Assembly: GCA_012838995.1 (NCBI GenBank)
Contig: DUOD01000048.1
Location: forward strand, 1-64,000
Length of the DNA stretch: 64,000 nucleotides
Source: Clostridiales bacterium
Lineage (GTDB): Bacteria; Bacillota; Clostridia; DUOD01
Reading direction: 5' to 3'
A program made the translations under genes and the position numbers. Of this stretch, positions 1 to 64,000 are shown in pieces (position 1 is the first letter of the stretch; each line of letters starts with the position of its first letter). The notes beneath the pieces were generated by a model that searched no databases, was not told the DNA's origin, and was given only the letters and a program-made list of their open reading frames with translations.

Positions 1-36
1 AATTTTCATTGTACAATGAAAATTGGCCGCTTTTTT
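1..36. terminator. Perfect 24-bp palindrome followed by GGCCGC-T7; probable 3' half of a terminator cut by the window edge
   Basis: AATTTTCATTGTACAATGAAAATT is self-complementary and followed by ggccgcttttttt. Confidence 0.5.
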
Positions 37-302
37 TAATAAAAAAGTAGTTTTGGATACGGCAGAGTTCAGCTAAAAAGTCGACTTTCGGCACATACAA
101 ATTTTTAGGCTTGGAGAGACGGTGAATAGTGCAGGAAGTTTATGACGAAGTATTTTTAAATATTCGCCATTATACCATATGTTCCTGCTTCTGTAAAAAA
201 AGGACGATCATTAAATTTACCATAGAAACTTACTTCTTAAAGACTATATCCATTGCAGGAGGGTAGTAAATGTAATGATGTCGGGTTTTTGCTAAAAAAA
301 TA

Positions 303-347
303 AAAGTAAACCTTTACTTTAGCATGCTAATATGGTAGAATGCTAAA
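303..347 (+). promoter_or_regulatory. Candidate sigma-A promoter with palindromic operator in the spacer
   Basis: TTTACT (313-318), 17-bp spacer, TAGAAT (336-341); palindrome TTAGCATGCTAA 319-330; repeated half-site ATGCTAA at 340. Confidence 0.5.
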
Positions 348-394
348 GGATTTTAAAATATAATATAATGTTAGAGAAAATGGAGGATTTGGAA

Positions 395-1189
395 ATGGGA
401 AAAAAAATATTGGTTCTGGTTGTCGCATTAGCGCTTGCATTTAGTATAGCAGCATGTTCTTCCAGTGGTTCTAAAGATGTCGAAACGGTGACAGAAGGTA
501 AATTCACCGTAGGGTTTGACCAGAACTTCCCTCCCATGGGTTTCGTAGGGGATGACGGAGAGTTTACCGGTTTTGATCTAGAATTGGCGGCGGAAGTAGC
601 AAAACGCTTAGGATTGGAACTTGAGCTACAGCCCATAGCCTGGGATTCAAAGGATATGGAACTGGAGACCGGTAACATTGATTGTATTTGGAACGGCTTT
701 ACTATTAACGGACGGGAAGACAAGTATACCTGGACAGAACCCTATATGTCCAATAACCAGGTGTTTGTTGTAAGGGCTGACTCGGGCATAACAACCTTGG
801 AGGATTTGGCCGGTAAGGTAGTAATGGTACAGGTGGATTCCAGTGCGGAAGCCGCCTTGAAGGACAGACCGGATTTGGTGGAAACCTTTGGCGACTACCT
901 GACCGCTGACAATTATAACGTTGCTTTAATGGACCTGGAAGCAGGTGCAGTGGATGCAGTTGCCATGGACGATACCGTTGCCAATTATCAAATTGAAAAA
1001 AGAGGCGCTGATTTTGTTGTTTTGGAAGAAACCCTGGCGGCAGAGGATTACGGCGTAGGTTTCTTATTAGGCAATGAGGCTTTAAGGGATAAGGTTCAGG
1101 AAACCCTGGAAGAGATGGCAAAGGACGGTACAATGGCCAAGATTTCCGAAAAATGGTTTGGCAAGGATATAACAACCATAGGTAAATAG
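395..1189 (+). CDS. Amino-acid ABC transporter substrate-binding lipoprotein
   Basis: Lipobox-like signal (IAACSSS); GKFTVGFDQNFPPMGFVGDDGEFTGFDLELAAEVAKRLG typical of polar amino-acid SBPs; first ORF of an SBP/permease/ATPase set. Confidence 0.93.
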   Translation: MGKKILVLVVALALAFSIAACSSSGSKDVETVTEGKFTVGFDQNFPPMGFVGDDGEFTGFDLELAAEVAKRLGLELELQPIAWDSKDMELETGNIDCIWNGFTINGREDKYTWTEPYMSNNQVFVVRADSGITTLEDLAGKVVMVQVDSSAEAALKDRPDLVETFGDYLTADNYNVALMDLEAGAVDAVAMDDTVANYQIEKRGADFVVLEETLAAEDYGVGFLLGNEALRDKVQETLEEMAKDGTMAKISEKWFGKDITTIGK

Positions 1190-1213
1190 TCTGTTTTAGA
1201 TTATGATTAATCA

Positions 1214-1257
1214 AAGAGAAAGGGCTATCCCTAATGAGATGGTCCTTTCTTTTATAG
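1214..1257 (+). terminator. Hairpin between SBP and permease genes
   Basis: gaaagggctatc...gatggtcctttctttta inverted repeat followed by T-rich run. Confidence 0.5.
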
Positions 1258-1280
1258 TTTAGTGAAACGGGGGCATTATC

Positions 1281-1931
1281 GTGGAATGGTCGGTATTATT
1301 ATTAAAACTCGGTGGAGGTTTGCTAACATCCGCTGAGATATTTGCGCTTACATTGCTTTTTTCTCTTCCCCTGGGGCTTTTCGTGGCCTTTGGACGCATG
1401 TCCCGCAATCCGGTTATAAGAAATATTGTTAAGGTATATATTTCGATTATGCGGGGCACGCCGTTAATACTTCAATTAATGGTGGTATATTTTGGACCAT
1501 ATTATATATTTAACGTGACACTACCTAGGGGTTACCGCTTTGTGGCTACTATTATAGCCTTTGTGCTCAACTATGCGGCGTACTTTGCGGAAATTTATCG
1601 GGGTGGTATCGAATCCATGCCGGTTGGACAGTACGAAGCAGCCCAGGTTTTGGGTTACAACAAAAGGCAAACCTTTGTGAGGATAATACTTCCCCAGGTA
1701 ATAAAACGTATTCTTCCGGCGGTAACAAATGAAGTTATTACCTTAGTAAAGGATACCGCCTTGGCATTTGCCATTTCCGTTCCTGAAATGTTCACGGAGG
1801 CCAAGGCAATAGCGTCTGCCCAGACGACCATGATACCCTTTGTGGTAGCAGGAGTATTTTACTATATTTTCAATTTTATTGTAGCTTGGGTAATGGAATT
1901 GATAGAGAAAAAACTTGGCTATTTTAGATAG
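1281..1931 (+). CDS. Amino-acid ABC transporter permease
   Basis: [16 protein letters not shown] and [28 protein letters not shown] (EAA loop). Confidence 0.94.
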
Positions 1932-1944
1932 GGGGGTAAGGGAC

Positions 1945-2706
1945 GTGAAATATCTGGAAATAAAAAATATGAAAAAAAGTTTCGGCGATCTTGAGGTGAT
2001 TAAAGGCATTTCCTTAGACGTTGAGGAGGGGCAGGTAGTTGCCATTATCGGGCCGTCAGGGTCCGGAAAATCCACCCTGCTAAGATGTGCCACCATGTTG
2101 GAAACAATGGATTCCGGAGAATTGATTTACCTGGGGGAACGTGCTGTAACCACCGGGCCTGACGGCAAAGCTGTCTTTGCCCATCCTAAGCAACTTAAAA
2201 AAATTCAGAGTTATTACGGTTTGGTATTCCAAAACTTTAATCTATTTCCCCACTTTTCCGTGATAAGGAATATCATAGATCCACTGATTACCGTTCAAAA
2301 GAAGACTAAAGAGGAAAGTTTAGAAATAGGGCGGGAACTGCTAAAAAAAATGGCCCTGTCTGATAAAGAAAATGCGTATCCGTATCAATTATCCGGCGGA
2401 CAACAGCAGCGTGTGTCCATTGCCAGGGCTTTAGCGTTAAATCCTAAGGTGTTATTTTTTGACGAACCCACTTCTGCCCTTGATCCCGAACTGACAGGCG
2501 AAATTTTAAAGGTTATAAAGGACTTGGCCATGGAAAAGATGACCATGGTCATTGTAACCCATGAGATGAGTTTTGCCAGGGACGTGGCCGATCATATTAT
2601 ATTTATGGACGATGGCGTTGTTGTGGAAGAGGGAATGCCGGAAGAGGTAATAAACAATCCGAAAAATGAACGAACCAAAGCCTTTTTAAGCAGATTTTTA
2701 GGGTAG
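1945..2706 (+). CDS. Amino-acid ABC transporter ATP-binding protein
   Basis: Walker [10 protein letters not shown], signature LSGGQQQR, Walker [18 protein letters not shown] start after ggggggtaaggg. Confidence 0.95.
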
Positions 2707-2723
2707 GTAAGCCGTTTTTCTTA

Positions 2724-3488
2724 TCATGGAGCTATAGGTTCCCATACCGTTCGGGCCAGTGCCATTTGGACACCGGTATAGGCATTATAGATACTATGGC
2801 TGTACTTTTTCGCTGTACCGCAATTATCCATCTGTTTGCCACAAGCGTATAGCTTGGTTCCGTAGCATACTTCCTTTTTATATTGGATTTCAAGGCATGT
2901 AGGAAGAAATTGGTTATATATTTCCGTAGGTATGGTTTCCATTAGCCATTCTACGTATTTACTGTTGTTTACATGGTCGTTGGTGTCTATATCGCTTAAC
3001 CTGACCGTGAACTCCTTCTTCTTAATATCTGGCCCTTCCGGAGGAGTCAGTCGGCTAAAGGGTGCATCCAAGGCTTTGATGGGGTAGGTACCGTAACACT
3101 CCTTTATATGTTCCGGAATGCTAACAGGTCTTTTTTTAGTTATATCAATGAATATCCATAAAGACGTAGCCCTACCCAGTATGTTACCCGCTTCATCCTT
3201 AATAAGAAACTCCCTTTCGGCATAAAACCTCTGGAAAAGAGAAGCCCATGTTTCAATTTGTACCCTATCCTCCCATTTTGGATACTTTTCCATTTTAAGC
3301 AGCCAGCGACTAATTACCCATCCCTTATTGTCCAGACCCAGTCGGTTTAAACCGTAGCCCGCCGCTTTTGTATGGGATAGGGCGGTTTCCCCTAAATAGT
3401 TTAACAAAGCTGCGGGTGTAACTTGCTGGCGATGGTTTATCTCGTGATAGTAAACTTCAAAACTTTTAGTATATCTTACGCAGTCCAT
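2724..3488 (-). CDS. Acyl-ACP thioesterase (hotdog family)
   Basis: YYHEINHRQQVTPAALLNYLGETALSH and DIDTNDHVNNSKYVEWLMETIP motif. Confidence 0.88.
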   Translation of the reverse strand: MDCVRYTKSFEVYYHEINHRQQVTPAALLNYLGETALSHTKAAGYGLNRLGLDNKGWVISRWLLKMEKYPKWEDRVQIETWASLFQRFYAEREFLIKDEAGNILGRATSLWIFIDITKKRPVSIPEHIKECYGTYPIKALDAPFSRLTPPEGPDIKKKEFTVRLSDIDTNDHVNNSKYVEWLMETIPTEIYNQFLPTCLEIQYKKEVCYGTKLYACGKQMDNCGTAKKYSHSIYNAYTGVQMALARTVWEPIAP

Positions 3489-3503
3489 ATTAGTCGTTCC
3501 TTT

Positions 3504-5174
3504 CTAGCTTTTTATATTTTCAAGGGCGATGAGGGCAGCACCTAAAGCGCCTATTATTTGCGGTTCTTCCGGCACAAAAATTTTTTCGCCTATTTTTTCT
3601 TCCAGCGCTTGCACCACCCCCGAATTTTTGGCTACACCGCCGGTCATCATATAATGTTTTTTTCTACCTATTCTTTCAAGGAGTGAGAGTGTTCTACCGG
3701 CTATTGATTTATTAAGTCCCTTGATAATATCAGCTTTGTCCTTGTTTTTAGCGATGAGGGATATAACTTCGGATTCCGCAAATACCGTGCACATGCTGGT
3801 AATGGTCAGCTCCTCCTTGGAATTAGCCGCTTCCTTTGACATATCCTCAAGGGATAGCCCCAGGGTTTTGGCCATAACTTCCAAGAATCTTCCCGTACCG
3901 GCTGAGCACTTGTCGTTCATTACAAAATCCACCACATCGCCCTTATTATTAATTCTTATTATTTTACTGTCTTGGCCGCCAATATCGATTATTGTCCGGA
4001 CGCTATTATTCAGGAAATGGGCACCTCTGCCATGACAAGTTATTTCGGTTACCCTTTTATCAGAAAAGGGTATGCCTATTCTGCCGTATCCGGTAGATAC
4101 TATATAGGATATATCACTTCGTGTAAGGTTTGCCCTTGCCAGGGCATTTTCAAAAGCTTCGGTTGCGCTGTCCACCGTCTTGGCACCGGTGGGTACTATG
4201 GAATAGGCCAGTATATTTCTTTGTCCGTCGAGTATTACTACATTAGTGGACAAAGAACCGCTGTCGATACCGCAAACGTAGGCGGAATTGGAGGTAAGTC
4301 TTGGTGGCTTTTTTGTTTTTAAGGCCTCAATAAAGGCTTCTATCCTGGTTCTGATTTGACCCTCACTTTGAAGGGAGTAGTCGGTTTCCAGTTTAAGTAC
4401 GGGTAGGGAAAGGTTTTCCTTTATCTTAGTATAATCAAAAGAATACATGTCGCAAAACTTGACTGTGTGGAATATCAGTCCTGAAATGCTTTTTTCAATA
4501 TCCTTTTTTAAAACCGCATACCTTTTTGTGGTATCAGCCATCCTCATGCAAGGGTATTGATTGAGCAGTGTCTTTGCGTATTGGTATATTATATCTTCAC
4601 CGTTAAAACCGTTTGTTTCTATAACATTATCGCCGTTGCAGGCAAGGTTAAAGACAATATTCGCCCCTGCGTTTTGTATAATTTCGGTGATGGAACTTTC
4701 GCATCTTGCGCCCATAATACCTATATTAACCCCGGCTTTAGCGTATTGCCGACTGTTTCTTTGTTCATGCAGCAGTTCAACAAACCGTTCCTTATTAAAG
4801 TTTATGCCTGAAAATTTTTCATACTCTTTTATAAAGGCATTCAACTCTTTGGCAAGCATTATGCAACCCTTTTCATCGGCTTTTCTTGGCAGGTCCAGCA
4901 TATACAAAAATTCAATTGTCGGTTGGAGTTTTAGTACGTCATACAGCCTTCTGACGCTGTCACAGCAGTTCATGAGCACAATTCGTTGTATTTTCCCGGC
5001 CAGGCATTCCTCCAGCACCGCCTTTACATATGAACACATATTGTTGTGGGTACAACAATCGGCATTATCAAAGTTTGCAGGTAGAGGGTCAATTTTGTGA
5101 ACCTTTTCGCCGAAACTCTCAATTATATGAATAGGAGTATATTTACATACATAACCGACCATAACATCACCCAT
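3504..5174 (-). CDS. Fusion: N-terminal 2-hydroxyacyl-CoA dehydratase-like domain + C-terminal acyl-CoA dehydratase activase (BcrAD/BadFG ATPase)
   Basis: Activase motifs GIDSGSLSTNVVILD, IDIGGQDSKII, NDKCSAGTGRFLEVMA, TSMCTVFAESEVISL, GGVAKN; ~290 aa N-terminal region with DCCTHNNMC...NCCDSVRRLYD. Confidence 0.85.
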   Translation of the reverse strand: MGDVMVGYVCKYTPIHIIESFGEKVHKIDPLPANFDNADCCTHNNMCSYVKAVLEECLAGKIQRIVLMNCCDSVRRLYDVLKLQPTIEFLYMLDLPRKADEKGCIMLAKELNAFIKEYEKFSGINFNKERFVELLHEQRNSRQYAKAGVNIGIMGARCESSITEIIQNAGANIVFNLACNGDNVIETNGFNGEDIIYQYAKTLLNQYPCMRMADTTKRYAVLKKDIEKSISGLIFHTVKFCDMYSFDYTKIKENLSLPVLKLETDYSLQSEGQIRTRIEAFIEALKTKKPPRLTSNSAYVCGIDSGSLSTNVVILDGQRNILAYSIVPTGAKTVDSATEAFENALARANLTRSDISYIVSTGYGRIGIPFSDKRVTEITCHGRGAHFLNNSVRTIIDIGGQDSKIIRINNKGDVVDFVMNDKCSAGTGRFLEVMAKTLGLSLEDMSKEAANSKEELTITSMCTVFAESEVISLIAKNKDKADIIKGLNKSIAGRTLSLLERIGRKKHYMMTGGVAKNSGVVQALEEKIGEKIFVPEEPQIIGALGAALIALENIKS

Positions 5175-5181
5175 ATTATGA

Positions 5182-6438
5182 TTATCCGTCTAAAATTTCT
5201 AAAAAAGCTTCTAATCTTGTTTTGATCTGACCGTCATGACTGTTCCTTTTGTCTATACCGTCCCCATCCAACGAAAGGAAGGGTATGCCCATATCCTTTA
5301 TAGCCTTTCTTAAAAGTATTACGCCCCCACTGGACTGTTTGCAACCCCAGTGACAAAAGTTAATCACACCGTCGGGTTTAAGTTTTTTTATAATCTTGGT
5401 AATACCTTCAATCCGCCTTTGGTACTCGCCGTTGTATTGGTTTTTGATCATTTTTTCGGCCAGGGCTTTATAAGGGTTGTTATAATCCATATTGTCCAGA
5501 AAATCAAAATTTAAATCACAGCCTAATATTTGGTATTTATCATTTAAGTTAAAATATTTCTTTAGGGTGGTTTGATAATAGGGCAGTAAATGGATCCAAA
5601 ATATTCTCTTTACCTGCTTTTGGGGGTAGGAGTCAATTTCGCGGTAGAGCATTTGGTAAAAACGGTATGTTTCCTGTCTGCCCATAAATGTATGGGAAGC
5701 AAACAGCATAAACATTTCCATTGTAAGGGTGGTAGGAAAGTATTTATATTCAAGGGAATCCATATACTTTTTTAGAAAAGTTCGGGTTTGGTTTTCCGTC
5801 ATCAATACTTTTTTTAGCCTTGCCTCATCAAGCTTTCGGCCCATTATATCCTCTATTATGCAAACCATTTCCTTCAGCTGGTCTACCACGTACTCTTCGG
5901 CATCGGGACTGTAGTAATTGGGGATATCAATGACATAACAAGGTATGTCGTACATATCCGTCAGGTGACGAAAGGTACCGATATTGGCATCGCATATCAT
6001 TGAAGTTGTTACTGCAAACTTGGGCTTGGGCAGCAGCCCGGTTATACCGGCGCCTAAAAAGGCTTTGTGGTAGCTGCATAGTGTTTCCGCTATTCCCGCC
6101 CGCTCTGCCCGGTCGATATATTCATCTTCGCATTCAAAACCACACAAAAAGGAGGCAAAGGCTTCGATGAACAGCGGATATATATCCATTGCATGAAGTA
6201 TCTCCGCCGGGGCGAACAGGTTGACCCATGCGGAGTTATTGGGGTTTTTTAAGGGTTGGTGCATAAACTTGATACATATCCTGTTTAAATATTTAAAGGA
6301 TTTGGGCATCTTTTTATCATGGCGGCGGGACAGCCAGTGATATGCAATTGCCAATCCCAAATTTATAAGTTTTTGTGCTGTTTTGGGGTTTTCTGCGCTT
6401 TTCTTTATAAAATTGCCGTAGGCTTTGACCATGTCCAT
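5182..6438 (-). CDS. 2-hydroxyacyl-CoA dehydratase family protein (HgdB / double-cubane-cluster-protein-like)
   Basis: NLFAPAEILHAMDIYPL, CSYHKAFLGAG, INFCHWGCKQSSGG, FLSLDGDGIDKRNSHDGQIKTRLEAFLE; 7 bp upstream of the activase gene. Confidence 0.83.
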   Translation of the reverse strand: MDMVKAYGNFIKKSAENPKTAQKLINLGLAIAYHWLSRRHDKKMPKSFKYLNRICIKFMHQPLKNPNNSAWVNLFAPAEILHAMDIYPLFIEAFASFLCGFECEDEYIDRAERAGIAETLCSYHKAFLGAGITGLLPKPKFAVTTSMICDANIGTFRHLTDMYDIPCYVIDIPNYYSPDAEEYVVDQLKEMVCIIEDIMGRKLDEARLKKVLMTENQTRTFLKKYMDSLEYKYFPTTLTMEMFMLFASHTFMGRQETYRFYQMLYREIDSYPQKQVKRIFWIHLLPYYQTTLKKYFNLNDKYQILGCDLNFDFLDNMDYNNPYKALAEKMIKNQYNGEYQRRIEGITKIIKKLKPDGVINFCHWGCKQSSGGVILLRKAIKDMGIPFLSLDGDGIDKRNSHDGQIKTRLEAFLEILDG

Positions 6439-6578
6439 AAAACCACTCCTTTCCTAATGCTATGATTTTATATATGTTTTGTCAAGAAAAAGGGCGATAA
6501 AAAACAGTCTGCGTAGGGAAACTGTAAAAGCTTTTAAAGCCATGGGCATTATATTGGAGGCAAAAGGAGGTTTGTAAT

Positions 6579-6701
6579 TTGGTCGGATCGGAGATATCTT
6601 GTCAATATACTTGTTTATACCGTGGGGATATACTCGATTACACCATGGAATCTCAAGGGGTTTACCGGTTGTACAACCGGTATACTCAGATTTTTATGTA
6701 G
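6579..6701 (+). CDS. Candidate 40-aa small ORF (MVGSEISCQYTCLYRGDILDYTMESQGVYRLYNRYTQIFM)
   Basis: TTG start 8 nt after strong SD AAAAGGAGG; below the length cutoff of the ORF track. Confidence 0.35.
   Translation: MVGSEISCQYTCLYRGDILDYTMESQGVYRLYNRYTQIFM
6663..6682. repeat. Perfect 20-bp palindrome TACCGGTTGTACAACCGGTA
   Basis: Self-complementary over 20 nt. Confidence 0.9.
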
Positions 6702-6951
6702 TAGAGAAGCTATGGCCGATTTTAAACATGAGATCCCAGGACGGTATGACAAACGGGATATTAGCCCAGGTGGCCCGGCAAAGCATTTGTATATATATGG
6801 TTGATTTGCCTTTAATAAGAATAATTCACAATAAAATTAATATAATGTAACATAATCTAAAGAAAATTAATAAAACTGTAATAATTTCTTAATAAATGAT
6901 GAAGATACCCCATAGTTCTCCTATATGCCCCTAATTCACCCCATGCCCAAA

Positions 6952-6981
6952 TTGACAAGCTTTTCATATAAAGCGTATAAT
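6952..6981 (+). promoter_or_regulatory. Sigma-A type promoter for riboswitch-NlpC/P60 transcript
   Basis: TTGACA (6952-6957), 18-bp spacer, TATAAT (6976-6981). Confidence 0.8.
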
Positions 6982-7025
6982 TAACACAAAGTTTAAGTAT
7001 ACACAACTATGCTTAATCTTTGATT

Positions 7026-7147
7026 TTTCAAAGTACGGAGGAACCAACTTTTTGGGGTGAATCTACTATTTTAAAAGTAGTAAGGATGCCTTCGTCCTGA
7101 ACCCGTCAGCTAACTCCGGAAGCAAATATTTTAAGGAAGGAGTTGTG
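7026..7147 (+). promoter_or_regulatory. c-di-AMP riboswitch (ydaO-yuaA type)
   Basis: Hallmarks ggaggaaccaa...tggggtgaatc...ctgaacccgtcagctaactccggaagc...aaggaaggag upstream of a cell-wall hydrolase gene. Confidence 0.88.
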
Positions 7148-7165
7148 TAAAAGGAATTGGATGAT

Positions 7166-8602
7166 GTGAAGAAAAAGGTAAGCGCTCTTACCCTGTCAAC
7201 TGTCCTAGCCCTTACCGTTTTACCCTTTTCCAGCTCTGCATTGGCAGCCGAAAAGGGCGTGGTAACGGGAAGTGTAGTTAATGTACGTTCCAGCGGAAGC
7301 TTAAACGCCAAGATTATTACCCAGGCTAAAAAGGGAACCGAGCTTGATGTTATTAAGAAATCAGGCGATTGGTATAACGTAAAACTACCTTCCAAAACGG
7401 TGGGGTGGATGTACGCCCAGTACATAGCCCTTAAAGAAAAAACAAGTGGCAACAATGTCACCGGCAATGGAACAGTTACCGGCAGCGCCGTAAGAGTGAG
7501 ATCGGGTCCCAGTACCAGCAAATCCATAATTGGGTTGCTGTACAGAAATGCTAAGGTAAAAGTAATAGGCAAGCAAGGAAGCTGGTATAAAGTACAACTA
7601 AGCAACGGTAAAGAAGGTTATATGCACTCCGATTACGTTAAGGTAAATACCAGCGTACCTGAAAGTACCAGTAGGTCCAAGGGCGAGTCAAGCAATAACG
7701 AGTCAAGTAAAACAGCTAAGGGTACCATAACAGCCAGTGCCCTTAGGGTAAGGTCTGGCCCGGGGACAAACTACAGTACTTTGACAACGTACAAAAGAAA
7801 CACTACGGTAAATATACTAGGAAAATGTCAAGGGTCCGGTGGGTTGTGGTATAAAATATCATACCCAGGAGGAAAGGAAGCATGGGTATCTGCCCAGTAT
7901 GTGAAAGCCTCCGGTACCATACCAAATGTGGATGGGCCCTCATCCAAGAAGACTGATGCAAAGGATGAAAGCAATTTACCCGTGGGTACGGTAACCGGTT
8001 CGGTGGTGAACATAAGGTCCGTTCCATCCACGTCCAATAACAAACCCATAGCTACCGTTAATAAAGGACAGCAACTAAAGATTGTCGGTGAGAAAAACGG
8101 TTGGTTCCAGGTAATACTACCAAACGGTACAAAAGGATGGATAACAGGTCAGTACTTCGTTAAGGGTAAAGTCTCCGACGGAGGAAGCACAAGCAGGGGT
8201 GTAAAGGTAAATACCACCGTATCCAAACTGATTTCCCTGGCAAAAAGCCTGTTGGGTACTCCATATGTATATGGTGGTAGCAGTCCCAGTGGCTTTGACT
8301 GTTCGGGCTTCACATATTACATATTCAAGCAATTTGGAGCAAAGATACCCAGAACAGCTACCGATCAGGGTTACAATCTACCGGGTGATAGACTAAGCAA
8401 AAGTCAGCTGAAACAAGGGGATCTGGTGTTCTTTAAAACCCGATCAGGTTCAAGTGCCTGTACCCATGTTGGAATATACCTAGGCAATAACCAGTTTATC
8501 CATTCGGCATCCCCTAGAACAGGAGGAGTAATAATTAGCTCGATGAATGAAAGCTACTATAAATCCAGGTTCAGCTGGGGTAAAAGGGTAGAATTTAAAT
8601 AA
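7166..8602 (+). CDS. Secreted NlpC/P60 endopeptidase with four bacterial SH3 domains
   Basis: Signal peptide; four G-[TV]-[VI]-T-[GA]-S-..-[VL]-R-S repeats; NlpC/P60 YGGSSPSGFDCSGFTYYIF ... GDLVFF ... THVGIYLGNNQFIHS. Confidence 0.94.
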   Translation: MKKKVSALTLSTVLALTVLPFSSSALAAEKGVVTGSVVNVRSSGSLNAKIITQAKKGTELDVIKKSGDWYNVKLPSKTVGWMYAQYIALKEKTSGNNVTGNGTVTGSAVRVRSGPSTSKSIIGLLYRNAKVKVIGKQGSWYKVQLSNGKEGYMHSDYVKVNTSVPESTSRSKGESSNNESSKTAKGTITASALRVRSGPGTNYSTLTTYKRNTTVNILGKCQGSGGLWYKISYPGGKEAWVSAQYVKASGTIPNVDGPSSKKTDAKDESNLPVGTVTGSVVNIRSVPSTSNNKPIATVNKGQQLKIVGEKNGWFQVILPNGTKGWITGQYFVKGKVSDGGSTSRGVKVNTTVSKLISLAKSLLGTPYVYGGSSPSGFDCSGFTYYIFKQFGAKIPRTATDQGYNLPGDRLSKSQLKQGDLVFFKTRSGSSACTHVGIYLGNNQFIHSASPRTGGVIISSMNESYYKSRFSWGKRVEFK

Positions 8603-8615
8603 TAACATGAAAAAC

Positions 8616-8653
8616 AGAGCAGCCATAACAAAGGCTGCTCTTTCTTTTTATTT
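8616..8653 (+). terminator. Intrinsic terminator
   Basis: gagcagccataacaaaggctgctctttctttttatttt. Confidence 0.85.
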
Positions 8654-8712
8654 TAGTTACACTTAAAAAATATACTCATATTATGAAGTAAGTGGATTTT
8701 GTTGGGGTGAAT

Positions 8713-9675
8713 ATGCCGATGGATACTAAAGGGGATCGGATTTATGTTGCCAATACAGGAGAAGACAGTATATCTGTTATAGACGAAAATACCTTGGAAC
8801 CCGTGGATAAAATTTTTTTATATGACGACGATAAAAAATCGGCAGTAAGCCCCGCAACCTGTTGCATGCCGGTCTTTGGTCCCCATAGCATAAAGGCTGA
8901 TGTCAAAACTAAGAGATTATACACCGCCAATTGCTATGACAACAGCGTGTCCATTATCGATACAAAGGAAAATAGAATATTGGATAGGGTTTTGGCCGGT
9001 AGCTTTCCCCACAGTATAGCCATTGACAATGTGGGTAATCACGTATATATAACAAACCAGGACTCTGATTCCCTTTGCGTGCTTAGGGGAGATAATTTTA
9101 AGGTGGTAGCATATATACCAGTTGGTTGTATGCCCCAGGGTGTGTGCATAAGCCCCGATAATAAACTCATTGCCGTTGCCAATGTCTATTCCAATGATAT
9201 TACCATATTGAGTACCGGGAAAGTTGAGGTATCCGGGCGGATAAGTGCTCCGTACAATCCCAGCCAGCTGATTTTTTCCCGGGATGGCAGTACATTGTAT
9301 TCAACCGGCGTGGATGATGAAAACAGCAAGAAAGGTGTAATCATGGTGATAGATATGAATAAGGCAAGGGTAGTTAAAAGAATCCCGGTTGGTCAAGTAC
9401 CCATTCAACTATGTTTACATCCTAACAAAAATATACTGTATGTAACCAATACCGGAAGCGGCGATATTTGTGTAATGGATACCCATAAGGACAAGATAAT
9501 AGACAGGATAAGGGTGAATGGTATGGTACACGGCATAGTTATTAATAAACAAGCCACCAGGTTGTTTGTGTCCAATATACAGCATGACCGAATTATTGCA
9601 TTAAGTACCGCTGATTATACCGTCCAAAGGAGTATTGGAGTGGGCAAAGAACCCCACAGTTTATGTATACTTTAG
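8713..9675 (+). CDS. YncE-like beta-propeller (YVTN repeat) protein
   Basis: Repeated IYVANTGEDSISVID / LYTANCYDNSVSIID / VYITNQDSDSLCVL / LYVTNTGSGDICVMD blades. Confidence 0.88.
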   Translation: MPMDTKGDRIYVANTGEDSISVIDENTLEPVDKIFLYDDDKKSAVSPATCCMPVFGPHSIKADVKTKRLYTANCYDNSVSIIDTKENRILDRVLAGSFPHSIAIDNVGNHVYITNQDSDSLCVLRGDNFKVVAYIPVGCMPQGVCISPDNKLIAVANVYSNDITILSTGKVEVSGRISAPYNPSQLIFSRDGSTLYSTGVDDENSKKGVIMVIDMNKARVVKRIPVGQVPIQLCLHPNKNILYVTNTGSGDICVMDTHKDKIIDRIRVNGMVHGIVINKQATRLFVSNIQHDRIIALSTADYTVQRSIGVGKEPHSLCIL

Positions 9676-10202
9676 CTGTTACTGAAAATTTTTATTATTT
9701 CCTGATATATGTAAGTGGCACTGTTTTTCCAACAATTACAAATATGCCTGGCCTGTTCCCTGGACACGACATTTAATTTTAAATCGATTAGCTCAATATT
9801 ATTCTCCACTACCTTGCAGGTTACCATATATTCCTTGTCTTTTATTTTCTTGTAGGTAGAGATAATCTGGGTTTGTTTCTTTACTTCTTCTCTATATTTA
9901 TCTACGTCCCCGTCTATGGTTTTTATTATGTTTTCGGGTATTTTATAGGAAAAGAACTTATTAGCGTTTTTTCCGTTTTCGGTGATTATGTAGCGTTTCT
10001 TAGTGCCGTTACTGTACTGTATAAGCTTGGCATTTAAGAGATCACCAATACATTGTTGGATATGAAAATAATTCATCATATTTCTTTCCAGAAAAAACTG
10101 GGAAATCTGCAAGCCGGTCAAGGGCATATCCATTTTATGCATAAAACGTAATATCATTAATTTGTTAACCGTTAAAATCTGTTTATCGGTGCTAGAATTC
10201 AT
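9672..10202 (-). CDS. DUF4364 family protein
   Basis: NKLMILRFMHKMDMPLTGLQISQFFLERNMMNYFHIQQ...LIQYSNGTKKRYIITENGK winged-helix-like N-terminus. Confidence 0.82.
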   Translation of the reverse strand: MNSSTDKQILTVNKLMILRFMHKMDMPLTGLQISQFFLERNMMNYFHIQQCIGDLLNAKLIQYSNGTKKRYIITENGKNANKFFSYKIPENIIKTIDGDVDKYREEVKKQTQIISTYKKIKDKEYMVTCKVVENNIELIDLKLNVVSREQARHICNCWKNSATYIYQEIIKIFSNS

Positions 10203-10262
10203 ATTAACTCCCCTGTGGTTGTAATTATAAATATTATATCATAAATATTTTAAAACAAATGT

Positions 10263-10293
10263 AAATAAAGGGAAATTAAATTTCCCTTTATTT
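10263..10293 (-). terminator. 15-bp perfect-stem hairpin downstream of the SASP gene
   Basis: AAATAAAGGGAAATT-A-AATTTCCCTTTATTT. Confidence 0.65.
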
Positions 10294-10314
10294 GCGTATA
10301 TTAAGAATATATCA

Positions 10315-10545
10315 TTATTGGTTGAACTTACCCATTAACTGGTTTTCGGCCATTTCTATCATTCGTCTTACCATTTTGCCACCAACGGCTCCGCAGTCCC
10401 TGGAGGTGAGATTGCCCCAATAATCCTCAGAACCCTGCTGCACCGGTAGCCCCAATTCATTTGCTATTTCGTACTTTAAATTGTCCAATGCCTTATGACT
10501 ACCCGGTACTACCTTTTTACCTATGTTTGAACTTCCTCTGGCCAT
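10315..10545 (-). CDS. Alpha/beta-type small acid-soluble spore protein
   Basis: KYEIANELGLPVQQGSEDYWGNLTSRDCGAVGGKMVRRMIEMAE; SD aaaggaggat. Confidence 0.93.
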   Translation of the reverse strand: MARGSSNIGKKVVPGSHKALDNLKYEIANELGLPVQQGSEDYWGNLTSRDCGAVGGKMVRRMIEMAENQLMGKFNQ

Positions 10546-10808
10546 TATAAATCCTCCTTTTTCATCTAATTTTAATTTGTTCATTATTAATTTAACCAAC
10601 TGCAAAAAAAATATGTTAGCATGATAATGAATTTATGCATAATTTGATAAATGCAAGCATATAATTATATTTTGCGGAAAAATAAGAAAACCATTGACAA
10701 CATGACATTTTGTATAGAATCCGGTTATAGGGGAAAAATATTCCGCTGTCAGATATGGATTATTGTTGTTATAATGAAAGAACATCAATATTTGACAGAG
10801 GTGATGAC

Positions 10809-11978
10809 GTGCTTAAAAGGGCAAGTTTAAAGATGGGTCTTAGCATTATTGTAGTAATTGTTCTGGTGTTGTCATTAATATCCTGCAGTCAGAACGTGCA
10901 GGTTTCCAAGGAGAATGAAATAATCGATGAACATGTAAGTAATGGAATAAACGGCGAAAATGACGGCAATGATGGGCATATGTCTTCAAATAACGACGAG
11001 TCGAGTAGTTCCAATGGGGAAGATAACCGGGCCATGGAGGAAAACTTTCAAGAGGACGAGGGTATGTTAGATTATGATTTGATTAAACCCAATGAAGCCG
11101 GTCAGATTATGATCCTAATGTACCATGATATAGGCGATATCGAAGGTGAATGGGTACGTACCCCGGAAAATTTCAGGAAAGACCTTGAAACATTGTATAA
11201 TAAGGGCTATAGGTTGATAAGCATGAAGGATTATCTGAATAATAATATAAATGTCGAGGCCGGATATACGCCGGTGATCCTAACCTTTGACGACGGTACC
11301 AGGGGACAGTTTAATGTAATAGAAGAAAAGGGTGAATTAAAGCTAGACCCCGATTGTGCTGTAGCCATACTTGAAGAGTTCAACAGGCAGCATCCGGACT
11401 TTGGAATGGCTTCAACCTTTTATGTATACTATCCCGTTCCCTTTAGGCAGGAAAATTTAATACAATTTAAGTTTGAATATCTTATACAGCGGGGTATGGA
11501 CATTGGTAACCACGGTTACAATCATGAAAACTTGAGCAGTCTCGATGCCAAGGAAATACAAAGGGCACTGGCTCTTAATGTTAAGAGCACCCAGCAATAC
11601 CTGCCCGGTTATGGGGTGGATAGCCTTGCTTTGCCCTATGGTGCCCAGCCCAAAGATGAGAGAGCAGCCTATATTGAAAAAGGCGAGTATGACGGAACGG
11701 TATACCATAACAAAGGAGTGTTATTGGTGGGCTCAAATCCGGCACCTTCCCCTGTTCATGAAAAGTTTAATCCCAATCGTTTGCCCAGGATAAGGGCCAG
11801 CCAGATGAATACCGAGGGTGTAGATATGTATGATTGGTTGGAATACTTCGATAATAACCCGGATAAAAGGTATATAAGCGACGGTAATTCCAATACCGTT
11901 ACCATACCTGAAGATATGGAGGAGTATGTAAAAAAAGAGGCGCTGGACCACAGGCAATTGGTTATATATAAACGGTAG
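10809..11978 (+). CDS. Polysaccharide deacetylase family lipoprotein
   Basis: Lipobox LISCSQ; Asn/Ser/Glu-rich linker; MILMYHDIG, VILTFDDG, IGNHGYNHENLS motifs. Confidence 0.9.
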   Translation: MLKRASLKMGLSIIVVIVLVLSLISCSQNVQVSKENEIIDEHVSNGINGENDGNDGHMSSNNDESSSSNGEDNRAMEENFQEDEGMLDYDLIKPNEAGQIMILMYHDIGDIEGEWVRTPENFRKDLETLYNKGYRLISMKDYLNNNINVEAGYTPVILTFDDGTRGQFNVIEEKGELKLDPDCAVAILEEFNRQHPDFGMASTFYVYYPVPFRQENLIQFKFEYLIQRGMDIGNHGYNHENLSSLDAKEIQRALALNVKSTQQYLPGYGVDSLALPYGAQPKDERAAYIEKGEYDGTVYHNKGVLLVGSNPAPSPVHEKFNPNRLPRIRASQMNTEGVDMYDWLEYFDNNPDKRYISDGNSNTVTIPEDMEEYVKKEALDHRQLVIYKR

Positions 11979-12005
11979 AGTTTTAGCAAATAAAACAACG
12001 GCTAT

Positions 12006-12043
12006 GGGGATGTCGGCATATTATTCCGGCATCCCTTTATTTT
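12006..12043 (+). terminator. Intrinsic terminator
   Basis: gggatgtcggcatattattccggcatccctttatttt. Confidence 0.8.
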
Positions 12044-12159
12044 AGTACGTGGGTTGTGTATTGGGCCGGAAAAAAGAATATTTGAATACCGCGGGTTTTC
12101 CATGTATACTAAAATAAGTGACTTGTAAATAAATGCTTGCTATGGAGGATGTTTGCTTT

Positions 12160-13026
12160 ATGAAACAATTTATAGAATGTATGCCTTGTTACCTAACCCA
12201 GGTAATATCTGCATTAAAGCTTACCGACATTGATGAAAAGAAACAGTGCGAAATAGTCAAGGAGGTATCGAAAATATATTCAGATATAAACCCGGAAAAG
12301 ACGCCGGCTGAAAATTCTACCCTGTTTCTCCTTGAAGCATACAAGCATATGGGACAGCCCGATCCTTTTAAGGAGGCCAAAAAGCAATCAAACAGATTTG
12401 CTTTGGCTTTTTTCAAAGATATGGAAAAAAGGGTATTAAAATCCGATGATCCTTTATTTACCTCGATAAAACTTGCCGTTGCAGGCAATATAATAGACAT
12501 GGGCATAAACCCGGATTATGATTTGGATAATAGCATTGACCGGGCTTTAAAGGAGGGTTTTGTGCGGAATGATTATGATAAATTTAGAAAATATCTGGAA
12601 AAAGCCGATAGGGTTTTGATATTGGGGGATAATAGCGGCGAAATAGTATTTGACAAATTAATGGTTAGGCAGCTTAAAAACTATTGTCCAAACATTGTCT
12701 ATGCCGTTAAGGGCGGGCCAATACTTAACGATGCTACCATGGAAGATGCTTTGGAAGTGGGCATGGATAAAGAAGCGGAGGTAATAGACACCGGAACCAA
12801 CTATATCGGCGTTGTTTTGGACAAATGCTCGGATACCTTTTTAAGATATTTTCATTCCGCTGACTTGATCATCGGTAAGGGTCAGGGTAATTATGAGAGT
12901 CTGGAAGGCACTAAAGAAGCGGGCGATAGAACCTTTTTCATGTTAAGGGCTAAATGCCACCAGGTTGCACGGCATTTAGGGGTAGAACTTATGGACGCCG
13001 TTTTCTGCCAAAATACCGTAGAATAG
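12160..13026 (+). CDS. DUF89 / ARMT1-like domain protein
   Basis: ECMPCYLTQ N-terminus, ADRVLILGDNSGEIVFDKL, KGGPILNDATMEDA, GKGQGNYESL. Confidence 0.88.
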   Translation: MKQFIECMPCYLTQVISALKLTDIDEKKQCEIVKEVSKIYSDINPEKTPAENSTLFLLEAYKHMGQPDPFKEAKKQSNRFALAFFKDMEKRVLKSDDPLFTSIKLAVAGNIIDMGINPDYDLDNSIDRALKEGFVRNDYDKFRKYLEKADRVLILGDNSGEIVFDKLMVRQLKNYCPNIVYAVKGGPILNDATMEDALEVGMDKEAEVIDTGTNYIGVVLDKCSDTFLRYFHSADLIIGKGQGNYESLEGTKEAGDRTFFMLRAKCHQVARHLGVELMDAVFCQNTVE

Positions 13027-13177
13027 CTATATATTTTACCTTGTTGGGTTTTGGTCTATAAATCTAACCAACCTCATATTAATTAATATACAGGGCAGAA
13101 AAGCCGGCTTTTTGATTCTGATTGGGCATAGGCTGCAACTGCCCCACTCCACAATCCCAATAAGGTGGTGCTTTTAG

Positions 13178-13432
13178 TTGGTTAGAAGTTCCGAGTTGAA
13201 ACAGATGGAAGTGGTGGATGTGACTGACGGCAAAAGACTGGGGATGATAAAAGACTTGGAGATAGACCTAAAACAAGGCAAGATTATATCTATAGTGGTG
13301 CCGGCGCCAGGTAATTTTTTTAGTTTATTACTAAAGGAGAAGGTAATTGTCATTCCTTGGGATAAAATAGTTACAATCGGAGAAGATGTGATATTGGTAA
13401 ATACTGAGGGTATGCATATATCCCCCAGGTAA
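13178..13432 (+). CDS. YlmC/YmxH family sporulation protein (PRC-barrel)
   Basis: SSELKQMEVVDVTDGKRLGMIKDLEIDLKQGKIISIVVPAP. Confidence 0.88.
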   Translation: MVRSSELKQMEVVDVTDGKRLGMIKDLEIDLKQGKIISIVVPAPGNFFSLLLKEKVIVIPWDKIVTIGEDVILVNTEGMHISPR

Positions 13433-13507
13433 TAATGTGGACCGTTTCCGGGAAGGATTGTATAATAATGTAAGGTATACAATACATCGGATAATGGAGG
13501 GCTTAAG

Positions 13508-13963
13508 TTGAAGTGTCCGTACTGTTCATGGGAAGAAAGTAAGGTTGTGGATTCAAGACCCATAGAAGAAAAGTCGGCCATAAGGCGCAGACGGGAATGC
13601 CTGAAATGTTTTAAGCGTTTTACTACCTATGAAAAGGTAGAGGAAGTCCCGGTGATGGTAATTAAAAAGGACGGCAGGCGGGAAGCCTTCAGCAGGAAAA
13701 AGATATTAAACGGACTGTTGAAGGCATGCCAAAAGCGTCCCGTGCCAATGAAGGAAATCGAAAGGCTGGTGGACGAAGTGGAGAAGCAGGTATACAACTC
13801 CGCGGAACGGGAGGTAACCAGCCAGCAGATCGGTGAAATGATAATGAACCAATTAAAGGACATAGACGAAGTGTCTTATGTCCGTTTTGCATCGGTTTAT
13901 CGTCAGTTTAAGGATATAAACACCTTTATGGACGAACTGAGCAAGCTGATTAAAGAAAAATAA
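13508..13963 (+). CDS. nrdR: Transcriptional repressor NrdR
   Basis: [42 protein letters not shown] zinc ribbon + ATP-cone. Confidence 0.97.
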
Positions 13964-13966
13964 TCC

Positions 13967-14599
13967 TTAAAGCTCAAGGATGTCTTCCATCCTGTCAATA
14001 ATAAAGTCGGGGTTTAGTTCCTTTATTTGCTCCATGGGGAACTGGGTCCAGGAGACTGCCACCGTCTTAACCCCCGCCCTTTTGCCGCTTAGGATATCGT
14101 GGGGACTGTCGCCTATCATAACGGCTTCTTCCGGCTTGACGGCTGCCTGTTCCAGGGCTTTAAGGATGGGTTGGGGATGGGGTTTGCTAAATTGTACTTC
14201 CCTGGCCGCAACAATAATATCGAACATGTGGGCTATGTTGAACATATTCAGGCCGTGGTTTATACCCCTTCTACCCTTTGAAGAAACTATGCCCAGTTTA
14301 CTCCCCCTGCTTTTCAGCTGACTTATGGTTTCAACAGCCCCCGGGAACAGACGGGTCATTTTATCCTGATTATTTCGATAGCATTCCTTATAGCACTCCA
14401 CCAGTTCCTGGGTCTTTTCCTTACAAAAGTATGCCATTTGATCTTCAATTACTTTGCCCAGTATGGGTATTAGTTGGGTTTTGGTTATATCTTTGTTTAA
14501 GCAGCGTTTAACAGCCGTTATTAAGGACAGGTTAACTATTTCATTGGTATCAGCCAGCGTGCCGTCGTAGTCGAATAAATATAATTTATACAATATCAT
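13967..14599 (-). CDS. HAD family hydrolase (PpaX/Gph-like phosphatase)
   Basis: YLFDYDGTLADTNE, GIVSSKGRR, MIGDSPHDILSGKRAGVKTVAVSWT. Confidence 0.9.
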   Translation of the reverse strand: MILYKLYLFDYDGTLADTNEIVNLSLITAVKRCLNKDITKTQLIPILGKVIEDQMAYFCKEKTQELVECYKECYRNNQDKMTRLFPGAVETISQLKSRGSKLGIVSSKGRRGINHGLNMFNIAHMFDIIVAAREVQFSKPHPQPILKALEQAAVKPEEAVMIGDSPHDILSGKRAGVKTVAVSWTQFPMEQIKELNPDFIIDRMEDILEL

Positions 14600-15626
14600 C
14601 TCTCCTGTTACTTCTAAAACATCTGGGGTCTTTACCGTAAATGGTTCTTGCTGCCGCAAAGGCCCGGGACCTGCAGCCCCAACATATGTTGTTCATATTG
14701 CAACCAATGCAATCCTTAGGCAGGTGATTGGTATCCTTCATGGTTTTTAGTACAAGGTAATCCCTGTTGCGTTGGAATATATCGTAAAAGGTACCGTCGG
14801 TGTGGATATTAGGAGCGTCCGCTTCCCTGATGGTAGCACAGGGAGTTATGCTGCCGTCACATAATATTGCTACGGTGGCGGAGCAGTATTGCTTGTTTAC
14901 GCAATTCATGGGAAGTTGAGCGTTACCGTATTGTTTGGAGTATCGTTTATAAACCTTGGCAACATCCTTGGGTAAGGGTATAAATTTCTCCAACTCACCC
15001 ACCGGTGTGCTCGGTCTTAAATAGGTGTGGTATACGTTAAGGGATGTTTTTATTCCAAAGTTGTCTTCAAAATAATCGATGGTGGCTATCATATCATCGG
15101 CAGGCTGGAGACCGGTATAGGTTACCGAGTTTAGCATTTGTTGGGCTGGGTATCCCATATCCAGTATACGTTTCACGCTGTCTAATATATCATACATGTT
15201 CTTTAAGCTGCTCCCGGGATGTAATACCTGGTAAATTTGTGGGTCTACAGTGGATACATGGACGGCAATTAGCCCGTCACGGGCAAGTTCTACGCATTTC
15301 TTTCTTATATTCCCGTTCCGTAGGGGTAAACCTCCCGTCCAAATGTTATTCTTTATGCCCAAATCCTTTGCCCGTGCCATATGTTCAAAGATGGAGTCGC
15401 GGAGCAATGGCTCCCCACCCAGCCATTCTATTGCCTTTATTCCCAACCTGGAACAATCATTGAGTATGTCGTGGATTAATTCATCATCCAGAGTGTTTTT
15501 TCCGTCGGGCACGGCATTCATGTAGCAGTATACGCAGTTTTGTTCGCAGGCATCCCCGAACTCCAACTGCAGTGCATAAACCATATCGTCTTGATATCTT
15601 TTTTCAAGCAACTCCCAATCAACCAT
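14586..15626 (-). CDS. Radical SAM/SPASM domain protein
   Basis: CEQNCVYCYM (CxxxCxxC), WLGGEPLL, SPASM-like C-terminal cysteines CATIR...CIGCNMNNICWGC...DPRC. Confidence 0.88.
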   Translation of the reverse strand: MVDWELLEKRYQDDMVYALQLEFGDACEQNCVYCYMNAVPDGKNTLDDELIHDILNDCSRLGIKAIEWLGGEPLLRDSIFEHMARAKDLGIKNNIWTGGLPLRNGNIRKKCVELARDGLIAVHVSTVDPQIYQVLHPGSSLKNMYDILDSVKRILDMGYPAQQMLNSVTYTGLQPADDMIATIDYFEDNFGIKTSLNVYHTYLRPSTPVGELEKFIPLPKDVAKVYKRYSKQYGNAQLPMNCVNKQYCSATVAILCDGSITPCATIREADAPNIHTDGTFYDIFQRNRDYLVLKTMKDTNHLPKDCIGCNMNNICWGCRSRAFAAARTIYGKDPRCFRSNRRDDIV

Positions 15627-15867
15627 TGCCTACCTCCAATATTTCGATTTCCATAGTTCCATAGAATATTATCATTGTTTTTTCCTTAATGTCAACATTC
15701 CGATAACAGCCGCAGACGAATTGATTTGGATATAATACGACTAAACCTATTTTTTCGGGAATTTTGTTAAATAAGATCCATGGAGCGTGTTATAATTAAA
15801 CAATATACATTTATAGAAACAAAAACAGCTTTTTTCTTAAACAGTTTAGTTACGGGAGCGTGATATT

Positions 15868-16680
15868 TTGTACAGGGAAGGTTTTATACGACACAACAAC
15901 GACAATTTGGTATACCTCACCATACCTTCTTTTGATGATACAGGGCTGGTTAGGCATTGCTTTACCACCCGCCTGGGCGGTGTAAGCCGTGGATGTTTCA
16001 GATACCTGAACTTAGGATTTAAAAAGGATGATTGTCACGACCATGTCATGGAAAACTACCGAAGGGTGTGCCGGCAGCTGGGCATTAATATTAAAGACCT
16101 GGTATTATCCGACCAGGTGCATGGGGACAGTATCCGTATTGTGACAGAAGAGGACAGGGGCAAAGGAATAGTAAGGCCATCGGATATAAAGGGTGTAGAC
16201 GGCCTGGTAACCAATTGCAACAAAGTGGCCCTTGTCACCTTTTATGCCGATTGTGTACCCATTTTTATTTTGGATCCGGTTAACGGGGCGGTTGCCGTCA
16301 GCCATGGCGGTTGGAAGGGTACAGTCAGGCAAATAGCCGCCAAGACGGTGTCCAAAATGGTCGATGCCTATGGCACAAATCCGGAGTGTTGTCTGGCCGC
16401 CATTGGCCCGTCCATCGGTCCCTGCTGTTTTGAAGTGGACCGTCCGGTGGCCCAACGGTTTTACGACGCCGGGTATGACAATTTTATAGAAAAGAGGGAT
16501 AATAAATACCATATAAACTTGTGGGCAATAAATGCCCATCAATTGGTAAGGTCGGGTATACCGACGGAAAATATTACAATAGCCAAGGAATGCACCAAAT
16601 GCAATAATCATATCTATTTTTCCCACAGGGGAGACAATGGCAGAACGGGCAGTCTGGCAGCCATTATTCAGCTGATCTAA
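15868..16680 (+). CDS. pgeF: Peptidoglycan editing factor PgeF / polyphenol oxidase family
   Basis: RHCFTTRLGGVSRG, DQVHGDSI, TFYADCVPIFI, SHGGWKGTV, IGPSIGPCCFEV. Confidence 0.94.
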   Translation: MYREGFIRHNNDNLVYLTIPSFDDTGLVRHCFTTRLGGVSRGCFRYLNLGFKKDDCHDHVMENYRRVCRQLGINIKDLVLSDQVHGDSIRIVTEEDRGKGIVRPSDIKGVDGLVTNCNKVALVTFYADCVPIFILDPVNGAVAVSHGGWKGTVRQIAAKTVSKMVDAYGTNPECCLAAIGPSIGPCCFEVDRPVAQRFYDAGYDNFIEKRDNKYHINLWAINAHQLVRSGIPTENITIAKECTKCNNHIYFSHRGDNGRTGSLAAIIQLI

Positions 16681-16799
16681 GCAAAGCTTTTGACATTTCA
16701 ACGCTAGCCCTTCTTTTTTTTGTCCTTTTGCATACGGGAATATAATAGAAATCTAAAGGGCAATATATTGTTAGACAAATATTAAGAGGTGATATTTTC

Positions 16800-17732
16800 A
16801 TGCCCTTTGGATTAATGCTACTTGTAATCATAAGTGTTTTGATTGTATTTGGTATAGCCCATCAGGTATTGGATAGAATGAGACTTAGCGATAAAGCGGT
16901 TTTACTCATAATTGGCGGTATGATAGCAGGTACTTTACTGCCCAATATACCCATCACCGATAATTTTTCTATTAATATAGGGGGCGCAATAATACCCATA
17001 GCCCTTTGCGTATACCTATTCGTAAAAGCCGGAACGGCTGAGGAGAAAAGTAGGGCCATTGCTTCAACGATAATTGCAGCGACGGCGGTATTTTTGGCCG
17101 GAAGGCTACTGCCGTCAGAACCGCAGACCACAATAATGGATCCCAATTATGTATACGGTATACTTGCAGGTGTTACCGCATACCTCTTTGGGCGTTCCAG
17201 GAGATCGGCCTTTATCGCCGGGGTAATGGGAGTTATCCTGGCCGATATTGCCCAGGGTGTTATGAACGTTATCGCCGGTGTGCCAGGGCCGATAAGGTTG
17301 GGCGCGGCGGGTATTGTTGATGCCGTTGTCATATCCGGTCTGATAGCCGTTATCTTGGCTGAGGTTACGGGAGAGTTTAGAGAAAAACTCCAGGGCGGGA
17401 CCGTTCATAAGGATAAACACTTCCGAAACGCTGAATTTACCAGCTCTTTAGGCACTTCCGGCAATAAATCCGTTCCAGTGAATGAAAGGGGCGGCTGTCC
17501 CAAGCATGGAAGCGGTCAGGACGGACAGCCTATCGGAGGGATGGGTAAAGGCCGACCCGACCAAAGAAGTGGAGAAGGTGGTCAGCCCGAGCACAGAAGC
17601 GGCCAGGACGGACAGCCCATAGGGGGTATGGACAAAGAGCGATCCCATCAAGGAAGTGGGAAAAAGGACAATGCCGGCAGCGACCAAAACCAAGTTCAGG
17701 CAGGTGACAGTGGAAATGAGAAAAAAGAATAA
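16800..17732 (+). CDS. DUF1614 membrane protein with repetitive C-terminal tail
   Basis: Multi-TM region with IPIALCVYLFVKAGTAEEKSRAI, LFGRSRRSAFIAGVMGVILADIAQG, RLGAAGIVDAVVISG; Gly/Gln-rich repeat tail. Confidence 0.82.
   Translation: MPFGLMLLVIISVLIVFGIAHQVLDRMRLSDKAVLLIIGGMIAGTLLPNIPITDNFSINIGGAIIPIALCVYLFVKAGTAEEKSRAIASTIIAATAVFLAGRLLPSEPQTTIMDPNYVYGILAGVTAYLFGRSRRSAFIAGVMGVILADIAQGVMNVIAGVPGPIRLGAAGIVDAVVISGLIAVILAEVTGEFREKLQGGTVHKDKHFRNAEFTSSLGTSGNKSVPVNERGGCPKHGSGQDGQPIGGMGKGRPDQRSGEGGQPEHRSGQDGQPIGGMDKERSHQGSGKKDNAGSDQNQVQAGDSGNEKKE
17505..17662 (+). repeat. 87-nt (29-aa) in-frame tandem duplication in the DUF1614 gene
   Basis: HGSGQDGQPIGGMGKGRPDQRSGEGGQPE / HRSGQDGQPIGGMDKERSHQGSGKK; copies start at 17505 and 17592. 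Confidence 0.85.
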
Positions 17733-18840
17733 TATTGTCCTTTTTATAATAATGGCGGTGTTGCTGCTTAGTCCGAGTACTGTGCAAGGCGATGATTGGT
17801 ACAAGGATGAAGGGGGATATTTTATCGTATATGATGAAAATGATGAAGAACTGTTTGTAGCAGCCCGGGAAATATTTATAGGCGATGAGTATCTAAGTGA
17901 AGATAACAAATTATACAGAATAGTAAAAAGTGATATGTTGAAAAACCGTGCCTGGGCGAAGTTTATAAAGGACGTTCAACTACCCGATGTTGATTTGGAG
18001 GGGGAAGACAGTATAACCGCCATGGCCCAGCAACTCAACAGAAAAGTTGCCTTATATGCCTCCCATAACTCGGAGTCCTATGTACCTTCCGACGGTACCC
18101 AGGCCAAGGAAGGCAGGGGAGGTATACTGGATGTGGCCAACACCATGGCACAAGCCTTTAAAAAGAGGGGTGTAGACGCTGTTTTGGATGAAACGTCTCA
18201 TGATCCCCATGATGCAGGTTCTTATAGGCGTTCCAGGGAAACCGCCGTCCAATTAATAAGGCAACACCAGCCCGGGGCGATATTTGATGTCCACAGGGAC
18301 GCGGTACCGGCAGAGGTTTATATCACCCAGATAAATGGCGATAATGCGGCGAAGATAAGGCTAGTTATCGGGCGGAGGAATCAAAACAGGCAGGTAAATG
18401 AGGAATTGGCCCAAAAGATAAAGGCGGTGGCTGATAAAAAGTATCCCGGACTTATCAAGGATATTTTTTACGGCAGGGGTAACTATAACCAGGAACTGTC
18501 ACCCAGGTCGCTGTTGATAGAGGTGGGTACTTATTCCCATACCAAGGAGCGGGCCCAAAAGAGTGCGGAATTGTTTGCCGATGTGGTGACCATTGCCATG
18601 TTCGGCGGTGCTGCTCCGGATCGAAAAGATACAAAGGGACAGGTAAGGGTTCCCGGTATGGAAGGGGAGAGCCGGGGCGCGGGTAGGGGTATATTATGGA
18701 CCCTTCTGATAGTAGCAGGTGCCGGCGCAGCATTCTTATTTATAAGCAATAGCGGTAGGGAGCTTAGGTCGAAAATGAGGAACTTTTCCAAACAGGAGTT
18801 TAGCAGCTTTTTCGGCAAAATTAAGAAAAGAAAAAAATAG
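17716..18840 (+). CDS. Stage II sporulation protein P (SpoIIP)-like amidase/endopeptidase
   Basis: LYASHNSESYVPSDG, GAIFDVHRDAV, RSLLIEVGTYSHT; N-terminal signal and C-terminal TM; overlaps upstream gene by 17 nt. Confidence 0.87.
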   Translation: MRKKNNIVLFIIMAVLLLSPSTVQGDDWYKDEGGYFIVYDENDEELFVAAREIFIGDEYLSEDNKLYRIVKSDMLKNRAWAKFIKDVQLPDVDLEGEDSITAMAQQLNRKVALYASHNSESYVPSDGTQAKEGRGGILDVANTMAQAFKKRGVDAVLDETSHDPHDAGSYRRSRETAVQLIRQHQPGAIFDVHRDAVPAEVYITQINGDNAAKIRLVIGRRNQNRQVNEELAQKIKAVADKKYPGLIKDIFYGRGNYNQELSPRSLLIEVGTYSHTKERAQKSAELFADVVTIAMFGGAAPDRKDTKGQVRVPGMEGESRGAGRGILWTLLIVAGAGAAFLFISNSGRELRSKMRNFSKQEFSSFFGKIKKRKK

Positions 18841-18852
18841 CGAGGTTAGGTT

Positions 18853-19746
18853 ATGCCGAAGGACGTAACCATTATATTAATTGGAACGGCTGTGGGCACT
18901 ATTGCCAGGTTTTACAGTCTTAGAGTGGATTACAGGCAGTATCCGGGATACCCCCAGGGTTATCTGCTTCATTTAACCCTAGGGATGATTGCGGCGGCAT
19001 TGGGTGCAGTGGCATTACCGGCTTTGCTAAAAAAGGAATATGCTGCCGTAACCTTTCTGGCCCTGGCCACCCAGCAATTCCGTGAAATAAGAAATATGGA
19101 AAGGGAAAGCCTTATAAACATAGAAAAAACCGAACTGGTCAAAAGGGGAGATGCATATATAGAAGACATCGCCAGGAAATTTGAAGCCCGTAACTACCTG
19201 GCTTTATTGACCGGACTGATAACCTGTGGAGGTATAATTGTAACAAAGAGGCTGGATATAGGCATTATAATAGGCGTGGTACTCCTGATATCGTTAAAGT
19301 TTATATTAACACCCAAACAGGTGGGAGATATTGCCGTCGTCAGGCAGGCGGAGTTCAAGTTTGAGGGTACATTGCTGGACATAGAAGGTAATAAATTAAC
19401 CAATGTGGGATTAAGGGAAGCCAGGGAAAGGTATATGGAAAGGGGCCTTGCTTTGGTGATAGAACCCGTGGATGATGATGCCAACACTACCTTGTCCAAC
19501 TTGGGTCAAAGACAGGCAATCCTTCATGATGTGTCCATCCAGCTGGGGATTAGAAGGGAAAATGACGAGCCGGAGTTTACCCCCGTGGCCAAAAGGGATT
19601 CCACAACCGGACGGATAGCCATCTTTATGATTCCCTATGAAAAGGATATTGAGTGCATGATAGAAGCCGCTAAAAGGGTGCCCATTCTGGAAAGCTCGAG
19701 GAGGCTTCCCCTTTCCTCCGAAGCGGGCAGCCAAGCCTCCGATTAA
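18853..19746 (+). CDS. YIEGIA family membrane protein
   Basis: GTAVGTIARFYSLRVDYRQYPGYPQGYLLHL; eponymous motif reads YIEDIARKFEARNYLALL here. Confidence 0.82.
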   Translation: MPKDVTIILIGTAVGTIARFYSLRVDYRQYPGYPQGYLLHLTLGMIAAALGAVALPALLKKEYAAVTFLALATQQFREIRNMERESLINIEKTELVKRGDAYIEDIARKFEARNYLALLTGLITCGGIIVTKRLDIGIIIGVVLLISLKFILTPKQVGDIAVVRQAEFKFEGTLLDIEGNKLTNVGLREARERYMERGLALVIEPVDDDANTTLSNLGQRQAILHDVSIQLGIRRENDEPEFTPVAKRDSTTGRIAIFMIPYEKDIECMIEAAKRVPILESSRRLPLSSEAGSQASD

Positions 19747-19775
19747 ATACCGGGCATTAACGGTGGGGGATTGAC

Positions 19776-19970
19776 ATGGAGATACAGTTGACAAAACAGA
19801 TAATAGCCATTGTAACCCTTGACAAGGAAAAGGTGTATGCAGGCAGTGCACCCGTTTTTGTTGCCGAAGATGAAGAAGAGCAACAGCGGATAGCGATGTA
19901 CATAACCCGTATAACCTTTGGTATGGTCCATGATTTGGGCAACGGTGTTCTTATCATAGTGAAACATTAA
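19776..19970 (+). CDS. Capping complex subunit for YIEGIA (small protein)
   Basis: Position immediately after YIEGIA gene; IIAIVTLDKEKVYAGSAPVFVAEDEEEQQRIAMYITRITFGMVHDL. Confidence 0.72.
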   Translation: MEIQLTKQIIAIVTLDKEKVYAGSAPVFVAEDEEEQQRIAMYITRITFGMVHDLGNGVLIIVKH

Positions 19971-19981
19971 AAGGGAATTAT

Positions 19982-20476
19982 ATGAAGAGCAAACAGGACT
20001 TGAAAATCATTTATTGCGGCTATCATGGACTGTACATTTCCGCTTTGGCCGGTTATATGCACATATTGGATATTAAATCCACCCAAGGTGAAAATGAGGC
20101 CTATTTGCTTGCTTGGATGGACAGTATAACCAGGACCCGGTTTTTCCCTTCGGGTAATTTATTTTATTTAGGGCTGGATAAAGATTATAACGAGGTTTAC
20201 AGCTTGGGCTGTAAAAATGCCTTTGGAATAATAGAAAAGGCTCAAAAAGGCGTGGTGGCCATACATCATAATTTGGACGGAAAAATACACCACGTCGATA
20301 TAAGCTTTTTGGAAGGACGACTGTGTAGATTGGTCCTTGACCATACCCATAGCTCTGCCATATGCCAAAGGATGGCTTTGGGCTACCTTAGACATTATGC
20401 AAGAAGGCAAATGGAAAAAATATTAAAAAGGGTACTACTTGTAAAAGAGGCATTAAAAGACGGTGGGTTGTCATGA
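19982..20476 (+). CDS. DUF3189 family protein (copy 1)
   Basis: LKIIYCGYHGLYISALAGYMHIL, similar to the adjacent protein. Confidence 0.75.
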   Translation: MKSKQDLKIIYCGYHGLYISALAGYMHILDIKSTQGENEAYLLAWMDSITRTRFFPSGNLFYLGLDKDYNEVYSLGCKNAFGIIEKAQKGVVAIHHNLDGKIHHVDISFLEGRLCRLVLDHTHSSAICQRMALGYLRHYARRQMEKILKRVLLVKEALKDGGLS

Positions 20477-20958
20477 AAATAATATATGCATGCTACGGCG
20501 GGGCCCACACTTCGGTGACTTGTGCTGCCATACATTTAGGTATGTTGCCCGACGACAGGGTGCCCGGCAGTCGTGATTTCTATAGCATACCCTTTTATGA
20601 TAAGATGCCCAATGCACAATTGGGCACTCCAAGATTTATGGGTATTGATACAATGGGTTGGGAAATATATGTAATGGGCATGGGCGGTGACAGAAAGCTG
20701 GTCACCACCGCTATCTACAGCATTTTAAGGGAATATGGCTTGGATGAAAATAAGTTTTTTATAGTAAATGCACTGGTAACTTTAAGTCCCATAACGTCAG
20801 TAGGCGGTTTTTGTTCCCGTAAGCTCAACTTGGTGGGTCTGGGGAGGCCCCTTACGATTTACGGTATACGACAGACATATTATGTATTTGTTGATATAGT
20901 AAAAAGGACTAAACAAAAACAGCAGGCTTATATAAAAGCCATGTATTCCAACGTCTAA
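20473..20958 (+). CDS. DUF3189 family protein (copy 2)
   Basis: MKIIYACYGGAHTSVTCAAIHLGMLP...FYDKMPNAQLGTPRFMGID; 4-nt overlap with copy 1. Confidence 0.82.
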   Translation: MKIIYACYGGAHTSVTCAAIHLGMLPDDRVPGSRDFYSIPFYDKMPNAQLGTPRFMGIDTMGWEIYVMGMGGDRKLVTTAIYSILREYGLDENKFFIVNALVTLSPITSVGGFCSRKLNLVGLGRPLTIYGIRQTYYVFVDIVKRTKQKQQAYIKAMYSNV

Positions 20959-21087
20959 AGGGTGATATATTCTGCATAAAAATTTCTAGTCCGTTCAACC
21001 CTATTGATTTATGGTATAATCATAAGGATAACAGTCACCGTTAAGTGGCAGGGTCACATTTATAATTCGGGGGTAGTTGAGCTTATA

Positions 21088-22410
21088 ATGAAGAATTACG
21101 GAAAAGTAGCGTGGGTGGAAGAAAACAGCATTGGACAGGAAGTCGGTATACAGCCGGGGGATGTTTTGATAAGCGTAAACGGCAAGACGGTAGAAGATAT
21201 AATTGATTATAAATACTTGATATCGGACGAATATCTTGTATTGGAGATACAAAAACTCAATGGCGACATATGGGAAATAGATATAGAAAAGGAAGCAGCC
21301 GAGGATCTTGGTATTCGATTTAACAACCAGCTGCTGGACAGGGAAAGGAGCTGTGCCAATAAGTGCATTTTTTGCTTTATAGATCAGCTACCTCCATCCA
21401 TGAGGGATACATTGTATTATAAAGACGATGATTGGAGACTGTCGTTTTTGTACGGAAATTATATAACCTTGACTAATCTATCTTCAAAAGATGTCGAGAG
21501 AATTATCTCCCAGCGAATAAGTCCCTTATATATATCAGTCCATACCGTAGACAGTGATTTGCGCAAAGCTATGCTTAATAATAAACGGGCGGGTAGGATT
21601 AAAGATCAACTTGAGGTCTTAAAGGACGGTAATATTTCCTTTCATTGTCAGATCGTCCTTTGTCCGGGGATAAATGACGGAACTAAATTGGATGAAACGA
21701 TAGAATATCTTCTTAGCTTGTACCCCAATCTACTTTCCATAGCGGTGGTACCGGTGGGGCTGACAAAACACAGGCGGAGGCTGGCAAAACTAAAACCCTT
21801 TGAAGCGGATTCTTCAAAAGATGTAATAGCCCAGGTGAACAAATGGCAATCCCTTATGCTCCAAAGGATGGGCAGCAGGCTGGTGTATGCAGCCGACGAA
21901 TTCTACGTTACTGCCGGGATGCCATTGCCCCAGTTCCACGAATATGAGGACTTTCCTCAGCTGGAGAACGGTGTGGGCATAATGTCAAAATTCAAAAAAG
22001 AATTTCAAGACGGTCTTAAACACTTAGAGGGTATAAGGTATAATAAAAATAAGCAAATATCAATTGCCACCGGGAAATTGGCGTCGACGTTTATGAAGGA
22101 ATTAATAGACGGATTTAATGACAGGACCGGGATGAAGGTGAGCATCCATGAAATTAAAAACCGGCTGTTTGGTGCCAGGGTAACGGTGGCGGGGCTGGTA
22201 ACCGGGGGGGATATCCTCCGGCAGTTATCTAAAAAGACTCTGGGCCAGGTACTGCTTATCCCTGATACAATGCTAAAGGTCGGTGAAGAGGTGTTTTTAG
22301 ACGACATGACGGTGGCACAGCTGTCTTCGGCCTTGGACACCCAAGTGGTGCCCGTTGAGGTGAACGGCGGTCAATTGGTCAGCACCCTTACTCAACTGGG
22401 AAGAGCTTAG
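21088..22410 (+). CDS. DUF512 family protein (PDZ + radical-SAM-like)
   Basis: PDZ-like EVGIQPGDVLISVNGKTVEDI; ERSCANKCIFCFIDQLPPSMRDTLYYKDDDWRLSFLYGNYITLTNL. Confidence 0.92.
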   Translation: MKNYGKVAWVEENSIGQEVGIQPGDVLISVNGKTVEDIIDYKYLISDEYLVLEIQKLNGDIWEIDIEKEAAEDLGIRFNNQLLDRERSCANKCIFCFIDQLPPSMRDTLYYKDDDWRLSFLYGNYITLTNLSSKDVERIISQRISPLYISVHTVDSDLRKAMLNNKRAGRIKDQLEVLKDGNISFHCQIVLCPGINDGTKLDETIEYLLSLYPNLLSIAVVPVGLTKHRRRLAKLKPFEADSSKDVIAQVNKWQSLMLQRMGSRLVYAADEFYVTAGMPLPQFHEYEDFPQLENGVGIMSKFKKEFQDGLKHLEGIRYNKNKQISIATGKLASTFMKELIDGFNDRTGMKVSIHEIKNRLFGARVTVAGLVTGGDILRQLSKKTLGQVLLIPDTMLKVGEEVFLDDMTVAQLSSALDTQVVPVEVNGGQLVSTLTQLGRA

Positions 22411-22421
22411 GAGGTGGTGCA

Positions 22422-23738
22422 ATGGGCAAACCATTGGTGGCAATAGTGGGAAGACCCAATGTGGGCAAGTCCACATTTTTTAATAGAATAGCCGGTAAGA
22501 GGATATCCATTGTGGAGGATGTACCCGGGGTTACCCGTGACAGGCTTTATTATGACGTTCAATGGGCGGGAAGGGTGTTTACGTTAGTTGATACCGGCGG
22601 TATAGATCCATCAAGCGATGAACAAGTGACATCCAGCGTAAGGCAGCAGGCGCAAATAGCAATAGACGACTCGGACGTTATTATATTTATGGTCGACGGC
22701 AGGGAAGGCTTAACGGCTACCGATCAACAGGTAGCAGATCTTCTTAGAAGGTCTAAAAAGCCTACAATACTGGTGTGCAATAAAATCGATGCCGAAAAGT
22801 ACCAACAAAATGTATATGAGTTTTATGAACTGGGTTTGGATGAGCCCATATCCATATCAGCGGAACAGGGCCTGGGACTGGGTGATCTGCTTGATATAAT
22901 TGTTTCTAAATTACCCGATGATGACCAGCCGGAAGAGGACGAGGGCACCATAAAAATTGCGGTGGTAGGTAAGCCCAATGCCGGAAAGTCTTCCATTGTA
23001 AATAAAATACTGGGCGAGGAAAGGACCATTGTAACTAACATTCCCGGGACTACCAGAGATGCCATTGATACGCCCTTTGAAAAAGACGGAAGAAAATATC
23101 TGATTATTGACACGGCCGGTGTAAGGAGGAAAAGCAAGATTAAGGAAAGCGTGGAGCGATATAGCGTTATGAGGGCACTTACCGCCGTGAGAAGGGCTGA
23201 TGTGTGCCTGTTGGTTATAGATGCTTTGGATGGCGTAACCGAGCAGGACGCTAGGCTGGCCGGATATGTCCACGAAGAGGGCAAAGGGTTAATAATTGTT
23301 GTTAATAAATGGGATTTAATAAAGAAAGATACCAATACCATGGATAATTACCGCAAAGAAATATACAGCAAGCTATCCTTTGTATCCTATGCTCCTATTC
23401 TGTTCGTGTCGGCAAAGACCGGTCAGAGGATATTCAGGATAACCGAACTGGTGGACTTTGTAAATGAACAGGCCAGCTTTAGAATTTCCACGGGAGTGCT
23501 AAATGAGGTTTTAAACGAAGCCACCGCCTCAACGCAGCCACCCTCCGTTAAGGGCAAGATCCTCAAACTGTACTATGCAACCCAGGTGTCCATAAAACCG
23601 CCTACATTTGTTTTATTTGTTAATGACATCCGGTTAATGCATTTTTCCTATGAAAGATATATTGAGAACTATCTTAGAAAGACCTTTGGTTTGGAGGGAA
23701 CGCCTATAAGGATAATAGCTCGGAATAGGGGCAAATAG
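22422..23738 (+). CDS. der: Ribosome biogenesis GTPase Der
   Basis: Two GTPase domains (GRPNVGKST, GKPNAGKSS; DTGG, DTAG; NKID, NKWD) plus KH-like C-terminus. Confidence 0.98.
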   Translation: MGKPLVAIVGRPNVGKSTFFNRIAGKRISIVEDVPGVTRDRLYYDVQWAGRVFTLVDTGGIDPSSDEQVTSSVRQQAQIAIDDSDVIIFMVDGREGLTATDQQVADLLRRSKKPTILVCNKIDAEKYQQNVYEFYELGLDEPISISAEQGLGLGDLLDIIVSKLPDDDQPEEDEGTIKIAVVGKPNAGKSSIVNKILGEERTIVTNIPGTTRDAIDTPFEKDGRKYLIIDTAGVRRKSKIKESVERYSVMRALTAVRRADVCLLVIDALDGVTEQDARLAGYVHEEGKGLIIVVNKWDLIKKDTNTMDNYRKEIYSKLSFVSYAPILFVSAKTGQRIFRITELVDFVNEQASFRISTGVLNEVLNEATASTQPPSVKGKILKLYYATQVSIKPPTFVLFVNDIRLMHFSYERYIENYLRKTFGLEGTPIRIIARNRGK

Positions 23739-23751
23739 GGAGGTTTTTAAA

Positions 23752-24342
23752 TTGGTTTATGTAATCCTTGCTATTGCATTTTATTGCTTTGGCTGTATTT
23801 CCACCGGATACATAGTTGGCAAAATGCAGTCGAATATTGATGTAAGAAAACATGGCAGTGGCAGCGCCGGTGCTACCAATGTCTTTAGGGTGCTTGGAAC
23901 AAAAGCAGGAATCATAACATTTATAAGCGATTTTGCAAAGGGTGCTGTTGCATCGTTGGTGGGTCTTTGGCTGGGAGGTGTCACCGGTGGCATTGTGTGT
24001 TCCATTGCCGTAGTGCTGGGGCATAATTGGCCGCTGTTCTTAAAATTTAAAGGCGGCAAGGGTATAGCCACCACTACGGGTACCATAATTGTTTTGAACC
24101 CTGTGGTGGGTATTATTCTGTTGGGTTTTGGAATAGTAGTAATAGCTCTTACAAGATATGTGTCCCTGGGTTCTATAATGGCAACGGCGGCCTATCCGGT
24201 AGTGGTTTTTGCTTTAAAATTTCCGGCGGAGTATAAAATACATGCCGTTATTATATGTGTACTGGCTATACTAAGGCATACCTCAAACATCAAGAGATTA
24301 AAAAAGGGCAATGAAAGAAAACTCGGGGTGAAAACCGAGTGA
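23752..24342 (+). CDS. plsY: Glycerol-3-phosphate acyltransferase PlsY
   Basis: DVRKHGSGSAGATNVFRVLG, GHNWPLFLKFKGGKGIATT. Confidence 0.97.
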   Translation: MVYVILAIAFYCFGCISTGYIVGKMQSNIDVRKHGSGSAGATNVFRVLGTKAGIITFISDFAKGAVASLVGLWLGGVTGGIVCSIAVVLGHNWPLFLKFKGGKGIATTTGTIIVLNPVVGIILLGFGIVVIALTRYVSLGSIMATAAYPVVVFALKFPAEYKIHAVIICVLAILRHTSNIKRLKKGNERKLGVKTE

Positions 24343-24368
24343 AATATACATCGAGGGGAAAGACAAGC

Positions 24369-25391
24369 ATGAAAATATCAGTTATCGGTGCAGGAAGTTG
24401 GGGAACAGCCCTTGCTAGATTATTGGCTAAAAAGGGATATGACGTTGGGCTGTGGGTATACGAAGATGAGGTATGCGACTGTATAAAAAATACCAGGGAA
24501 AATGTTAAATACCTTCCCGGAATAACCATGCCGGAAAATATCAAACCTTCCACTGATTTACAGCAAACGGTGGAGGAGAGTCGGGTACTGGTTTTGGCGG
24601 TACCCTCCCACCTGGTTAGATCCATGTCTGCCAGAATAGGTAAGTTTATCGAAAAAGATCAGATAATAGTAAACGTGGCCAAAGGTTTGGAGGATAATAC
24701 CTTTTTAAGATTATCCCAGGTTATCGAAGAGACCGTACCCGGCTGTAGAGTGGCTGTATTGTCCGGACCCAGCCATGCGGAGGAAGTGTCCAGGGACTTA
24801 CCTACGGCGGTTGTGGTGTCCGCCAGGGACAAGCATACCGCTGAATACATACAGGATATATTTATGACACCCAAGTTTAGGGTGTATACAAACCTCGACA
24901 TGGTGGGGGTGGAAATATCCGGGGCATTGAAAAACGTTATTGCCCTTGCCGTTGGAATTTCTGACGGTTTGGGCTTCGGCGATAACACAAGGGCGGCCCT
25001 CATGACCAGAGGTATTGTGGAAATATCCAGATTGGGCAGGAAATTAAAGGCTAATCCTTTAACCTTTGCCGGATTGTCAGGTATTGGTGATTTGATAGTC
25101 ACCTGTACCAGCCGGCATAGCAGGAACAGGAGGGCGGGTATTGCCATAGGCCGGGGTGCTACCCTTGAAGATATAACCGACCTGGGCGGCATGGTGGTGG
25201 AAGGGGTAAATGCCACCAGGGTGGCCTACCGCATGTCCAAGAAGTTGAAGGTGGAGATGCCGATAGTCCAACAATTATACAGGGTATTGTTCAGAAACGG
25301 CGATCCAAGAGAAGCGGTGGTCAATCTGATGCTTAGAAACAAAACCGAAGAAATAGAAGCAACGATATTAAATGTCTATGAAAATTGGTAA
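24369..25391 (+). CDS. gpsA: NAD(P)H-dependent glycerol-3-phosphate dehydrogenase
   Basis: ISVIGAGSWGTALARLLAKKG, VNVAKGLE, SGPSHAEEV, GLSGIGDLIVTCTSRHSRNRRAG. Confidence 0.98.
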   Translation: MKISVIGAGSWGTALARLLAKKGYDVGLWVYEDEVCDCIKNTRENVKYLPGITMPENIKPSTDLQQTVEESRVLVLAVPSHLVRSMSARIGKFIEKDQIIVNVAKGLEDNTFLRLSQVIEETVPGCRVAVLSGPSHAEEVSRDLPTAVVVSARDKHTAEYIQDIFMTPKFRVYTNLDMVGVEISGALKNVIALAVGISDGLGFGDNTRAALMTRGIVEISRLGRKLKANPLTFAGLSGIGDLIVTCTSRHSRNRRAGIAIGRGATLEDITDLGGMVVEGVNATRVAYRMSKKLKVEMPIVQQLYRVLFRNGDPREAVVNLMLRNKTEEIEATILNVYENW

Positions 25392-25424
25392 AGGCAGGCT
25401 TTAAAGCTTGCCTTTACCAATTTT
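25381..25424 (+). terminator. 19-bp stem terminator overlapping the gpsA stop region
   Basis: AAAATTGGTAAAGGCAGGC-TTTAAA-GCTTGCCTTTACCAATTTT (one wobble). Confidence 0.85.
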
Positions 25425-25527
25425 CTGTAATATTCTTTGCTTTATTTCATATATATATATCAATAAATTTAATTGAGCGTCAGATGTGTTGATATATGTT
25501 GTAAGCTAATAAAGGGGGGAATTTTGC

Positions 25528-27006
25528 ATGGATGGGTATGATATATATAAAGATATTGCGGAACGTACCGACGGTGATATATACATAGGAGTGGTAGGCC
25601 CTGTCAGAACAGGTAAATCAACATTCATAAAAAAGTTTATGGATTTGCTGGTAATACCTAATATCGACAACGGTTTTAAAAAGGAAAGGGCCAAGGATGA
25701 ACTGCCCCAGAGCGGAACAGGGCGGACAATTACCACTACCGAACCAAAATTTGTGCCCAATGAAGCGGTGGAAATATCCATAAAGGAAAAAGCCAATTTT
25801 AGGGTTAGGATGGTGGATTGTGTCGGCTATTTGGTGAAGGGTGCCTTGGGTCACTTGGAAAACAATGCTCCGAGGATGGTGAGGACACCATGGTACGACT
25901 ACGATATTCCCTTTGAAGAGGCTGCAGAGTTGGGTACAAGGAAAGTAATAAACGATCATTCCACTATTGGTTTGATGATAACAACGGATGGAAGTATTAC
26001 CGATATACCCCGATCCAATTATATAGAAGCAGAAGAGAGGGTGGTGTCTGAGCTTAAGGCTATCAACAAGCCTTTTATCATATTGCTTAATTCCAAGTAT
26101 CCCCAAGCCGAAGATACTGTAAAACTGCAACAGGCTTTACAGGAGAAGTATGACACACCTGTGCTGGCCATAGATATTTTAAACATGACAATAGATGATA
26201 TAAATAATATACTGGAGAAGATACTCTTTGAATTCCCGGTTAGAGAAATTGATATATTCCTGCCTAAATGGGTGGAAACTCTGGAGTATGAACACTGGTT
26301 GATGGATCACATATTAACCGGATTGAAGGGAAATATGACATCGGTATCCAAGGTAAGGGATATAGAAGAATATAAAAACATTTTTGACGAGTCGGAGCAT
26401 GTGAAAAATGTGGAAATCAGCAGCATAAACTTAGGTGAGGGCAAAGCCGTTATGCACTTAAATATCAATGATCGGCTGTTTTATAAGATATTGGGAGAGG
26501 TTTCGGGCTATACAATAGAAGGCGACTATCAATTGATAGGCCTGATGAGGGAATTGGCCTTTGCTAAAAGGGAATACGACAGGGTAGCCGATGCCCTGGA
26601 CAGTGTTAAGGAAACCGGTTACGGTGTAGTGCCTCCCAAAATGGAAGAATTGACGTTGGAAGAACCGGAGATCGTAAGACAGGGTAATAGATTTGGAGTG
26701 AGATTGCGAGCAAGCGCTCCGTCTCTGCATATCATACGGGCCGATGTGGAAACCGAAGTATCACCCATTGTGGGCACAGAAAAACAAAGCGAGGAATTGG
26801 TGGAATATCTGTTGGAGGAGTTTGAATCGGATACATCCAAGATATGGGAGTCCAATATTTTCGGAAAGTCCCTTCATGAACTGGTAAAGGAAGGCCTGTC
26901 CAATAAACTCAATAGAATGCCGGAGGATGCCCAGATTAAGTTACAAGAAACCCTCCAAAGGATAATAAATGAAGGCAGCGGCGGTTTAATCTGCATAATA
27001 TTATAA
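25528..27006 (+). CDS. spoIVA: Stage IV sporulation protein A (SpoIVA)
   Basis: DIYKDIAERTDGDIYIGVVGPVRTGKSTFIKKFM; C-terminal GGLICIIL. Confidence 0.98.
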   Translation: MDGYDIYKDIAERTDGDIYIGVVGPVRTGKSTFIKKFMDLLVIPNIDNGFKKERAKDELPQSGTGRTITTTEPKFVPNEAVEISIKEKANFRVRMVDCVGYLVKGALGHLENNAPRMVRTPWYDYDIPFEEAAELGTRKVINDHSTIGLMITTDGSITDIPRSNYIEAEERVVSELKAINKPFIILLNSKYPQAEDTVKLQQALQEKYDTPVLAIDILNMTIDDINNILEKILFEFPVREIDIFLPKWVETLEYEHWLMDHILTGLKGNMTSVSKVRDIEEYKNIFDESEHVKNVEISSINLGEGKAVMHLNINDRLFYKILGEVSGYTIEGDYQLIGLMRELAFAKREYDRVADALDSVKETGYGVVPPKMEELTLEEPEIVRQGNRFGVRLRASAPSLHIIRADVETEVSPIVGTEKQSEELVEYLLEEFESDTSKIWESNIFGKSLHELVKEGLSNKLNRMPEDAQIKLQETLQRIINEGSGGLICIIL

Positions 27007-27029
27007 AATAACAAAGAATGGAAAAAAAT

Positions 27030-27066
27030 AGGGCTGTCCTAAGGGCAGCCCATATTATATTATTTT
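27030..27066 (+). terminator. Terminator-like hairpin after spoIVA
   Basis: gggctgtcctaagggcagccc + AT-rich tail. Confidence 0.55.
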
Positions 27067-27081
27067 AATGACGGAAATTTC

Positions 27082-27110
27082 TTTACAAAATAAATTTTAT
27101 ATGCTAAAAT
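27082..27110 (+). promoter_or_regulatory. tRNA promoter
   Basis: TTTACA - 17 bp - TAAAAT. Confidence 0.6.
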
Positions 27111-27122
27111 AGTATCCGGTGT

Positions 27123-27200
27123 CGGGGCGTGGCTCAGTTTGGCTAGAGCACTAGACTGGGGGTCTAGGGGTCGCAGGTTCAAATCCTGTCGCTCCGACCA
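27123..27200 (+). tRNA. tRNA-Pro (anticodon GGG)
   Basis: CGGGGCG/CGCTCCG acceptor, GGTTCAAATCC T-loop, anticodon stem CTAGA-CTGGGGG-TCTAG, encoded CCA. Confidence 0.95.
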
Positions 27201-27231
27201 TTATATTTTAAATTTAGTTAGGTCAACCAAT

Positions 27232-27268
27232 CAATTGTTTCATGTCCATTGAAACAGTTGTTTTTTTA
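27232..27268 (+). terminator. Intrinsic terminator after the tRNA
   Basis: CAATTGTTTCA-tgtccat-TGAAACAGTTG-TTTTTTT. Confidence 0.85.
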
Positions 27269-27293
27269 TTATTTGGAAAGGTCATCCATAATC

Positions 27294-27992
27294 ATGTCTA
27301 TAGTATTTCAACCGCCTTTGATAAAAGGTACTCTTGTTAAAAGACAAAACAGATTCGTTGCCCAGGTAATGGTAGATAATGACAAGCACCTGGCCCATGT
27401 GCCCAATACCGGTAGAATGAAAGAGTTTATGGTGCCCGGAGCCGATGTTTGGATAAGGCCGGCCACAACCACTGGCCGAAAAACGGCTTATGATTTGCTG
27501 TTGATAAGGGAAGGGGAGTCAATGGTCTACATAGATTCCCGCGGCGCCAACCAAATGATATATGAAGCCATTAACCGGGGAGAGTTGGCCAAGTACTTTC
27601 CCGTAGTTAAGGACATTAAAAGGGAGGTGGTGTATGGAAACAGCCGTATGGATATGGCGGTTTTCGACGGTTATTATCACCACCTGATAGAGATCAAGTG
27701 TGTAACGCTGGTTAAAGAGGGCAGGGCCATGTTCCCGGATGCCCCTACCCAGCGCGGAACCAAGCATATTAAGGATCTTATCCGGGCTGTAGAGGAAGGG
27801 TATAAGTCGTGGCTTGTTTTTGTGGTGCAAAGGCAGGACGGGACCTCTTTTTCCTCCAACCATTCAACCGATCCACTTTTTTCCGAGACTGTTAAATACG
27901 GTGCAAGTAAGGGTGTAAATCTTTTAGCCCTAAATTGTGTTGTGGATACCAGTGCCGTGGCTTTAAATGACGTAATAGATATATTTTTGTAG
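27294..27992 (+). CDS. sfsA: Sugar fermentation stimulation protein homologue SfsA
   Basis: KGTLVKRQNRFVAQVMVDN...AHVPNTGRMKEFMVPGADVWIRPA, EIKCVTLVKEGRAMFPDAPTQRGTKHI. Confidence 0.96.
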   Translation: MSIVFQPPLIKGTLVKRQNRFVAQVMVDNDKHLAHVPNTGRMKEFMVPGADVWIRPATTTGRKTAYDLLLIREGESMVYIDSRGANQMIYEAINRGELAKYFPVVKDIKREVVYGNSRMDMAVFDGYYHHLIEIKCVTLVKEGRAMFPDAPTQRGTKHIKDLIRAVEEGYKSWLVFVVQRQDGTSFSSNHSTDPLFSETVKYGASKGVNLLALNCVVDTSAVALNDVIDIFL

Positions 27993-28088
27993 TTATATAT
28001 ATCCTCAGTAATAAAATATGTCGGCAATTTGTCATTATATGTTATAATAAAGATTGGGAATATAAAACTATCTGGGGGGTTTTGGGAT

Positions 28089-28400
28089 ATGGATTTGTCC
28101 AATAATTATAATGAAGACAGCAATACATGGGTAGTAAAGCTCAGCGGTGAGGTCGATATATATAATTCCTCGCAGTTAAAGAATCAGATAGATAAATTAA
28201 TTGACCAGCGGAGCGGTAATATTACTCTGGATTGCACCAATCTAACCTATATTGACAGTACAGGTCTGGGAGTTCTAATAGGTATTCTTAAAAGGGTTAA
28301 GGAATACGGAGGCAAAATAAATATAAGAAATTTAAAGCCCTACATTAAGAAAATATTTGTCATTACCGAACTGGATAAAGTATTTAGCATAGAGGTGTAA
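28089..28400 (+). CDS. STAS anti-sigma factor antagonist
   Basis: WVVKLSGEVDIYNSSQLKNQI, LTYIDSTGLGVLIG with phospho-Ser context. Confidence 0.92.
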   Translation: MDLSNNYNEDSNTWVVKLSGEVDIYNSSQLKNQIDKLIDQRSGNITLDCTNLTYIDSTGLGVLIGILKRVKEYGGKINIRNLKPYIKKIFVITELDKVFSIEV

Positions 28401-28403
28401 CCA

Positions 28404-28853
28404 ATGTCTGAAGAAAATGTGGTTAAAAAGCGGACAACGTCCCTACAAAGGGACAGAATAACCCTGGAATTGCCGGTAAAACCCGACTATGTTATGGTTG
28501 TACGACTGACTACCGCTGCCATAATGACCAGAGCGGGCTTTAATATAGACGATATAGAAGATTTGAAGATGGCAATAGCCGAGGCATATACCACCATCAT
28601 AAGGCTGTACGGTCAAGGGGATTGTGTCATAGAGTACCAGTTTGAACAGGGCTGGACTCAAATATCGATAAATTTAAAGAATTATAAATCCATGACCCGG
28701 GACATTGATGGGTCTGGGGTTCGGCCCAGAACAACGACCCAGGAAGACGAGCTTAGCAGCTATATAATACACTCCATAATGGATGATGTTCAGATATTTA
28801 GGCAAAACGGTGCTGTGGTGGGCATGACAATGGTTAAAGGGAATGGGCTATGA
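28404..28853 (+). CDS. RsbW-like anti-sigma factor, apparently lacking canonical ATP-binding motifs
   Basis: Genetic position between STAS and sigma; KMAIAEAYTTIIRLYG aligns with the N-box (EAxxNAxxHG) but lacks Asn; no DxGxG or GLG motif. Confidence 0.78.
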   Translation: MSEENVVKKRTTSLQRDRITLELPVKPDYVMVVRLTTAAIMTRAGFNIDDIEDLKMAIAEAYTTIIRLYGQGDCVIEYQFEQGWTQISINLKNYKSMTRDIDGSGVRPRTTTQEDELSSYIIHSIMDDVQIFRQNGAVVGMTMVKGNGL

Positions 28854-29617
28854 GATCGACAGAACTTAAAATAAAAAAACCCTATGAAAACTATGATGAT
28901 GAGGTATTATTTCGGTACTATCGAGATACAAAGGATGTCAGGATAAGGAATTACCTGGTGGAGAAATACCTCTTCATCCCAAAAATAATAGCAAAAAAAT
29001 TTGCAAACCGGGGCGTGGAATACGACGATATATATCAGGTTGCCAGCCTGGCTTTAATAAGGGCTGTAGATAGGTATGACGTTGACAGGGGTTATAAGTT
29101 TTCCAGTTATGCAACACCCACGATAGTAGGTGAAATAAAGAACTATTTTAGGGATAAGAGCAAAATTATAAGATTGCCTAGAAGCAATAGCGAACTGCTA
29201 AAAAAGATTGGCCATGCCAAAAGTCAGTTGACCCAGCAATTGGGCAGAATACCTACTGCCAAGGAAATTGGGGACAAAGTAGGCCTGGACGAAGAAAAGG
29301 TAATAGAATTAATAGAAAGCGGTCTTTCGGTACAGGCTGATTCCCTGGACCGGATGATAGGGGAGCAGGGAGACAAGCAACTGTCCGAAATTATAGGCAA
29401 GGAGGAAAGCTGCTTTACCAGGATAGAAAACAGGGATTTTATGGAAAAATGCATAGATAACTTAAACCTGCTGGAAAAAAGGGTTATCAGGGAACGATTT
29501 TTTGAAGAAAAAACCCAAAGGGAAGTGGCGGAAGGTATTGGCGTATCTCAGATGTACATATCACGGCTGGAAAGAAAGCTGTTGGAAAAATTCCGAAGGG
29601 TTTTAAAAAATATGTAA
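28850..29617 (+). CDS. SigB/SigF/SigG-family sigma factor
   Basis: Region 2 YDDIYQVASLALIRAVDRYDVDRGYKFSSYATPTIVGEIKNYFRD; region 4 TQREVAEGIGVSQMYISRLERK. Confidence 0.95.
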   Translation: MRSTELKIKKPYENYDDEVLFRYYRDTKDVRIRNYLVEKYLFIPKIIAKKFANRGVEYDDIYQVASLALIRAVDRYDVDRGYKFSSYATPTIVGEIKNYFRDKSKIIRLPRSNSELLKKIGHAKSQLTQQLGRIPTAKEIGDKVGLDEEKVIELIESGLSVQADSLDRMIGEQGDKQLSEIIGKEESCFTRIENRDFMEKCIDNLNLLEKRVIRERFFEEKTQREVAEGIGVSQMYISRLERKLLEKFRRVLKNM

Positions 29618-29637
29618 GTGGTGAATACCACTTTTTT
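29616..29637 (+). terminator. Intrinsic terminator after the sigma factor gene
   Basis: AAGTGGT-gaat-ACCACTT-TTTT. Confidence 0.85.
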
Positions 29638-29663
29638 GTTTAACTTTGGAACGGCCGTTTAAA

Positions 29664-29709
29664 AATATATTATGGTTTAAAAATGTTTTTAAACCGTGGA
29701 TAATATATT
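29664..29709. repeat. Nested two-tier inverted repeat
   Basis: AATATATTAT / GGTTTAAAAA-TG-TTTTTAAACC / GTGG / ATAATATATT; both arm pairs perfectly complementary. Confidence 0.85.
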
Positions 29710-29729
29710 ATATGGTGGGTATGTCATAA

Positions 29730-30170
29730 TTGGAGGTAAGTGATGTGCAAGCCGGAGGTTTTTCTATTTCTATGGTATCGGATATATCCATAATTAGGGG
29801 TACGGTAAGCCGGGTACTTGGTTTTATAAAAAGCAGGGTTAACCTTAAGGAAGAGATGGAATACGACATTAAGCTAATATTAAACGAACTGCTGTTAAAT
29901 GCCGTCATCCACGGCAATCGCTACTGCCGTGATAAAAGGGTAGATATTAAGCTGGACATATTAAAGAACGGAAAAATGATGTTGGCAGTTAATGATCAAG
30001 GAGAAGGTTTCAGTTACCCATCCTACCAGCACAGGCGGCCAATATTGGACCCGGAACAGGAAGGCGGCCGGGGTTTGAATATAATACAAGCATTATCCGA
30101 TGAAGTGAGGTACAATAAAAAGGGCAATAGGGTAACGGTGATAAAAACCTTGGAGGATAAAAGGGCATGA
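29730..30170 (+). CDS. HATPase-domain (RsbW/SpoIIAB-type) anti-sigma kinase-like protein
   Basis: ILNELLLNAVIHGN (N-box), VNDQGEGF, GGRGLNIIQALSDEV. Confidence 0.88.
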   Translation: MEVSDVQAGGFSISMVSDISIIRGTVSRVLGFIKSRVNLKEEMEYDIKLILNELLLNAVIHGNRYCRDKRVDIKLDILKNGKMMLAVNDQGEGFSYPSYQHRRPILDPEQEGGRGLNIIQALSDEVRYNKKGNRVTVIKTLEDKRA

Positions 30171-30183
30171 AATAATAGGGGGG

Positions 30184-30882
30184 TTGTACTTGAAGGGTTG
30201 CAAAAAAGTATTAACATTAGTCCTAAAGATTATAGCAGCCCTAGTTCTCACGACAATATTGGTGCTGACTAACCTGGAAATAATAGTTTCAAATAAAAAT
30301 TATTTTGACACGCAATACCAAAGGTACAATGTGTATGACAATCTTTCTATAGACAGAGAACAGCTGCTTGGTGGGACCCATCACCTAATAAGTTATCTAG
30401 AGGGTAGGCAGGATAACTTGGATATATTGGTAAACATTGAAAGCGATACCGTTAAACTTTTTAATACCAAAGAGATTTTACACCTTGAAGATGTCCGGGT
30501 ATTGTTTGAACAGGGATATAGGCTCAGGTTCTTTTCGATATTGATATTAGCCGTACTTCTGATATTAATTTACAGGCTAACGGGAAAGGACAGGGTATCC
30601 TTTATAAAAAGTATTAGGCATATTTCCCTTTATCCCCTTGTTTTAATCGGGATATTGGCAGCCGCCTTTATTTCGGATTTTAATCGTTTTTTTACCTATT
30701 TTCACTTAATATTTTTCACCAATGATTTATGGATATTAAATCCCCAGACCGACAGGTTGATAGTCATGTATCCCGAAGGTTTCTTTATGGATACCGCCCT
30801 TTTGATTTTGGGTCTGTTCCTTATTGAGATAATAGCAATTTCTGTCCTTTCAACCGTATTTATAAAACGAAGGTCTAAATAA
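30184..30882 (+). CDS. TIGR01906/DUF1461 integral membrane protein
   Basis: Multi-TM; HHLISYLEGRQDNL, LHLEDVRVLF, FTYFHLIFFTNDLWILNPQTDRLIVMYPEGFF. Confidence 0.85.
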   Translation: MYLKGCKKVLTLVLKIIAALVLTTILVLTNLEIIVSNKNYFDTQYQRYNVYDNLSIDREQLLGGTHHLISYLEGRQDNLDILVNIESDTVKLFNTKEILHLEDVRVLFEQGYRLRFFSILILAVLLILIYRLTGKDRVSFIKSIRHISLYPLVLIGILAAAFISDFNRFFTYFHLIFFTNDLWILNPQTDRLIVMYPEGFFMDTALLILGLFLIEIIAISVLSTVFIKRRSK

Positions 30883-30891
30883 GGAAAATGT

Positions 30892-30926
30892 TCAAAATCC
30901 TTCTCGTTATGGAAGGATTTTTTTAT
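30892..30926 (+). terminator. Intrinsic terminator
   Basis: aaaatccttctcgttatggaaggattttttta. Confidence 0.8.
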
Positions 30927-30960
30927 TCTATGTCAAATAGGTAAATCTAAAGGGTTATAA

Positions 30961-31992
30961 ATGGCATGGGGATCGGGGATATCCATGAAAGGATGGTTTG
31001 TTAAAGGTACCGGGGTTGGGCTGGCCGCAAGGGGGATAATGTTTTTATTAACAACCTTATTTTTATTAACAACACCGGCATGTAACCCGGACGAAAATGC
31101 ATATGACCGTTTAACATCTTTAGAACATGAAGACCGGTTTCGCGGATTAGTTATTAGAAACGAGAGGGTATACCCTTCACCGGCCAGCGGTAGGATATTA
31201 CGCCATAAAGGGGAAGAACAAAGAATTAAAAAGGACGGCAAAATAATGACCATAATCACCCGCCAACACGACGAAGGGTTTTATGAACACCTAAAAAGTA
31301 TTACACGGCAAATAGCGGCTTATGAAAGGGATAACCTGGTGGGGACCATTTTAAAAAAAGATTTGGATATCATCGACCGAAGGATTCTTGAGGAAATTGA
31401 CAATCTGGGCACCACAAATGATAGCGACAATGTAAAGGCCGACGACAAGGCATTAAAAAAGTTGGAGGGGTTGCTGGAAAAAAAGAAGGAGCTTATCGAC
31501 AAGATTAATGAAAAGACGCCTTATATGGAACAGTTGTACAATAAAAGGTCTGAGATGATTAAAAGTCTTAAACAGTCTTTCGTTGATGTGTTTTCCCCTG
31601 TTTCGGGCATAGTCAGTTACTGCTATGACGGGTTGGAGACGGTATTTAGCAGCAGAAGCCTTGATCATTTAACTGCAGAACAGTTGACGGAGCTGACGCC
31701 CGGGGAGAATATAGAGGTAGACCGTGCAACCTATGGTCAGCCCCTGTTTAAGATTATAGACCACCATCAGTGGTATGTGGTTACTTTAAAAAAGTTCGAT
31801 AAACCGCCTTTTTTTGATAAAAATCAGACAATAAAGATGAAAATTTTCCAATTAGATGGTAAAATATTGGATGCAAAGGTGTATAATATAATAAAAGATA
31901 AAGGTTATGATATTATTGTTTTTTCCATTGACCAACAGGTGAAGGGTTACACAAAGATTCGCAGCATAGATTTTAACATAATAGTAGTATAG
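30961..31992 (+). CDS. HlyD-family / lipoyl-like periplasmic adaptor-type protein
   Basis: RNERVYPSPASGRIL, coiled-coil, FSPVSGIVSYCYDGLE; location upstream of yggS/sepF. Confidence 0.75.
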   Translation: MAWGSGISMKGWFVKGTGVGLAARGIMFLLTTLFLLTTPACNPDENAYDRLTSLEHEDRFRGLVIRNERVYPSPASGRILRHKGEEQRIKKDGKIMTIITRQHDEGFYEHLKSITRQIAAYERDNLVGTILKKDLDIIDRRILEEIDNLGTTNDSDNVKADDKALKKLEGLLEKKKELIDKINEKTPYMEQLYNKRSEMIKSLKQSFVDVFSPVSGIVSYCYDGLETVFSSRSLDHLTAEQLTELTPGENIEVDRATYGQPLFKIIDHHQWYVVTLKKFDKPPFFDKNQTIKMKIFQLDGKILDAKVYNIIKDKGYDIIVFSIDQQVKGYTKIRSIDFNIIVV

Positions 31993-32072
31993 AAGGATTG
32001 AAGTTGTAGAAACAATCAATGTATAATAAAAAAAGAATGTGCGCAAAAAATGTCAAAGGACGGTGTAGCGGG

Positions 32073-32159
32073 GTGGAAGTTCTGGCTATGGAGCAGTCAA
32101 AGGCAATAGTTAAAGGGTATACAACAAATCTTTTTAATCGGGTATTTATAAACCGGTGA
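32073..32159 (+). CDS. Candidate 28-aa small ORF (MEVLAMEQSKAIVKGYTTNLFNRVFINR)
   Basis: GTG start with weak SD; stop 11 nt before the yggS ATG; manually read. Confidence 0.2.
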   Translation: MEVLAMEQSKAIVKGYTTNLFNRVFINR

Positions 32160-32170
32160 ATGGAGGACAT

Positions 32171-32860
32171 ATGGAGCTTAAGGAACGACTGGAAAAGGTA
32201 CGTTACCGTATTCATCAGGCTGCCCAAAGAGCCGGGACATCGCCCGAGTATATTCGTTTGGTAGCGGTGACCAAGACCGTTGATATCAACAGAATTAACC
32301 ATGTTCTCAATCTTGGCATTACAGACATTGGCGAGAATAGGGTTCAGGAGATGCTGTCCAAGTACGGACGGCTCAGCGGCCCCGTTAACTGGCATTTTAT
32401 CGGGTATCTACAGACCAACAAGGTTAAATATATCGTAGATAAAACCTACTTAATCCATTCTCTGGATAGAATAAAGCTGGCCGATAAATTAAATAAGGCG
32501 GCGGAGAAATCCGGCAGGGTGTTGGATGTACTGGTTCAAGTAAACGTGTCGGGAGAGGATACGAAATACGGTGTGCCGGGGCATGAATATTTTGAATTCG
32601 TCAAGCGGTTGGAACAGTTTCCAAATATCAGGGTTAAAGGATTGATGACCATAGCTCCTTTCGTTGAAGATGAAGAGCAAGTCAGGCCATATTTTAAAAT
32701 GCTAAGGGAACTGTACGAGGAAACAAAGGCAAAATTGGCTGTGGGCAAAGATATGGAATATTTGTCCATGGGCATGACCAACGATTACAGAGTGGCCATA
32801 GAAGAAGGGGCTAATATGATAAGATTGGGAACGGCGTTATTTGGGGAAAGGCATAAATAA
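32171..32860 (+). CDS. yggS: YggS family pyridoxal phosphate-homeostasis protein
   Basis: IRLVAVTKTVD, IGENRVQEM, WHFIGYLQTNKVKYI, SMGMTNDYRVAIEEGANMIRLGTALFG. Confidence 0.96.
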   Translation: MELKERLEKVRYRIHQAAQRAGTSPEYIRLVAVTKTVDINRINHVLNLGITDIGENRVQEMLSKYGRLSGPVNWHFIGYLQTNKVKYIVDKTYLIHSLDRIKLADKLNKAAEKSGRVLDVLVQVNVSGEDTKYGVPGHEYFEFVKRLEQFPNIRVKGLMTIAPFVEDEEQVRPYFKMLRELYEETKAKLAVGKDMEYLSMGMTNDYRVAIEEGANMIRLGTALFGERHK

Positions 32861-32880
32861 ACGAAGGGGGATAAAACATA

Positions 32881-33354
32881 ATGGGAAACAAATTTTTCAA
32901 AAAAATGCTAAACATTATAGGCCTTGACGAGGATGTGGTATATGAGGATTATGAACCGGAAGAAGAGGTCCATGATACTTTAAACGTCAATGAGGATACC
33001 GATCACCGTTCAGCCGTAAGGCAGAGGAAAAAGGCCAAGGTAGTTAACCTTCATACAACCAAGCAAATGAGGATAGTCCTCTATCAGCCCTTTTCCTATG
33101 AAGATTGCCAGAATATCGTCGATAACCTGAGAAACAGAAAACCGGTCATAGTGAATCTGGAGTCCATGGATGTAGAGCTGGCTAAAAAGACCTTAAACTT
33201 TCTTAGCGGTGCCGTATATGCCCTGGACGGTGTCATACAAAAGATTTCCAAGGTAATTTTCTTATTGGCGCCAAATAACGTAGATATATCCGGCAATATT
33301 CCGGAAGAATTAATGACCGACCAGTACTTTCCGTTCTATCAGGATGAAGAATAA
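32881..33354 (+). CDS. sepF: Cell division protein SepF
   Basis: VVLYQPFSYEDCQNIVDNLRNRKPVIVNLESMD-type region, FLSGAVYALDG. Confidence 0.95.
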   Translation: MGNKFFKKMLNIIGLDEDVVYEDYEPEEEVHDTLNVNEDTDHRSAVRQRKKAKVVNLHTTKQMRIVLYQPFSYEDCQNIVDNLRNRKPVIVNLESMDVELAKKTLNFLSGAVYALDGVIQKISKVIFLLAPNNVDISGNIPEELMTDQYFPFYQDEE

Positions 33355-33380
33355 AGCCTATAAAAAAGGAGAGATTGTTT

Positions 33381-33665
33381 TTGAACCCAGTGGTGGCGAT
33401 CGGTATAATACTCGGTGCAGCCAGGTTTTTAGATATAATAATATGGATTATAATTATTAATGCACTACTTTCTTGGGTATTAGACTTTAGGCATCCCTTA
33501 AGAAGATTTTTATCGGCCTTTACAGAACCTTTAATTAGCCCCTTTAGAAAATTGATACAAAGGCTACCCATCGGCGGATTACCGATAGACATTTCACCGC
33601 TGATAGCTATAATCGTTTTAAGGATAATAATAGGCGTACTCTATAGCATTGCGCGAAGCATATGA
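33381..33665 (+). CDS. YggT family membrane protein
   Basis: LSWVLDFRHPLRRFLSAFTEPLISPFRKLIQRLPIGGLPIDISPLIAIIVL; TTG start (33375 is an alternative). Confidence 0.92.
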   Translation: MNPVVAIGIILGAARFLDIIIWIIIINALLSWVLDFRHPLRRFLSAFTEPLISPFRKLIQRLPIGGLPIDISPLIAIIVLRIIIGVLYSIARSI

Positions 33666-33779
33666 AAAGGCGGTATCGTTGGCAAAACAGTAACGGGGTA
33701 AAGCCCGTTGAAAAGGTATATACTTTAGTATCCTGTGACTTGTGTGCTCAAAAATCTAGGCAATGAGGAGGATGTGTAT

Positions 33780-34436
33780 ATGGCACTAACCCCTATGGAT
33801 ATACATAATAAGGAATTTTCAAGGAGTTTTAGAGGATATAATGAAGACGAGGTCGATGAATTTTTAGACCAGGTGGTAATTGACTTTGAAAGGCTGTATA
33901 AAGAAAACATGGAATACAAAGAAAGACTGGAGCTATTGAATGATCAGCTGAGCCAGTTTAAAACCATGGAGAGTACTTTAAAGGAAACTTTGGTAACTGC
34001 CCAAAAGACAGCCGATGAAGTTACCAACAATGCCCATAAAAAAGCTGAGGAGATTATACAAAGTGCCCAACAACAGGCCAAAAAAATACTGGAAGATGCC
34101 AATAGGGAAATTGTTGATATAAAGAAAGAAGCGGAAGAAGAGAGAAAGAAACTTTATGTTTTTAAAACCCGGTTCAGGGCTTTATTGGAATCCCAGTTGG
34201 AAGCTTTGCTGGAAGACAAAGTGCTTTTTGGCGATGAGCAGCAGGACGATGTTGTAGATCAGCAAGAAGAAACTGTAGAGCAAAGGGATGAAATCGTTGA
34301 GCAGCATGATGATGTTGTGGAACAACAAGCAAGTTTTATCGAGCGGCAGGATGGTTTTGTTGACCAAACTATCGAGCTTACCGACCAAACCATCGATCTC
34401 AACGACCGGCAGCTCGAGGAAGAGCCCAAGGGGTGA
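33780..34436 (+). CDS. divIVA: DivIVA domain protein with heptad-repeat C-terminus
   Basis: LTPMDIHNKEFSRSFRGYNEDEVDEFLDQVVIDFERLYKEN. Confidence 0.94.
   Translation: MALTPMDIHNKEFSRSFRGYNEDEVDEFLDQVVIDFERLYKENMEYKERLELLNDQLSQFKTMESTLKETLVTAQKTADEVTNNAHKKAEEIIQSAQQQAKKILEDANREIVDIKKEAEEERKKLYVFKTRFRALLESQLEALLEDKVLFGDEQQDDVVDQQEETVEQRDEIVEQHDDVVEQQASFIERQDGFVDQTIELTDQTIDLNDRQLEEEPKG
34236..34421 (+). repeat. About nine consecutive 7-residue repeats in the DivIVA C-terminus
   Basis: EQQDDVV DQQEETV EQRDEIV EQHDDVV EQQASFI ERQDGFV DQTIELT DQTIDLN DRQ. Confidence 0.88.
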
Positions 34437-34456
34437 GTAAAACATACAGTCTGTTC

Positions 34457-34485
34457 TTGACGGGATGTGTATATTAATATATAAT
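34457..34485 (+). promoter_or_regulatory. Sigma-A promoter for T-box-ileS
   Basis: TTGACG - 17 bp - TATAAT. Confidence 0.8.
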
Positions 34486-34494
34486 ATCTAGGAA

Positions 34495-34745
34495 TATGTT
34501 AAATAGAGTAAATGCTATGAAGGGGAAGAGTATACTATAAACAATTTATAGAGAGTTAACGGGTGGTGGAAGTTAGTAATTGTTTATTGTAGAAAATCAC
34601 CCCGGAGCAGCCCCGTGAACCGCATCAGTAGCGGGAGCCGGTTATACGTTAAAAAAACAAGGTTACTACTTTAGTAAAAAAAGGGTGGTACCACGGGAAC
34701 TAATATGCCTCGTCCCTTGTCTACGGATGGAGGTATTTTTTATTT
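34495..34745 (+). promoter_or_regulatory. T-box leader (isoleucyl; candidate specifier ATC at 34596-34598) with terminator
   Basis: T-box core aagggtggtaccacggg (34681-34697), distal GGTGG-AAG element, terminator cctcgtccc...ggatggaggtatttttta, upstream of ileS. Confidence 0.92.
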
Positions 34746-34784
34746 GTGATGTTGCAATAATGATATATGGAGGTTTAAACGCTA

Positions 34785-37571
34785 ATGGATTATAGCAAAA
34801 CATTAAACTTGCCAAAAACGGAAATGCCTATGAGGGGAAATTTACCGAAAAAAGAACCCGAAATGGTTAAGTTTTGGGAACAAAATAATATTTATGAAAA
34901 AACAGTGGAAAAAAACCAAGGCATGCCTAAGTTTATACTCCATGACGGTCCCCCCTATGCAAATGGCGATATACACCTGGGGCATACTTTAAACAAGGTG
35001 TTAAAGGATATCGTCGTAAAGTTTAAATCCATGTCCGGTTATGATGCACCCTATGTGCCCGGCTGGGATACCCACGGCCTGCCCATAGAATTACAGGCTA
35101 TAAAGCACCTGAAGGTGGATCGGGACAAGATTTCCCCCGTTGAGTTTAGAAAGTTGTGCAAGGATTTTGCCATTAAATATGTAAAAAATCAAAGGGATCA
35201 GTTTAAGAGACTGGGGGTAAGGGGCGATTGGGAAAATCCTTATCTTACTCTAAAACCCCAATTTGAAGCAAAACAAATAGAGATATTCGGGGAAATGGCT
35301 AAAAAGGGGTATATTTACAAGGGCCTGAAGCCGGTATACTGGTGTACCGACTGTGCTACCGCCTTGGCCGAGGCGGAAATAGAATACTCCGATCGTGAGT
35401 CCCATTCCATTTATGTAAAATTCAGGGTAAAGGACGATAAGGGTATGATAACGCCCCATGTTGGTGATCTGTCAAAGGTATACTTTGTTATCTGGACCAC
35501 CACCCCATGGACGTTACCGGCTAATTTGGCAATATGCCTCGCCCCTGACTTTAAATACTCTTTGTTTAAAGTAGGAGAAGAATACCTAATAGCGGCCGAG
35601 GAACTTGCTGAGAATGTGGCCGAGGCTGCAGGCAGCCGGGATTATGCCGTGATTGCTACCTTCGACGGTGTACAGATGGAGGGAATGACCGCCCAGCATC
35701 CCTTTATGAACAGGGAGTCCCTGATAATACTGGGTGATCATGTAACCCTGGATCAGGGTACCGGGTGTGTCCATACCGCCCCCGGTCATGGTCAAGAAGA
35801 CTTTGGAATCGGCAAGAAGTATAATCTAGACGTGTTAAACCCTGTGGACGATAGGGGGTATATGACCGAAAAGGCGGGCAAATTTGAAGGCCTGTATTAT
35901 GAAGACTCCAATGATGCCATTATTAAGGATTTACAGGCGTCCGGGGCATTGCTGGGGCTTAGCAGGCTGATCCATTCGTATCCCCATTGCTGGAGATGCA
36001 AAAGTCCGGTAATATTCCGGGCAACGGAACAGTGGTTCGCATCGATAGAAGGGTTCAGGGACCAAGCGTTGGAGGCCATAAAACAGGTTAAATGGATACC
36101 CGGTTGGGGACAGGAAAGGATCACCAGCATGATTCTAGACCGTCAGGATTGGTGCATATCCCGCCAGAGGATCTGGGGGGTGCCCATTCCCATATTTTAT
36201 TGCGATGAATGTGGTAAAGAGTTAATAAATGATGATACCATTGCCGCAGTGGCTAAACTCTTCGGTGAAAAGGGTTCGGATGCGTGGTATCAAATGGAAG
36301 CCGAGGAAATCCTGCCTGATGATGTAGAATGTCCGTGTGGCGGTAGAAAATTCCGAAAAGAAACGGATATAATGGATGTTTGGTTTGATTCGGGGTCCAG
36401 TCATGCTGCCGTACTGGAAACAACACCCGGTCAGGTTTGGCCGGCAGATCTCTACTTAGAGGGCAGTGACCAGCACAGGGGATGGTTCCAGTCTTCTCTC
36501 CTGACTTCGGTGGCCACAAGGGGCAAAGCCCCCTATAAGGCGGTATTGACCCATGGTTTTGTGGTTGACGGAGAAGGAAGGAAAATGAGTAAATCCCTGG
36601 GAAACGGTATAGATCCCATGGAAGTGGTTGAACAATACGGTGCGGATATCTTAAGGTTATGGGTAGTATCGGCGGATTACAGGACCGACGTTAGGATATC
36701 CAAGGATATACTGAAACAGCTATCGGAAATTTACAGGAAGATAAGAAATACTGCCAGGTTCCTGTTGGGCAATCTGTACGATTTCGACCCCACCCAGCAC
36801 AGGGTTGATTATGCCGATATGGAGGAGCTTGACAGATGGGCGCTGATGAGATTACACAAGCTGATAGACAGAGTGCTCAAGGCATATCAAGACTATGAAT
36901 ATCATATTATATACCATTCCATCCACAATTTTTGTGTGGTGGATATGAGCAATTTCTACCTGGATATTATAAAAGACAGGCTGTATACATTTAAAGCTTA
37001 TTCCAAGCAAAGGAGATCGGCCCAGACTGTTATGTACGACATAATAAACAGCCTGGTGCGGTTGATAACGCCCATTCTGTCCTTTACTGCCGAGGAGATA
37101 TGGAGGCATATGCCCAAGGGGGAAGACAGGCCCATAAGTCCTCAATTGGCGGATATGCCAAAGGTTGATGCTCGGTATATAGATAAATCCTTGGAGGAAA
37201 AGTGGTCCAAGATAATCGACGTGAGGATGGATGTATCCAAAGCCTTGGAAAATGCCCGGGTACAAAAGGTGATAGGCAATTCCTTAGATGCTTTTATTAA
37301 GATATACACCGACGGCGAATGGTATTCCTTCTTGGAAGGAATTAAGGATGCCCTACCCACCATATTTATTGCATCAAAAGTAGAGGTTATAAAGGGCAAG
37401 TGCCCCGAGGAGGAACAGGGTTTGGTGGGCGAGGAAGTACCTGATATTACAATAGTCGTAGGCAAGGCGCCGGGGGCTAAATGTGAAAGGTGCTGGGTAT
37501 ATAGTGAAACGGTGGGCCGACATCCCCAGCATAAGAATATCTGTGCCAAATGTGTAGCTAATTTAACATAA
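34785..37571 (+). CDS. ileS: Isoleucyl-tRNA synthetase
   Basis: [40 protein letters not shown]-terminal zinc finger [12 protein letters not shown]...CAKC. Confidence 0.99.
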
Positions 37572-37628
37572 AATGTGTGGGGTTAAGTTCCCGTAAAAAG
37601 GGAAGGGTTAATTTAATTGGAGTATAAT

Positions 37629-37678
37629 GGATATAGGATAGATGGTTTAATATAACAACCTGTCCTATATCTTTTTTT
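37629..37678 (+). terminator. Terminator downstream of ileS
   Basis: gatataggatag...ctgtcctatatcttttttta. Confidence 0.8.
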
Positions 37679-37763
37679 ATATATCATATTAATTAAACAA
37701 TATAGAGAAATTGGTATAGATAGTATAATATATTTATGTTAATAAAGAGTTGAGGTAAAAAAT

Positions 37764-37950
37764 ATGAAGGTGCAAAAAGTGATTTTAGAAAATAATAAAA
37801 AGATATGTGCTAATTGATGATAATGGATTTCCTATTATTCCGGCAATAAGATATTTAAAGATCTTGATAATAAAAATAAGCCCAAATACTCCAAAGACAT
37901 ACTTGTATAATATCACGAACTAGAAATCTAAAATTATGGTTTTATGGAGA
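37764..37950 (+). pseudogene. Relic of a tyrosine recombinase/integrase N-terminus
   Basis: Frame-by-frame reading MKVQKVILENNKK/RYVLIDDNGFPIIPAIRYLK/LDNKNK/SPNTPKTYLYN resembles the integrase SAM-like N-terminus; several frameshifts and stops. Confidence 0.6.
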
Positions 37951-37954
37951 TAAA

Positions 37955-38805
37955 ATGAAAAAATTACTATTACTGAATTTTGTGTCACTAATAATCCCAA
38001 TACCTTCTATCGCCATTAGAGCCATAGTAATGTATCATAATAAAGTTTCAGTTTTCATTTGGGCTCAAAATATCGCTTGTTTAGTAATAACAGGAATAAT
38101 TTCATATTTTATAGTTTCAAACAGATTTAAAATGATAAAAAGTAAAACCAGAGGTACTTTTATATTAATCTCATTGCTTCTCTTAATTTTAACCTTAATA
38201 AGTCCGGGTATGAATGGGGTTCACAGGTGGGTTTCTGTTGGAATAATCAAGTTTAATGTTTCATTTATAGTGTTACCAATATTGATAATAGAATTATGGG
38301 AAATGTCCCAAATAAAAGGTTTGAAGTTTACTGCCGTTATAACAGTGGCCATATCAACTTTACTGGCTATTCAGCCGGATGCCTCTCAATTAACTGGTTT
38401 TGCTATACCAATGATGGTTATGTTATGCAGTAAAGCTGATAAACAGCGTCTTCGTACATTTATCGTGGGGATACTTACTTTATTAATCATTTTTTGTGGG
38501 TGTTTTTGGATAATCTGCCAGCAGTGGCTCATGTAGAAAGAATAGTGAGTTTATTAGCAAATATGGGATTAATATAGCTTATCATAGGGATTATTTCTCT
38601 TGCAATATTACCGATACCTTATATATTGTTTCCTCCGAAAAACTTAAAATTACCTTCTATGTGTGTAGGCTTATATTTTACAATAATTTTAGTTTCCACA
38701 TTATTTGGGAACTTTCCGGTTCCGCTAATTGGATATGGAATTTCTCCTATAATAGGCTATTTCATATCAATATCATGGTATGCAAAATCTAAAATTAATT
38801 CGTAG
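37955..38805 (+). pseudogene. FtsW/RodA-like (SEDS) gene disrupted by a frameshift near 38505-38515 and an in-frame TAG near 38573
   Basis: ORF 37955-38536 has GVHRWVSVGIIKFNVSFIVLPILIIELW and AIQPDASQLTGFAIP; reading continues in the +1 frame as LDNLPAVAHVERIVSLLANMGLI*LIIGIISLAILP...FGNFPVPLIGYGISPIIGYFISISWYAKSKINS*. Confidence 0.72.
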
Positions 38806-38910
38806 TTTTTATATTATATGTATTAAAAATAACAATCAAAAATAATATGTTGTAAAATCTGTTTTCCCGGCCCGATAAATAAAAAGAGTGTTGCTGGAGA
38901 CAATAATACA

Positions 38911-39210
38911 GTGATGATTATGGCTGAAAAGAAAGAAAGTATAGATAAGCTTAAAAACCGGGTGCAATTACTGGCCGATGCCCTTGACAAGATGAGATTG
39001 GCTGAGTATGTGGAGTATTTGAATAATACAAAAAGAATGCTTATAGTAAATTTTATCGGGGGATTGTTTCGAGGCTTTGGCATGGCCATCGGGTTTACCT
39101 TGCTGGGAGCGGTGGTTATTTACATACTCCGCCGTCTGGTTATGATGAACCTACCGATAATCGGCGATTTTATCGCCGAAATCGTAAAATTGGTGCAGAG
39201 GCATCTATGA
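38911..39210 (+). CDS. DUF5665 domain protein
   Basis: LADALDKMRLAEYVEYLNNTKRMLIVNFIGGLFRGFGMAIGFTLLGAVVIYILRRLV. Confidence 0.85.
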   Translation: MMIMAEKKESIDKLKNRVQLLADALDKMRLAEYVEYLNNTKRMLIVNFIGGLFRGFGMAIGFTLLGAVVIYILRRLVMMNLPIIGDFIAEIVKLVQRHL

Positions 39211-39253
39211 CAATTGGCACAGGAAAGGTATAAAAATTGGGAGTGAATTTAAT

Positions 39254-39964
39254 ATGGACGAAAACATGCTACAACATTATAAAAAGAAACTGCTCAAGGA
39301 AAGGAAAAGGGTCCAAAACACCCTTAATTTGATGAACCGAAACAGTTACAATTCATCTTTAAAGGAAAGTGTGGAGGAACTGTCTTCCTACGATAACCAC
39401 CCCGCCGACTTGGGTTTCGAGACCTTTGAGATGGAAAAATCCTTTGCCTTAAAAAATAATCAAAAATTTATTTTGCGGGCCATTGATGATGCGCTGATGA
39501 AAATAGATAAAAATGTCTACGGTATATGCGATATATGCAAAAAAGCCATAGATCCCAAAAGACTGGAGGCGTTGCCCTATGCGAGTTTATGTATCCAATG
39601 TCAAAGGAGAGAAAAACCGGACATCAAGGATTTAGATGACGATAGGCCGGTGGAGGAGGAAGTGCTGATATTTCCCTTTGGAAGGAGTTTTATGGACGAA
39701 GAGGACCAAACCATGTTTGACGGTGAAGACGCATGGCAATCTGTGGCAAGGTATGGAACGGCAGAATCGCCTCAGGATATTAGTAGAAATCGGGTAAGGA
39801 GCTATGGCGATATGTACGGCGACGGTGACCAACACTCCGGACAGGTGGAGGAGGTGGAGGGTATCACCCAGGGAGAGTACAAGGAGCAATTACCCAAAGA
39901 TCATGGGGTAACCACCGGAGACGGTAAGGATAAAAAAATAAAAGACGACCACATGGAAAAATAG
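39254..39964 (+). CDS. TraR/DksA-type zinc finger protein (YteA-like)
   Basis: SYDNHPADLGFETFEMEKSFALKNN, YGICDICKKAIDPKRLEALPYASLCIQCQ; acidic/disordered C-terminal tail. Confidence 0.92.
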   Translation: MDENMLQHYKKKLLKERKRVQNTLNLMNRNSYNSSLKESVEELSSYDNHPADLGFETFEMEKSFALKNNQKFILRAIDDALMKIDKNVYGICDICKKAIDPKRLEALPYASLCIQCQRREKPDIKDLDDDRPVEEEVLIFPFGRSFMDEEDQTMFDGEDAWQSVARYGTAESPQDISRNRVRSYGDMYGDGDQHSGQVEEVEGITQGEYKEQLPKDHGVTTGDGKDKKIKDDHMEK

Positions 39965-40036
39965 TTCCAAGGTTTAGTTATGTAGCCAATGGATACCCTA
40001 CGTCCTGAAATGTGATATAATTAAAAAGTCAAAAAA

Positions 40037-40073
40037 ATGCCACTTCTCGGTGATGCATGATCAGCGGTGGCAT
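40037..40073 (+). other. Hairpin in the lspA 5' leader
   Basis: ATGCCAC...GTGGCAT inverted repeat without a U-tract. Confidence 0.4.
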
Positions 40074-40097
40074 AGCAACTTAAGGAGGTAGTGTACC

Positions 40098-40565
40098 TTG
40101 GCAGTTTTTTTATTGTTAGTCATTATAATTATCGTAGACCAGGCTACCAAATACTGGGCATGTACAGTTTTAAAGCCGATGGGCGCCATACCGGTAATAG
40201 ACGGCATACTTGACTTTGCTTATGTAGAAAATTATGGAGCTGCCTTTGGTATGCTGCAAAACGCCAAATGGTTTTTTATAGTGGTAAAGGTGGTAATTTC
40301 TGCAGCTATCATATATTATCTAGTCACCCGTTCTGTAAGACAGCCTCTTTTGAAGTCAAGTTTGGTACTGATACTTGCCGGAGCCATAGGAAATCTCATT
40401 GATAGGCTGAGATTAGGCTATGTGGTGGATTTTATATATATAAAAGCGGTAAATTTTGCGGTTTTTAATATTGCTGACTCCAGTATAGTGATAGGTACCA
40501 TACTGTTGGTATATTTCATATTGTTTAAAACCGATAAAAAATATGGTGGTTATCATGGAACATAA
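40098..40565 (+). CDS. lspA: Lipoprotein signal peptidase
   Basis: IIVDQATKYWA, VENYGAAFGML, AGAIGNLIDRLRLGYVVDFI, FAVFNIADSSI. Confidence 0.97.
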   Translation: MAVFLLLVIIIIVDQATKYWACTVLKPMGAIPVIDGILDFAYVENYGAAFGMLQNAKWFFIVVKVVISAAIIYYLVTRSVRQPLLKSSLVLILAGAIGNLIDRLRLGYVVDFIYIKAVNFAVFNIADSSIVIGTILLVYFILFKTDKKYGGYHGT

Positions 40566-41475
40566 GAAAATAGCAGTCGATAGCCGCTGGGAAGGTCAGA
40601 GGGTGGACGTTGTTATAACCGCCATGTTGGACGATATCAGTCGTTCCCAGGTTCAAAAACTCATTAAGGAAGGAAAGGTGCTGGTAAACGGAAAGCAGGT
40701 AAAGTCCAATACAAGGGTGGGCGGTGAGGATATTATAGAAATATTTGTACCCGAGCCCGAGACGTTGGAGGCACGACCTGAGGATATAGACATTGATATA
40801 GTATACGAGGACGACGATATTGTAGTGGTCAATAAACCCAAGAACATGTTGGTACATCCGGCGGCCGGCAACACTTCAGGTACGCTGGTCAATGCCCTAC
40901 TGGCAAAATGCAACAGCTTGTCCGATATAGACGGAAAGGTCCGCCCCGGTATAGTGCATAGGATAGATAAGGATACTTCCGGTCTGCTGGTGGTTGCTAA
41001 GAATAACGCCGCCCATTTAAGTTTGGCAAGGCAGATCAAGGAAAGGACGGTGGGCAGGGAATACATGGCCTTGGTCCATGGCGAAATAAAGGATAAAAAG
41101 GGCAGGATAGACGCTCCCATCGGAAGACACCCCGTCGACCGTAAAAAGATGGCAGTAACCGACAAGGGCAGGGTAAGGCATGCCGTTACCCATTACGAAG
41201 TGGTGGAAAGTTTTAAAGAGTATACTCTAATAAGGGTGCGACTGGAAACCGGACGGACCCACCAAATAAGGGTACATATGGCATATATAGGTCATCCCGT
41301 GGTGGGTGATAGGGTATATGGCAGGAAAAAGCAGCCTTTTAATATACAAGGCCAAGTACTCCATGCTTATCGTCTAACCCTGAGACATCCCGTAACCCGG
41401 CAAATAATGATCTTTGAAGCGCCCTTGCCTAGGTACTTTAAAGATATCATAAAAAAATTACGACAGAAAAGTTAG
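40555..41475 (+). CDS. RluA/RluD family pseudouridine synthase
   Basis: S4 domain; PGIVHRIDKDTSGLLVVAKN; GRTHQIRVHMAYIGHPVVGDRVYG. Confidence 0.96.
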   Translation: MEHKKIAVDSRWEGQRVDVVITAMLDDISRSQVQKLIKEGKVLVNGKQVKSNTRVGGEDIIEIFVPEPETLEARPEDIDIDIVYEDDDIVVVNKPKNMLVHPAAGNTSGTLVNALLAKCNSLSDIDGKVRPGIVHRIDKDTSGLLVVAKNNAAHLSLARQIKERTVGREYMALVHGEIKDKKGRIDAPIGRHPVDRKKMAVTDKGRVRHAVTHYEVVESFKEYTLIRVRLETGRTHQIRVHMAYIGHPVVGDRVYGRKKQPFNIQGQVLHAYRLTLRHPVTRQIMIFEAPLPRYFKDIIKKLRQKS

Positions 41476-41482
41476 AAAAATG

Positions 41483-41511
41483 TAGACAAGGTATAAGGGC
41501 TGTGGTATACT
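41483..41511 (+). promoter_or_regulatory. Promoter of the pyr operon
   Basis: TAGACA - 17 bp - TATACT. Confidence 0.65.
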
Positions 41512-41529
41512 TGTGCTAATAAAAAACAA

Positions 41530-42216
<687 letters not shown>

Positions 42217-42244
42217 GATAACAATACCCAAGGGTGGAGGTTTT

Positions 42245-42589
42245 ATGTTACAAAGGACTGGAATTATGGTACCGGATATAAAATATATATTGACCGTATT
42301 ATGTGCAATGGTACCGATGTCTTTGTTAAACGGTTTATATTCGACGGCACTGTTTTTAAACGGTATCGGCAAAACACCATTCCATTTTATAATAAATAAT
42401 AAGATGACGATTTTTTCGGTTTCCGGTTTTGCAATTATAGCAGTTATTAAAATTATAAACCGGAAAATGACAACTTCGGACCATACCGCCATAGCCGTAT
42501 TAATAACAGGTGCAGTGTCCTTAATTCCGGTCCTGACGGCGGTGTTGCTTTGGATAGGAAAAGATAAAAGTTTTTTGGAAAATATTTAA
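42245..42589 (+). CDS. Hypothetical small membrane protein inside the pyr operon
   Basis: SD ggtggagg + ATG; about three hydrophobic segments; no family recognised. Confidence 0.7.
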   Translation: MLQRTGIMVPDIKYILTVLCAMVPMSLLNGLYSTALFLNGIGKTPFHFIINNKMTIFSVSGFAIIAVIKIINRKMTTSDHTAIAVLITGAVSLIPVLTAVLLWIGKDKSFLENI

Positions 42590-42595
42590 TAATTT

Positions 42596-42634
42596 AGAAG
42601 AGTAGTAGGTTAAACACTTACTACTCTTTTTTAA
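42596..42634 (+). terminator. Intrinsic terminator between the membrane ORF and pyrB
   Basis: agagtagtaggttaaacacttactactctttttt. Confidence 0.8.
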
Positions 42635-42659
42635 GAAAAAGTTGAGCAGGTGATGGATT

Positions 42660-43601
42660 ATGATCTTGACCAGAAAGGATATATTAGGATTAAAGGACAT
42701 AAAAAAGACGGAAATAGAAGCAATATTAAATACTGCAGAACTTATGAAATATATTTTAAAACAGGGCAACAAAAAGACGCCCCATCTCCAGGGCAAGTCA
42801 GTTATAATACTGTTTTATGAAAACAGTACCAGGACTAAACTTTCCTTTGAATTGGCCGGAAAATATATGGGCGCCAGCGTAGCAAACATCTCAGTTTCTA
42901 CCAGCAGTGTGGCCAAAGGAGAGTCCCTAATTGATACCGGAAGGACAATAGACGTTATGGGTGCCGATGTGGTTGTCATACGCCATCCCATATCGGGAGC
43001 GCCCCATCTATTGGCAAGGCATGTTAAGGCTTCCGTTATAAATGCCGGTGACGGTATGAACGAGCATCCTACACAGTCTTTATTAGATTTATTTACCATT
43101 AAAGAGAAAAAGGGCGGTTTTGAGGGGCTTAAAGTGGCTATAATAGGTGATATTTACCACAGCAGGGTTGCCAGAAGTAATATATGGAGTATGGTAAAAC
43201 TGGGTTGTGAAGTTAGTGTCTGCGGACCCAATACCTTATTGCCTCCCGACCTTGAAAAAACCGGCGTTAATGTATACAACAACGTAGAGGATGCAATAAG
43301 GGGAGCGGATGTGGTGATGGGTCTTAGGATACAAAAGGAACGGCAAAGGAGCGGTCTTTTGCCTTCCATTGACGAATATGCAAGATACTTCGGCATTAAT
43401 GAAAAAAATATAAAACTGGCCAAAAAGGATGTCCTAATAATGCATCCCGGACCGGTTAATCGTGGGGTGGAAATGACCTCGATCATAGTGGATGAAGATC
43501 GGTCTGCCATAACCGAACAGGTTACCAACGGTGTGGCCGTTAGAATGGCCTTATTATATATGCTGACCAGGAGGAGTGTTCCAGATGAAAGTATTGTTTA
43601 A
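42660..43601 (+). CDS. pyrB: Aspartate carbamoyltransferase catalytic subunit
   Basis: FYENSTRTKLSFELAGKYMGA, DGMNEHPTQSLLDLFTI, MHPGPVNRGVEM. Confidence 0.98.
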   Translation: MILTRKDILGLKDIKKTEIEAILNTAELMKYILKQGNKKTPHLQGKSVIILFYENSTRTKLSFELAGKYMGASVANISVSTSSVAKGESLIDTGRTIDVMGADVVVIRHPISGAPHLLARHVKASVINAGDGMNEHPTQSLLDLFTIKEKKGGFEGLKVAIIGDIYHSRVARSNIWSMVKLGCEVSVCGPNTLLPPDLEKTGVNVYNNVEDAIRGADVVMGLRIQKERQRSGLLPSIDEYARYFGINEKNIKLAKKDVLIMHPGPVNRGVEMTSIIVDEDRSAITEQVTNGVAVRMALLYMLTRRSVPDESIV

Positions 43602-44880
43602 AGGCGGATATGTTGCCAATGCACGGCCGGATTTATCAGGAAAGATGGATGTATTGATAGTGGACGATAGAATAGCACAATTGGCAAAGGATATAAATAT
43701 TAGCGACTGTAAGGTAATAAATATAGAAGGCAAAACCCTCCTTCCCGGACTTATAGACGTCCATTGCCACCTTAGGGATCCGGGATATGAGTACAAAGAA
43801 AACATTGCCACAGGCACCAGAAGCGCTGCCATGGGCGGCTTTACTACCATTGCCTGTATGGCCAATACCCAACCGGTGGCGGACAACAGAGCGGTGATAG
43901 ATTATATAAAAAAGAAGGTCAAGGCAGAAGGAGTGGTAAAGGTAATGCCCATCGGCAGTATTACCAAAAATCTTGAAGGTAAAGAACTGTCCTTGATGGG
44001 TGAAATGAAGGAAGCCGGCATAATAGCCGTTTCCGATGATGGTAAAACGGTTATGGACGGGCATTTAATGTTAAAGGCCATGGAATATGCTTCCAACTTC
44101 GATCTGCCGGTAATCTGTCATTGTGAGGATGCTTCCATAGCAAGGGATGGGGTGGTTAACATGGGATATATCTCCACCATCACCGGGCTGAGGGGTATAA
44201 GCCGGGTAGCAGAGGATGCTATTGTGGCAAGGGACCTCATGCTGGCCGGTGAGACGGGTGCCCATGTACATATAGCCCATGTCAGCACCGCTGGATCGGT
44301 GGAGCTGATAAAGACAGCCAAGGACAAGGGCATAAGGGTTACATGCGAAACTGCGCCCCATTACTTCAGCCTGACCGAGAAGGCGGTGGAAAATTTCGAT
44401 ACCTTTGCTAAGGTTAACCCACCTTTAAGAACGGAGGAAGACGTACAGGCCATAAAACAGGCCTTAAAGGATGGGATAATTGACATAATCGCCACCGACC
44501 ATGCTCCCCACCATTTGGATGAAAAACTGGTGGAGTTCGACCTGGCAGCCTTTGGAATATCCGGGCTGGAAACTGCCTTGGCCTTGGGCGTTACCGAACT
44601 GGTTGAATCGGGGGTAATGGATATACATGGTTTGGTGGATAAAATGTCCTATACACCGGCCAGGATTTTCAAACTTCCGGGCGGGATAATACAAGAAGAC
44701 ACCCCTGCCGATATCGTTGTGGTGGATCTTAAGAAAAGTTATGAGATAGACGCCGATAAATTTGTATCCCTGGGCAAGAATACCCCCTTTAACGGTAAGA
44801 AAGTGAAGGGTAAAGTTGAATATACCATGGTATCGGGGCAGTTGGTTGTATCCCGTGGAGTTTTAGGAGGAAACAAATGA
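43585..44880 (+). CDS. pyrC: Dihydroorotase
   Basis: LLPGLIDVHCHLRDPGYEYKENIATGTRSAAMGGFTT, ATDHAPHHLDEK. Confidence 0.98.
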   Translation: MKVLFKGGYVANARPDLSGKMDVLIVDDRIAQLAKDINISDCKVINIEGKTLLPGLIDVHCHLRDPGYEYKENIATGTRSAAMGGFTTIACMANTQPVADNRAVIDYIKKKVKAEGVVKVMPIGSITKNLEGKELSLMGEMKEAGIIAVSDDGKTVMDGHLMLKAMEYASNFDLPVICHCEDASIARDGVVNMGYISTITGLRGISRVAEDAIVARDLMLAGETGAHVHIAHVSTAGSVELIKTAKDKGIRVTCETAPHYFSLTEKAVENFDTFAKVNPPLRTEEDVQAIKQALKDGIIDIIATDHAPHHLDEKLVEFDLAAFGISGLETALALGVTELVESGVMDIHGLVDKMSYTPARIFKLPGGIIQEDTPADIVVVDLKKSYEIDADKFVSLGKNTPFNGKKVKGKVEYTMVSGQLVVSRGVLGGNK

Positions 44881-45809
44881 TTATAGATAGGTTAATGGAA
44901 AAAATAGATGAGTTAAAAAATCCGACGGTCATCGGTTTGGATACTAGGTTGGATTATCTGCCGGATTATATACTGGAAAAATGGGGACTGATATCCGGCA
45001 AAGCTACCATGGATAATGCTGCCGAAGCGGTTTTGGAGTTTAACAAGACCATAGTGGATAATATTTATGACATTGTACCTGCGGTAAAAATACAGATTGC
45101 CTGTTATGAAATGCTGGGATTGCCCGGTCTTTCGGTCTTCAATCGTACGGTGGATTATTGCCGGGACAAGGGATTGATAGTGATAGGCGACGCCAAGCGT
45201 AACGATATAGGTTCCACTGCCCGGGAATACGCAAGGGCCTTCCTAGGAGAGACACAGTTTGGGGACCTGGTGTTGGGTCGTGCCTTTCCGGTTGATTTTT
45301 TGACGGTAAATCCTTATTTGGGATATGACGGCGTACAGCCCTTTATAGAATGCTGCAAGAAGTATAATAAGGGGATTTTTGTACTGGCCAAGACGTCAAA
45401 CGCCAGTTCGTGCCAGATACAGGATTTAAAGACCCAGGATGAGAGGGTGTTTCAGGCAGTGGCACGGCTTATACACGAGTGGGGAAGGGAACTGGTGGGC
45501 AAAAACGGTTATAGCTGCGTAGGTGCGGTAGTAGGCGCTACCTATCCTGAGCAGGCAAGAATACTAAGGGCATCCATGCCCCATACCTTTTTCTTGGTAC
45601 CTGGATACGGTGCCCAGGGCGGAAAAGCTGAGGACATTGCCCTTTGTTTTGATAATCAGGGTAGGGGTGCAATAGTCAATGCCTCCAGAAGTATATTATG
45701 CTCCTACCGAGCCGATAGATGGAAGGATAAATTTACGTCCGAAGAATTTGGCCAAGCGGCCAGGGCCGAGGCCTTAAGGATGCGAGATGATATAACCCGG
45801 TACTTATAG
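44877..45809 (+). CDS. pyrF: Orotidine-5'-phosphate decarboxylase (long form)
   Basis: VIGLDTRLDYLP, VIGDAKRNDIGSTAREYARAFLG, FLVPGYGAQGGKAED, IVNASRSILCSY. Confidence 0.96.
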   Translation: MIIDRLMEKIDELKNPTVIGLDTRLDYLPDYILEKWGLISGKATMDNAAEAVLEFNKTIVDNIYDIVPAVKIQIACYEMLGLPGLSVFNRTVDYCRDKGLIVIGDAKRNDIGSTAREYARAFLGETQFGDLVLGRAFPVDFLTVNPYLGYDGVQPFIECCKKYNKGIFVLAKTSNASSCQIQDLKTQDERVFQAVARLIHEWGRELVGKNGYSCVGAVVGATYPEQARILRASMPHTFFLVPGYGAQGGKAEDIALCFDNQGRGAIVNASRSILCSYRADRWKDKFTSEEFGQAARAEALRMRDDITRYL

Positions 45810-46112
45810 TTTTACCTATGTATACATGCCAGAAGGAGTATAGTTATGGAACTGTTATTAGCAAAAATAGGCTGATATTGGCTTATTAGTGTAGATAAAT
45901 TTTTCCCAAAAAGTTTATATAGCGTCTTTTTTGCAGCATAACGGAAAGACGGGGCCAGCGCTGCGAACGTTTGCCCTAAAGAAGTGGAATGTCAGTCAAC
46001 GATTGGGATTTAAGGGAGACGAAAGAAGTAACATAAAAAGATCTTATAAACGAACTTTAGATCAAGAACAAAGTCGGGGCAGAACAATACATCTGAAGGG
46101 AGACATGCATGC

Positions 46113-49100
46113 ATGCCAAGAGATAAGGACATCAAGAAGGTATTGGTTATCGGATCGGGGCCTATAATAATAGGACAGGCCGCCGAGTTTGACTATGCAG
46201 GCACCCAGGCCTGTAAGGCGTTGACGGAAGAGGGAATAGAGGTTGTGCTTATAAACAGCAATCCGGCTACTATAATGACTGATACCAACATAGCACAAAA
46301 CATATATATTGAACCCATGGTTCCGGAAGTGGTAAAAAATATTATTAAAAAGGAAAAGCCGGACAGTATACTGCCCACCCTGGGCGGCCAGACCGGTTTG
46401 AACCTGGCCATGGAACTTGCTGAGGATGGTTTTTTGGACAGGGAAGGTATTAGGCTGCTGGGTACTTCCATGGCTGCCATAAAAAAGGCCGAGGACAGGG
46501 AAGCCTTTAAAACCACCATGGAATCCATCAACCAGCCTGTCATTGAAAGCGTGATTGCAAGGGATATTGAACAGGCCCGCCGCTTTGCATTGTCCGTCGG
46601 TTTTCCCCTGGTGGTAAGGCCGGCCTATACCTTAGGCGGTACCGGCGGCGGTAGCGTGTATAACATGGAACAGCTGGAAAAAGTTGCGGCGGACGGTCTG
46701 AGGGCCAGTAGGGTGCACCAGATATTGCTGGAAAAATCCGTTGCCGGGTGGAAGGAAATAGAGTATGAAGTCATCCGGGACAGCAAGGGCAACTGTATAG
46801 CCGTGTGTAACATGGAAAACTTTGATCCGGTGGGAGTGCATACCGGTGACAGTATTGTAGTGGCACCCTCCCTGACCCTGACCACGAAACAGTGTCAAAT
46901 GCTCAAATCGGCTTCCTTCGACATAGTGGAGGAATTATCGATAGAGGGTGGGTGCAATGTACAGTTTGCCCTCCATCCCCAAAGGGATGATTATTTCATA
47001 ATAGAGGTAAACCCCAGGCTGAGCAGGTCCAGTGCCTTGGCCTCCAAGGCCACCGGTTATCCCATAGCCAGGATAGCGACGAAAATCGCCATTGGCTATA
47101 CCCTGGACGAGCTGAAAAACGAGGCCACCGGCACATCCTTTGCCGGTTTTGAGCCCAAGCTGGACTATGTGGTAACAAAGATACCTAAATGGCCTTTCGA
47201 TAAGTTTTTAATGGCCCAAAAGAGCCTGGGTACTAAAATGAAGGCTACCGGTGAGGTAATGGCAATCGGCGCCACCTTTGAAGAAAGTCTGCTTAAGGCT
47301 GTACGTTCCCTGGAACTGGGACATTTTTCCCTGGACAGGCAGGATTTGAAAGAACTAAAGGATGAACAGTTGATTGAAGGTATTAAGTCGGTCAACGATG
47401 AACGGTTGTTTCTGATAGCCGAAGCCTTAAGAAGGGGTATGGACATCGATGATATTCACCGGTGGACCATGATAGACAAGTTCTTTATCAATAAAATTAA
47501 AGATATTGTGGATTTAGAGGAAGAGGTCAAGGCCTGTGATCTGGATAAAATTGACCGGCAGTTAATGTTACGGGCTAAGAAGGCGGGTTTTTCCGACGGG
47601 GCCATTGCCAAGTGGCACGGTGTCCCTGAAGCCAAGGTGCGGGCAATGCGAAAGGCTATGGGTATTTATCCGGGTTACGGTAAGGTCCGGGTTCATGTAC
47701 CCAACACCTCCGCTATCAGCCCCTACTTCTACTCCTCTTATAACTTAACGGACAAATCCCCTGCCGGACATACAAAGAAAGTAGTGGTGCTGGGCTCCGG
47801 TCCCATTCGAATAGGCCAGGGCATAGAATTTGACTATTGTTGCGTTCATTGTGCTTGGGCCGCCCGAGAACTGGGGTACCAGACTATAATGATAAACAAT
47901 AACCCGGAAACGGTGAGCACCGATTTCGACACTTCAGATAAGCTATATTTTGAGCCCCTTACTCTGGAAGACGTGCTAAATATTATCGATGTTGAACAAC
48001 CCAAGGGCGTGGTGGTGCAATTTGGCGGGCAGACGGCCATAAAGCTTACCCAAGGCCTGTACAAGGCAGGTGTGGATATCCTGGGTACCCATCCCACGTC
48101 CATAAACGATGCCGAGGACAGGGAAGAATTTGATAAACTCCTCTCCCGATTGAACATTAAAAGGCCCAAGGGTATCACGGTAACCACTATCCAACAGGCG
48201 GTGGACGGAGCGGAAAAATTAGGTTTTCCGGTGTTGGTACGGCCGTCCTATGTATTGGGAGGCCAGGGTATGGAAATAGCCCATTCGGTAGAGGATATAA
48301 AAAATTACATGGCAATTGTAAACAGGATAGAGCAAGAGCATCCCGTATTGATAGATAAATATCTTGTGGGCAAGGAAATAGAGGTGGACGCAATATGTGA
48401 CGGCCAAGATATCCTCATACCCGGTATTATGGAGCATATCGAAAGGGCGGGGGTCCATTCCGGGGACAGTATATCGGTGTATCCTGCCGTTAGTCTAAAC
48501 CAGTGTCAAAGGGAAAAAATCGAGGAATATACCCGGAAGATAGCACTGGAGTTAAAAGTCATCGGTCTTATCAATATACAGTTTGTAATATATAATGACG
48601 AGGTTTATATAATAGAGGTAAATCCTCGATCCAGCCGGACGGTGCCTTATATCAGCAAAGTAACCGGCGTGCCCATGGTAAGCCTGGCCACCAGAATGGT
48701 TTTGGGGCATACCCTAAAGGAGGCCGGATACGGTACCGGTCTGTATCCCGAAAAGGACATGTTTGCCGTTAAGGTGCCGGTTTTCTCCATGGACAAACTG
48801 CCGGATACCGAGATAAGCCTGGGACCGGAAATGAAATCCACGGGTGAGGTATTGGGTATGGCTCCTTCGCTGCCTCAGGCGCTGTTTAAGGGTTTAACCG
48901 CGGCAGGAGTGAAGCTTGACGGTAAGGACAGGCGGAAAATTTTGATGACGGTGGCTGATGCAGATAAACAGGAGCTTGTACAAATAGCCGAACGGTTTTC
49001 CAAACTGGGATACGAACTGGTAGCCACCGGCGGTACAGCCCGGGTTCTGAACTTTAACCACATACCCACCAGCGTGGTACCTAAGCTCAAAGAGGGAAGT

Positions 49101-49334
49101 AACCGGATAGTGGATATGATCTTTAGCGGTGAGATAGGACTGGTAATAAACACACCCACACGGGGTCGCGAGCCCCAGCGGGACGGGTTTAAGATAAGGC
49201 GAACTTCGGTGGAGAGTTCCATACCATGCATCACTTCTTTAGATACTGCTGCGGTATTGGTACAATGCTTGGAAGGGGATATGGACATTGAAAACATTGA
49301 GCCCATTAACTTAAGGAAAATAGGTGATAAATGA
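46113..49334 (+). CDS. carB: Carbamoyl-phosphate synthase large subunit
   Basis: Two ATP-grasp halves (VLVIGSGPIIIGQAAEFDYAGTQA; VVVLGSGPIRIGQGIEFDYCCVH), C-terminal MGS-like domain. Confidence 0.99.
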   Translation: MPRDKDIKKVLVIGSGPIIIGQAAEFDYAGTQACKALTEEGIEVVLINSNPATIMTDTNIAQNIYIEPMVPEVVKNIIKKEKPDSILPTLGGQTGLNLAMELAEDGFLDREGIRLLGTSMAAIKKAEDREAFKTTMESINQPVIESVIARDIEQARRFALSVGFPLVVRPAYTLGGTGGGSVYNMEQLEKVAADGLRASRVHQILLEKSVAGWKEIEYEVIRDSKGNCIAVCNMENFDPVGVHTGDSIVVAPSLTLTTKQCQMLKSASFDIVEELSIEGGCNVQFALHPQRDDYFIIEVNPRLSRSSALASKATGYPIARIATKIAIGYTLDELKNEATGTSFAGFEPKLDYVVTKIPKWPFDKFLMAQKSLGTKMKATGEVMAIGATFEESLLKAVRSLELGHFSLDRQDLKELKDEQLIEGIKSVNDERLFLIAEALRRGMDIDDIHRWTMIDKFFINKIKDIVDLEEEVKACDLDKIDRQLMLRAKKAGFSDGAIAKWHGVPEAKVRAMRKAMGIYPGYGKVRVHVPNTSAISPYFYSSYNLTDKSPAGHTKKVVVLGSGPIRIGQGIEFDYCCVHCAWAARELGYQTIMINNNPETVSTDFDTSDKLYFEPLTLEDVLNIIDVEQPKGVVVQFGGQTAIKLTQGLYKAGVDILGTHPTSINDAEDREEFDKLLSRLNIKRPKGITVTTIQQAVDGAEKLGFPVLVRPSYVLGGQGMEIAHSVEDIKNYMAIVNRIEQEHPVLIDKYLVGKEIEVDAICDGQDILIPGIMEHIERAGVHSGDSISVYPAVSLNQCQREKIEEYTRKIALELKVIGLINIQFVIYNDEVYIIEVNPRSSRTVPYISKVTGVPMVSLATRMVLGHTLKEAGYGTGLYPEKDMFAVKVPVFSMDKLPDTEISLGPEMKSTGEVLGMAPSLPQALFKGLTAAGVKLDGKDRRKILMTVADADKQELVQIAERFSKLGYELVATGGTARVLNFNHIPTSVVPKLKEGSNRIVDMIFSGEIGLVINTPTRGREPQRDGFKIRRTSVESSIPCITSLDTAAVLVQCLEGDMDIENIEPINLRKIGDK

Positions 49335-50116
49335 TGACAAACACCATTTGCAGGGTCGAGTATAACGATTATATCAACAAAAACATAAAAAAGATGGGTA
49401 TTTCAGGCATTGAACATAAAAGGGAAGTGCTGCCCGGCCAGTTTCTTCATATAAAACCCGGCAGTGACTACCACGGTCTGCTCCTTAGAAGGCCCATCAG
49501 CATAAGCGATGTACTGCCCTCCACCGGAATTATGGAGATTATATATCTAATAAAGGGTCCGGGCACTGCCGAACTGTCCAGGTTAAAGCCCGGTGACGGG
49601 GTGGATGTACTAGGTCCTTTGGGCAACGGTCTTGTGTTGGACGATAACGTAAAAAATTTGTTGCTCATCGGCGGGGGTATGGGTGTAGCCCCCCTTTTAT
49701 ACGCCGCCAGGTACTATAAACACCTGTCCTTAAACGGTATCTTCGGCTGGAGGGATACCGGCAGCTTAATACCCCTGGGCGCAGCAAAAGATTTTATGGA
49801 CAGGGTATATATTTGTACCCAGGACGGGAGCACGGGTCATAGGGGATTGGTAACCGATATATTCTGTGAAAGGGTGGAGGATATAAGGCCTGATATGGTT
49901 TTTGCCTGTGGTCCTGTCGCCATGCTCAAGGAGGTACAAAGGTTATGTACCCGGTTTGGGCTGGACAGTCGGTTCAGCATGGAGGAGCGGATGGGTTGCG
50001 GCGTGGGCAGCTGCATGACATGCGCTTGTAAGATAGAACGGGACGGTAATTGGCAATACGAAAGGGTATGCTGCGACGGACCGGTATTTAACGGACAAAG
50101 GGTGGTGTTTGATTGA
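49331..50116 (+). CDS. pyrK: Dihydroorotate dehydrogenase B electron transfer subunit
   Basis: LLRRPISISDV, GPLGNGL, LIGGGMGVAPLLYAAR, MEERMGCGVGSCMTCACKI 2Fe-2S motif. Confidence 0.97.
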   Translation: MMTNTICRVEYNDYINKNIKKMGISGIEHKREVLPGQFLHIKPGSDYHGLLLRRPISISDVLPSTGIMEIIYLIKGPGTAELSRLKPGDGVDVLGPLGNGLVLDDNVKNLLLIGGGMGVAPLLYAARYYKHLSLNGIFGWRDTGSLIPLGAAKDFMDRVYICTQDGSTGHRGLVTDIFCERVEDIRPDMVFACGPVAMLKEVQRLCTRFGLDSRFSMEERMGCGVGSCMTCACKIERDGNWQYERVCCDGPVFNGQRVVFD

Positions 50117-51028
50117 ATGGATATTAATACAACCGTCGACATAGCCGGGGTAACCTTCAAAAACCCGGTGATAGCCGCTTCGGGTACCTTCGGCTACGGT
50201 AGGGAGCACGTGGATTATATGGATTTAAACAAGATAGGCGGTATATCGGTATCGGGCTTGACCTTGGAGCCCAGGAATGGTAATCCTCCTCCTAGGATAG
50301 TAGAGACCCCTTCGGGCATCATTAACAGTGTGGGCCTACAAAATCCCGGTGTGGAGTATTTTATAAATCATCAACTTCCCTGGTTGAAAGAATATGATAC
50401 CCGCATTATTGTTAATATTGCCGGCAATACCGTTGAAGAATACTGCCAGATAGCAGACAGGTTCAATGGTACTGACGTAGACATGCTGGAGCTTAATATA
50501 TCCTGTCCCAATGTAAAGCAAGGCGGTATTGCCTTTGGAACGCAGCCCGTCATGGTGGAGGAAATAACCTCGGCCGTGAAAAGATATACCCAATACCCCC
50601 TGGTGGTGAAGTTATCGCCCAATGTGGGTGATATAGTGGCCATTGCCCGGGCTGCCCAGGCAGGCGGTGCCGATGCCTTGTCCCTTATCAATACTATAAC
50701 TGCCATGGCGGTGGATATAGAAAACAAAAGACCCATGCTTGAAAACGTTATCGGAGGTCTGTCCGGTCCGGCTATAAAACCCATTGCCTTGCGCATGGTA
50801 TGGCAGGTATGCAACAGCGTGGATATACCTGTTATTGGTATGGGCGGCATAATGAACGGCAGGGATGCGGTGGAATTTATGATGGTGGGAGCCAGGGCAG
50901 TTGCCGTGGGTACTGCCAACCTTATCCATCCCGATGCCTGTGTCCGGGTATTGAAAGGTGTAGAGCAATATATGACAACGGCCGGCGTTAAGGATATCAG
51001 GGATATAATAGGCATTATAAAGACATAA
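50117..51028 (+). CDS. pyrD: Dihydroorotate dehydrogenase B catalytic subunit
   Basis: NPVIAASGTFGYG, LELNISCPNVKQGG, IPVIGMGGIMNGRDAVEFMMVGARAVAVGTAN. Confidence 0.97.
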   Translation: MDINTTVDIAGVTFKNPVIAASGTFGYGREHVDYMDLNKIGGISVSGLTLEPRNGNPPPRIVETPSGIINSVGLQNPGVEYFINHQLPWLKEYDTRIIVNIAGNTVEEYCQIADRFNGTDVDMLELNISCPNVKQGGIAFGTQPVMVEEITSAVKRYTQYPLVVKLSPNVGDIVAIARAAQAGGADALSLINTITAMAVDIENKRPMLENVIGGLSGPAIKPIALRMVWQVCNSVDIPVIGMGGIMNGRDAVEFMMVGARAVAVGTANLIHPDACVRVLKGVEQYMTTAGVKDIRDIIGIIKT

Positions 51029-51234
51029 TCCATGGGTAAAATCGATATTCTTTCTCGTTTAAACCGCCAAAACATGTAGCTTAAAAGTTAGGCAGGAATT
51101 GACAGGGCTTAATGGGAAAAGATAAGAATATTGAAAAGTGAACAGGCATAATTAGAAGAAATAAGAGCAGTGAGAACGGATAGGGAGTAGCATAGGGTGA
51201 AAGTACAGTATCCTATGATATCCTATTAGAAACA

Positions 51235-51339
51235 ATGCAGGATATGTCCGAGCAACAGGATATAAAAGACAATGGAATATTCCCCGATATACCATTTAAA
51301 AACTGTCGGAATATGGGAGAAAAATATGGAAGGTTGTGA
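51235..51339 (+). CDS. Candidate 34-aa small ORF coupled to pyrE (MQDMSEQQDIKDNGIFPDIPFKNCRNMGEKYGRL)
   Basis: Stop TGA overlaps the pyrE GTG start (GTGA, 51336-51339); weak SD. Confidence 0.3.
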   Translation: MQDMSEQQDIKDNGIFPDIPFKNCRNMGEKYGRL

Positions 51340-51932
51340 TAAAATTGTTGACTAAGGATCAAATAATAGATATTTTCAAAGACACCGGCGCCCTGCTGGA
51401 GGGGCATTTCCTTCTAACTTCAGGACGTCACAGCGATAAATATATACAATGCGCCCGGGTGTTCCAGTACCCTAACCACTCGGAAGTGATATGTCGACAA
51501 CTGGCAAAGCAAATAAAAGACGCGGGGATAGACGTGGATCTGACAGTAGGTCCGGCCATGGGCGGCATTATCCTTTCCTATGAAATGGGCAAGGCCCTTG
51601 GCGTTAGGAACATATTTGCCGAAAGGGAGGAGGGGGTTATGACCTTCCGCCGAGGCTTTGAAATCAAACCCGGTGAAAGGATATTGGTAGTGGAGGATGT
51701 GGTAACCACCGGCGGTTCCGTTAAAGAAGTAATAAAGCTAATAGAAAGCTCCGGCGGTCGGGTGGTGGGTGTATCCTCCGTTGTTGACCGTAGCGGTGGC
51801 AGGGTAGATTTTGGAGTGCCCCACATTTCCCTAATTCCAATGGAGGTAAAATCTTACGACAGCGATGAATGTCCTCTGTGCCGCCGGAGCGATATTCCCT
51901 TGGTTAAACCCGGCAGCCGTGGAATAAAGTAG
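51336..51932 (+). CDS. pyrE: Orotate phosphoribosyltransferase
   Basis: GHFLLTSGRHSDKYIQCA, GPAMGGIILSYEMGKALG, ILVVEDVVTTGGSVKEVI. Confidence 0.97.
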   Translation: MIKLLTKDQIIDIFKDTGALLEGHFLLTSGRHSDKYIQCARVFQYPNHSEVICRQLAKQIKDAGIDVDLTVGPAMGGIILSYEMGKALGVRNIFAEREEGVMTFRRGFEIKPGERILVVEDVVTTGGSVKEVIKLIESSGGRVVGVSSVVDRSGGRVDFGVPHISLIPMEVKSYDSDECPLCRRSDIPLVKPGSRGIK

Positions 51933-51945
51933 TGAGAAAACGGAT

Positions 51946-51976
51946 AAAAGCCGGAAGAGTCCGCTTCCGGTTATGG
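51946..51976. terminator. Hairpin between convergent pyrE and rqcH
   Basis: aagccggaagagtccgcttccggtt. Confidence 0.55.
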
Positions 51977-51995
51977 ATGGTGGTCAATGGGTTAA

Positions 51996-53774
51996 TTATG
52001 GAGTAAGGGATTCCGGTTTTGCCAGGCTGTTGATTTTTTTCTCATCAGGGGTTACATATAATGTTTTGTGGTTTTCATAAATAACCATACCCGGCTTGGC
52101 ACCTTTGGGTTTCTTTACGTATTTTTTCAATGTATAGTCCACCGGCACATTGGAGGAGTGGCGGGCCTTGCTGTAGAAAGCGGCTATCATGGCCGCAACA
52201 TTCAGCACTTCCCGGTCGGGGCGGGTATTTTCCGACTTTAATATTACATGGGAACCCGGAATATCCTTCACATGTAGCCATATATCCTGGGGCCGCGCCA
52301 GCTGTAGAGTAAGGTAATCGTTTTGTTTGTTGTTCTTACCCACATAAATGTGTTGACCACCGTCGGTTACATAATGAAGGGGCATGGACATATCCTTTTT
52401 CCGGGCACCGCCGCGTTTTTTACCCGCGCCCTTTTTTATATACCCCAGACATGCCAGTTCTTCCCTGATTTCTTCCACTTCCAGCTCATGGGTGCACTTG
52501 CCCAGGTTGTCTACCTGTCCTTCCAGGTAGGCTATTTCTTTCCGAGTGGCATCTATTTGCTTTGCCAATTCTTTTATTGCAGTTTTACATTTGTTGTATT
52601 TTTTGAAATATCCCTGGGCATTTTGGGCGGGCGTTAGGTTCTTTTTTAGAGGGATTTCTACCGGTTGCATATTTTCATAAAAGTTTTCCAGCACCACACT
52701 GTCTGCCTTGGCCGGTATATTGTAGAGGTTGGCGGTTAATAATTCGCCGTACAGCCTGTATTTATCGCCGTTCTTTGCGTTGTTCAGCTCGTTAAGAAGC
52801 TTCCCCAACTTTTTTTGGCTTCTGTCCAGGTGGGTATTAACCGTCTTTAAAACAGCTGCGGTTTTTTGCTTGAGCCGATCCATCCTATCCCGGTCATGGT
52901 AGAAGGTTTCCAAGGCTGAGCTTATATCCTGAAAATCGGTCTGTTTAAGGTGGTATAAATAACTCAGTACCGTTGCCGATACTTCCATAGGCCGACCCTG
53001 TCCATCCAATACTATACAAGGCGAGTACAAGCCTTTCTTTATATCCCCGAAAAATTTTGTAAAACCTTCCGACAGCTGGGTTATATTATCGTCAGTTAAG
53101 ACGTCGTCCTTTCCTTCCCTGTTAAGATATCTAAACACTATCTCCCGAGCGGTGACCAAAGAGACGCCGGTGAAGCTGTTCATTATATGTTTTGCAATAC
53201 CTACCCGGCCCTTATATTTGGATAATATTTCCTCAACAGCGGCTGTGTCCACCGACAGGGGATTGACCTTGTCCCGGGAAGGAGGTCGTGTATAGGGCAT
53301 GCCCGGCAGCACCTCCCTTACCCGGCTTACGGCTGAGGTTATGCGCTTTATGGCATCTATTATATCGCCGTCTCCATTGACCAGTATTATATTGCTATGC
53401 CGGCCCATGATTTCGATTATCAGCCTTTTGGTGGAAACTTCGCCCAGTTCGTCTGTGGTATCTATCAAAATTTCAACAATTCGTTCAAAATCCGGCTGAA
53501 TTATATCCTTTATCCTCCCGCCCTGGATATGCTTTCGAAGTAGCATGCAAAACGGCGGTGCGGTATGGGGATTGCTCTTGTTTTGCCGAGTAATGTAAAG
53601 TCTTGGGTTGTTTGAACTGGCGGACAGCAGTACATGATGGCTGCCCGTTTTAGTCCTTATGTTAAGGGTGATTTCATCCGGTTCGGGTTGATATACCTTG
53701 TCGATGCGACCGTCAATAATTGTATCTTTAAACTGTGCAACCAGACAGCTTATAACCACTCCATCCAGCGCCAT
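51996..53774 (-). CDS. rqcH: Rqc2 homologue RqcH (NFACT/FbpA family)
   Basis: MALDGVVISCLVAQFKDTIIDGRIDKVYQPEPDEI; C-terminal GGQHIYVGKNNKQNDYLTLQLARPQDIWLHVKDIPGSHVIL. Confidence 0.97.
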   Translation of the reverse strand: MALDGVVISCLVAQFKDTIIDGRIDKVYQPEPDEITLNIRTKTGSHHVLLSASSNNPRLYITRQNKSNPHTAPPFCMLLRKHIQGGRIKDIIQPDFERIVEILIDTTDELGEVSTKRLIIEIMGRHSNIILVNGDGDIIDAIKRITSAVSRVREVLPGMPYTRPPSRDKVNPLSVDTAAVEEILSKYKGRVGIAKHIMNSFTGVSLVTAREIVFRYLNREGKDDVLTDDNITQLSEGFTKFFGDIKKGLYSPCIVLDGQGRPMEVSATVLSYLYHLKQTDFQDISSALETFYHDRDRMDRLKQKTAAVLKTVNTHLDRSQKKLGKLLNELNNAKNGDKYRLYGELLTANLYNIPAKADSVVLENFYENMQPVEIPLKKNLTPAQNAQGYFKKYNKCKTAIKELAKQIDATRKEIAYLEGQVDNLGKCTHELEVEEIREELACLGYIKKGAGKKRGGARKKDMSMPLHYVTDGGQHIYVGKNNKQNDYLTLQLARPQDIWLHVKDIPGSHVILKSENTRPDREVLNVAAMIAAFYSKARHSSNVPVDYTLKKYVKKPKGAKPGMVIYENHKTLYVTPDEKKINSLAKPESLTP

Positions 53775-54010
53775 AATTATCCTCCTTCTGACATCTTACA
53801 GCGGTACAATACTTTAATGAAAGTTGTCCCTAACAGTATATCACCTGGATTGGAAAATTAAAAGTTCACAAAAAGGCGGTATATCGGTTGTAAAAATAGG
53901 CATTAAGTTGTATCATATTAAAGATAAAGGGTTATTTATTATTAACAGTTTTTTATTTATGATTTGAGACCATAATAATGTATAATGGTTATGGAAGGAA
54001 TGGTTATATA

Positions 54011-54889
54011 ATGCTAAAAAGCATGACGGGATACGGGAGAGGGGAGAAAAAATCAGGTGATCGTGAACTGGTGGTGGAAATAAAGACATTAAACCACAGG
54101 TACACGGATTTTAATATAAAAATGCCCAAGCACCTGAGTTTCTTAGAGGATGAGATAAAAAGATACGTTCAAAGGCTGGTACTTAGGGGGCGGGTAGAAG
54201 TATACATAAACTTCAAAAATAATTATGGCCAGACCCCAAAATTGGTAGTAAATGATTCCTTGATTGAGCAGTATATAAATGTGATGAAACATATTGCCCA
54301 TCGTTATAACACCGAATTAAAACTGGACGCCCAAGCAATAGTTCAGTACCCGGATGTAATAAACGTGGAGGAAGAGGCGGAGGATGAAGATGCTTTAAGA
54401 AGTTTTATTTTCTCAGCCCTGGATGATGCCTTGGACAATCTTATTGCCATGCGTACCCGTGAGGGCGAACAAATGAAGGACGATATGGCCAGGCGATTGG
54501 ATGCTATTGAGGCCATGATGGATAAAATAGATGAAAGAATCCCTGAGATGGTAAAGGAATACCAAAACAACCTAAACAAAAGGATTCAGGAGCTAATAGG
54601 TCAGGTTGAGGTGGACCAGGTACGGTTGGCAAACGAAGTGGCCTATTTTGCGGAAAGGAGCAATGTTGCCGAAGAAATAACCAGGCTCCGCAGCCATATA
54701 AGCCAAATGCGGTCAACCATGGAAAGTCATGAGCCCGTGGGAAGGAAGCTGGATTTTATCATCCAGGAAATGAACAGGGAAGTTAACACAATAGCTTCCA
54801 AAGCCGGCGACATACAAATTATTAACATGGTAGTTGACATAAAGACAGAATTGGAAAAGATAAGGGAGCAAGTACAAAATATAGAATAA
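54011..54889 (+). CDS. YicC/YloC family endoribonuclease
   Basis: MLKSMTGYGRGE, EIKTLNHRYTDFNIKMPKHLSFLEDEI, GRKLDFIIQEMNREVNTIASKAGD. Confidence 0.96.
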   Translation: MLKSMTGYGRGEKKSGDRELVVEIKTLNHRYTDFNIKMPKHLSFLEDEIKRYVQRLVLRGRVEVYINFKNNYGQTPKLVVNDSLIEQYINVMKHIAHRYNTELKLDAQAIVQYPDVINVEEEAEDEDALRSFIFSALDDALDNLIAMRTREGEQMKDDMARRLDAIEAMMDKIDERIPEMVKEYQNNLNKRIQELIGQVEVDQVRLANEVAYFAERSNVAEEITRLRSHISQMRSTMESHEPVGRKLDFIIQEMNREVNTIASKAGDIQIINMVVDIKTELEKIREQVQNIE

Positions 54890-54908
54890 AAAATGGGAGG
54901 AATGAAAA

Positions 54909-55175
54909 ATGAGTATGAAATTGATAAACATAGGTTTTGGAAATATAGTTTCTGCCAATAGGTTGGTTGCCATTGTAAGTCCTGAATCGGCGCCCATTAA
55001 ACGCATTATACAGGAAGCCAGGGATCGGGGCATGTTGATAGATGCAACATATGGAAGGAGAACCAGGGCGGTTATAATTACCGACAGTGACCATATAATC
55101 CTATCTGCCGTACAACCCGAGACGGTAGCCCACAGGCTGGATACCAAGGACGAATTTCATGTAGATGAGGGCTGA
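54909..55175 (+). CDS. remA: Extracellular matrix regulator RemA (DUF370)
   Basis: [68 protein letters not shown]. Confidence 0.96.
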
Positions 55176-55177
55176 GC

Positions 55178-55798
55178 ATGGGTTCCAAGGGATTATTGAT
55201 AGTTATATCCGGGCCCTCCGGGACAGGCAAGGGTACGGTGTGCCGGAAGCTGTTAAAGGAATGCAAGGATCTGCATCTATCTGTATCCGTAACAACGAGG
55301 CAGCCCCGGCCGGGGGAAATTGACGGGAAGAGCTATTTTTTCGTAGATAAAGAAAAGTTTATGGAAATGAAGGAACGCAACCAATTCTTGGAATACGCCG
55401 AAGTATATGGGAATTATTACGGTACTCCTAAGGAATATGTCCTAAACATGTTAAACAGCGGTCGGGATGTACTGCTGGAGATAGACATCCAGGGTGCGCT
55501 GCAGGTAAAGGAGACCTTTAGGGACGGTGTATTTATATTTGTTGTACCGCCTTCCATGGAAGAACTTAAAAATAGGATTATTAAGAGGGGCTCTGAGACA
55601 CAGGAAACTTTTAAAACCAGGTTCAACAGCGCCTTTAACGAACTTGAATATTGCGTACAGTACAATTACGTAGTGATTAATGATTCAGTCGTAAAGGCTT
55701 GTGAAAAGATCAAGGCTATTATAACTGCTGAAAGATGTAAAGTGAGAAGAAACATGGATCTGTTTGCAGCATTGAGAGGAGGAATGCAAAAAACATGA
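55178..55798 (+). CDS. gmk: Guanylate kinase
   Basis: [38 protein letters not shown]. Confidence 0.98.
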
Positions 55799-56001
55799 TT
55801 TATCCACCCATTGATGAACTTATGAAGAAAGTTGACAGCAGGTATACATTGGTAGTAGAAACGGCAAAAAGAGCCAGACAGCTGGTAAGTGGTTCGGAGC
55901 CCAAGTGTGATGTAAAGTCAGAAAAACCGGTTACCACGGCTATATATGAAATTTTAGGAGGCAAGGTAACCTATAAAAGAACAAAGGAAGGTATTAAATA
56001 G
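55795..56001 (+). CDS. rpoZ: RNA polymerase omega subunit
   Basis: [31 protein letters not shown]. Confidence 0.95.
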
Positions 56002-56004
56002 TAT

Positions 56005-57204
56005 ATGACGTGTAACACGCTTGAGGGAAAAACGGTAGTACTTGGTATTACCGGGGGTATAGCGGCTTATAAAGCCGCAGATATGGTCAGTAGACTTAAA
56101 AAATTAGGTGCCTGTGTCCACGTTATAATGACCCGAAATGCCGTCAGGTTTATTACTCCACTCACCCTACAGACACTGTCACAAAACAGGGTGGTGGTGG
56201 ATATGTTTGAGCAGCCCCATTACTGGGAAATAGACCATATATCCTTAGCCCAAAAGGCTGACCTGATGGTCATTGCCCCGGCCAGTGCCAATATAATAGG
56301 CAAAATAGCCAACGGCATTGCGGATGATATGTTATCCACCACTGTCATGGCCACAAAAGCCCATGTTATCATCGCTCCCGCCATGAATACCAATATGTAC
56401 CATAACCCGTTTTTTCAGCAAAACCTCAACAAACTAAAGGAGAGCGGGTTCACCGTTGTAGAACCGGGCGAGGGCAGGCTGGCCTGCGGTGACTGCGGAA
56501 AGGGCAGGTTACAGGACATTAACGTTATAATAGATACAATTCTCAATTTTTTTAAAACCCGTCAAGATTACAAAGGCACCAACGCTCTGGTGACTGCCGG
56601 TCCTACCCGGGAGCCCATTGATCCGGTCAGATTTATTACAAACCATTCCAGCGGAAAGATGGGATACGCCATAGCCGAGGCTTTTGCCCAGAGGGGTGCC
56701 CGGGTTAAATTAATAACGGGGCCCACCCATCTTGATCCGCCCCAAGGTGCGGAGGTAATAAGGATACAACGGGCCAGGGAGATGCTAGACCGGGTGATGG
56801 AGCATTTTCCTTGGGCCGATGTGGTAGTAAAGGCGGCAGCGGTAAGCGATTACCGCCCCAGGGAGGAGATGGTCCATAAACTTAAAAAACATCACCAACG
56901 ATTGGAGATACCCCTTGTTAAAAATCCCGATATACTCATGGAACTGGGTAGGATAAAGGGCGATAAAAAGCTCATCGGTTTTGCAGCCGAAACCGATAAC
57001 GTTAAGGAATATGCCCGTCGGAAGTTACTAGAGAAAAACATTGATATGATAGTGGCCAATAACGTAACGGCTAAGGATGCCGGCTTTTATTCGGATACCA
57101 ACAAGGTTTCCATAATATTTGCCAACGGAAAAGAGTTGGATTTACCAAATATGCCCAAACGCAAGCTTGCCCATATCATACTGGATGAAATAAAAACCCT
57201 TTAA
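56005..57204 (+). CDS. coaBC: Bifunctional phosphopantothenoylcysteine decarboxylase/synthase
   Basis: LGITGGIAAYKAADMVSRLKK, APAMNTNMY, VTAGPTREPIDPVRFITNHSSGKMGYA. Confidence 0.98.
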   Translation: MTCNTLEGKTVVLGITGGIAAYKAADMVSRLKKLGACVHVIMTRNAVRFITPLTLQTLSQNRVVVDMFEQPHYWEIDHISLAQKADLMVIAPASANIIGKIANGIADDMLSTTVMATKAHVIIAPAMNTNMYHNPFFQQNLNKLKESGFTVVEPGEGRLACGDCGKGRLQDINVIIDTILNFFKTRQDYKGTNALVTAGPTREPIDPVRFITNHSSGKMGYAIAEAFAQRGARVKLITGPTHLDPPQGAEVIRIQRAREMLDRVMEHFPWADVVVKAAAVSDYRPREEMVHKLKKHHQRLEIPLVKNPDILMELGRIKGDKKLIGFAAETDNVKEYARRKLLEKNIDMIVANNVTAKDAGFYSDTNKVSIIFANGKELDLPNMPKRKLAHIILDEIKTL

Positions 57205-57267
57205 CAAAAGGCCGGCGGAAGCATTTTAAACGGAAGGAAAGGGCTGAGGGAATGGGGGCAGCATTTA

Positions 57268-59517
57268 ATGAACCTTTATGCAAAGGTGGTTATTATATCA
57301 TCAACTTATCATTTGGATAGTGTATTTACATATAGGGTACCTCAACAGCTGATCTCCACTGTGGGACTGGGGGTCAGGGTGCAGGTACCCTTCGGCCCTG
57401 GCGACGGCAAAAAGGAAGGATACGTCGTAGGGACGGATTGCGAAATAGAGCCGGAGCTTAAGAAAAAAGGGGTAAAGGACATTATATCCGTCCTTGACCC
57501 TCAGCCGGTCTTTAATCAAAAGGCCTTGGACCTGGCATTGTGGCTCCAGCAACGGTATCTATGTACCATTACCCAGGCAATTCAATGTATAATACCGCCG
57601 GGGATTAAGCAGGTATCTTTTAAGCATAGAAAGAAGGTTGCCCTGGTCAATGATGATATGACCATGGAGGACTACAGGGAAGTGATAAGCCCAAGAGCTA
57701 AGTCCCAGCTTAGGATGGTGGAACTGCTCCTTCAGCATGGTCCCCTTGAGCGTAATGCTTTGCTTAAAATGGCCCGGGCCGGTGACAGTCCCTTAAGGGA
57801 ACTAATAAGTAAGAATATAGTAAAAATCATATACCTGCCCCAGGAAAGGACTCCGGATATGGAAATACTGGAGGGGGATGAACAGGTACATACACTGACA
57901 TCCGACCAGTTAGAGGCGGTGGATAGAATATCCCAAGCCCTGGAAAATAGGCGGGGCAGGTTTTTAATCCACGGTGTAACCGGAAGCGGCAAGACGGAAA
58001 TATATATGGCTCTTATAAAAAAAGCCATGGATATGGGTTTGCAGTCCATTGTGCTGGTGCCGGAGATATCTTTAACCCCACAGATACTAAGCAGGTTCAA
58101 AGCAAGGTTTGGGTCACAGGTCGCGGTGTTCCACAGCCGTTTGTCGGCCGGTGAACGGTTCGACCAGTGGCATAGGATAGCAAGGGGCGATGTTAAGGTA
58201 GTACTAGGCCCAAGGTCGGCGATATTTTCACCCTTTAAGTCTCTGGGCCTTATTATAATGGATGAGGAACACGAAACCAGCTATAAATCCTCCGATCTAA
58301 GTCCAAAATATCATGCTCGGGAAGTGGCCATGATGCGGTGCCACTTGGAAGGAGGGGTGCTGGTACTGGGCAGCGCCACCCCTTCCATTGAAACCTACTA
58401 CCATGCAAAACGTGGTAGGTATTCGCTGATTTCCATAGATAAAAGAATTAATAACATAAAAATGCCCGAGGTAAGACTGGTGGATATGAGGGAGGAATTA
58501 CTGCAGGGGAATAGGACCATCTTCAGCCGGTTGTTATTCCACGGGATTAAGGATATACTTAATAATGGGGAACAGGCCATGTTGTTCCTCAACCGTAGGG
58601 GATTTTCCACCTTCGTATCATGCAGGGCATGCGGATTCATACTAAAATGTCCTGACTGTGATATAGCATTGACATACCACACCGACGGTATGCTAAAATG
58701 TCACTACTGTGGTTTCTCACGGCCCAATCCAAAATCATGTCCAAAGTGCAGCAGAAACTATATTAAATATTTTGGTATAGGTACCCAAAGGGTGGAAAAG
58801 GAGCTTAAGAAATATTTTCCACAATGTAGAGTACTTCGGATGGACGTGGATACCACCTCGGCCAAGGGTTCCCATACAAGGATACTAAAGGCCTTTTCCC
58901 AAGGAAAGGCCGATGTTTTAATAGGCACACAGATGATAGCAAAAGGCTTGGATTTTCCGAATATCACACTGGTGGGGGTGGTTTTGGCTGATACCACCCT
59001 CAACCTTCCGGACTTCAGGAGCAGTGAAAAGACCTTCCAATTAATAACCCAGGTTGCCGGTAGGGCGGGCCGGGGAGATAAGGCCGGCAGGGTAATTGTT
59101 CAGACCTATCAGCCGGAGCATTTCAGTTTGATAGCTGCCATGCACCACGACTACAATGCCTTTTATGACAGGGAAATTCTAATGCGAAAACAATTAAACT
59201 ATCCGCCCTTTGCCGAAATGGTAAGGATTCTTTTCACGGGAGAGGACCGGGAACAGGTAATACAAGCGGGAAAGGACGCATATAAGGAGATGCAGGGTTT
59301 TGGCATAAATGATCGGGACAATACCCGGTGCCTTAATCTGGCGCCCGCTCCTCTTGCCAGGATAAGAAAAAGGCACCGATGGCAAATAATAATAAAAACC
59401 AAGGAATTCGATAAGTTAAGGGAACAAATTTTTGATATAATAAAACAAACACAAAAAAGGTATCAGCATAAAGGGGTAGCCATAAGTGTTGACAGGAATC
59501 CTACAAATCTGTTATAG
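57268..59517 (+). CDS. priA: Primosomal protein N' (helicase PriA)
   Basis: [27 protein letters not shown], cysteine-rich zinc region [17 protein letters not shown]...CHYCG...CPKCS. Confidence 0.98.
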
Positions 59518-59528
59518 GAGGATATAAA

Positions 59529-59987
59529 ATGGCAATCAGGGAAATAAGGGTAGTAGGAGACGAAATTTTGAGGAAGAAAGCCAGAAGGGTAGACAAAATA
59601 GACGACAGAATAAAGACAATATTGGACGATATGATAGAGACCATGCACAAGTCCGAGGGTGTGGGCCTGGCGGCACCCCAGGTGGGTATTTTGAGGAAAC
59701 TTGTGGTTATTGACCTGGGTGATGGCGTGATAGAACTTATAAACCCGGAAATTGTTGAGCAGGAAGGGGAAGCGATAGACCAGGAAGGCTGCCTGAGTGT
59801 ACCCGGCGTTACCGGGAAGGTACTTCGACCGGCCCGGGTAAAGGTCAAGGCGGTGGACAGAAACAACAAGCCCTTGGAGATAGAGGGCACCGATCTTTTG
59901 GCCCGTGCATTATGTCACGAGATCGATCATTTACACGGCATTCTCTTTATAGATAAAATTATTACCGAAGAAGGAGAGCAGTCTTAA
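59529..59987 (+). CDS. def: Peptide deformylase
   Basis: [28 protein letters not shown]. Confidence 0.98.
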
Positions 59988-59988
59988 A

Positions 59989-60936
59989 GTGAAAGTTATT
60001 TTTATGGGCAGTCCGGATTTTGCCGTGCCTTGTCTGGATATGCTTATAAGGGAATACAACGTGGTGGCAGTGGTAACCCAGCCCGACAGACCCAAGGGGA
60101 GGGGCGGGAAGATATCGGCCACGCCGGTTAAGGACCGTGCCTTGTCGGCCGGTATTCCGGTCTTACAGCCGGTTTCCATAAAAGAGCCGGAGGTTATTGA
60201 ACAGATACGATCACTGACGCCGGATATTATAATAACCGCTGCCTACGGCCAGATAATCCCTCCCGCCATTCTGGATATACCGAAATTTGGGTGTATTAAC
60301 GTCCATGCGTCGCTGCTGCCCAAGTACCGAGGCGCTTCGCCTATACATTGGAGTATAATAAACGGCGAGGAGGAGACGGGTATTACCATAATGCTTATGG
60401 ACGAAGGCATGGATACCGGGGATATATTATTGCAAAGTCGGCTGTCCATAGGCCGTGATGAGACGGCCGGACAATTACATGATCGGTTATCACAATTAGC
60501 GGTAGACACTTTAAAAAAGGCCGTTGAGGGTATACAAAGGGGTACAATAGTGCCTATCCCCCAGGACCATGACAAGGCCACCTACTGTCCGAAATTGGAC
60601 AAATCCATGGGTGCAATTGACTGGAGTAAGTCTCCCAGGGATGTCAAGAACTTGGTAAGGGGCCTAAATCCTTGGCCGGGAGCGTATACCTATTACAAAA
60701 ATAATATGGTCAAAATATGGAATGTTAATATAATTGATATAGGAAAAAATAAAGACAAGGGTGGGACAATTATAAAAGCAAACAGCAAGGAAGGCATTTG
60801 GGTTGCTGCGGGAGATGGTATTATAGAGATTAAAGATATGCAGGTGGCAGGTTCCAGGCGAATGGATAGCAGGCAATATATGATGGGACATCATTGGGAT
60901 GTCGGGGAAATCCTGACCGGCAAGATTATTGAATGA
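59989..60936 (+). CDS. fmt: Methionyl-tRNA formyltransferase
   Basis: IFMGSPDFAVPCLDML, VTQPDRPKGRGGK, NVHASLLPKYRGASPIHWSIINGEEETGITIM. Confidence 0.98.
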   Translation: MKVIFMGSPDFAVPCLDMLIREYNVVAVVTQPDRPKGRGGKISATPVKDRALSAGIPVLQPVSIKEPEVIEQIRSLTPDIIITAAYGQIIPPAILDIPKFGCINVHASLLPKYRGASPIHWSIINGEEETGITIMLMDEGMDTGDILLQSRLSIGRDETAGQLHDRLSQLAVDTLKKAVEGIQRGTIVPIPQDHDKATYCPKLDKSMGAIDWSKSPRDVKNLVRGLNPWPGAYTYYKNNMVKIWNVNIIDIGKNKDKGGTIIKANSKEGIWVAAGDGIIEIKDMQVAGSRRMDSRQYMMGHHWDVGEILTGKIIE

Positions 60937-61691
60937 ACACCATGGAAAGAAGATACAAACTGGTTGTCGGTATACTCCTCACCCATATCCTTGGTTTTAT
61001 CCTACTGCTACTTGGCATAAACTATTCATTTAACCATAATATGGCCATCCTACAAACAGTCCTGAATGTCCTGGTTATTGCCCTTATGGGTCTGTTTTTG
61101 GTATCGGCTGCCATTGTATGGCTGATAGCCACGGGCAAGGGTCCTTTGGTACAAAGATGGATCTTTGGGCTGCTTAGGTTTGGGTTCAATTTTTTCTATT
61201 CCAGCAGTTGTTTTACCGCCCGCATACTGAAAATAGAATTGGACGTTATCCATAGATTTTTTGCCGAAATAAACAATGCCATGGTCATCAATAAAGGACT
61301 GGTTGTAAATCCGGAGGAAATATTAATTTTGGCACCCCACTGTCTGCAGTGGTCCAACTGTCGCCACCGGATAACCAACAGCGTGGACAACTGCACAATG
61401 TGTGGTAAATGTCTTATCAAGGATATGGTAAGTCTGGCCAAAAAATACGGCGTTTGTTTGAAGGTGGTATCCGGCGGCACCCAGGCCAGGAGGGTGGTTT
61501 ATGAAAGTTCACCCGGGGCCGTTATCGCCATTGCCTGTGAAAGGGATTTAATGGCAGGTATAAAGGAAGCGGACGGAATCCCGGTGGTGGGTATATGTAA
61601 TGTCAGGCCCAAAGGGCCTTGCACTGACACCATGGTGGATTTAGGTTTAGTGGAACGACATTTGAAACAATTAACGAAAGGAGTGAATTAA
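60933..61691 (+). CDS. DUF116 domain protein
   Basis: ILAPHCLQWSNCRHRITNSVDNCTMCGKCLIKDMVSLAKKYGV; ACERDLMAGIKEADGIPVVGICNVRPKGPCTDTMVDL. Confidence 0.92.
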   Translation: MNTMERRYKLVVGILLTHILGFILLLLGINYSFNHNMAILQTVLNVLVIALMGLFLVSAAIVWLIATGKGPLVQRWIFGLLRFGFNFFYSSSCFTARILKIELDVIHRFFAEINNAMVINKGLVVNPEEILILAPHCLQWSNCRHRITNSVDNCTMCGKCLIKDMVSLAKKYGVCLKVVSGGTQARRVVYESSPGAVIAIACERDLMAGIKEADGIPVVGICNVRPKGPCTDTMVDLGLVERHLKQLTKGVN

Positions 61692-61693
61692 CC

Positions 61694-62395
61694 GTGTGGG
61701 GATATGGATACTACGGCGGGGGATGGGGCACCTCACTGCTCTTTTTGTTGCCGGCCATACTGCTTGCCTTGTATGCCCAGTTCAAGGTGAGTGATACCTT
61801 CAGAAGGTATTTGCGGGTCCCCAGTCAGATGGGATATACCGGGGCCCAGGTTGCCAGGCAGCTGCTCAATTCCCACGGCCTTAACCACGTACCGGTGGAA
61901 ATGGTAAGGGGCACCCTTACCGATCATTATGACCCACGGCGTAGAATACTCCGCTTGTCGCCGGAGGTATATAACGGAACATCGGTAGCCTCTCTTGGTG
62001 TGGCTGCCCACGAGACCGGTCATGCCCTGCAGCATCACAGCGGTTATATACCCCTTAGCATACGAAACAGCCTATTTCCCATCGCCAACTTCGGTTCGCA
62101 GATGGCGTGGTTTTTGGTACTGTTGGGCCTTGTTATGAACGCGCTAAATCTTATAGATATCGGCATAATTTTATATATAGCTGCGGTATTATTTCAAGTG
62201 GTTACACTACCGGTGGAGTTTAATGCAAGTTCAAGGGCGATTGAGATGCTACAAACCGGTGGTTATATAACTCGGGAAGAAGTACAGCCCACAAAAAGGG
62301 TACTCAGCGCTGCGGCGCTGACCTATGTAGCTGCTATGGCTGTGGCAATTGCCCAGCTGCTCAGGTTATTTGCCCTAAGAAACAGTAGAAGATAG
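61694..62395 (+). CDS. Zinc metallopeptidase (YugP-like)
   Basis: YAQFKVSDTFRRYLRVPSQMGYTGAQVARQLL, SLGVAAHETGHALQHHSGYIPL; GTG start. Confidence 0.93.
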   Translation: MWGYGYYGGGWGTSLLFLLPAILLALYAQFKVSDTFRRYLRVPSQMGYTGAQVARQLLNSHGLNHVPVEMVRGTLTDHYDPRRRILRLSPEVYNGTSVASLGVAAHETGHALQHHSGYIPLSIRNSLFPIANFGSQMAWFLVLLGLVMNALNLIDIGIILYIAAVLFQVVTLPVEFNASSRAIEMLQTGGYITREEVQPTKRVLSAAALTYVAAMAVAIAQLLRLFALRNSRR

Positions 62396-62459
62396 GCAGT
62401 ACAAATTACCTTGCATTACAGTGCAAGGTAATTTGTTTTAAAGCCATGGAGGATGAGCG

Positions 62460-63749
62460 ATGGACAATCCAAGAAAAATTGTACTGGATATATTACACAG
62501 TATTACCGTGGAGGGTGCCTATTCAAACTTAACCATCAAACAAGTGCTGGACACAAGCCGCCTGTCGCCTGCCGACAAGGCCTTGGTAACCGAGATGGTA
62601 TACGGTACCTTAAGGTATATGATAACCATTGACTATATAATCGATAAGTTCGTCAAAGCTAGGCGGATATCCGGAAAATTAAAGAATATACTCAGGCTGG
62701 GTATATACCAGATCATGTTTATGGACAAAGTACCCGACTTTGCCGCCTGTAATGAAAGTGCCAAACTGGCCAGAAGATTCGGCGGCCAATGGTCCGTTAA
62801 TTTTGTAAACGCAGTCTTGAGGAATGTGATCCGCAACAGGAAAAGGATAGAATATCCCCGCCAAGACTTCACCCATTATCTAATGTATAAATATTCCTAC
62901 CCCCTTTGGATGGTATCCATGTGGATGGACCAGTACGGTGCCCAAACGGCCGAAAAAATATGCCAATCCGGTAATGAAAGGCCTGACCTTACCTTAAGGG
63001 TAAATACCTTAAAGGCTAATGTTGACGGGGTAATCCGGTCTTTAGCCCGGGAAGGAATAAACTGTATAATGGCGGAAAAGTGGGAAAATGTAATAGTGGT
63101 AAAAGAAGCCAAAAGAAGTATCCATGATACAACGGCCTATAAACAGGGATGGTTTATGGCCCAGGATCCCGGTGGAGTGGCTGTGTCCAAGCTGCTTGAT
63201 CCCAAGCCCGGGCATCTGGTTATCGATTTATGCAGCGCTCCGGGGGGAAAGACATGCCACATGGCCGAGCTAATGGAGAATAAGGGCAATATTTTGGCCT
63301 GGGATGTCCATCCCCACCGCCTGCAACTTGTGAAAACCAACTGTAGGAGGATGGGGGTAACCAATGTCGAGGTAAGGCAGCATAGGGCTGAGGTATTTGA
63401 CGACGCCCTATCGTCTTCGGCCGATCGGGTACTGGCCGATGTGCCTTGTAGCGGTCTGGGCATTATCCGCAGAAAACCCGAGATAAAGCTAAACAGGACC
63501 TGTGACGACATCGCAGCCTTGACGGATATACAAAGGATGATAATAAACACAGCCGGCCGATACTTAAAACCCGGAGGCGCTATGGTGTACAGTACTTGTA
63601 CAATAAATAAGAAGGAAAACGAAGATATAGTACGGGATTTTTTGAAACATAACACCGGTTTTAAGCTGGAGGGGGAAATGGTACAGCTTTTTCCCCATAT
63701 AGACGGCACCGACGGTTTCTTTATGGCAAAACTTATAAGAAAGGATTAA
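62460..63749 (+). CDS. rsmB: 16S rRNA (cytosine-967-C5)-methyltransferase RsmB
   Basis: NusB-like N-terminus; VIDLCSAPGGKTCHMAELM, ADVPCSGLGIIRRKPEIK, MVYSTCTINKKENE. Confidence 0.96.
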   Translation: MDNPRKIVLDILHSITVEGAYSNLTIKQVLDTSRLSPADKALVTEMVYGTLRYMITIDYIIDKFVKARRISGKLKNILRLGIYQIMFMDKVPDFAACNESAKLARRFGGQWSVNFVNAVLRNVIRNRKRIEYPRQDFTHYLMYKYSYPLWMVSMWMDQYGAQTAEKICQSGNERPDLTLRVNTLKANVDGVIRSLAREGINCIMAEKWENVIVVKEAKRSIHDTTAYKQGWFMAQDPGGVAVSKLLDPKPGHLVIDLCSAPGGKTCHMAELMENKGNILAWDVHPHRLQLVKTNCRRMGVTNVEVRQHRAEVFDDALSSSADRVLADVPCSGLGIIRRKPEIKLNRTCDDIAALTDIQRMIINTAGRYLKPGGAMVYSTCTINKKENEDIVRDFLKHNTGFKLEGEMVQLFPHIDGTDGFFMAKLIRKD

Positions 63750-63756
63750 TGAAAAA

Positions 63757-64000
63757 ATGCATGGCAAAGCTAAAAAGGACATTTTAAGTTTTGACATCCA
63801 CCAACTGTCCGATATGCTAAAACAAATGGGGGAGAAGGAGTATAGGGCCCGTCAGGTATACAGCTGGTTGAGTAGGGGCATAAAACGGTTTTGCCAAATG
63901 ACCGACCTGCCCTTACGTTTAAGGCATAGACTGGAGGAAGTTTTTTATATAAACGAGATAAAACCGGTAAAGGTTTTGGCGTCAGAGGATGGCAGCACCA
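63757..64000 (+). CDS. rlmN: 23S rRNA (adenine-2503-C2)-methyltransferase RlmN, truncated by window end
   Basis: Translated MHGKAKKDILSFDIHQLSDMLKQMGEKEYRARQVYSWLSRGIKRFCQMTDLPLRLRHRLEE; after rsmB. Confidence 0.9.
   Translation, partial: MHGKAKKDILSFDIHQLSDMLKQMGEKEYRARQVYSWLSRGIKRFCQMTDLPLRLRHRLEEVFYINEIKPVKVLASEDGST

Follow-up and report, generated by a model that had tools for sequence, protein, structure and literature searches.

What does a bacterium do with an ATP-dependent activase that is fused to a dehydratase-like domain, and with the second dehydratase-like protein that is encoded beside it? The question is raised by three adjacent genes in a 64,000-nucleotide stretch of DNA from a Clostridiales bacterium (contig DUOD01000048.1 of assembly GCA_012838995.1; hereafter, the window). 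The original prediction saw in them a compact three-gene operon for ATP-driven, low-potential electron transfer, with a possible link to lipid metabolism. Here, we argue that the first two genes look, from their sequences, like a widespread oxygen-sensitive enzyme that uses ATP-driven electrons of very low potential and a rare double iron-sulfur cluster, and that the target of these electrons is probably a thioester-bound acid. To name the exact substrate and product would be to guess.

The locus and its conserved core

All three genes lie on the minus strand: ORF1 at 5182..6438 (418 aa), ORF2 at 3504..5174 (556 aa as called) and an acyl-ACP thioesterase gene, ORF3, at 2724..3488. An ORF check reproduced these coordinates and the predicted gaps of 7 bp between ORF1 and ORF2 and 15 bp between ORF2 and the thioesterase. 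The most likely start of ORF2 is at 5162 (M5), giving 552 aa instead of 556 aa, because M5 is conserved in 62 of 78 aligned rows and a GGTGAT-like ribosome site is present. Directly upstream of ORF1 on the same strand is a promoter-like element, TTGACA-17-TAGCAT (6457..6485), found by consensus scan only, and between this element and ORF1 a minus-strand ribosome site, AGGAAAGGAG, can be read from the sequence.

Is the operon a conserved unit? The local gene arrangement is real, but the conserved unit consists of two genes rather than three. Of 80 independent loci, 77 have ORF1 and ORF2 together in this order, a recurrence that puts the pairing far beyond chance, and the two genes overlap by exactly 4 bp in 34 of 74 relatives' loci. 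The pair is present in about 8% of a phylum-level sample, with hosts that are mostly Clostridia and gut Lachnospiraceae; culturable hosts are gut and thermophilic Firmicutes, namely Blautia, Roseburia, Coprococcus catus, Clostridium tyrobutyricum and Thermoanaerobacter. When up to 8 kb on each side was surveyed in the 80 loci, the pair alone recurred and no conserved neighbor named a substrate, the sole larger neighbor cluster (16 loci) consisting of generic ABC ATPases. As had been claimed, no fermentation genes are obvious by inspection beside the pair. A search of phage records found no relatives of ORF1.

The thioesterase itself is well assigned (PF01643, Acyl-ACP_TE, E 8e-29; its C-terminal domain, PF20791, E 1e-22). 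It adjoins the pair in 0 of the 80 loci, however, an outcome that the original prediction had itself named as refuting; we therefore reject it as part of the system, and the suggested lipid link is left unsupported. The source genome has no other acyl-ACP thioesterase, so this one may simply be a housekeeping gene that shares the operon.

ORF1, an alpha-type subunit

ORF1 is an HGD-D protein (PF06050, E 1e-76; 259 bits against a cut-off of 28.4). Its profile is nearest to HadB (3o3m_A), followed by BzdO and MbdO, and its AlphaFold model (pLDDT 95) has HadB as the top PDB match, with TM 0.78-0.82. In an alignment of 73 rows, three cysteines are conserved in 100%: Cys121 (6076..6078, minus strand), equivalent to BzdO Cys95 and the predicted first [4Fe-4S] ligand in the motif CSYHK; Cys149 (5992..5994, minus strand), equivalent to BzdO Cys128 in CDxN; and Cys366 (5341..5343, minus strand), equivalent to BzdO Cys380 in HWGCK. 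Glu92 aligns with BzdO Glu65 and Tyr123 with BzdO Tyr97, which is assigned to the thioester oxygen, and a further invariant histidine, His124, follows three residues past Cys121. The distal double-cubane cysteines are absent. ORF1 thus has the marks of an alpha-type (HadB/BzdO-like) subunit with a predicted catalytic [4Fe-4S]-OH2 site.

ORF2, a beta-type domain with a built-in activase

ORF2 joins an HGD-D domain (E 4e-39; 136 bits against the same 28.4-bit cut-off) to a BcrAD_BadFG domain (PF01869, E 6e-63). The Cys-rich N-terminal half of about 290 aa that had been noticed is real and can be described more specifically. Residues 1-290 (4305..5174, minus strand) form a shortened beta-type HGD-D domain with seven cysteines that are invariant (100%) in 78 rows, made up of 77 relatives and the window. 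Six of them, C10/C47/C71/C179/C209/C241, align with C36/73/100/263/293/327 of BzdN, the six ligands of its double cubane (PMC11971306), and the seventh is C70; the domain is therefore predicted to hold an [8Fe-9S] double-cubane site. A linker of about 12 aa (residues 287-298; 4281..4316, minus strand), with pLDDT below 50 at 289-295, leads to the activase; in relatives this linker is mostly 12-26 aa long.

The activase (residues 299-552; 3519..4280, minus strand) is complete, as the original prediction held. It is an ASKHA ATPase of the 2-hydroxyacyl-CoA dehydratase type, recognized by PF01869, by TIGR00241 (265 bits against a cut-off of 125.4) and by PDB matches to MbdQ (best), HadI and HgdC, and it carries both cluster cysteines for the bridging [4Fe-4S], C423 and C462, invariant in the family. 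The AlphaFold models are good and match known HGD-D and activase structures of the superfamily, ORF1 resembling HadB/BzdO/MbdO and ORF2 resembling BzdN/HadC/DCCP in one part and MbdQ/HadI in the other. These domains and cysteines support the prediction of an ATP-driven low-potential system built from an HGD-D partner and an HGD-D/activase fusion.

Relatives and sister loci

In trees built without genuine BCR sequences, the alpha and beta clades of the family are separate from HadB, HadC and DCCP, and the ORF1 clade is sister to HadB. Counterparts of C10 and C179 are missing from HadC-type proteins and HAD-like controls, and are retained by DCCPs. Two loci, L209 and L210, were considered as benzoyl-CoA reductases and rejected, their cysteines and model scores being HAD-like, and they served as controls.

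Three sister loci are unfused or rearranged. One of them (G220) contains a natural beta-alpha fusion, which supports an ORF1-ORF2 heterodimer, and adjoins PKS/ACP genes; another (G025) adjoins an AMP-ligase with a carrier domain; and the third (G575) adjoins PaaK/IorAB-like genes. Such neighbors point to thioesters, and by analogy suggest acyl-thioester substrates for the pair, an argument from homology and three distant relatives; of these, G025 no longer carries two of the six cysteines. The exact tree position of the long branches (these three and Azoarcus) is unsure, and a second tree places the G575 beta protein outside the beta clade.

A predicted thioester reductase and its alternatives

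How might the two proteins work together? We slightly favor the reading that they make up an ATP-driven thioester reductase of a distinct BCR/HAD family, with ORF1 as its alpha and ORF2 as its beta subunit. The closest parallel is class I benzoyl-CoA reductase (BzdNO/PQ and MbdONPQ; PDB 8s02, 9gai), which combines an alpha subunit bearing a three-Cys [4Fe-4S] and a catalytic Glu, a beta subunit (N) bearing six [8Fe-9S] cysteines and an HgdC-type activase. The pair carries all the matching ligands and so is predicted to repeat this cofactor layout. The differences are also clear. Class I benzoyl-CoA reductase has two activase subunits in its operon, whereas here there is one, fused to the C-terminus of beta; there are no aromatic pathway genes here; and the BCR models TIGR03190/03191/02260/02263 are failed by a wide margin (ORF1 best 63 of the required 448 bits, ORF2 N-domain 39 of 454). 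Against the preferred reading, the acid-base residue His131, which lies near the cluster-bound water of benzoyl-CoA reductase, is replaced in ORF1 by an invariant Asn152; some of the N-terminal and middle helical region is missing from the beta domain; and the core family has no conserved neighbor that names the substrate.

The domains, the cysteines, the conservation of the pair and the tree are read from sequence; the cofactors, the dimer and the electron path we infer as follows. ORF2 would dimerize via its activase domains, which would share one [4Fe-4S] held by two cysteines per chain, and ferredoxin or flavodoxin would donate electrons to this cluster. Driven by ATP hydrolysis, electrons of very low potential would then move on to the [8Fe-9S] in that chain's own N-terminal domain, where the double cubane could store at least two. 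From there they would reach the [4Fe-4S]-OH2 site of ORF1, to reduce a CoA- or ACP-bound acyl thioester in a radical, Birch-like or reductive-elimination step, with Glu92, His124 and Asn152 as candidate acid-base residues. The fusion would give every DCC subunit its own motor within a predicted alpha2-beta2 assembly.

A different outcome can be drawn from much of the same evidence. If a single activated electron were reused to eliminate water from a 2-hydroxyacyl thioester, without any net reduction, the pair would be a lyase like (R)-2-hydroxyisocaproyl-CoA dehydratase (HadBC-HadI; PDB 3o3m, 4eht), whose HadB fold and cluster ligands recur in ORF1, the nearest to HadB by profile, fold and clade, and whose single activase type is also shared. 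We nevertheless consider this unlikely. The HAD beta subunit retains only the proximal cluster ligands, whereas ORF2 has all six double-cubane cysteines, as befits a reductase, which the original prediction had foreseen, rather than a classical fermentative dehydratase, and its activase is fused. The HadB and HadC models NF052455 and NF052456 are widely missed (84 bits where 750 are required, and 40 where 700 are), with the proviso that these cut-offs are strict, HadB/HadC-type proteins of related genomes also falling below them yet scoring 377-537; and inspection of the genes near the pair reveals no obvious CoA-transferase and no obvious hydroxyacid dehydrogenase. Chemistry at the double cubane itself, as in a DCCP/DCCP-R small-molecule reductase (PDB 6eno, 7yyl; E. 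coli YjiM-YjiL) with ORF1 as an accessory subunit, seems to us quite improbable. It is true that the six cysteines are shared, that E. coli yjiM-yjiL, with HGD-D followed directly by activase, is collinear with ORF2, and that the double-cubane model NF040772 gives the ORF2 N-domain its best score among curated models. That score, however, is 97.6 bits where 350 are needed and true DCCPs in relatives reach 524-529; the ORF2 family occupies a separate clade; and whereas DCCP pairs two identical full-length subunits and has a separate activase, the shortened DCC subunit here is accompanied nearly always (the 77 of 80 loci above) by an alpha subunit that has invariant active-site residues of its own, which argues against a DCCP-like homodimer.

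Two lipid-ester reductases, the plasmalogen synthase PlsA-PlsR and the glycerol ester reductase Ger, are also BCR/HAD superfamily members; they are found widely among Clostridia (PMC12838417, PMC13274423) and combine activase with reductase domains in a single chain, and with an acyl-ACP thioesterase as a lipid link in the local operon one might propose action on membrane-lipid or acyl-ACP esters. The chance of such a role is small. PlsA-type proteins have activation domains plus two reduction domains, about 1400 aa long or split, whereas ORF2 runs reduction-activation and ORF1 is separate, so that identity with PlsA or Ger is ruled out by architecture despite the common superfamily; on other contigs, two distinct sets of an activase with two HGD-D-related proteins are already encoded in the source genome; and the thioesterase linkage fails as described above. 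Perhaps, finally, the pair is no catalyst but an ATP-driven activator that passes low-potential electrons to another enzyme, since reduction of other proteins by ATP-dependent activating enzymes also occurs, corrinoid proteins being one example given in PMC6739815, and the lack of conserved pathway neighbors would fit. Considering that ORF1 retains a complete, invariant substrate-type active site, we would put very little weight on this.

Implications

A common and already characterized architecture would, by the original prediction, have refuted it; half of this holds, since the fusion of dehydratase and activase is common, but the searchable literature yielded no characterization of it. According to the paper of 2025 on the BzdNO structure (PMC11971306), DCCP, of unknown role, was the sole protein reported to have an [8Fe-9S] double cubane until one was found in class I benzoyl-CoA reductase. 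With only two genes, the module lends itself to direct expression and testing, and its unfused, fused and rearranged versions add to the picture of BCR/HAD superfamily evolution. As a tentative and rather doubtful extension, gut and thermophilic Firmicutes may harbor a separate double-cubane branch with a built-in ATP motor that carries out Birch-like or reductive-elimination chemistry on acyl thioesters, including carrier-bound biosynthetic intermediates in some relatives; if true, very-low-potential iron-sulfur chemistry would there serve biosynthesis and not aromatic degradation. More generally, the ORF1-ORF2 module predicts a third, widespread double-cubane group with the same two-cluster layout and a fused ATP motor.

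A conserved pair of genes

Re-reading of the sequence bore out three neighbouring minus-strand genes: ORF1 (5182-6438) encodes a 418-aa HGD-D protein, ORF2 (3504-5174) a 556-aa protein that joins an HGD-D domain (residues 1-290) to a BcrAD_BadFG activase (299-552), and ORF3 (2724-3488) an acyl-ACP thioesterase, the sole one in its genome. The true start of ORF2 is probably the second Met, at 5162, because relatives start at that Met and GGTGAT lies ahead of it. A pattern scan found a promoter-like site directly ahead of ORF1, and this pattern evidence suggests that the three genes probably form a single transcript in the window. Elsewhere in the window, a c-di-AMP riboswitch (7000-7140, plus strand; Rfam RF00379, 94.7 bits) lies ahead of the gene for an SH3/NlpC-P60-like cell-wall protein (7157-8602), and a T-box leader (34508-34720, plus strand; RF00230, 138 bits) precedes a 928-aa protein (34785-37571) resembling isoleucyl-tRNA synthetase.

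Scanning an alignment of the ORF2 N-domain over named genomes yielded 337 relatives, of which 80 were kept for locus comparison. The same fused protein was read in 77 of the 80 loci, and an ORF1 relative lay directly upstream in 77, with an overlap of exactly 4 bp in 34 of the 74 pairs that could be measured. Short contigs, frame breaks or missed ORF calls accounted for the exceptions; in Thermoanaerobacter wiegelii, for example, a frame break makes the ORF2 counterpart read as two ORFs. The original prediction of a three-gene unit, possibly tied to lipid metabolism through the thioesterase, was not supported by this comparison, as the thioesterase adjoins the pair in 0 of the 80 loci; nor did any other neighbour recur among them. 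The module is patchy: about 11 of the 393 genomes sampled from the class have it, as do 32 of the 399 sampled from the phylum. The fusion is intact in 26 of the 32 phylum-sample positives and the remainder are mostly contig ends or frame breaks, with one unfused case (genome G575).

Predicted cofactor sites and proposed mechanism

The first 290 residues of ORF2 align with the double-cubane-cluster protein (DCCP), with HadC of 2-hydroxyacyl-CoA dehydratase (HAD), and with BzdN, the beta subunit of a benzoyl-CoA reductase (BCR). In BzdN, six cysteines (C36/73/100/263/293/327) ligate the [8Fe-9S] cluster (PMC11971306). They align with C10/C47/C71/C179/C209/C241 of ORF2 at near-identical spacings (37 versus 37, 27 versus 24, 30 versus 30, and 34 versus 32 in BzdN and ORF2, respectively), and conservation of these six and of C70 is 100% across 78 rows. 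In a control set, the distal C10 and C179 positions were absent from HadC-type proteins and two HAD-like pairs, while DCCPs retained all six cysteines. The aligned, invariant cysteines and these controls together predict a double cubane in ORF2. The other half of ORF2 is a complete activase, with MbdQ, HadI and HgdC as nearest relatives.

Which partner would receive the electrons? The closest profile match of ORF1 is HadB (E 7e-26), followed by BzdO, the BCR alpha subunit (2e-23), MbdO (5e-21) and DCCP (2e-19); its AlphaFold model (pLDDT 95) matches HadB at TM 0.78-0.82. By alignment, C121, C149 and C366 correspond to the cluster cysteines C95/C128/C380 of BzdO, Glu92 to Glu65, and Tyr123 to Tyr97, which binds the thioester oxygen in BzdO. 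The three cysteines, Glu92, His124 and Asn152 are 100% conserved in 73 full-length rows, and His283 is 98% conserved. ORF1 is thus predicted to hold a single open [4Fe-4S] cluster, and the two proteins together the cofactor arrangement of a class I benzoyl-CoA reductase.

The sequences show which residues each protein has; the cofactors, oligomer and electron path proposed here are inferred by analogy with solved relatives. Electrons would arrive at an activase cluster common to two ORF2 chains, and ATP hydrolysis would raise them into the double cubane of the same chain, which would store two electrons and pass them to the ORF1 cluster. There, the bound water of the cluster and Glu92/His124/Asn152 would reduce a thioester-bound acid, the putative substrate class. 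The main rival is that the pair works by the dehydratase mechanism of HAD, which the six cysteines of ORF2 make less likely.

Sister loci and other activase arrangements

The reductase-type reading can be set beside three sister loci. In genome G220, a 725-aa protein combines a beta-like half, which has six cysteines, with an alpha-like one, and the activase after it is encoded on its own. Because the two halves are naturally fused there, this locus supports an ORF1-ORF2 heterodimer. Mostly by inspection, the surroundings are a large PKS/fatty-acid-like cluster (contig 10; L189:6472-11349, with L196 and L197) in which ketoacyl synthases, carrier proteins, a dehydratase, ketoreductases and a phosphopantetheinyl transferase occur along with many B12-type radical-SAM proteins; this would place BCR-type low-potential chemistry inside a biosynthetic cluster. 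Also in the cluster are a second, divergent alpha protein of 413 aa and its short, 252-aa beta-like partner. In G025 (L198:5778-10726), activase, beta and alpha have separate genes, and immediately downstream comes an AMP-dependent ligase that includes a carrier-protein domain. Of the six double-cubane cysteines, this beta protein has lost two. In G575 (L211:9431-18014), unfused beta, alpha and activase genes are followed by a transporter (solute symporter) and by phenylacetate-CoA-ligase-like (PaaK-like) and indolepyruvate-oxidoreductase-like genes (named by inspection), possibly an aryl-CoA pathway. The three contexts are unlike one another, yet acyl thioesters would be on offer in each; as sister branches, they may guide but do not prove a reading of the pair.

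The activase fusion itself seems to have arisen more than once, because the E. coli genes yjiM-yjiL, for a DCCP and the activase that serves it, run in the same order as the domains of ORF2 and the fusion order is reversed in Azoarcus sp. KH32C. The Azoarcus locus (plasmid pAZKH, L185:4060-8251) encodes an activase, a 685-aa activase-HGD-D fusion and another HGD-D protein; the fusion, which has six double-cubane cysteines, would be an independent one in a locus with two activases. The genome of the window also holds two further sets of an activase with two HGD-D-related proteins (330-372 aa), one set apparently split across two contigs (C51, L124:1779-4829; C4, L125:77-2184; C57, L126:5001-5963). 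These are possibly separate-gene counterparts of PlsA-type proteins.

Place in the superfamily

Both proteins score far below all curated equivalog models of BCR, HAD and DCCP; with the same models, true DCCPs of related genomes exceed 500 bits and pass, and HadB/HadC-type proteins reach 377-537 bits. In two maximum-likelihood trees, both built without genuine BCR sequences, the ORF1 clade forms one group separate from HadB (support 96/89 and 99/97), and the ORF2 N-domain clade is separate from HadC and DCCP. G025 and G220 are outer members of both the alpha and beta clades in the first tree, as expected of partners; the G575 beta protein falls outside the beta clade in the second. Long branches make the placements of such outlying members shaky. 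Overall, the finding holds up and is moderately interesting: the pair, uncharacterised within the literature searchable, is a widespread two-gene variant of a known superfamily.
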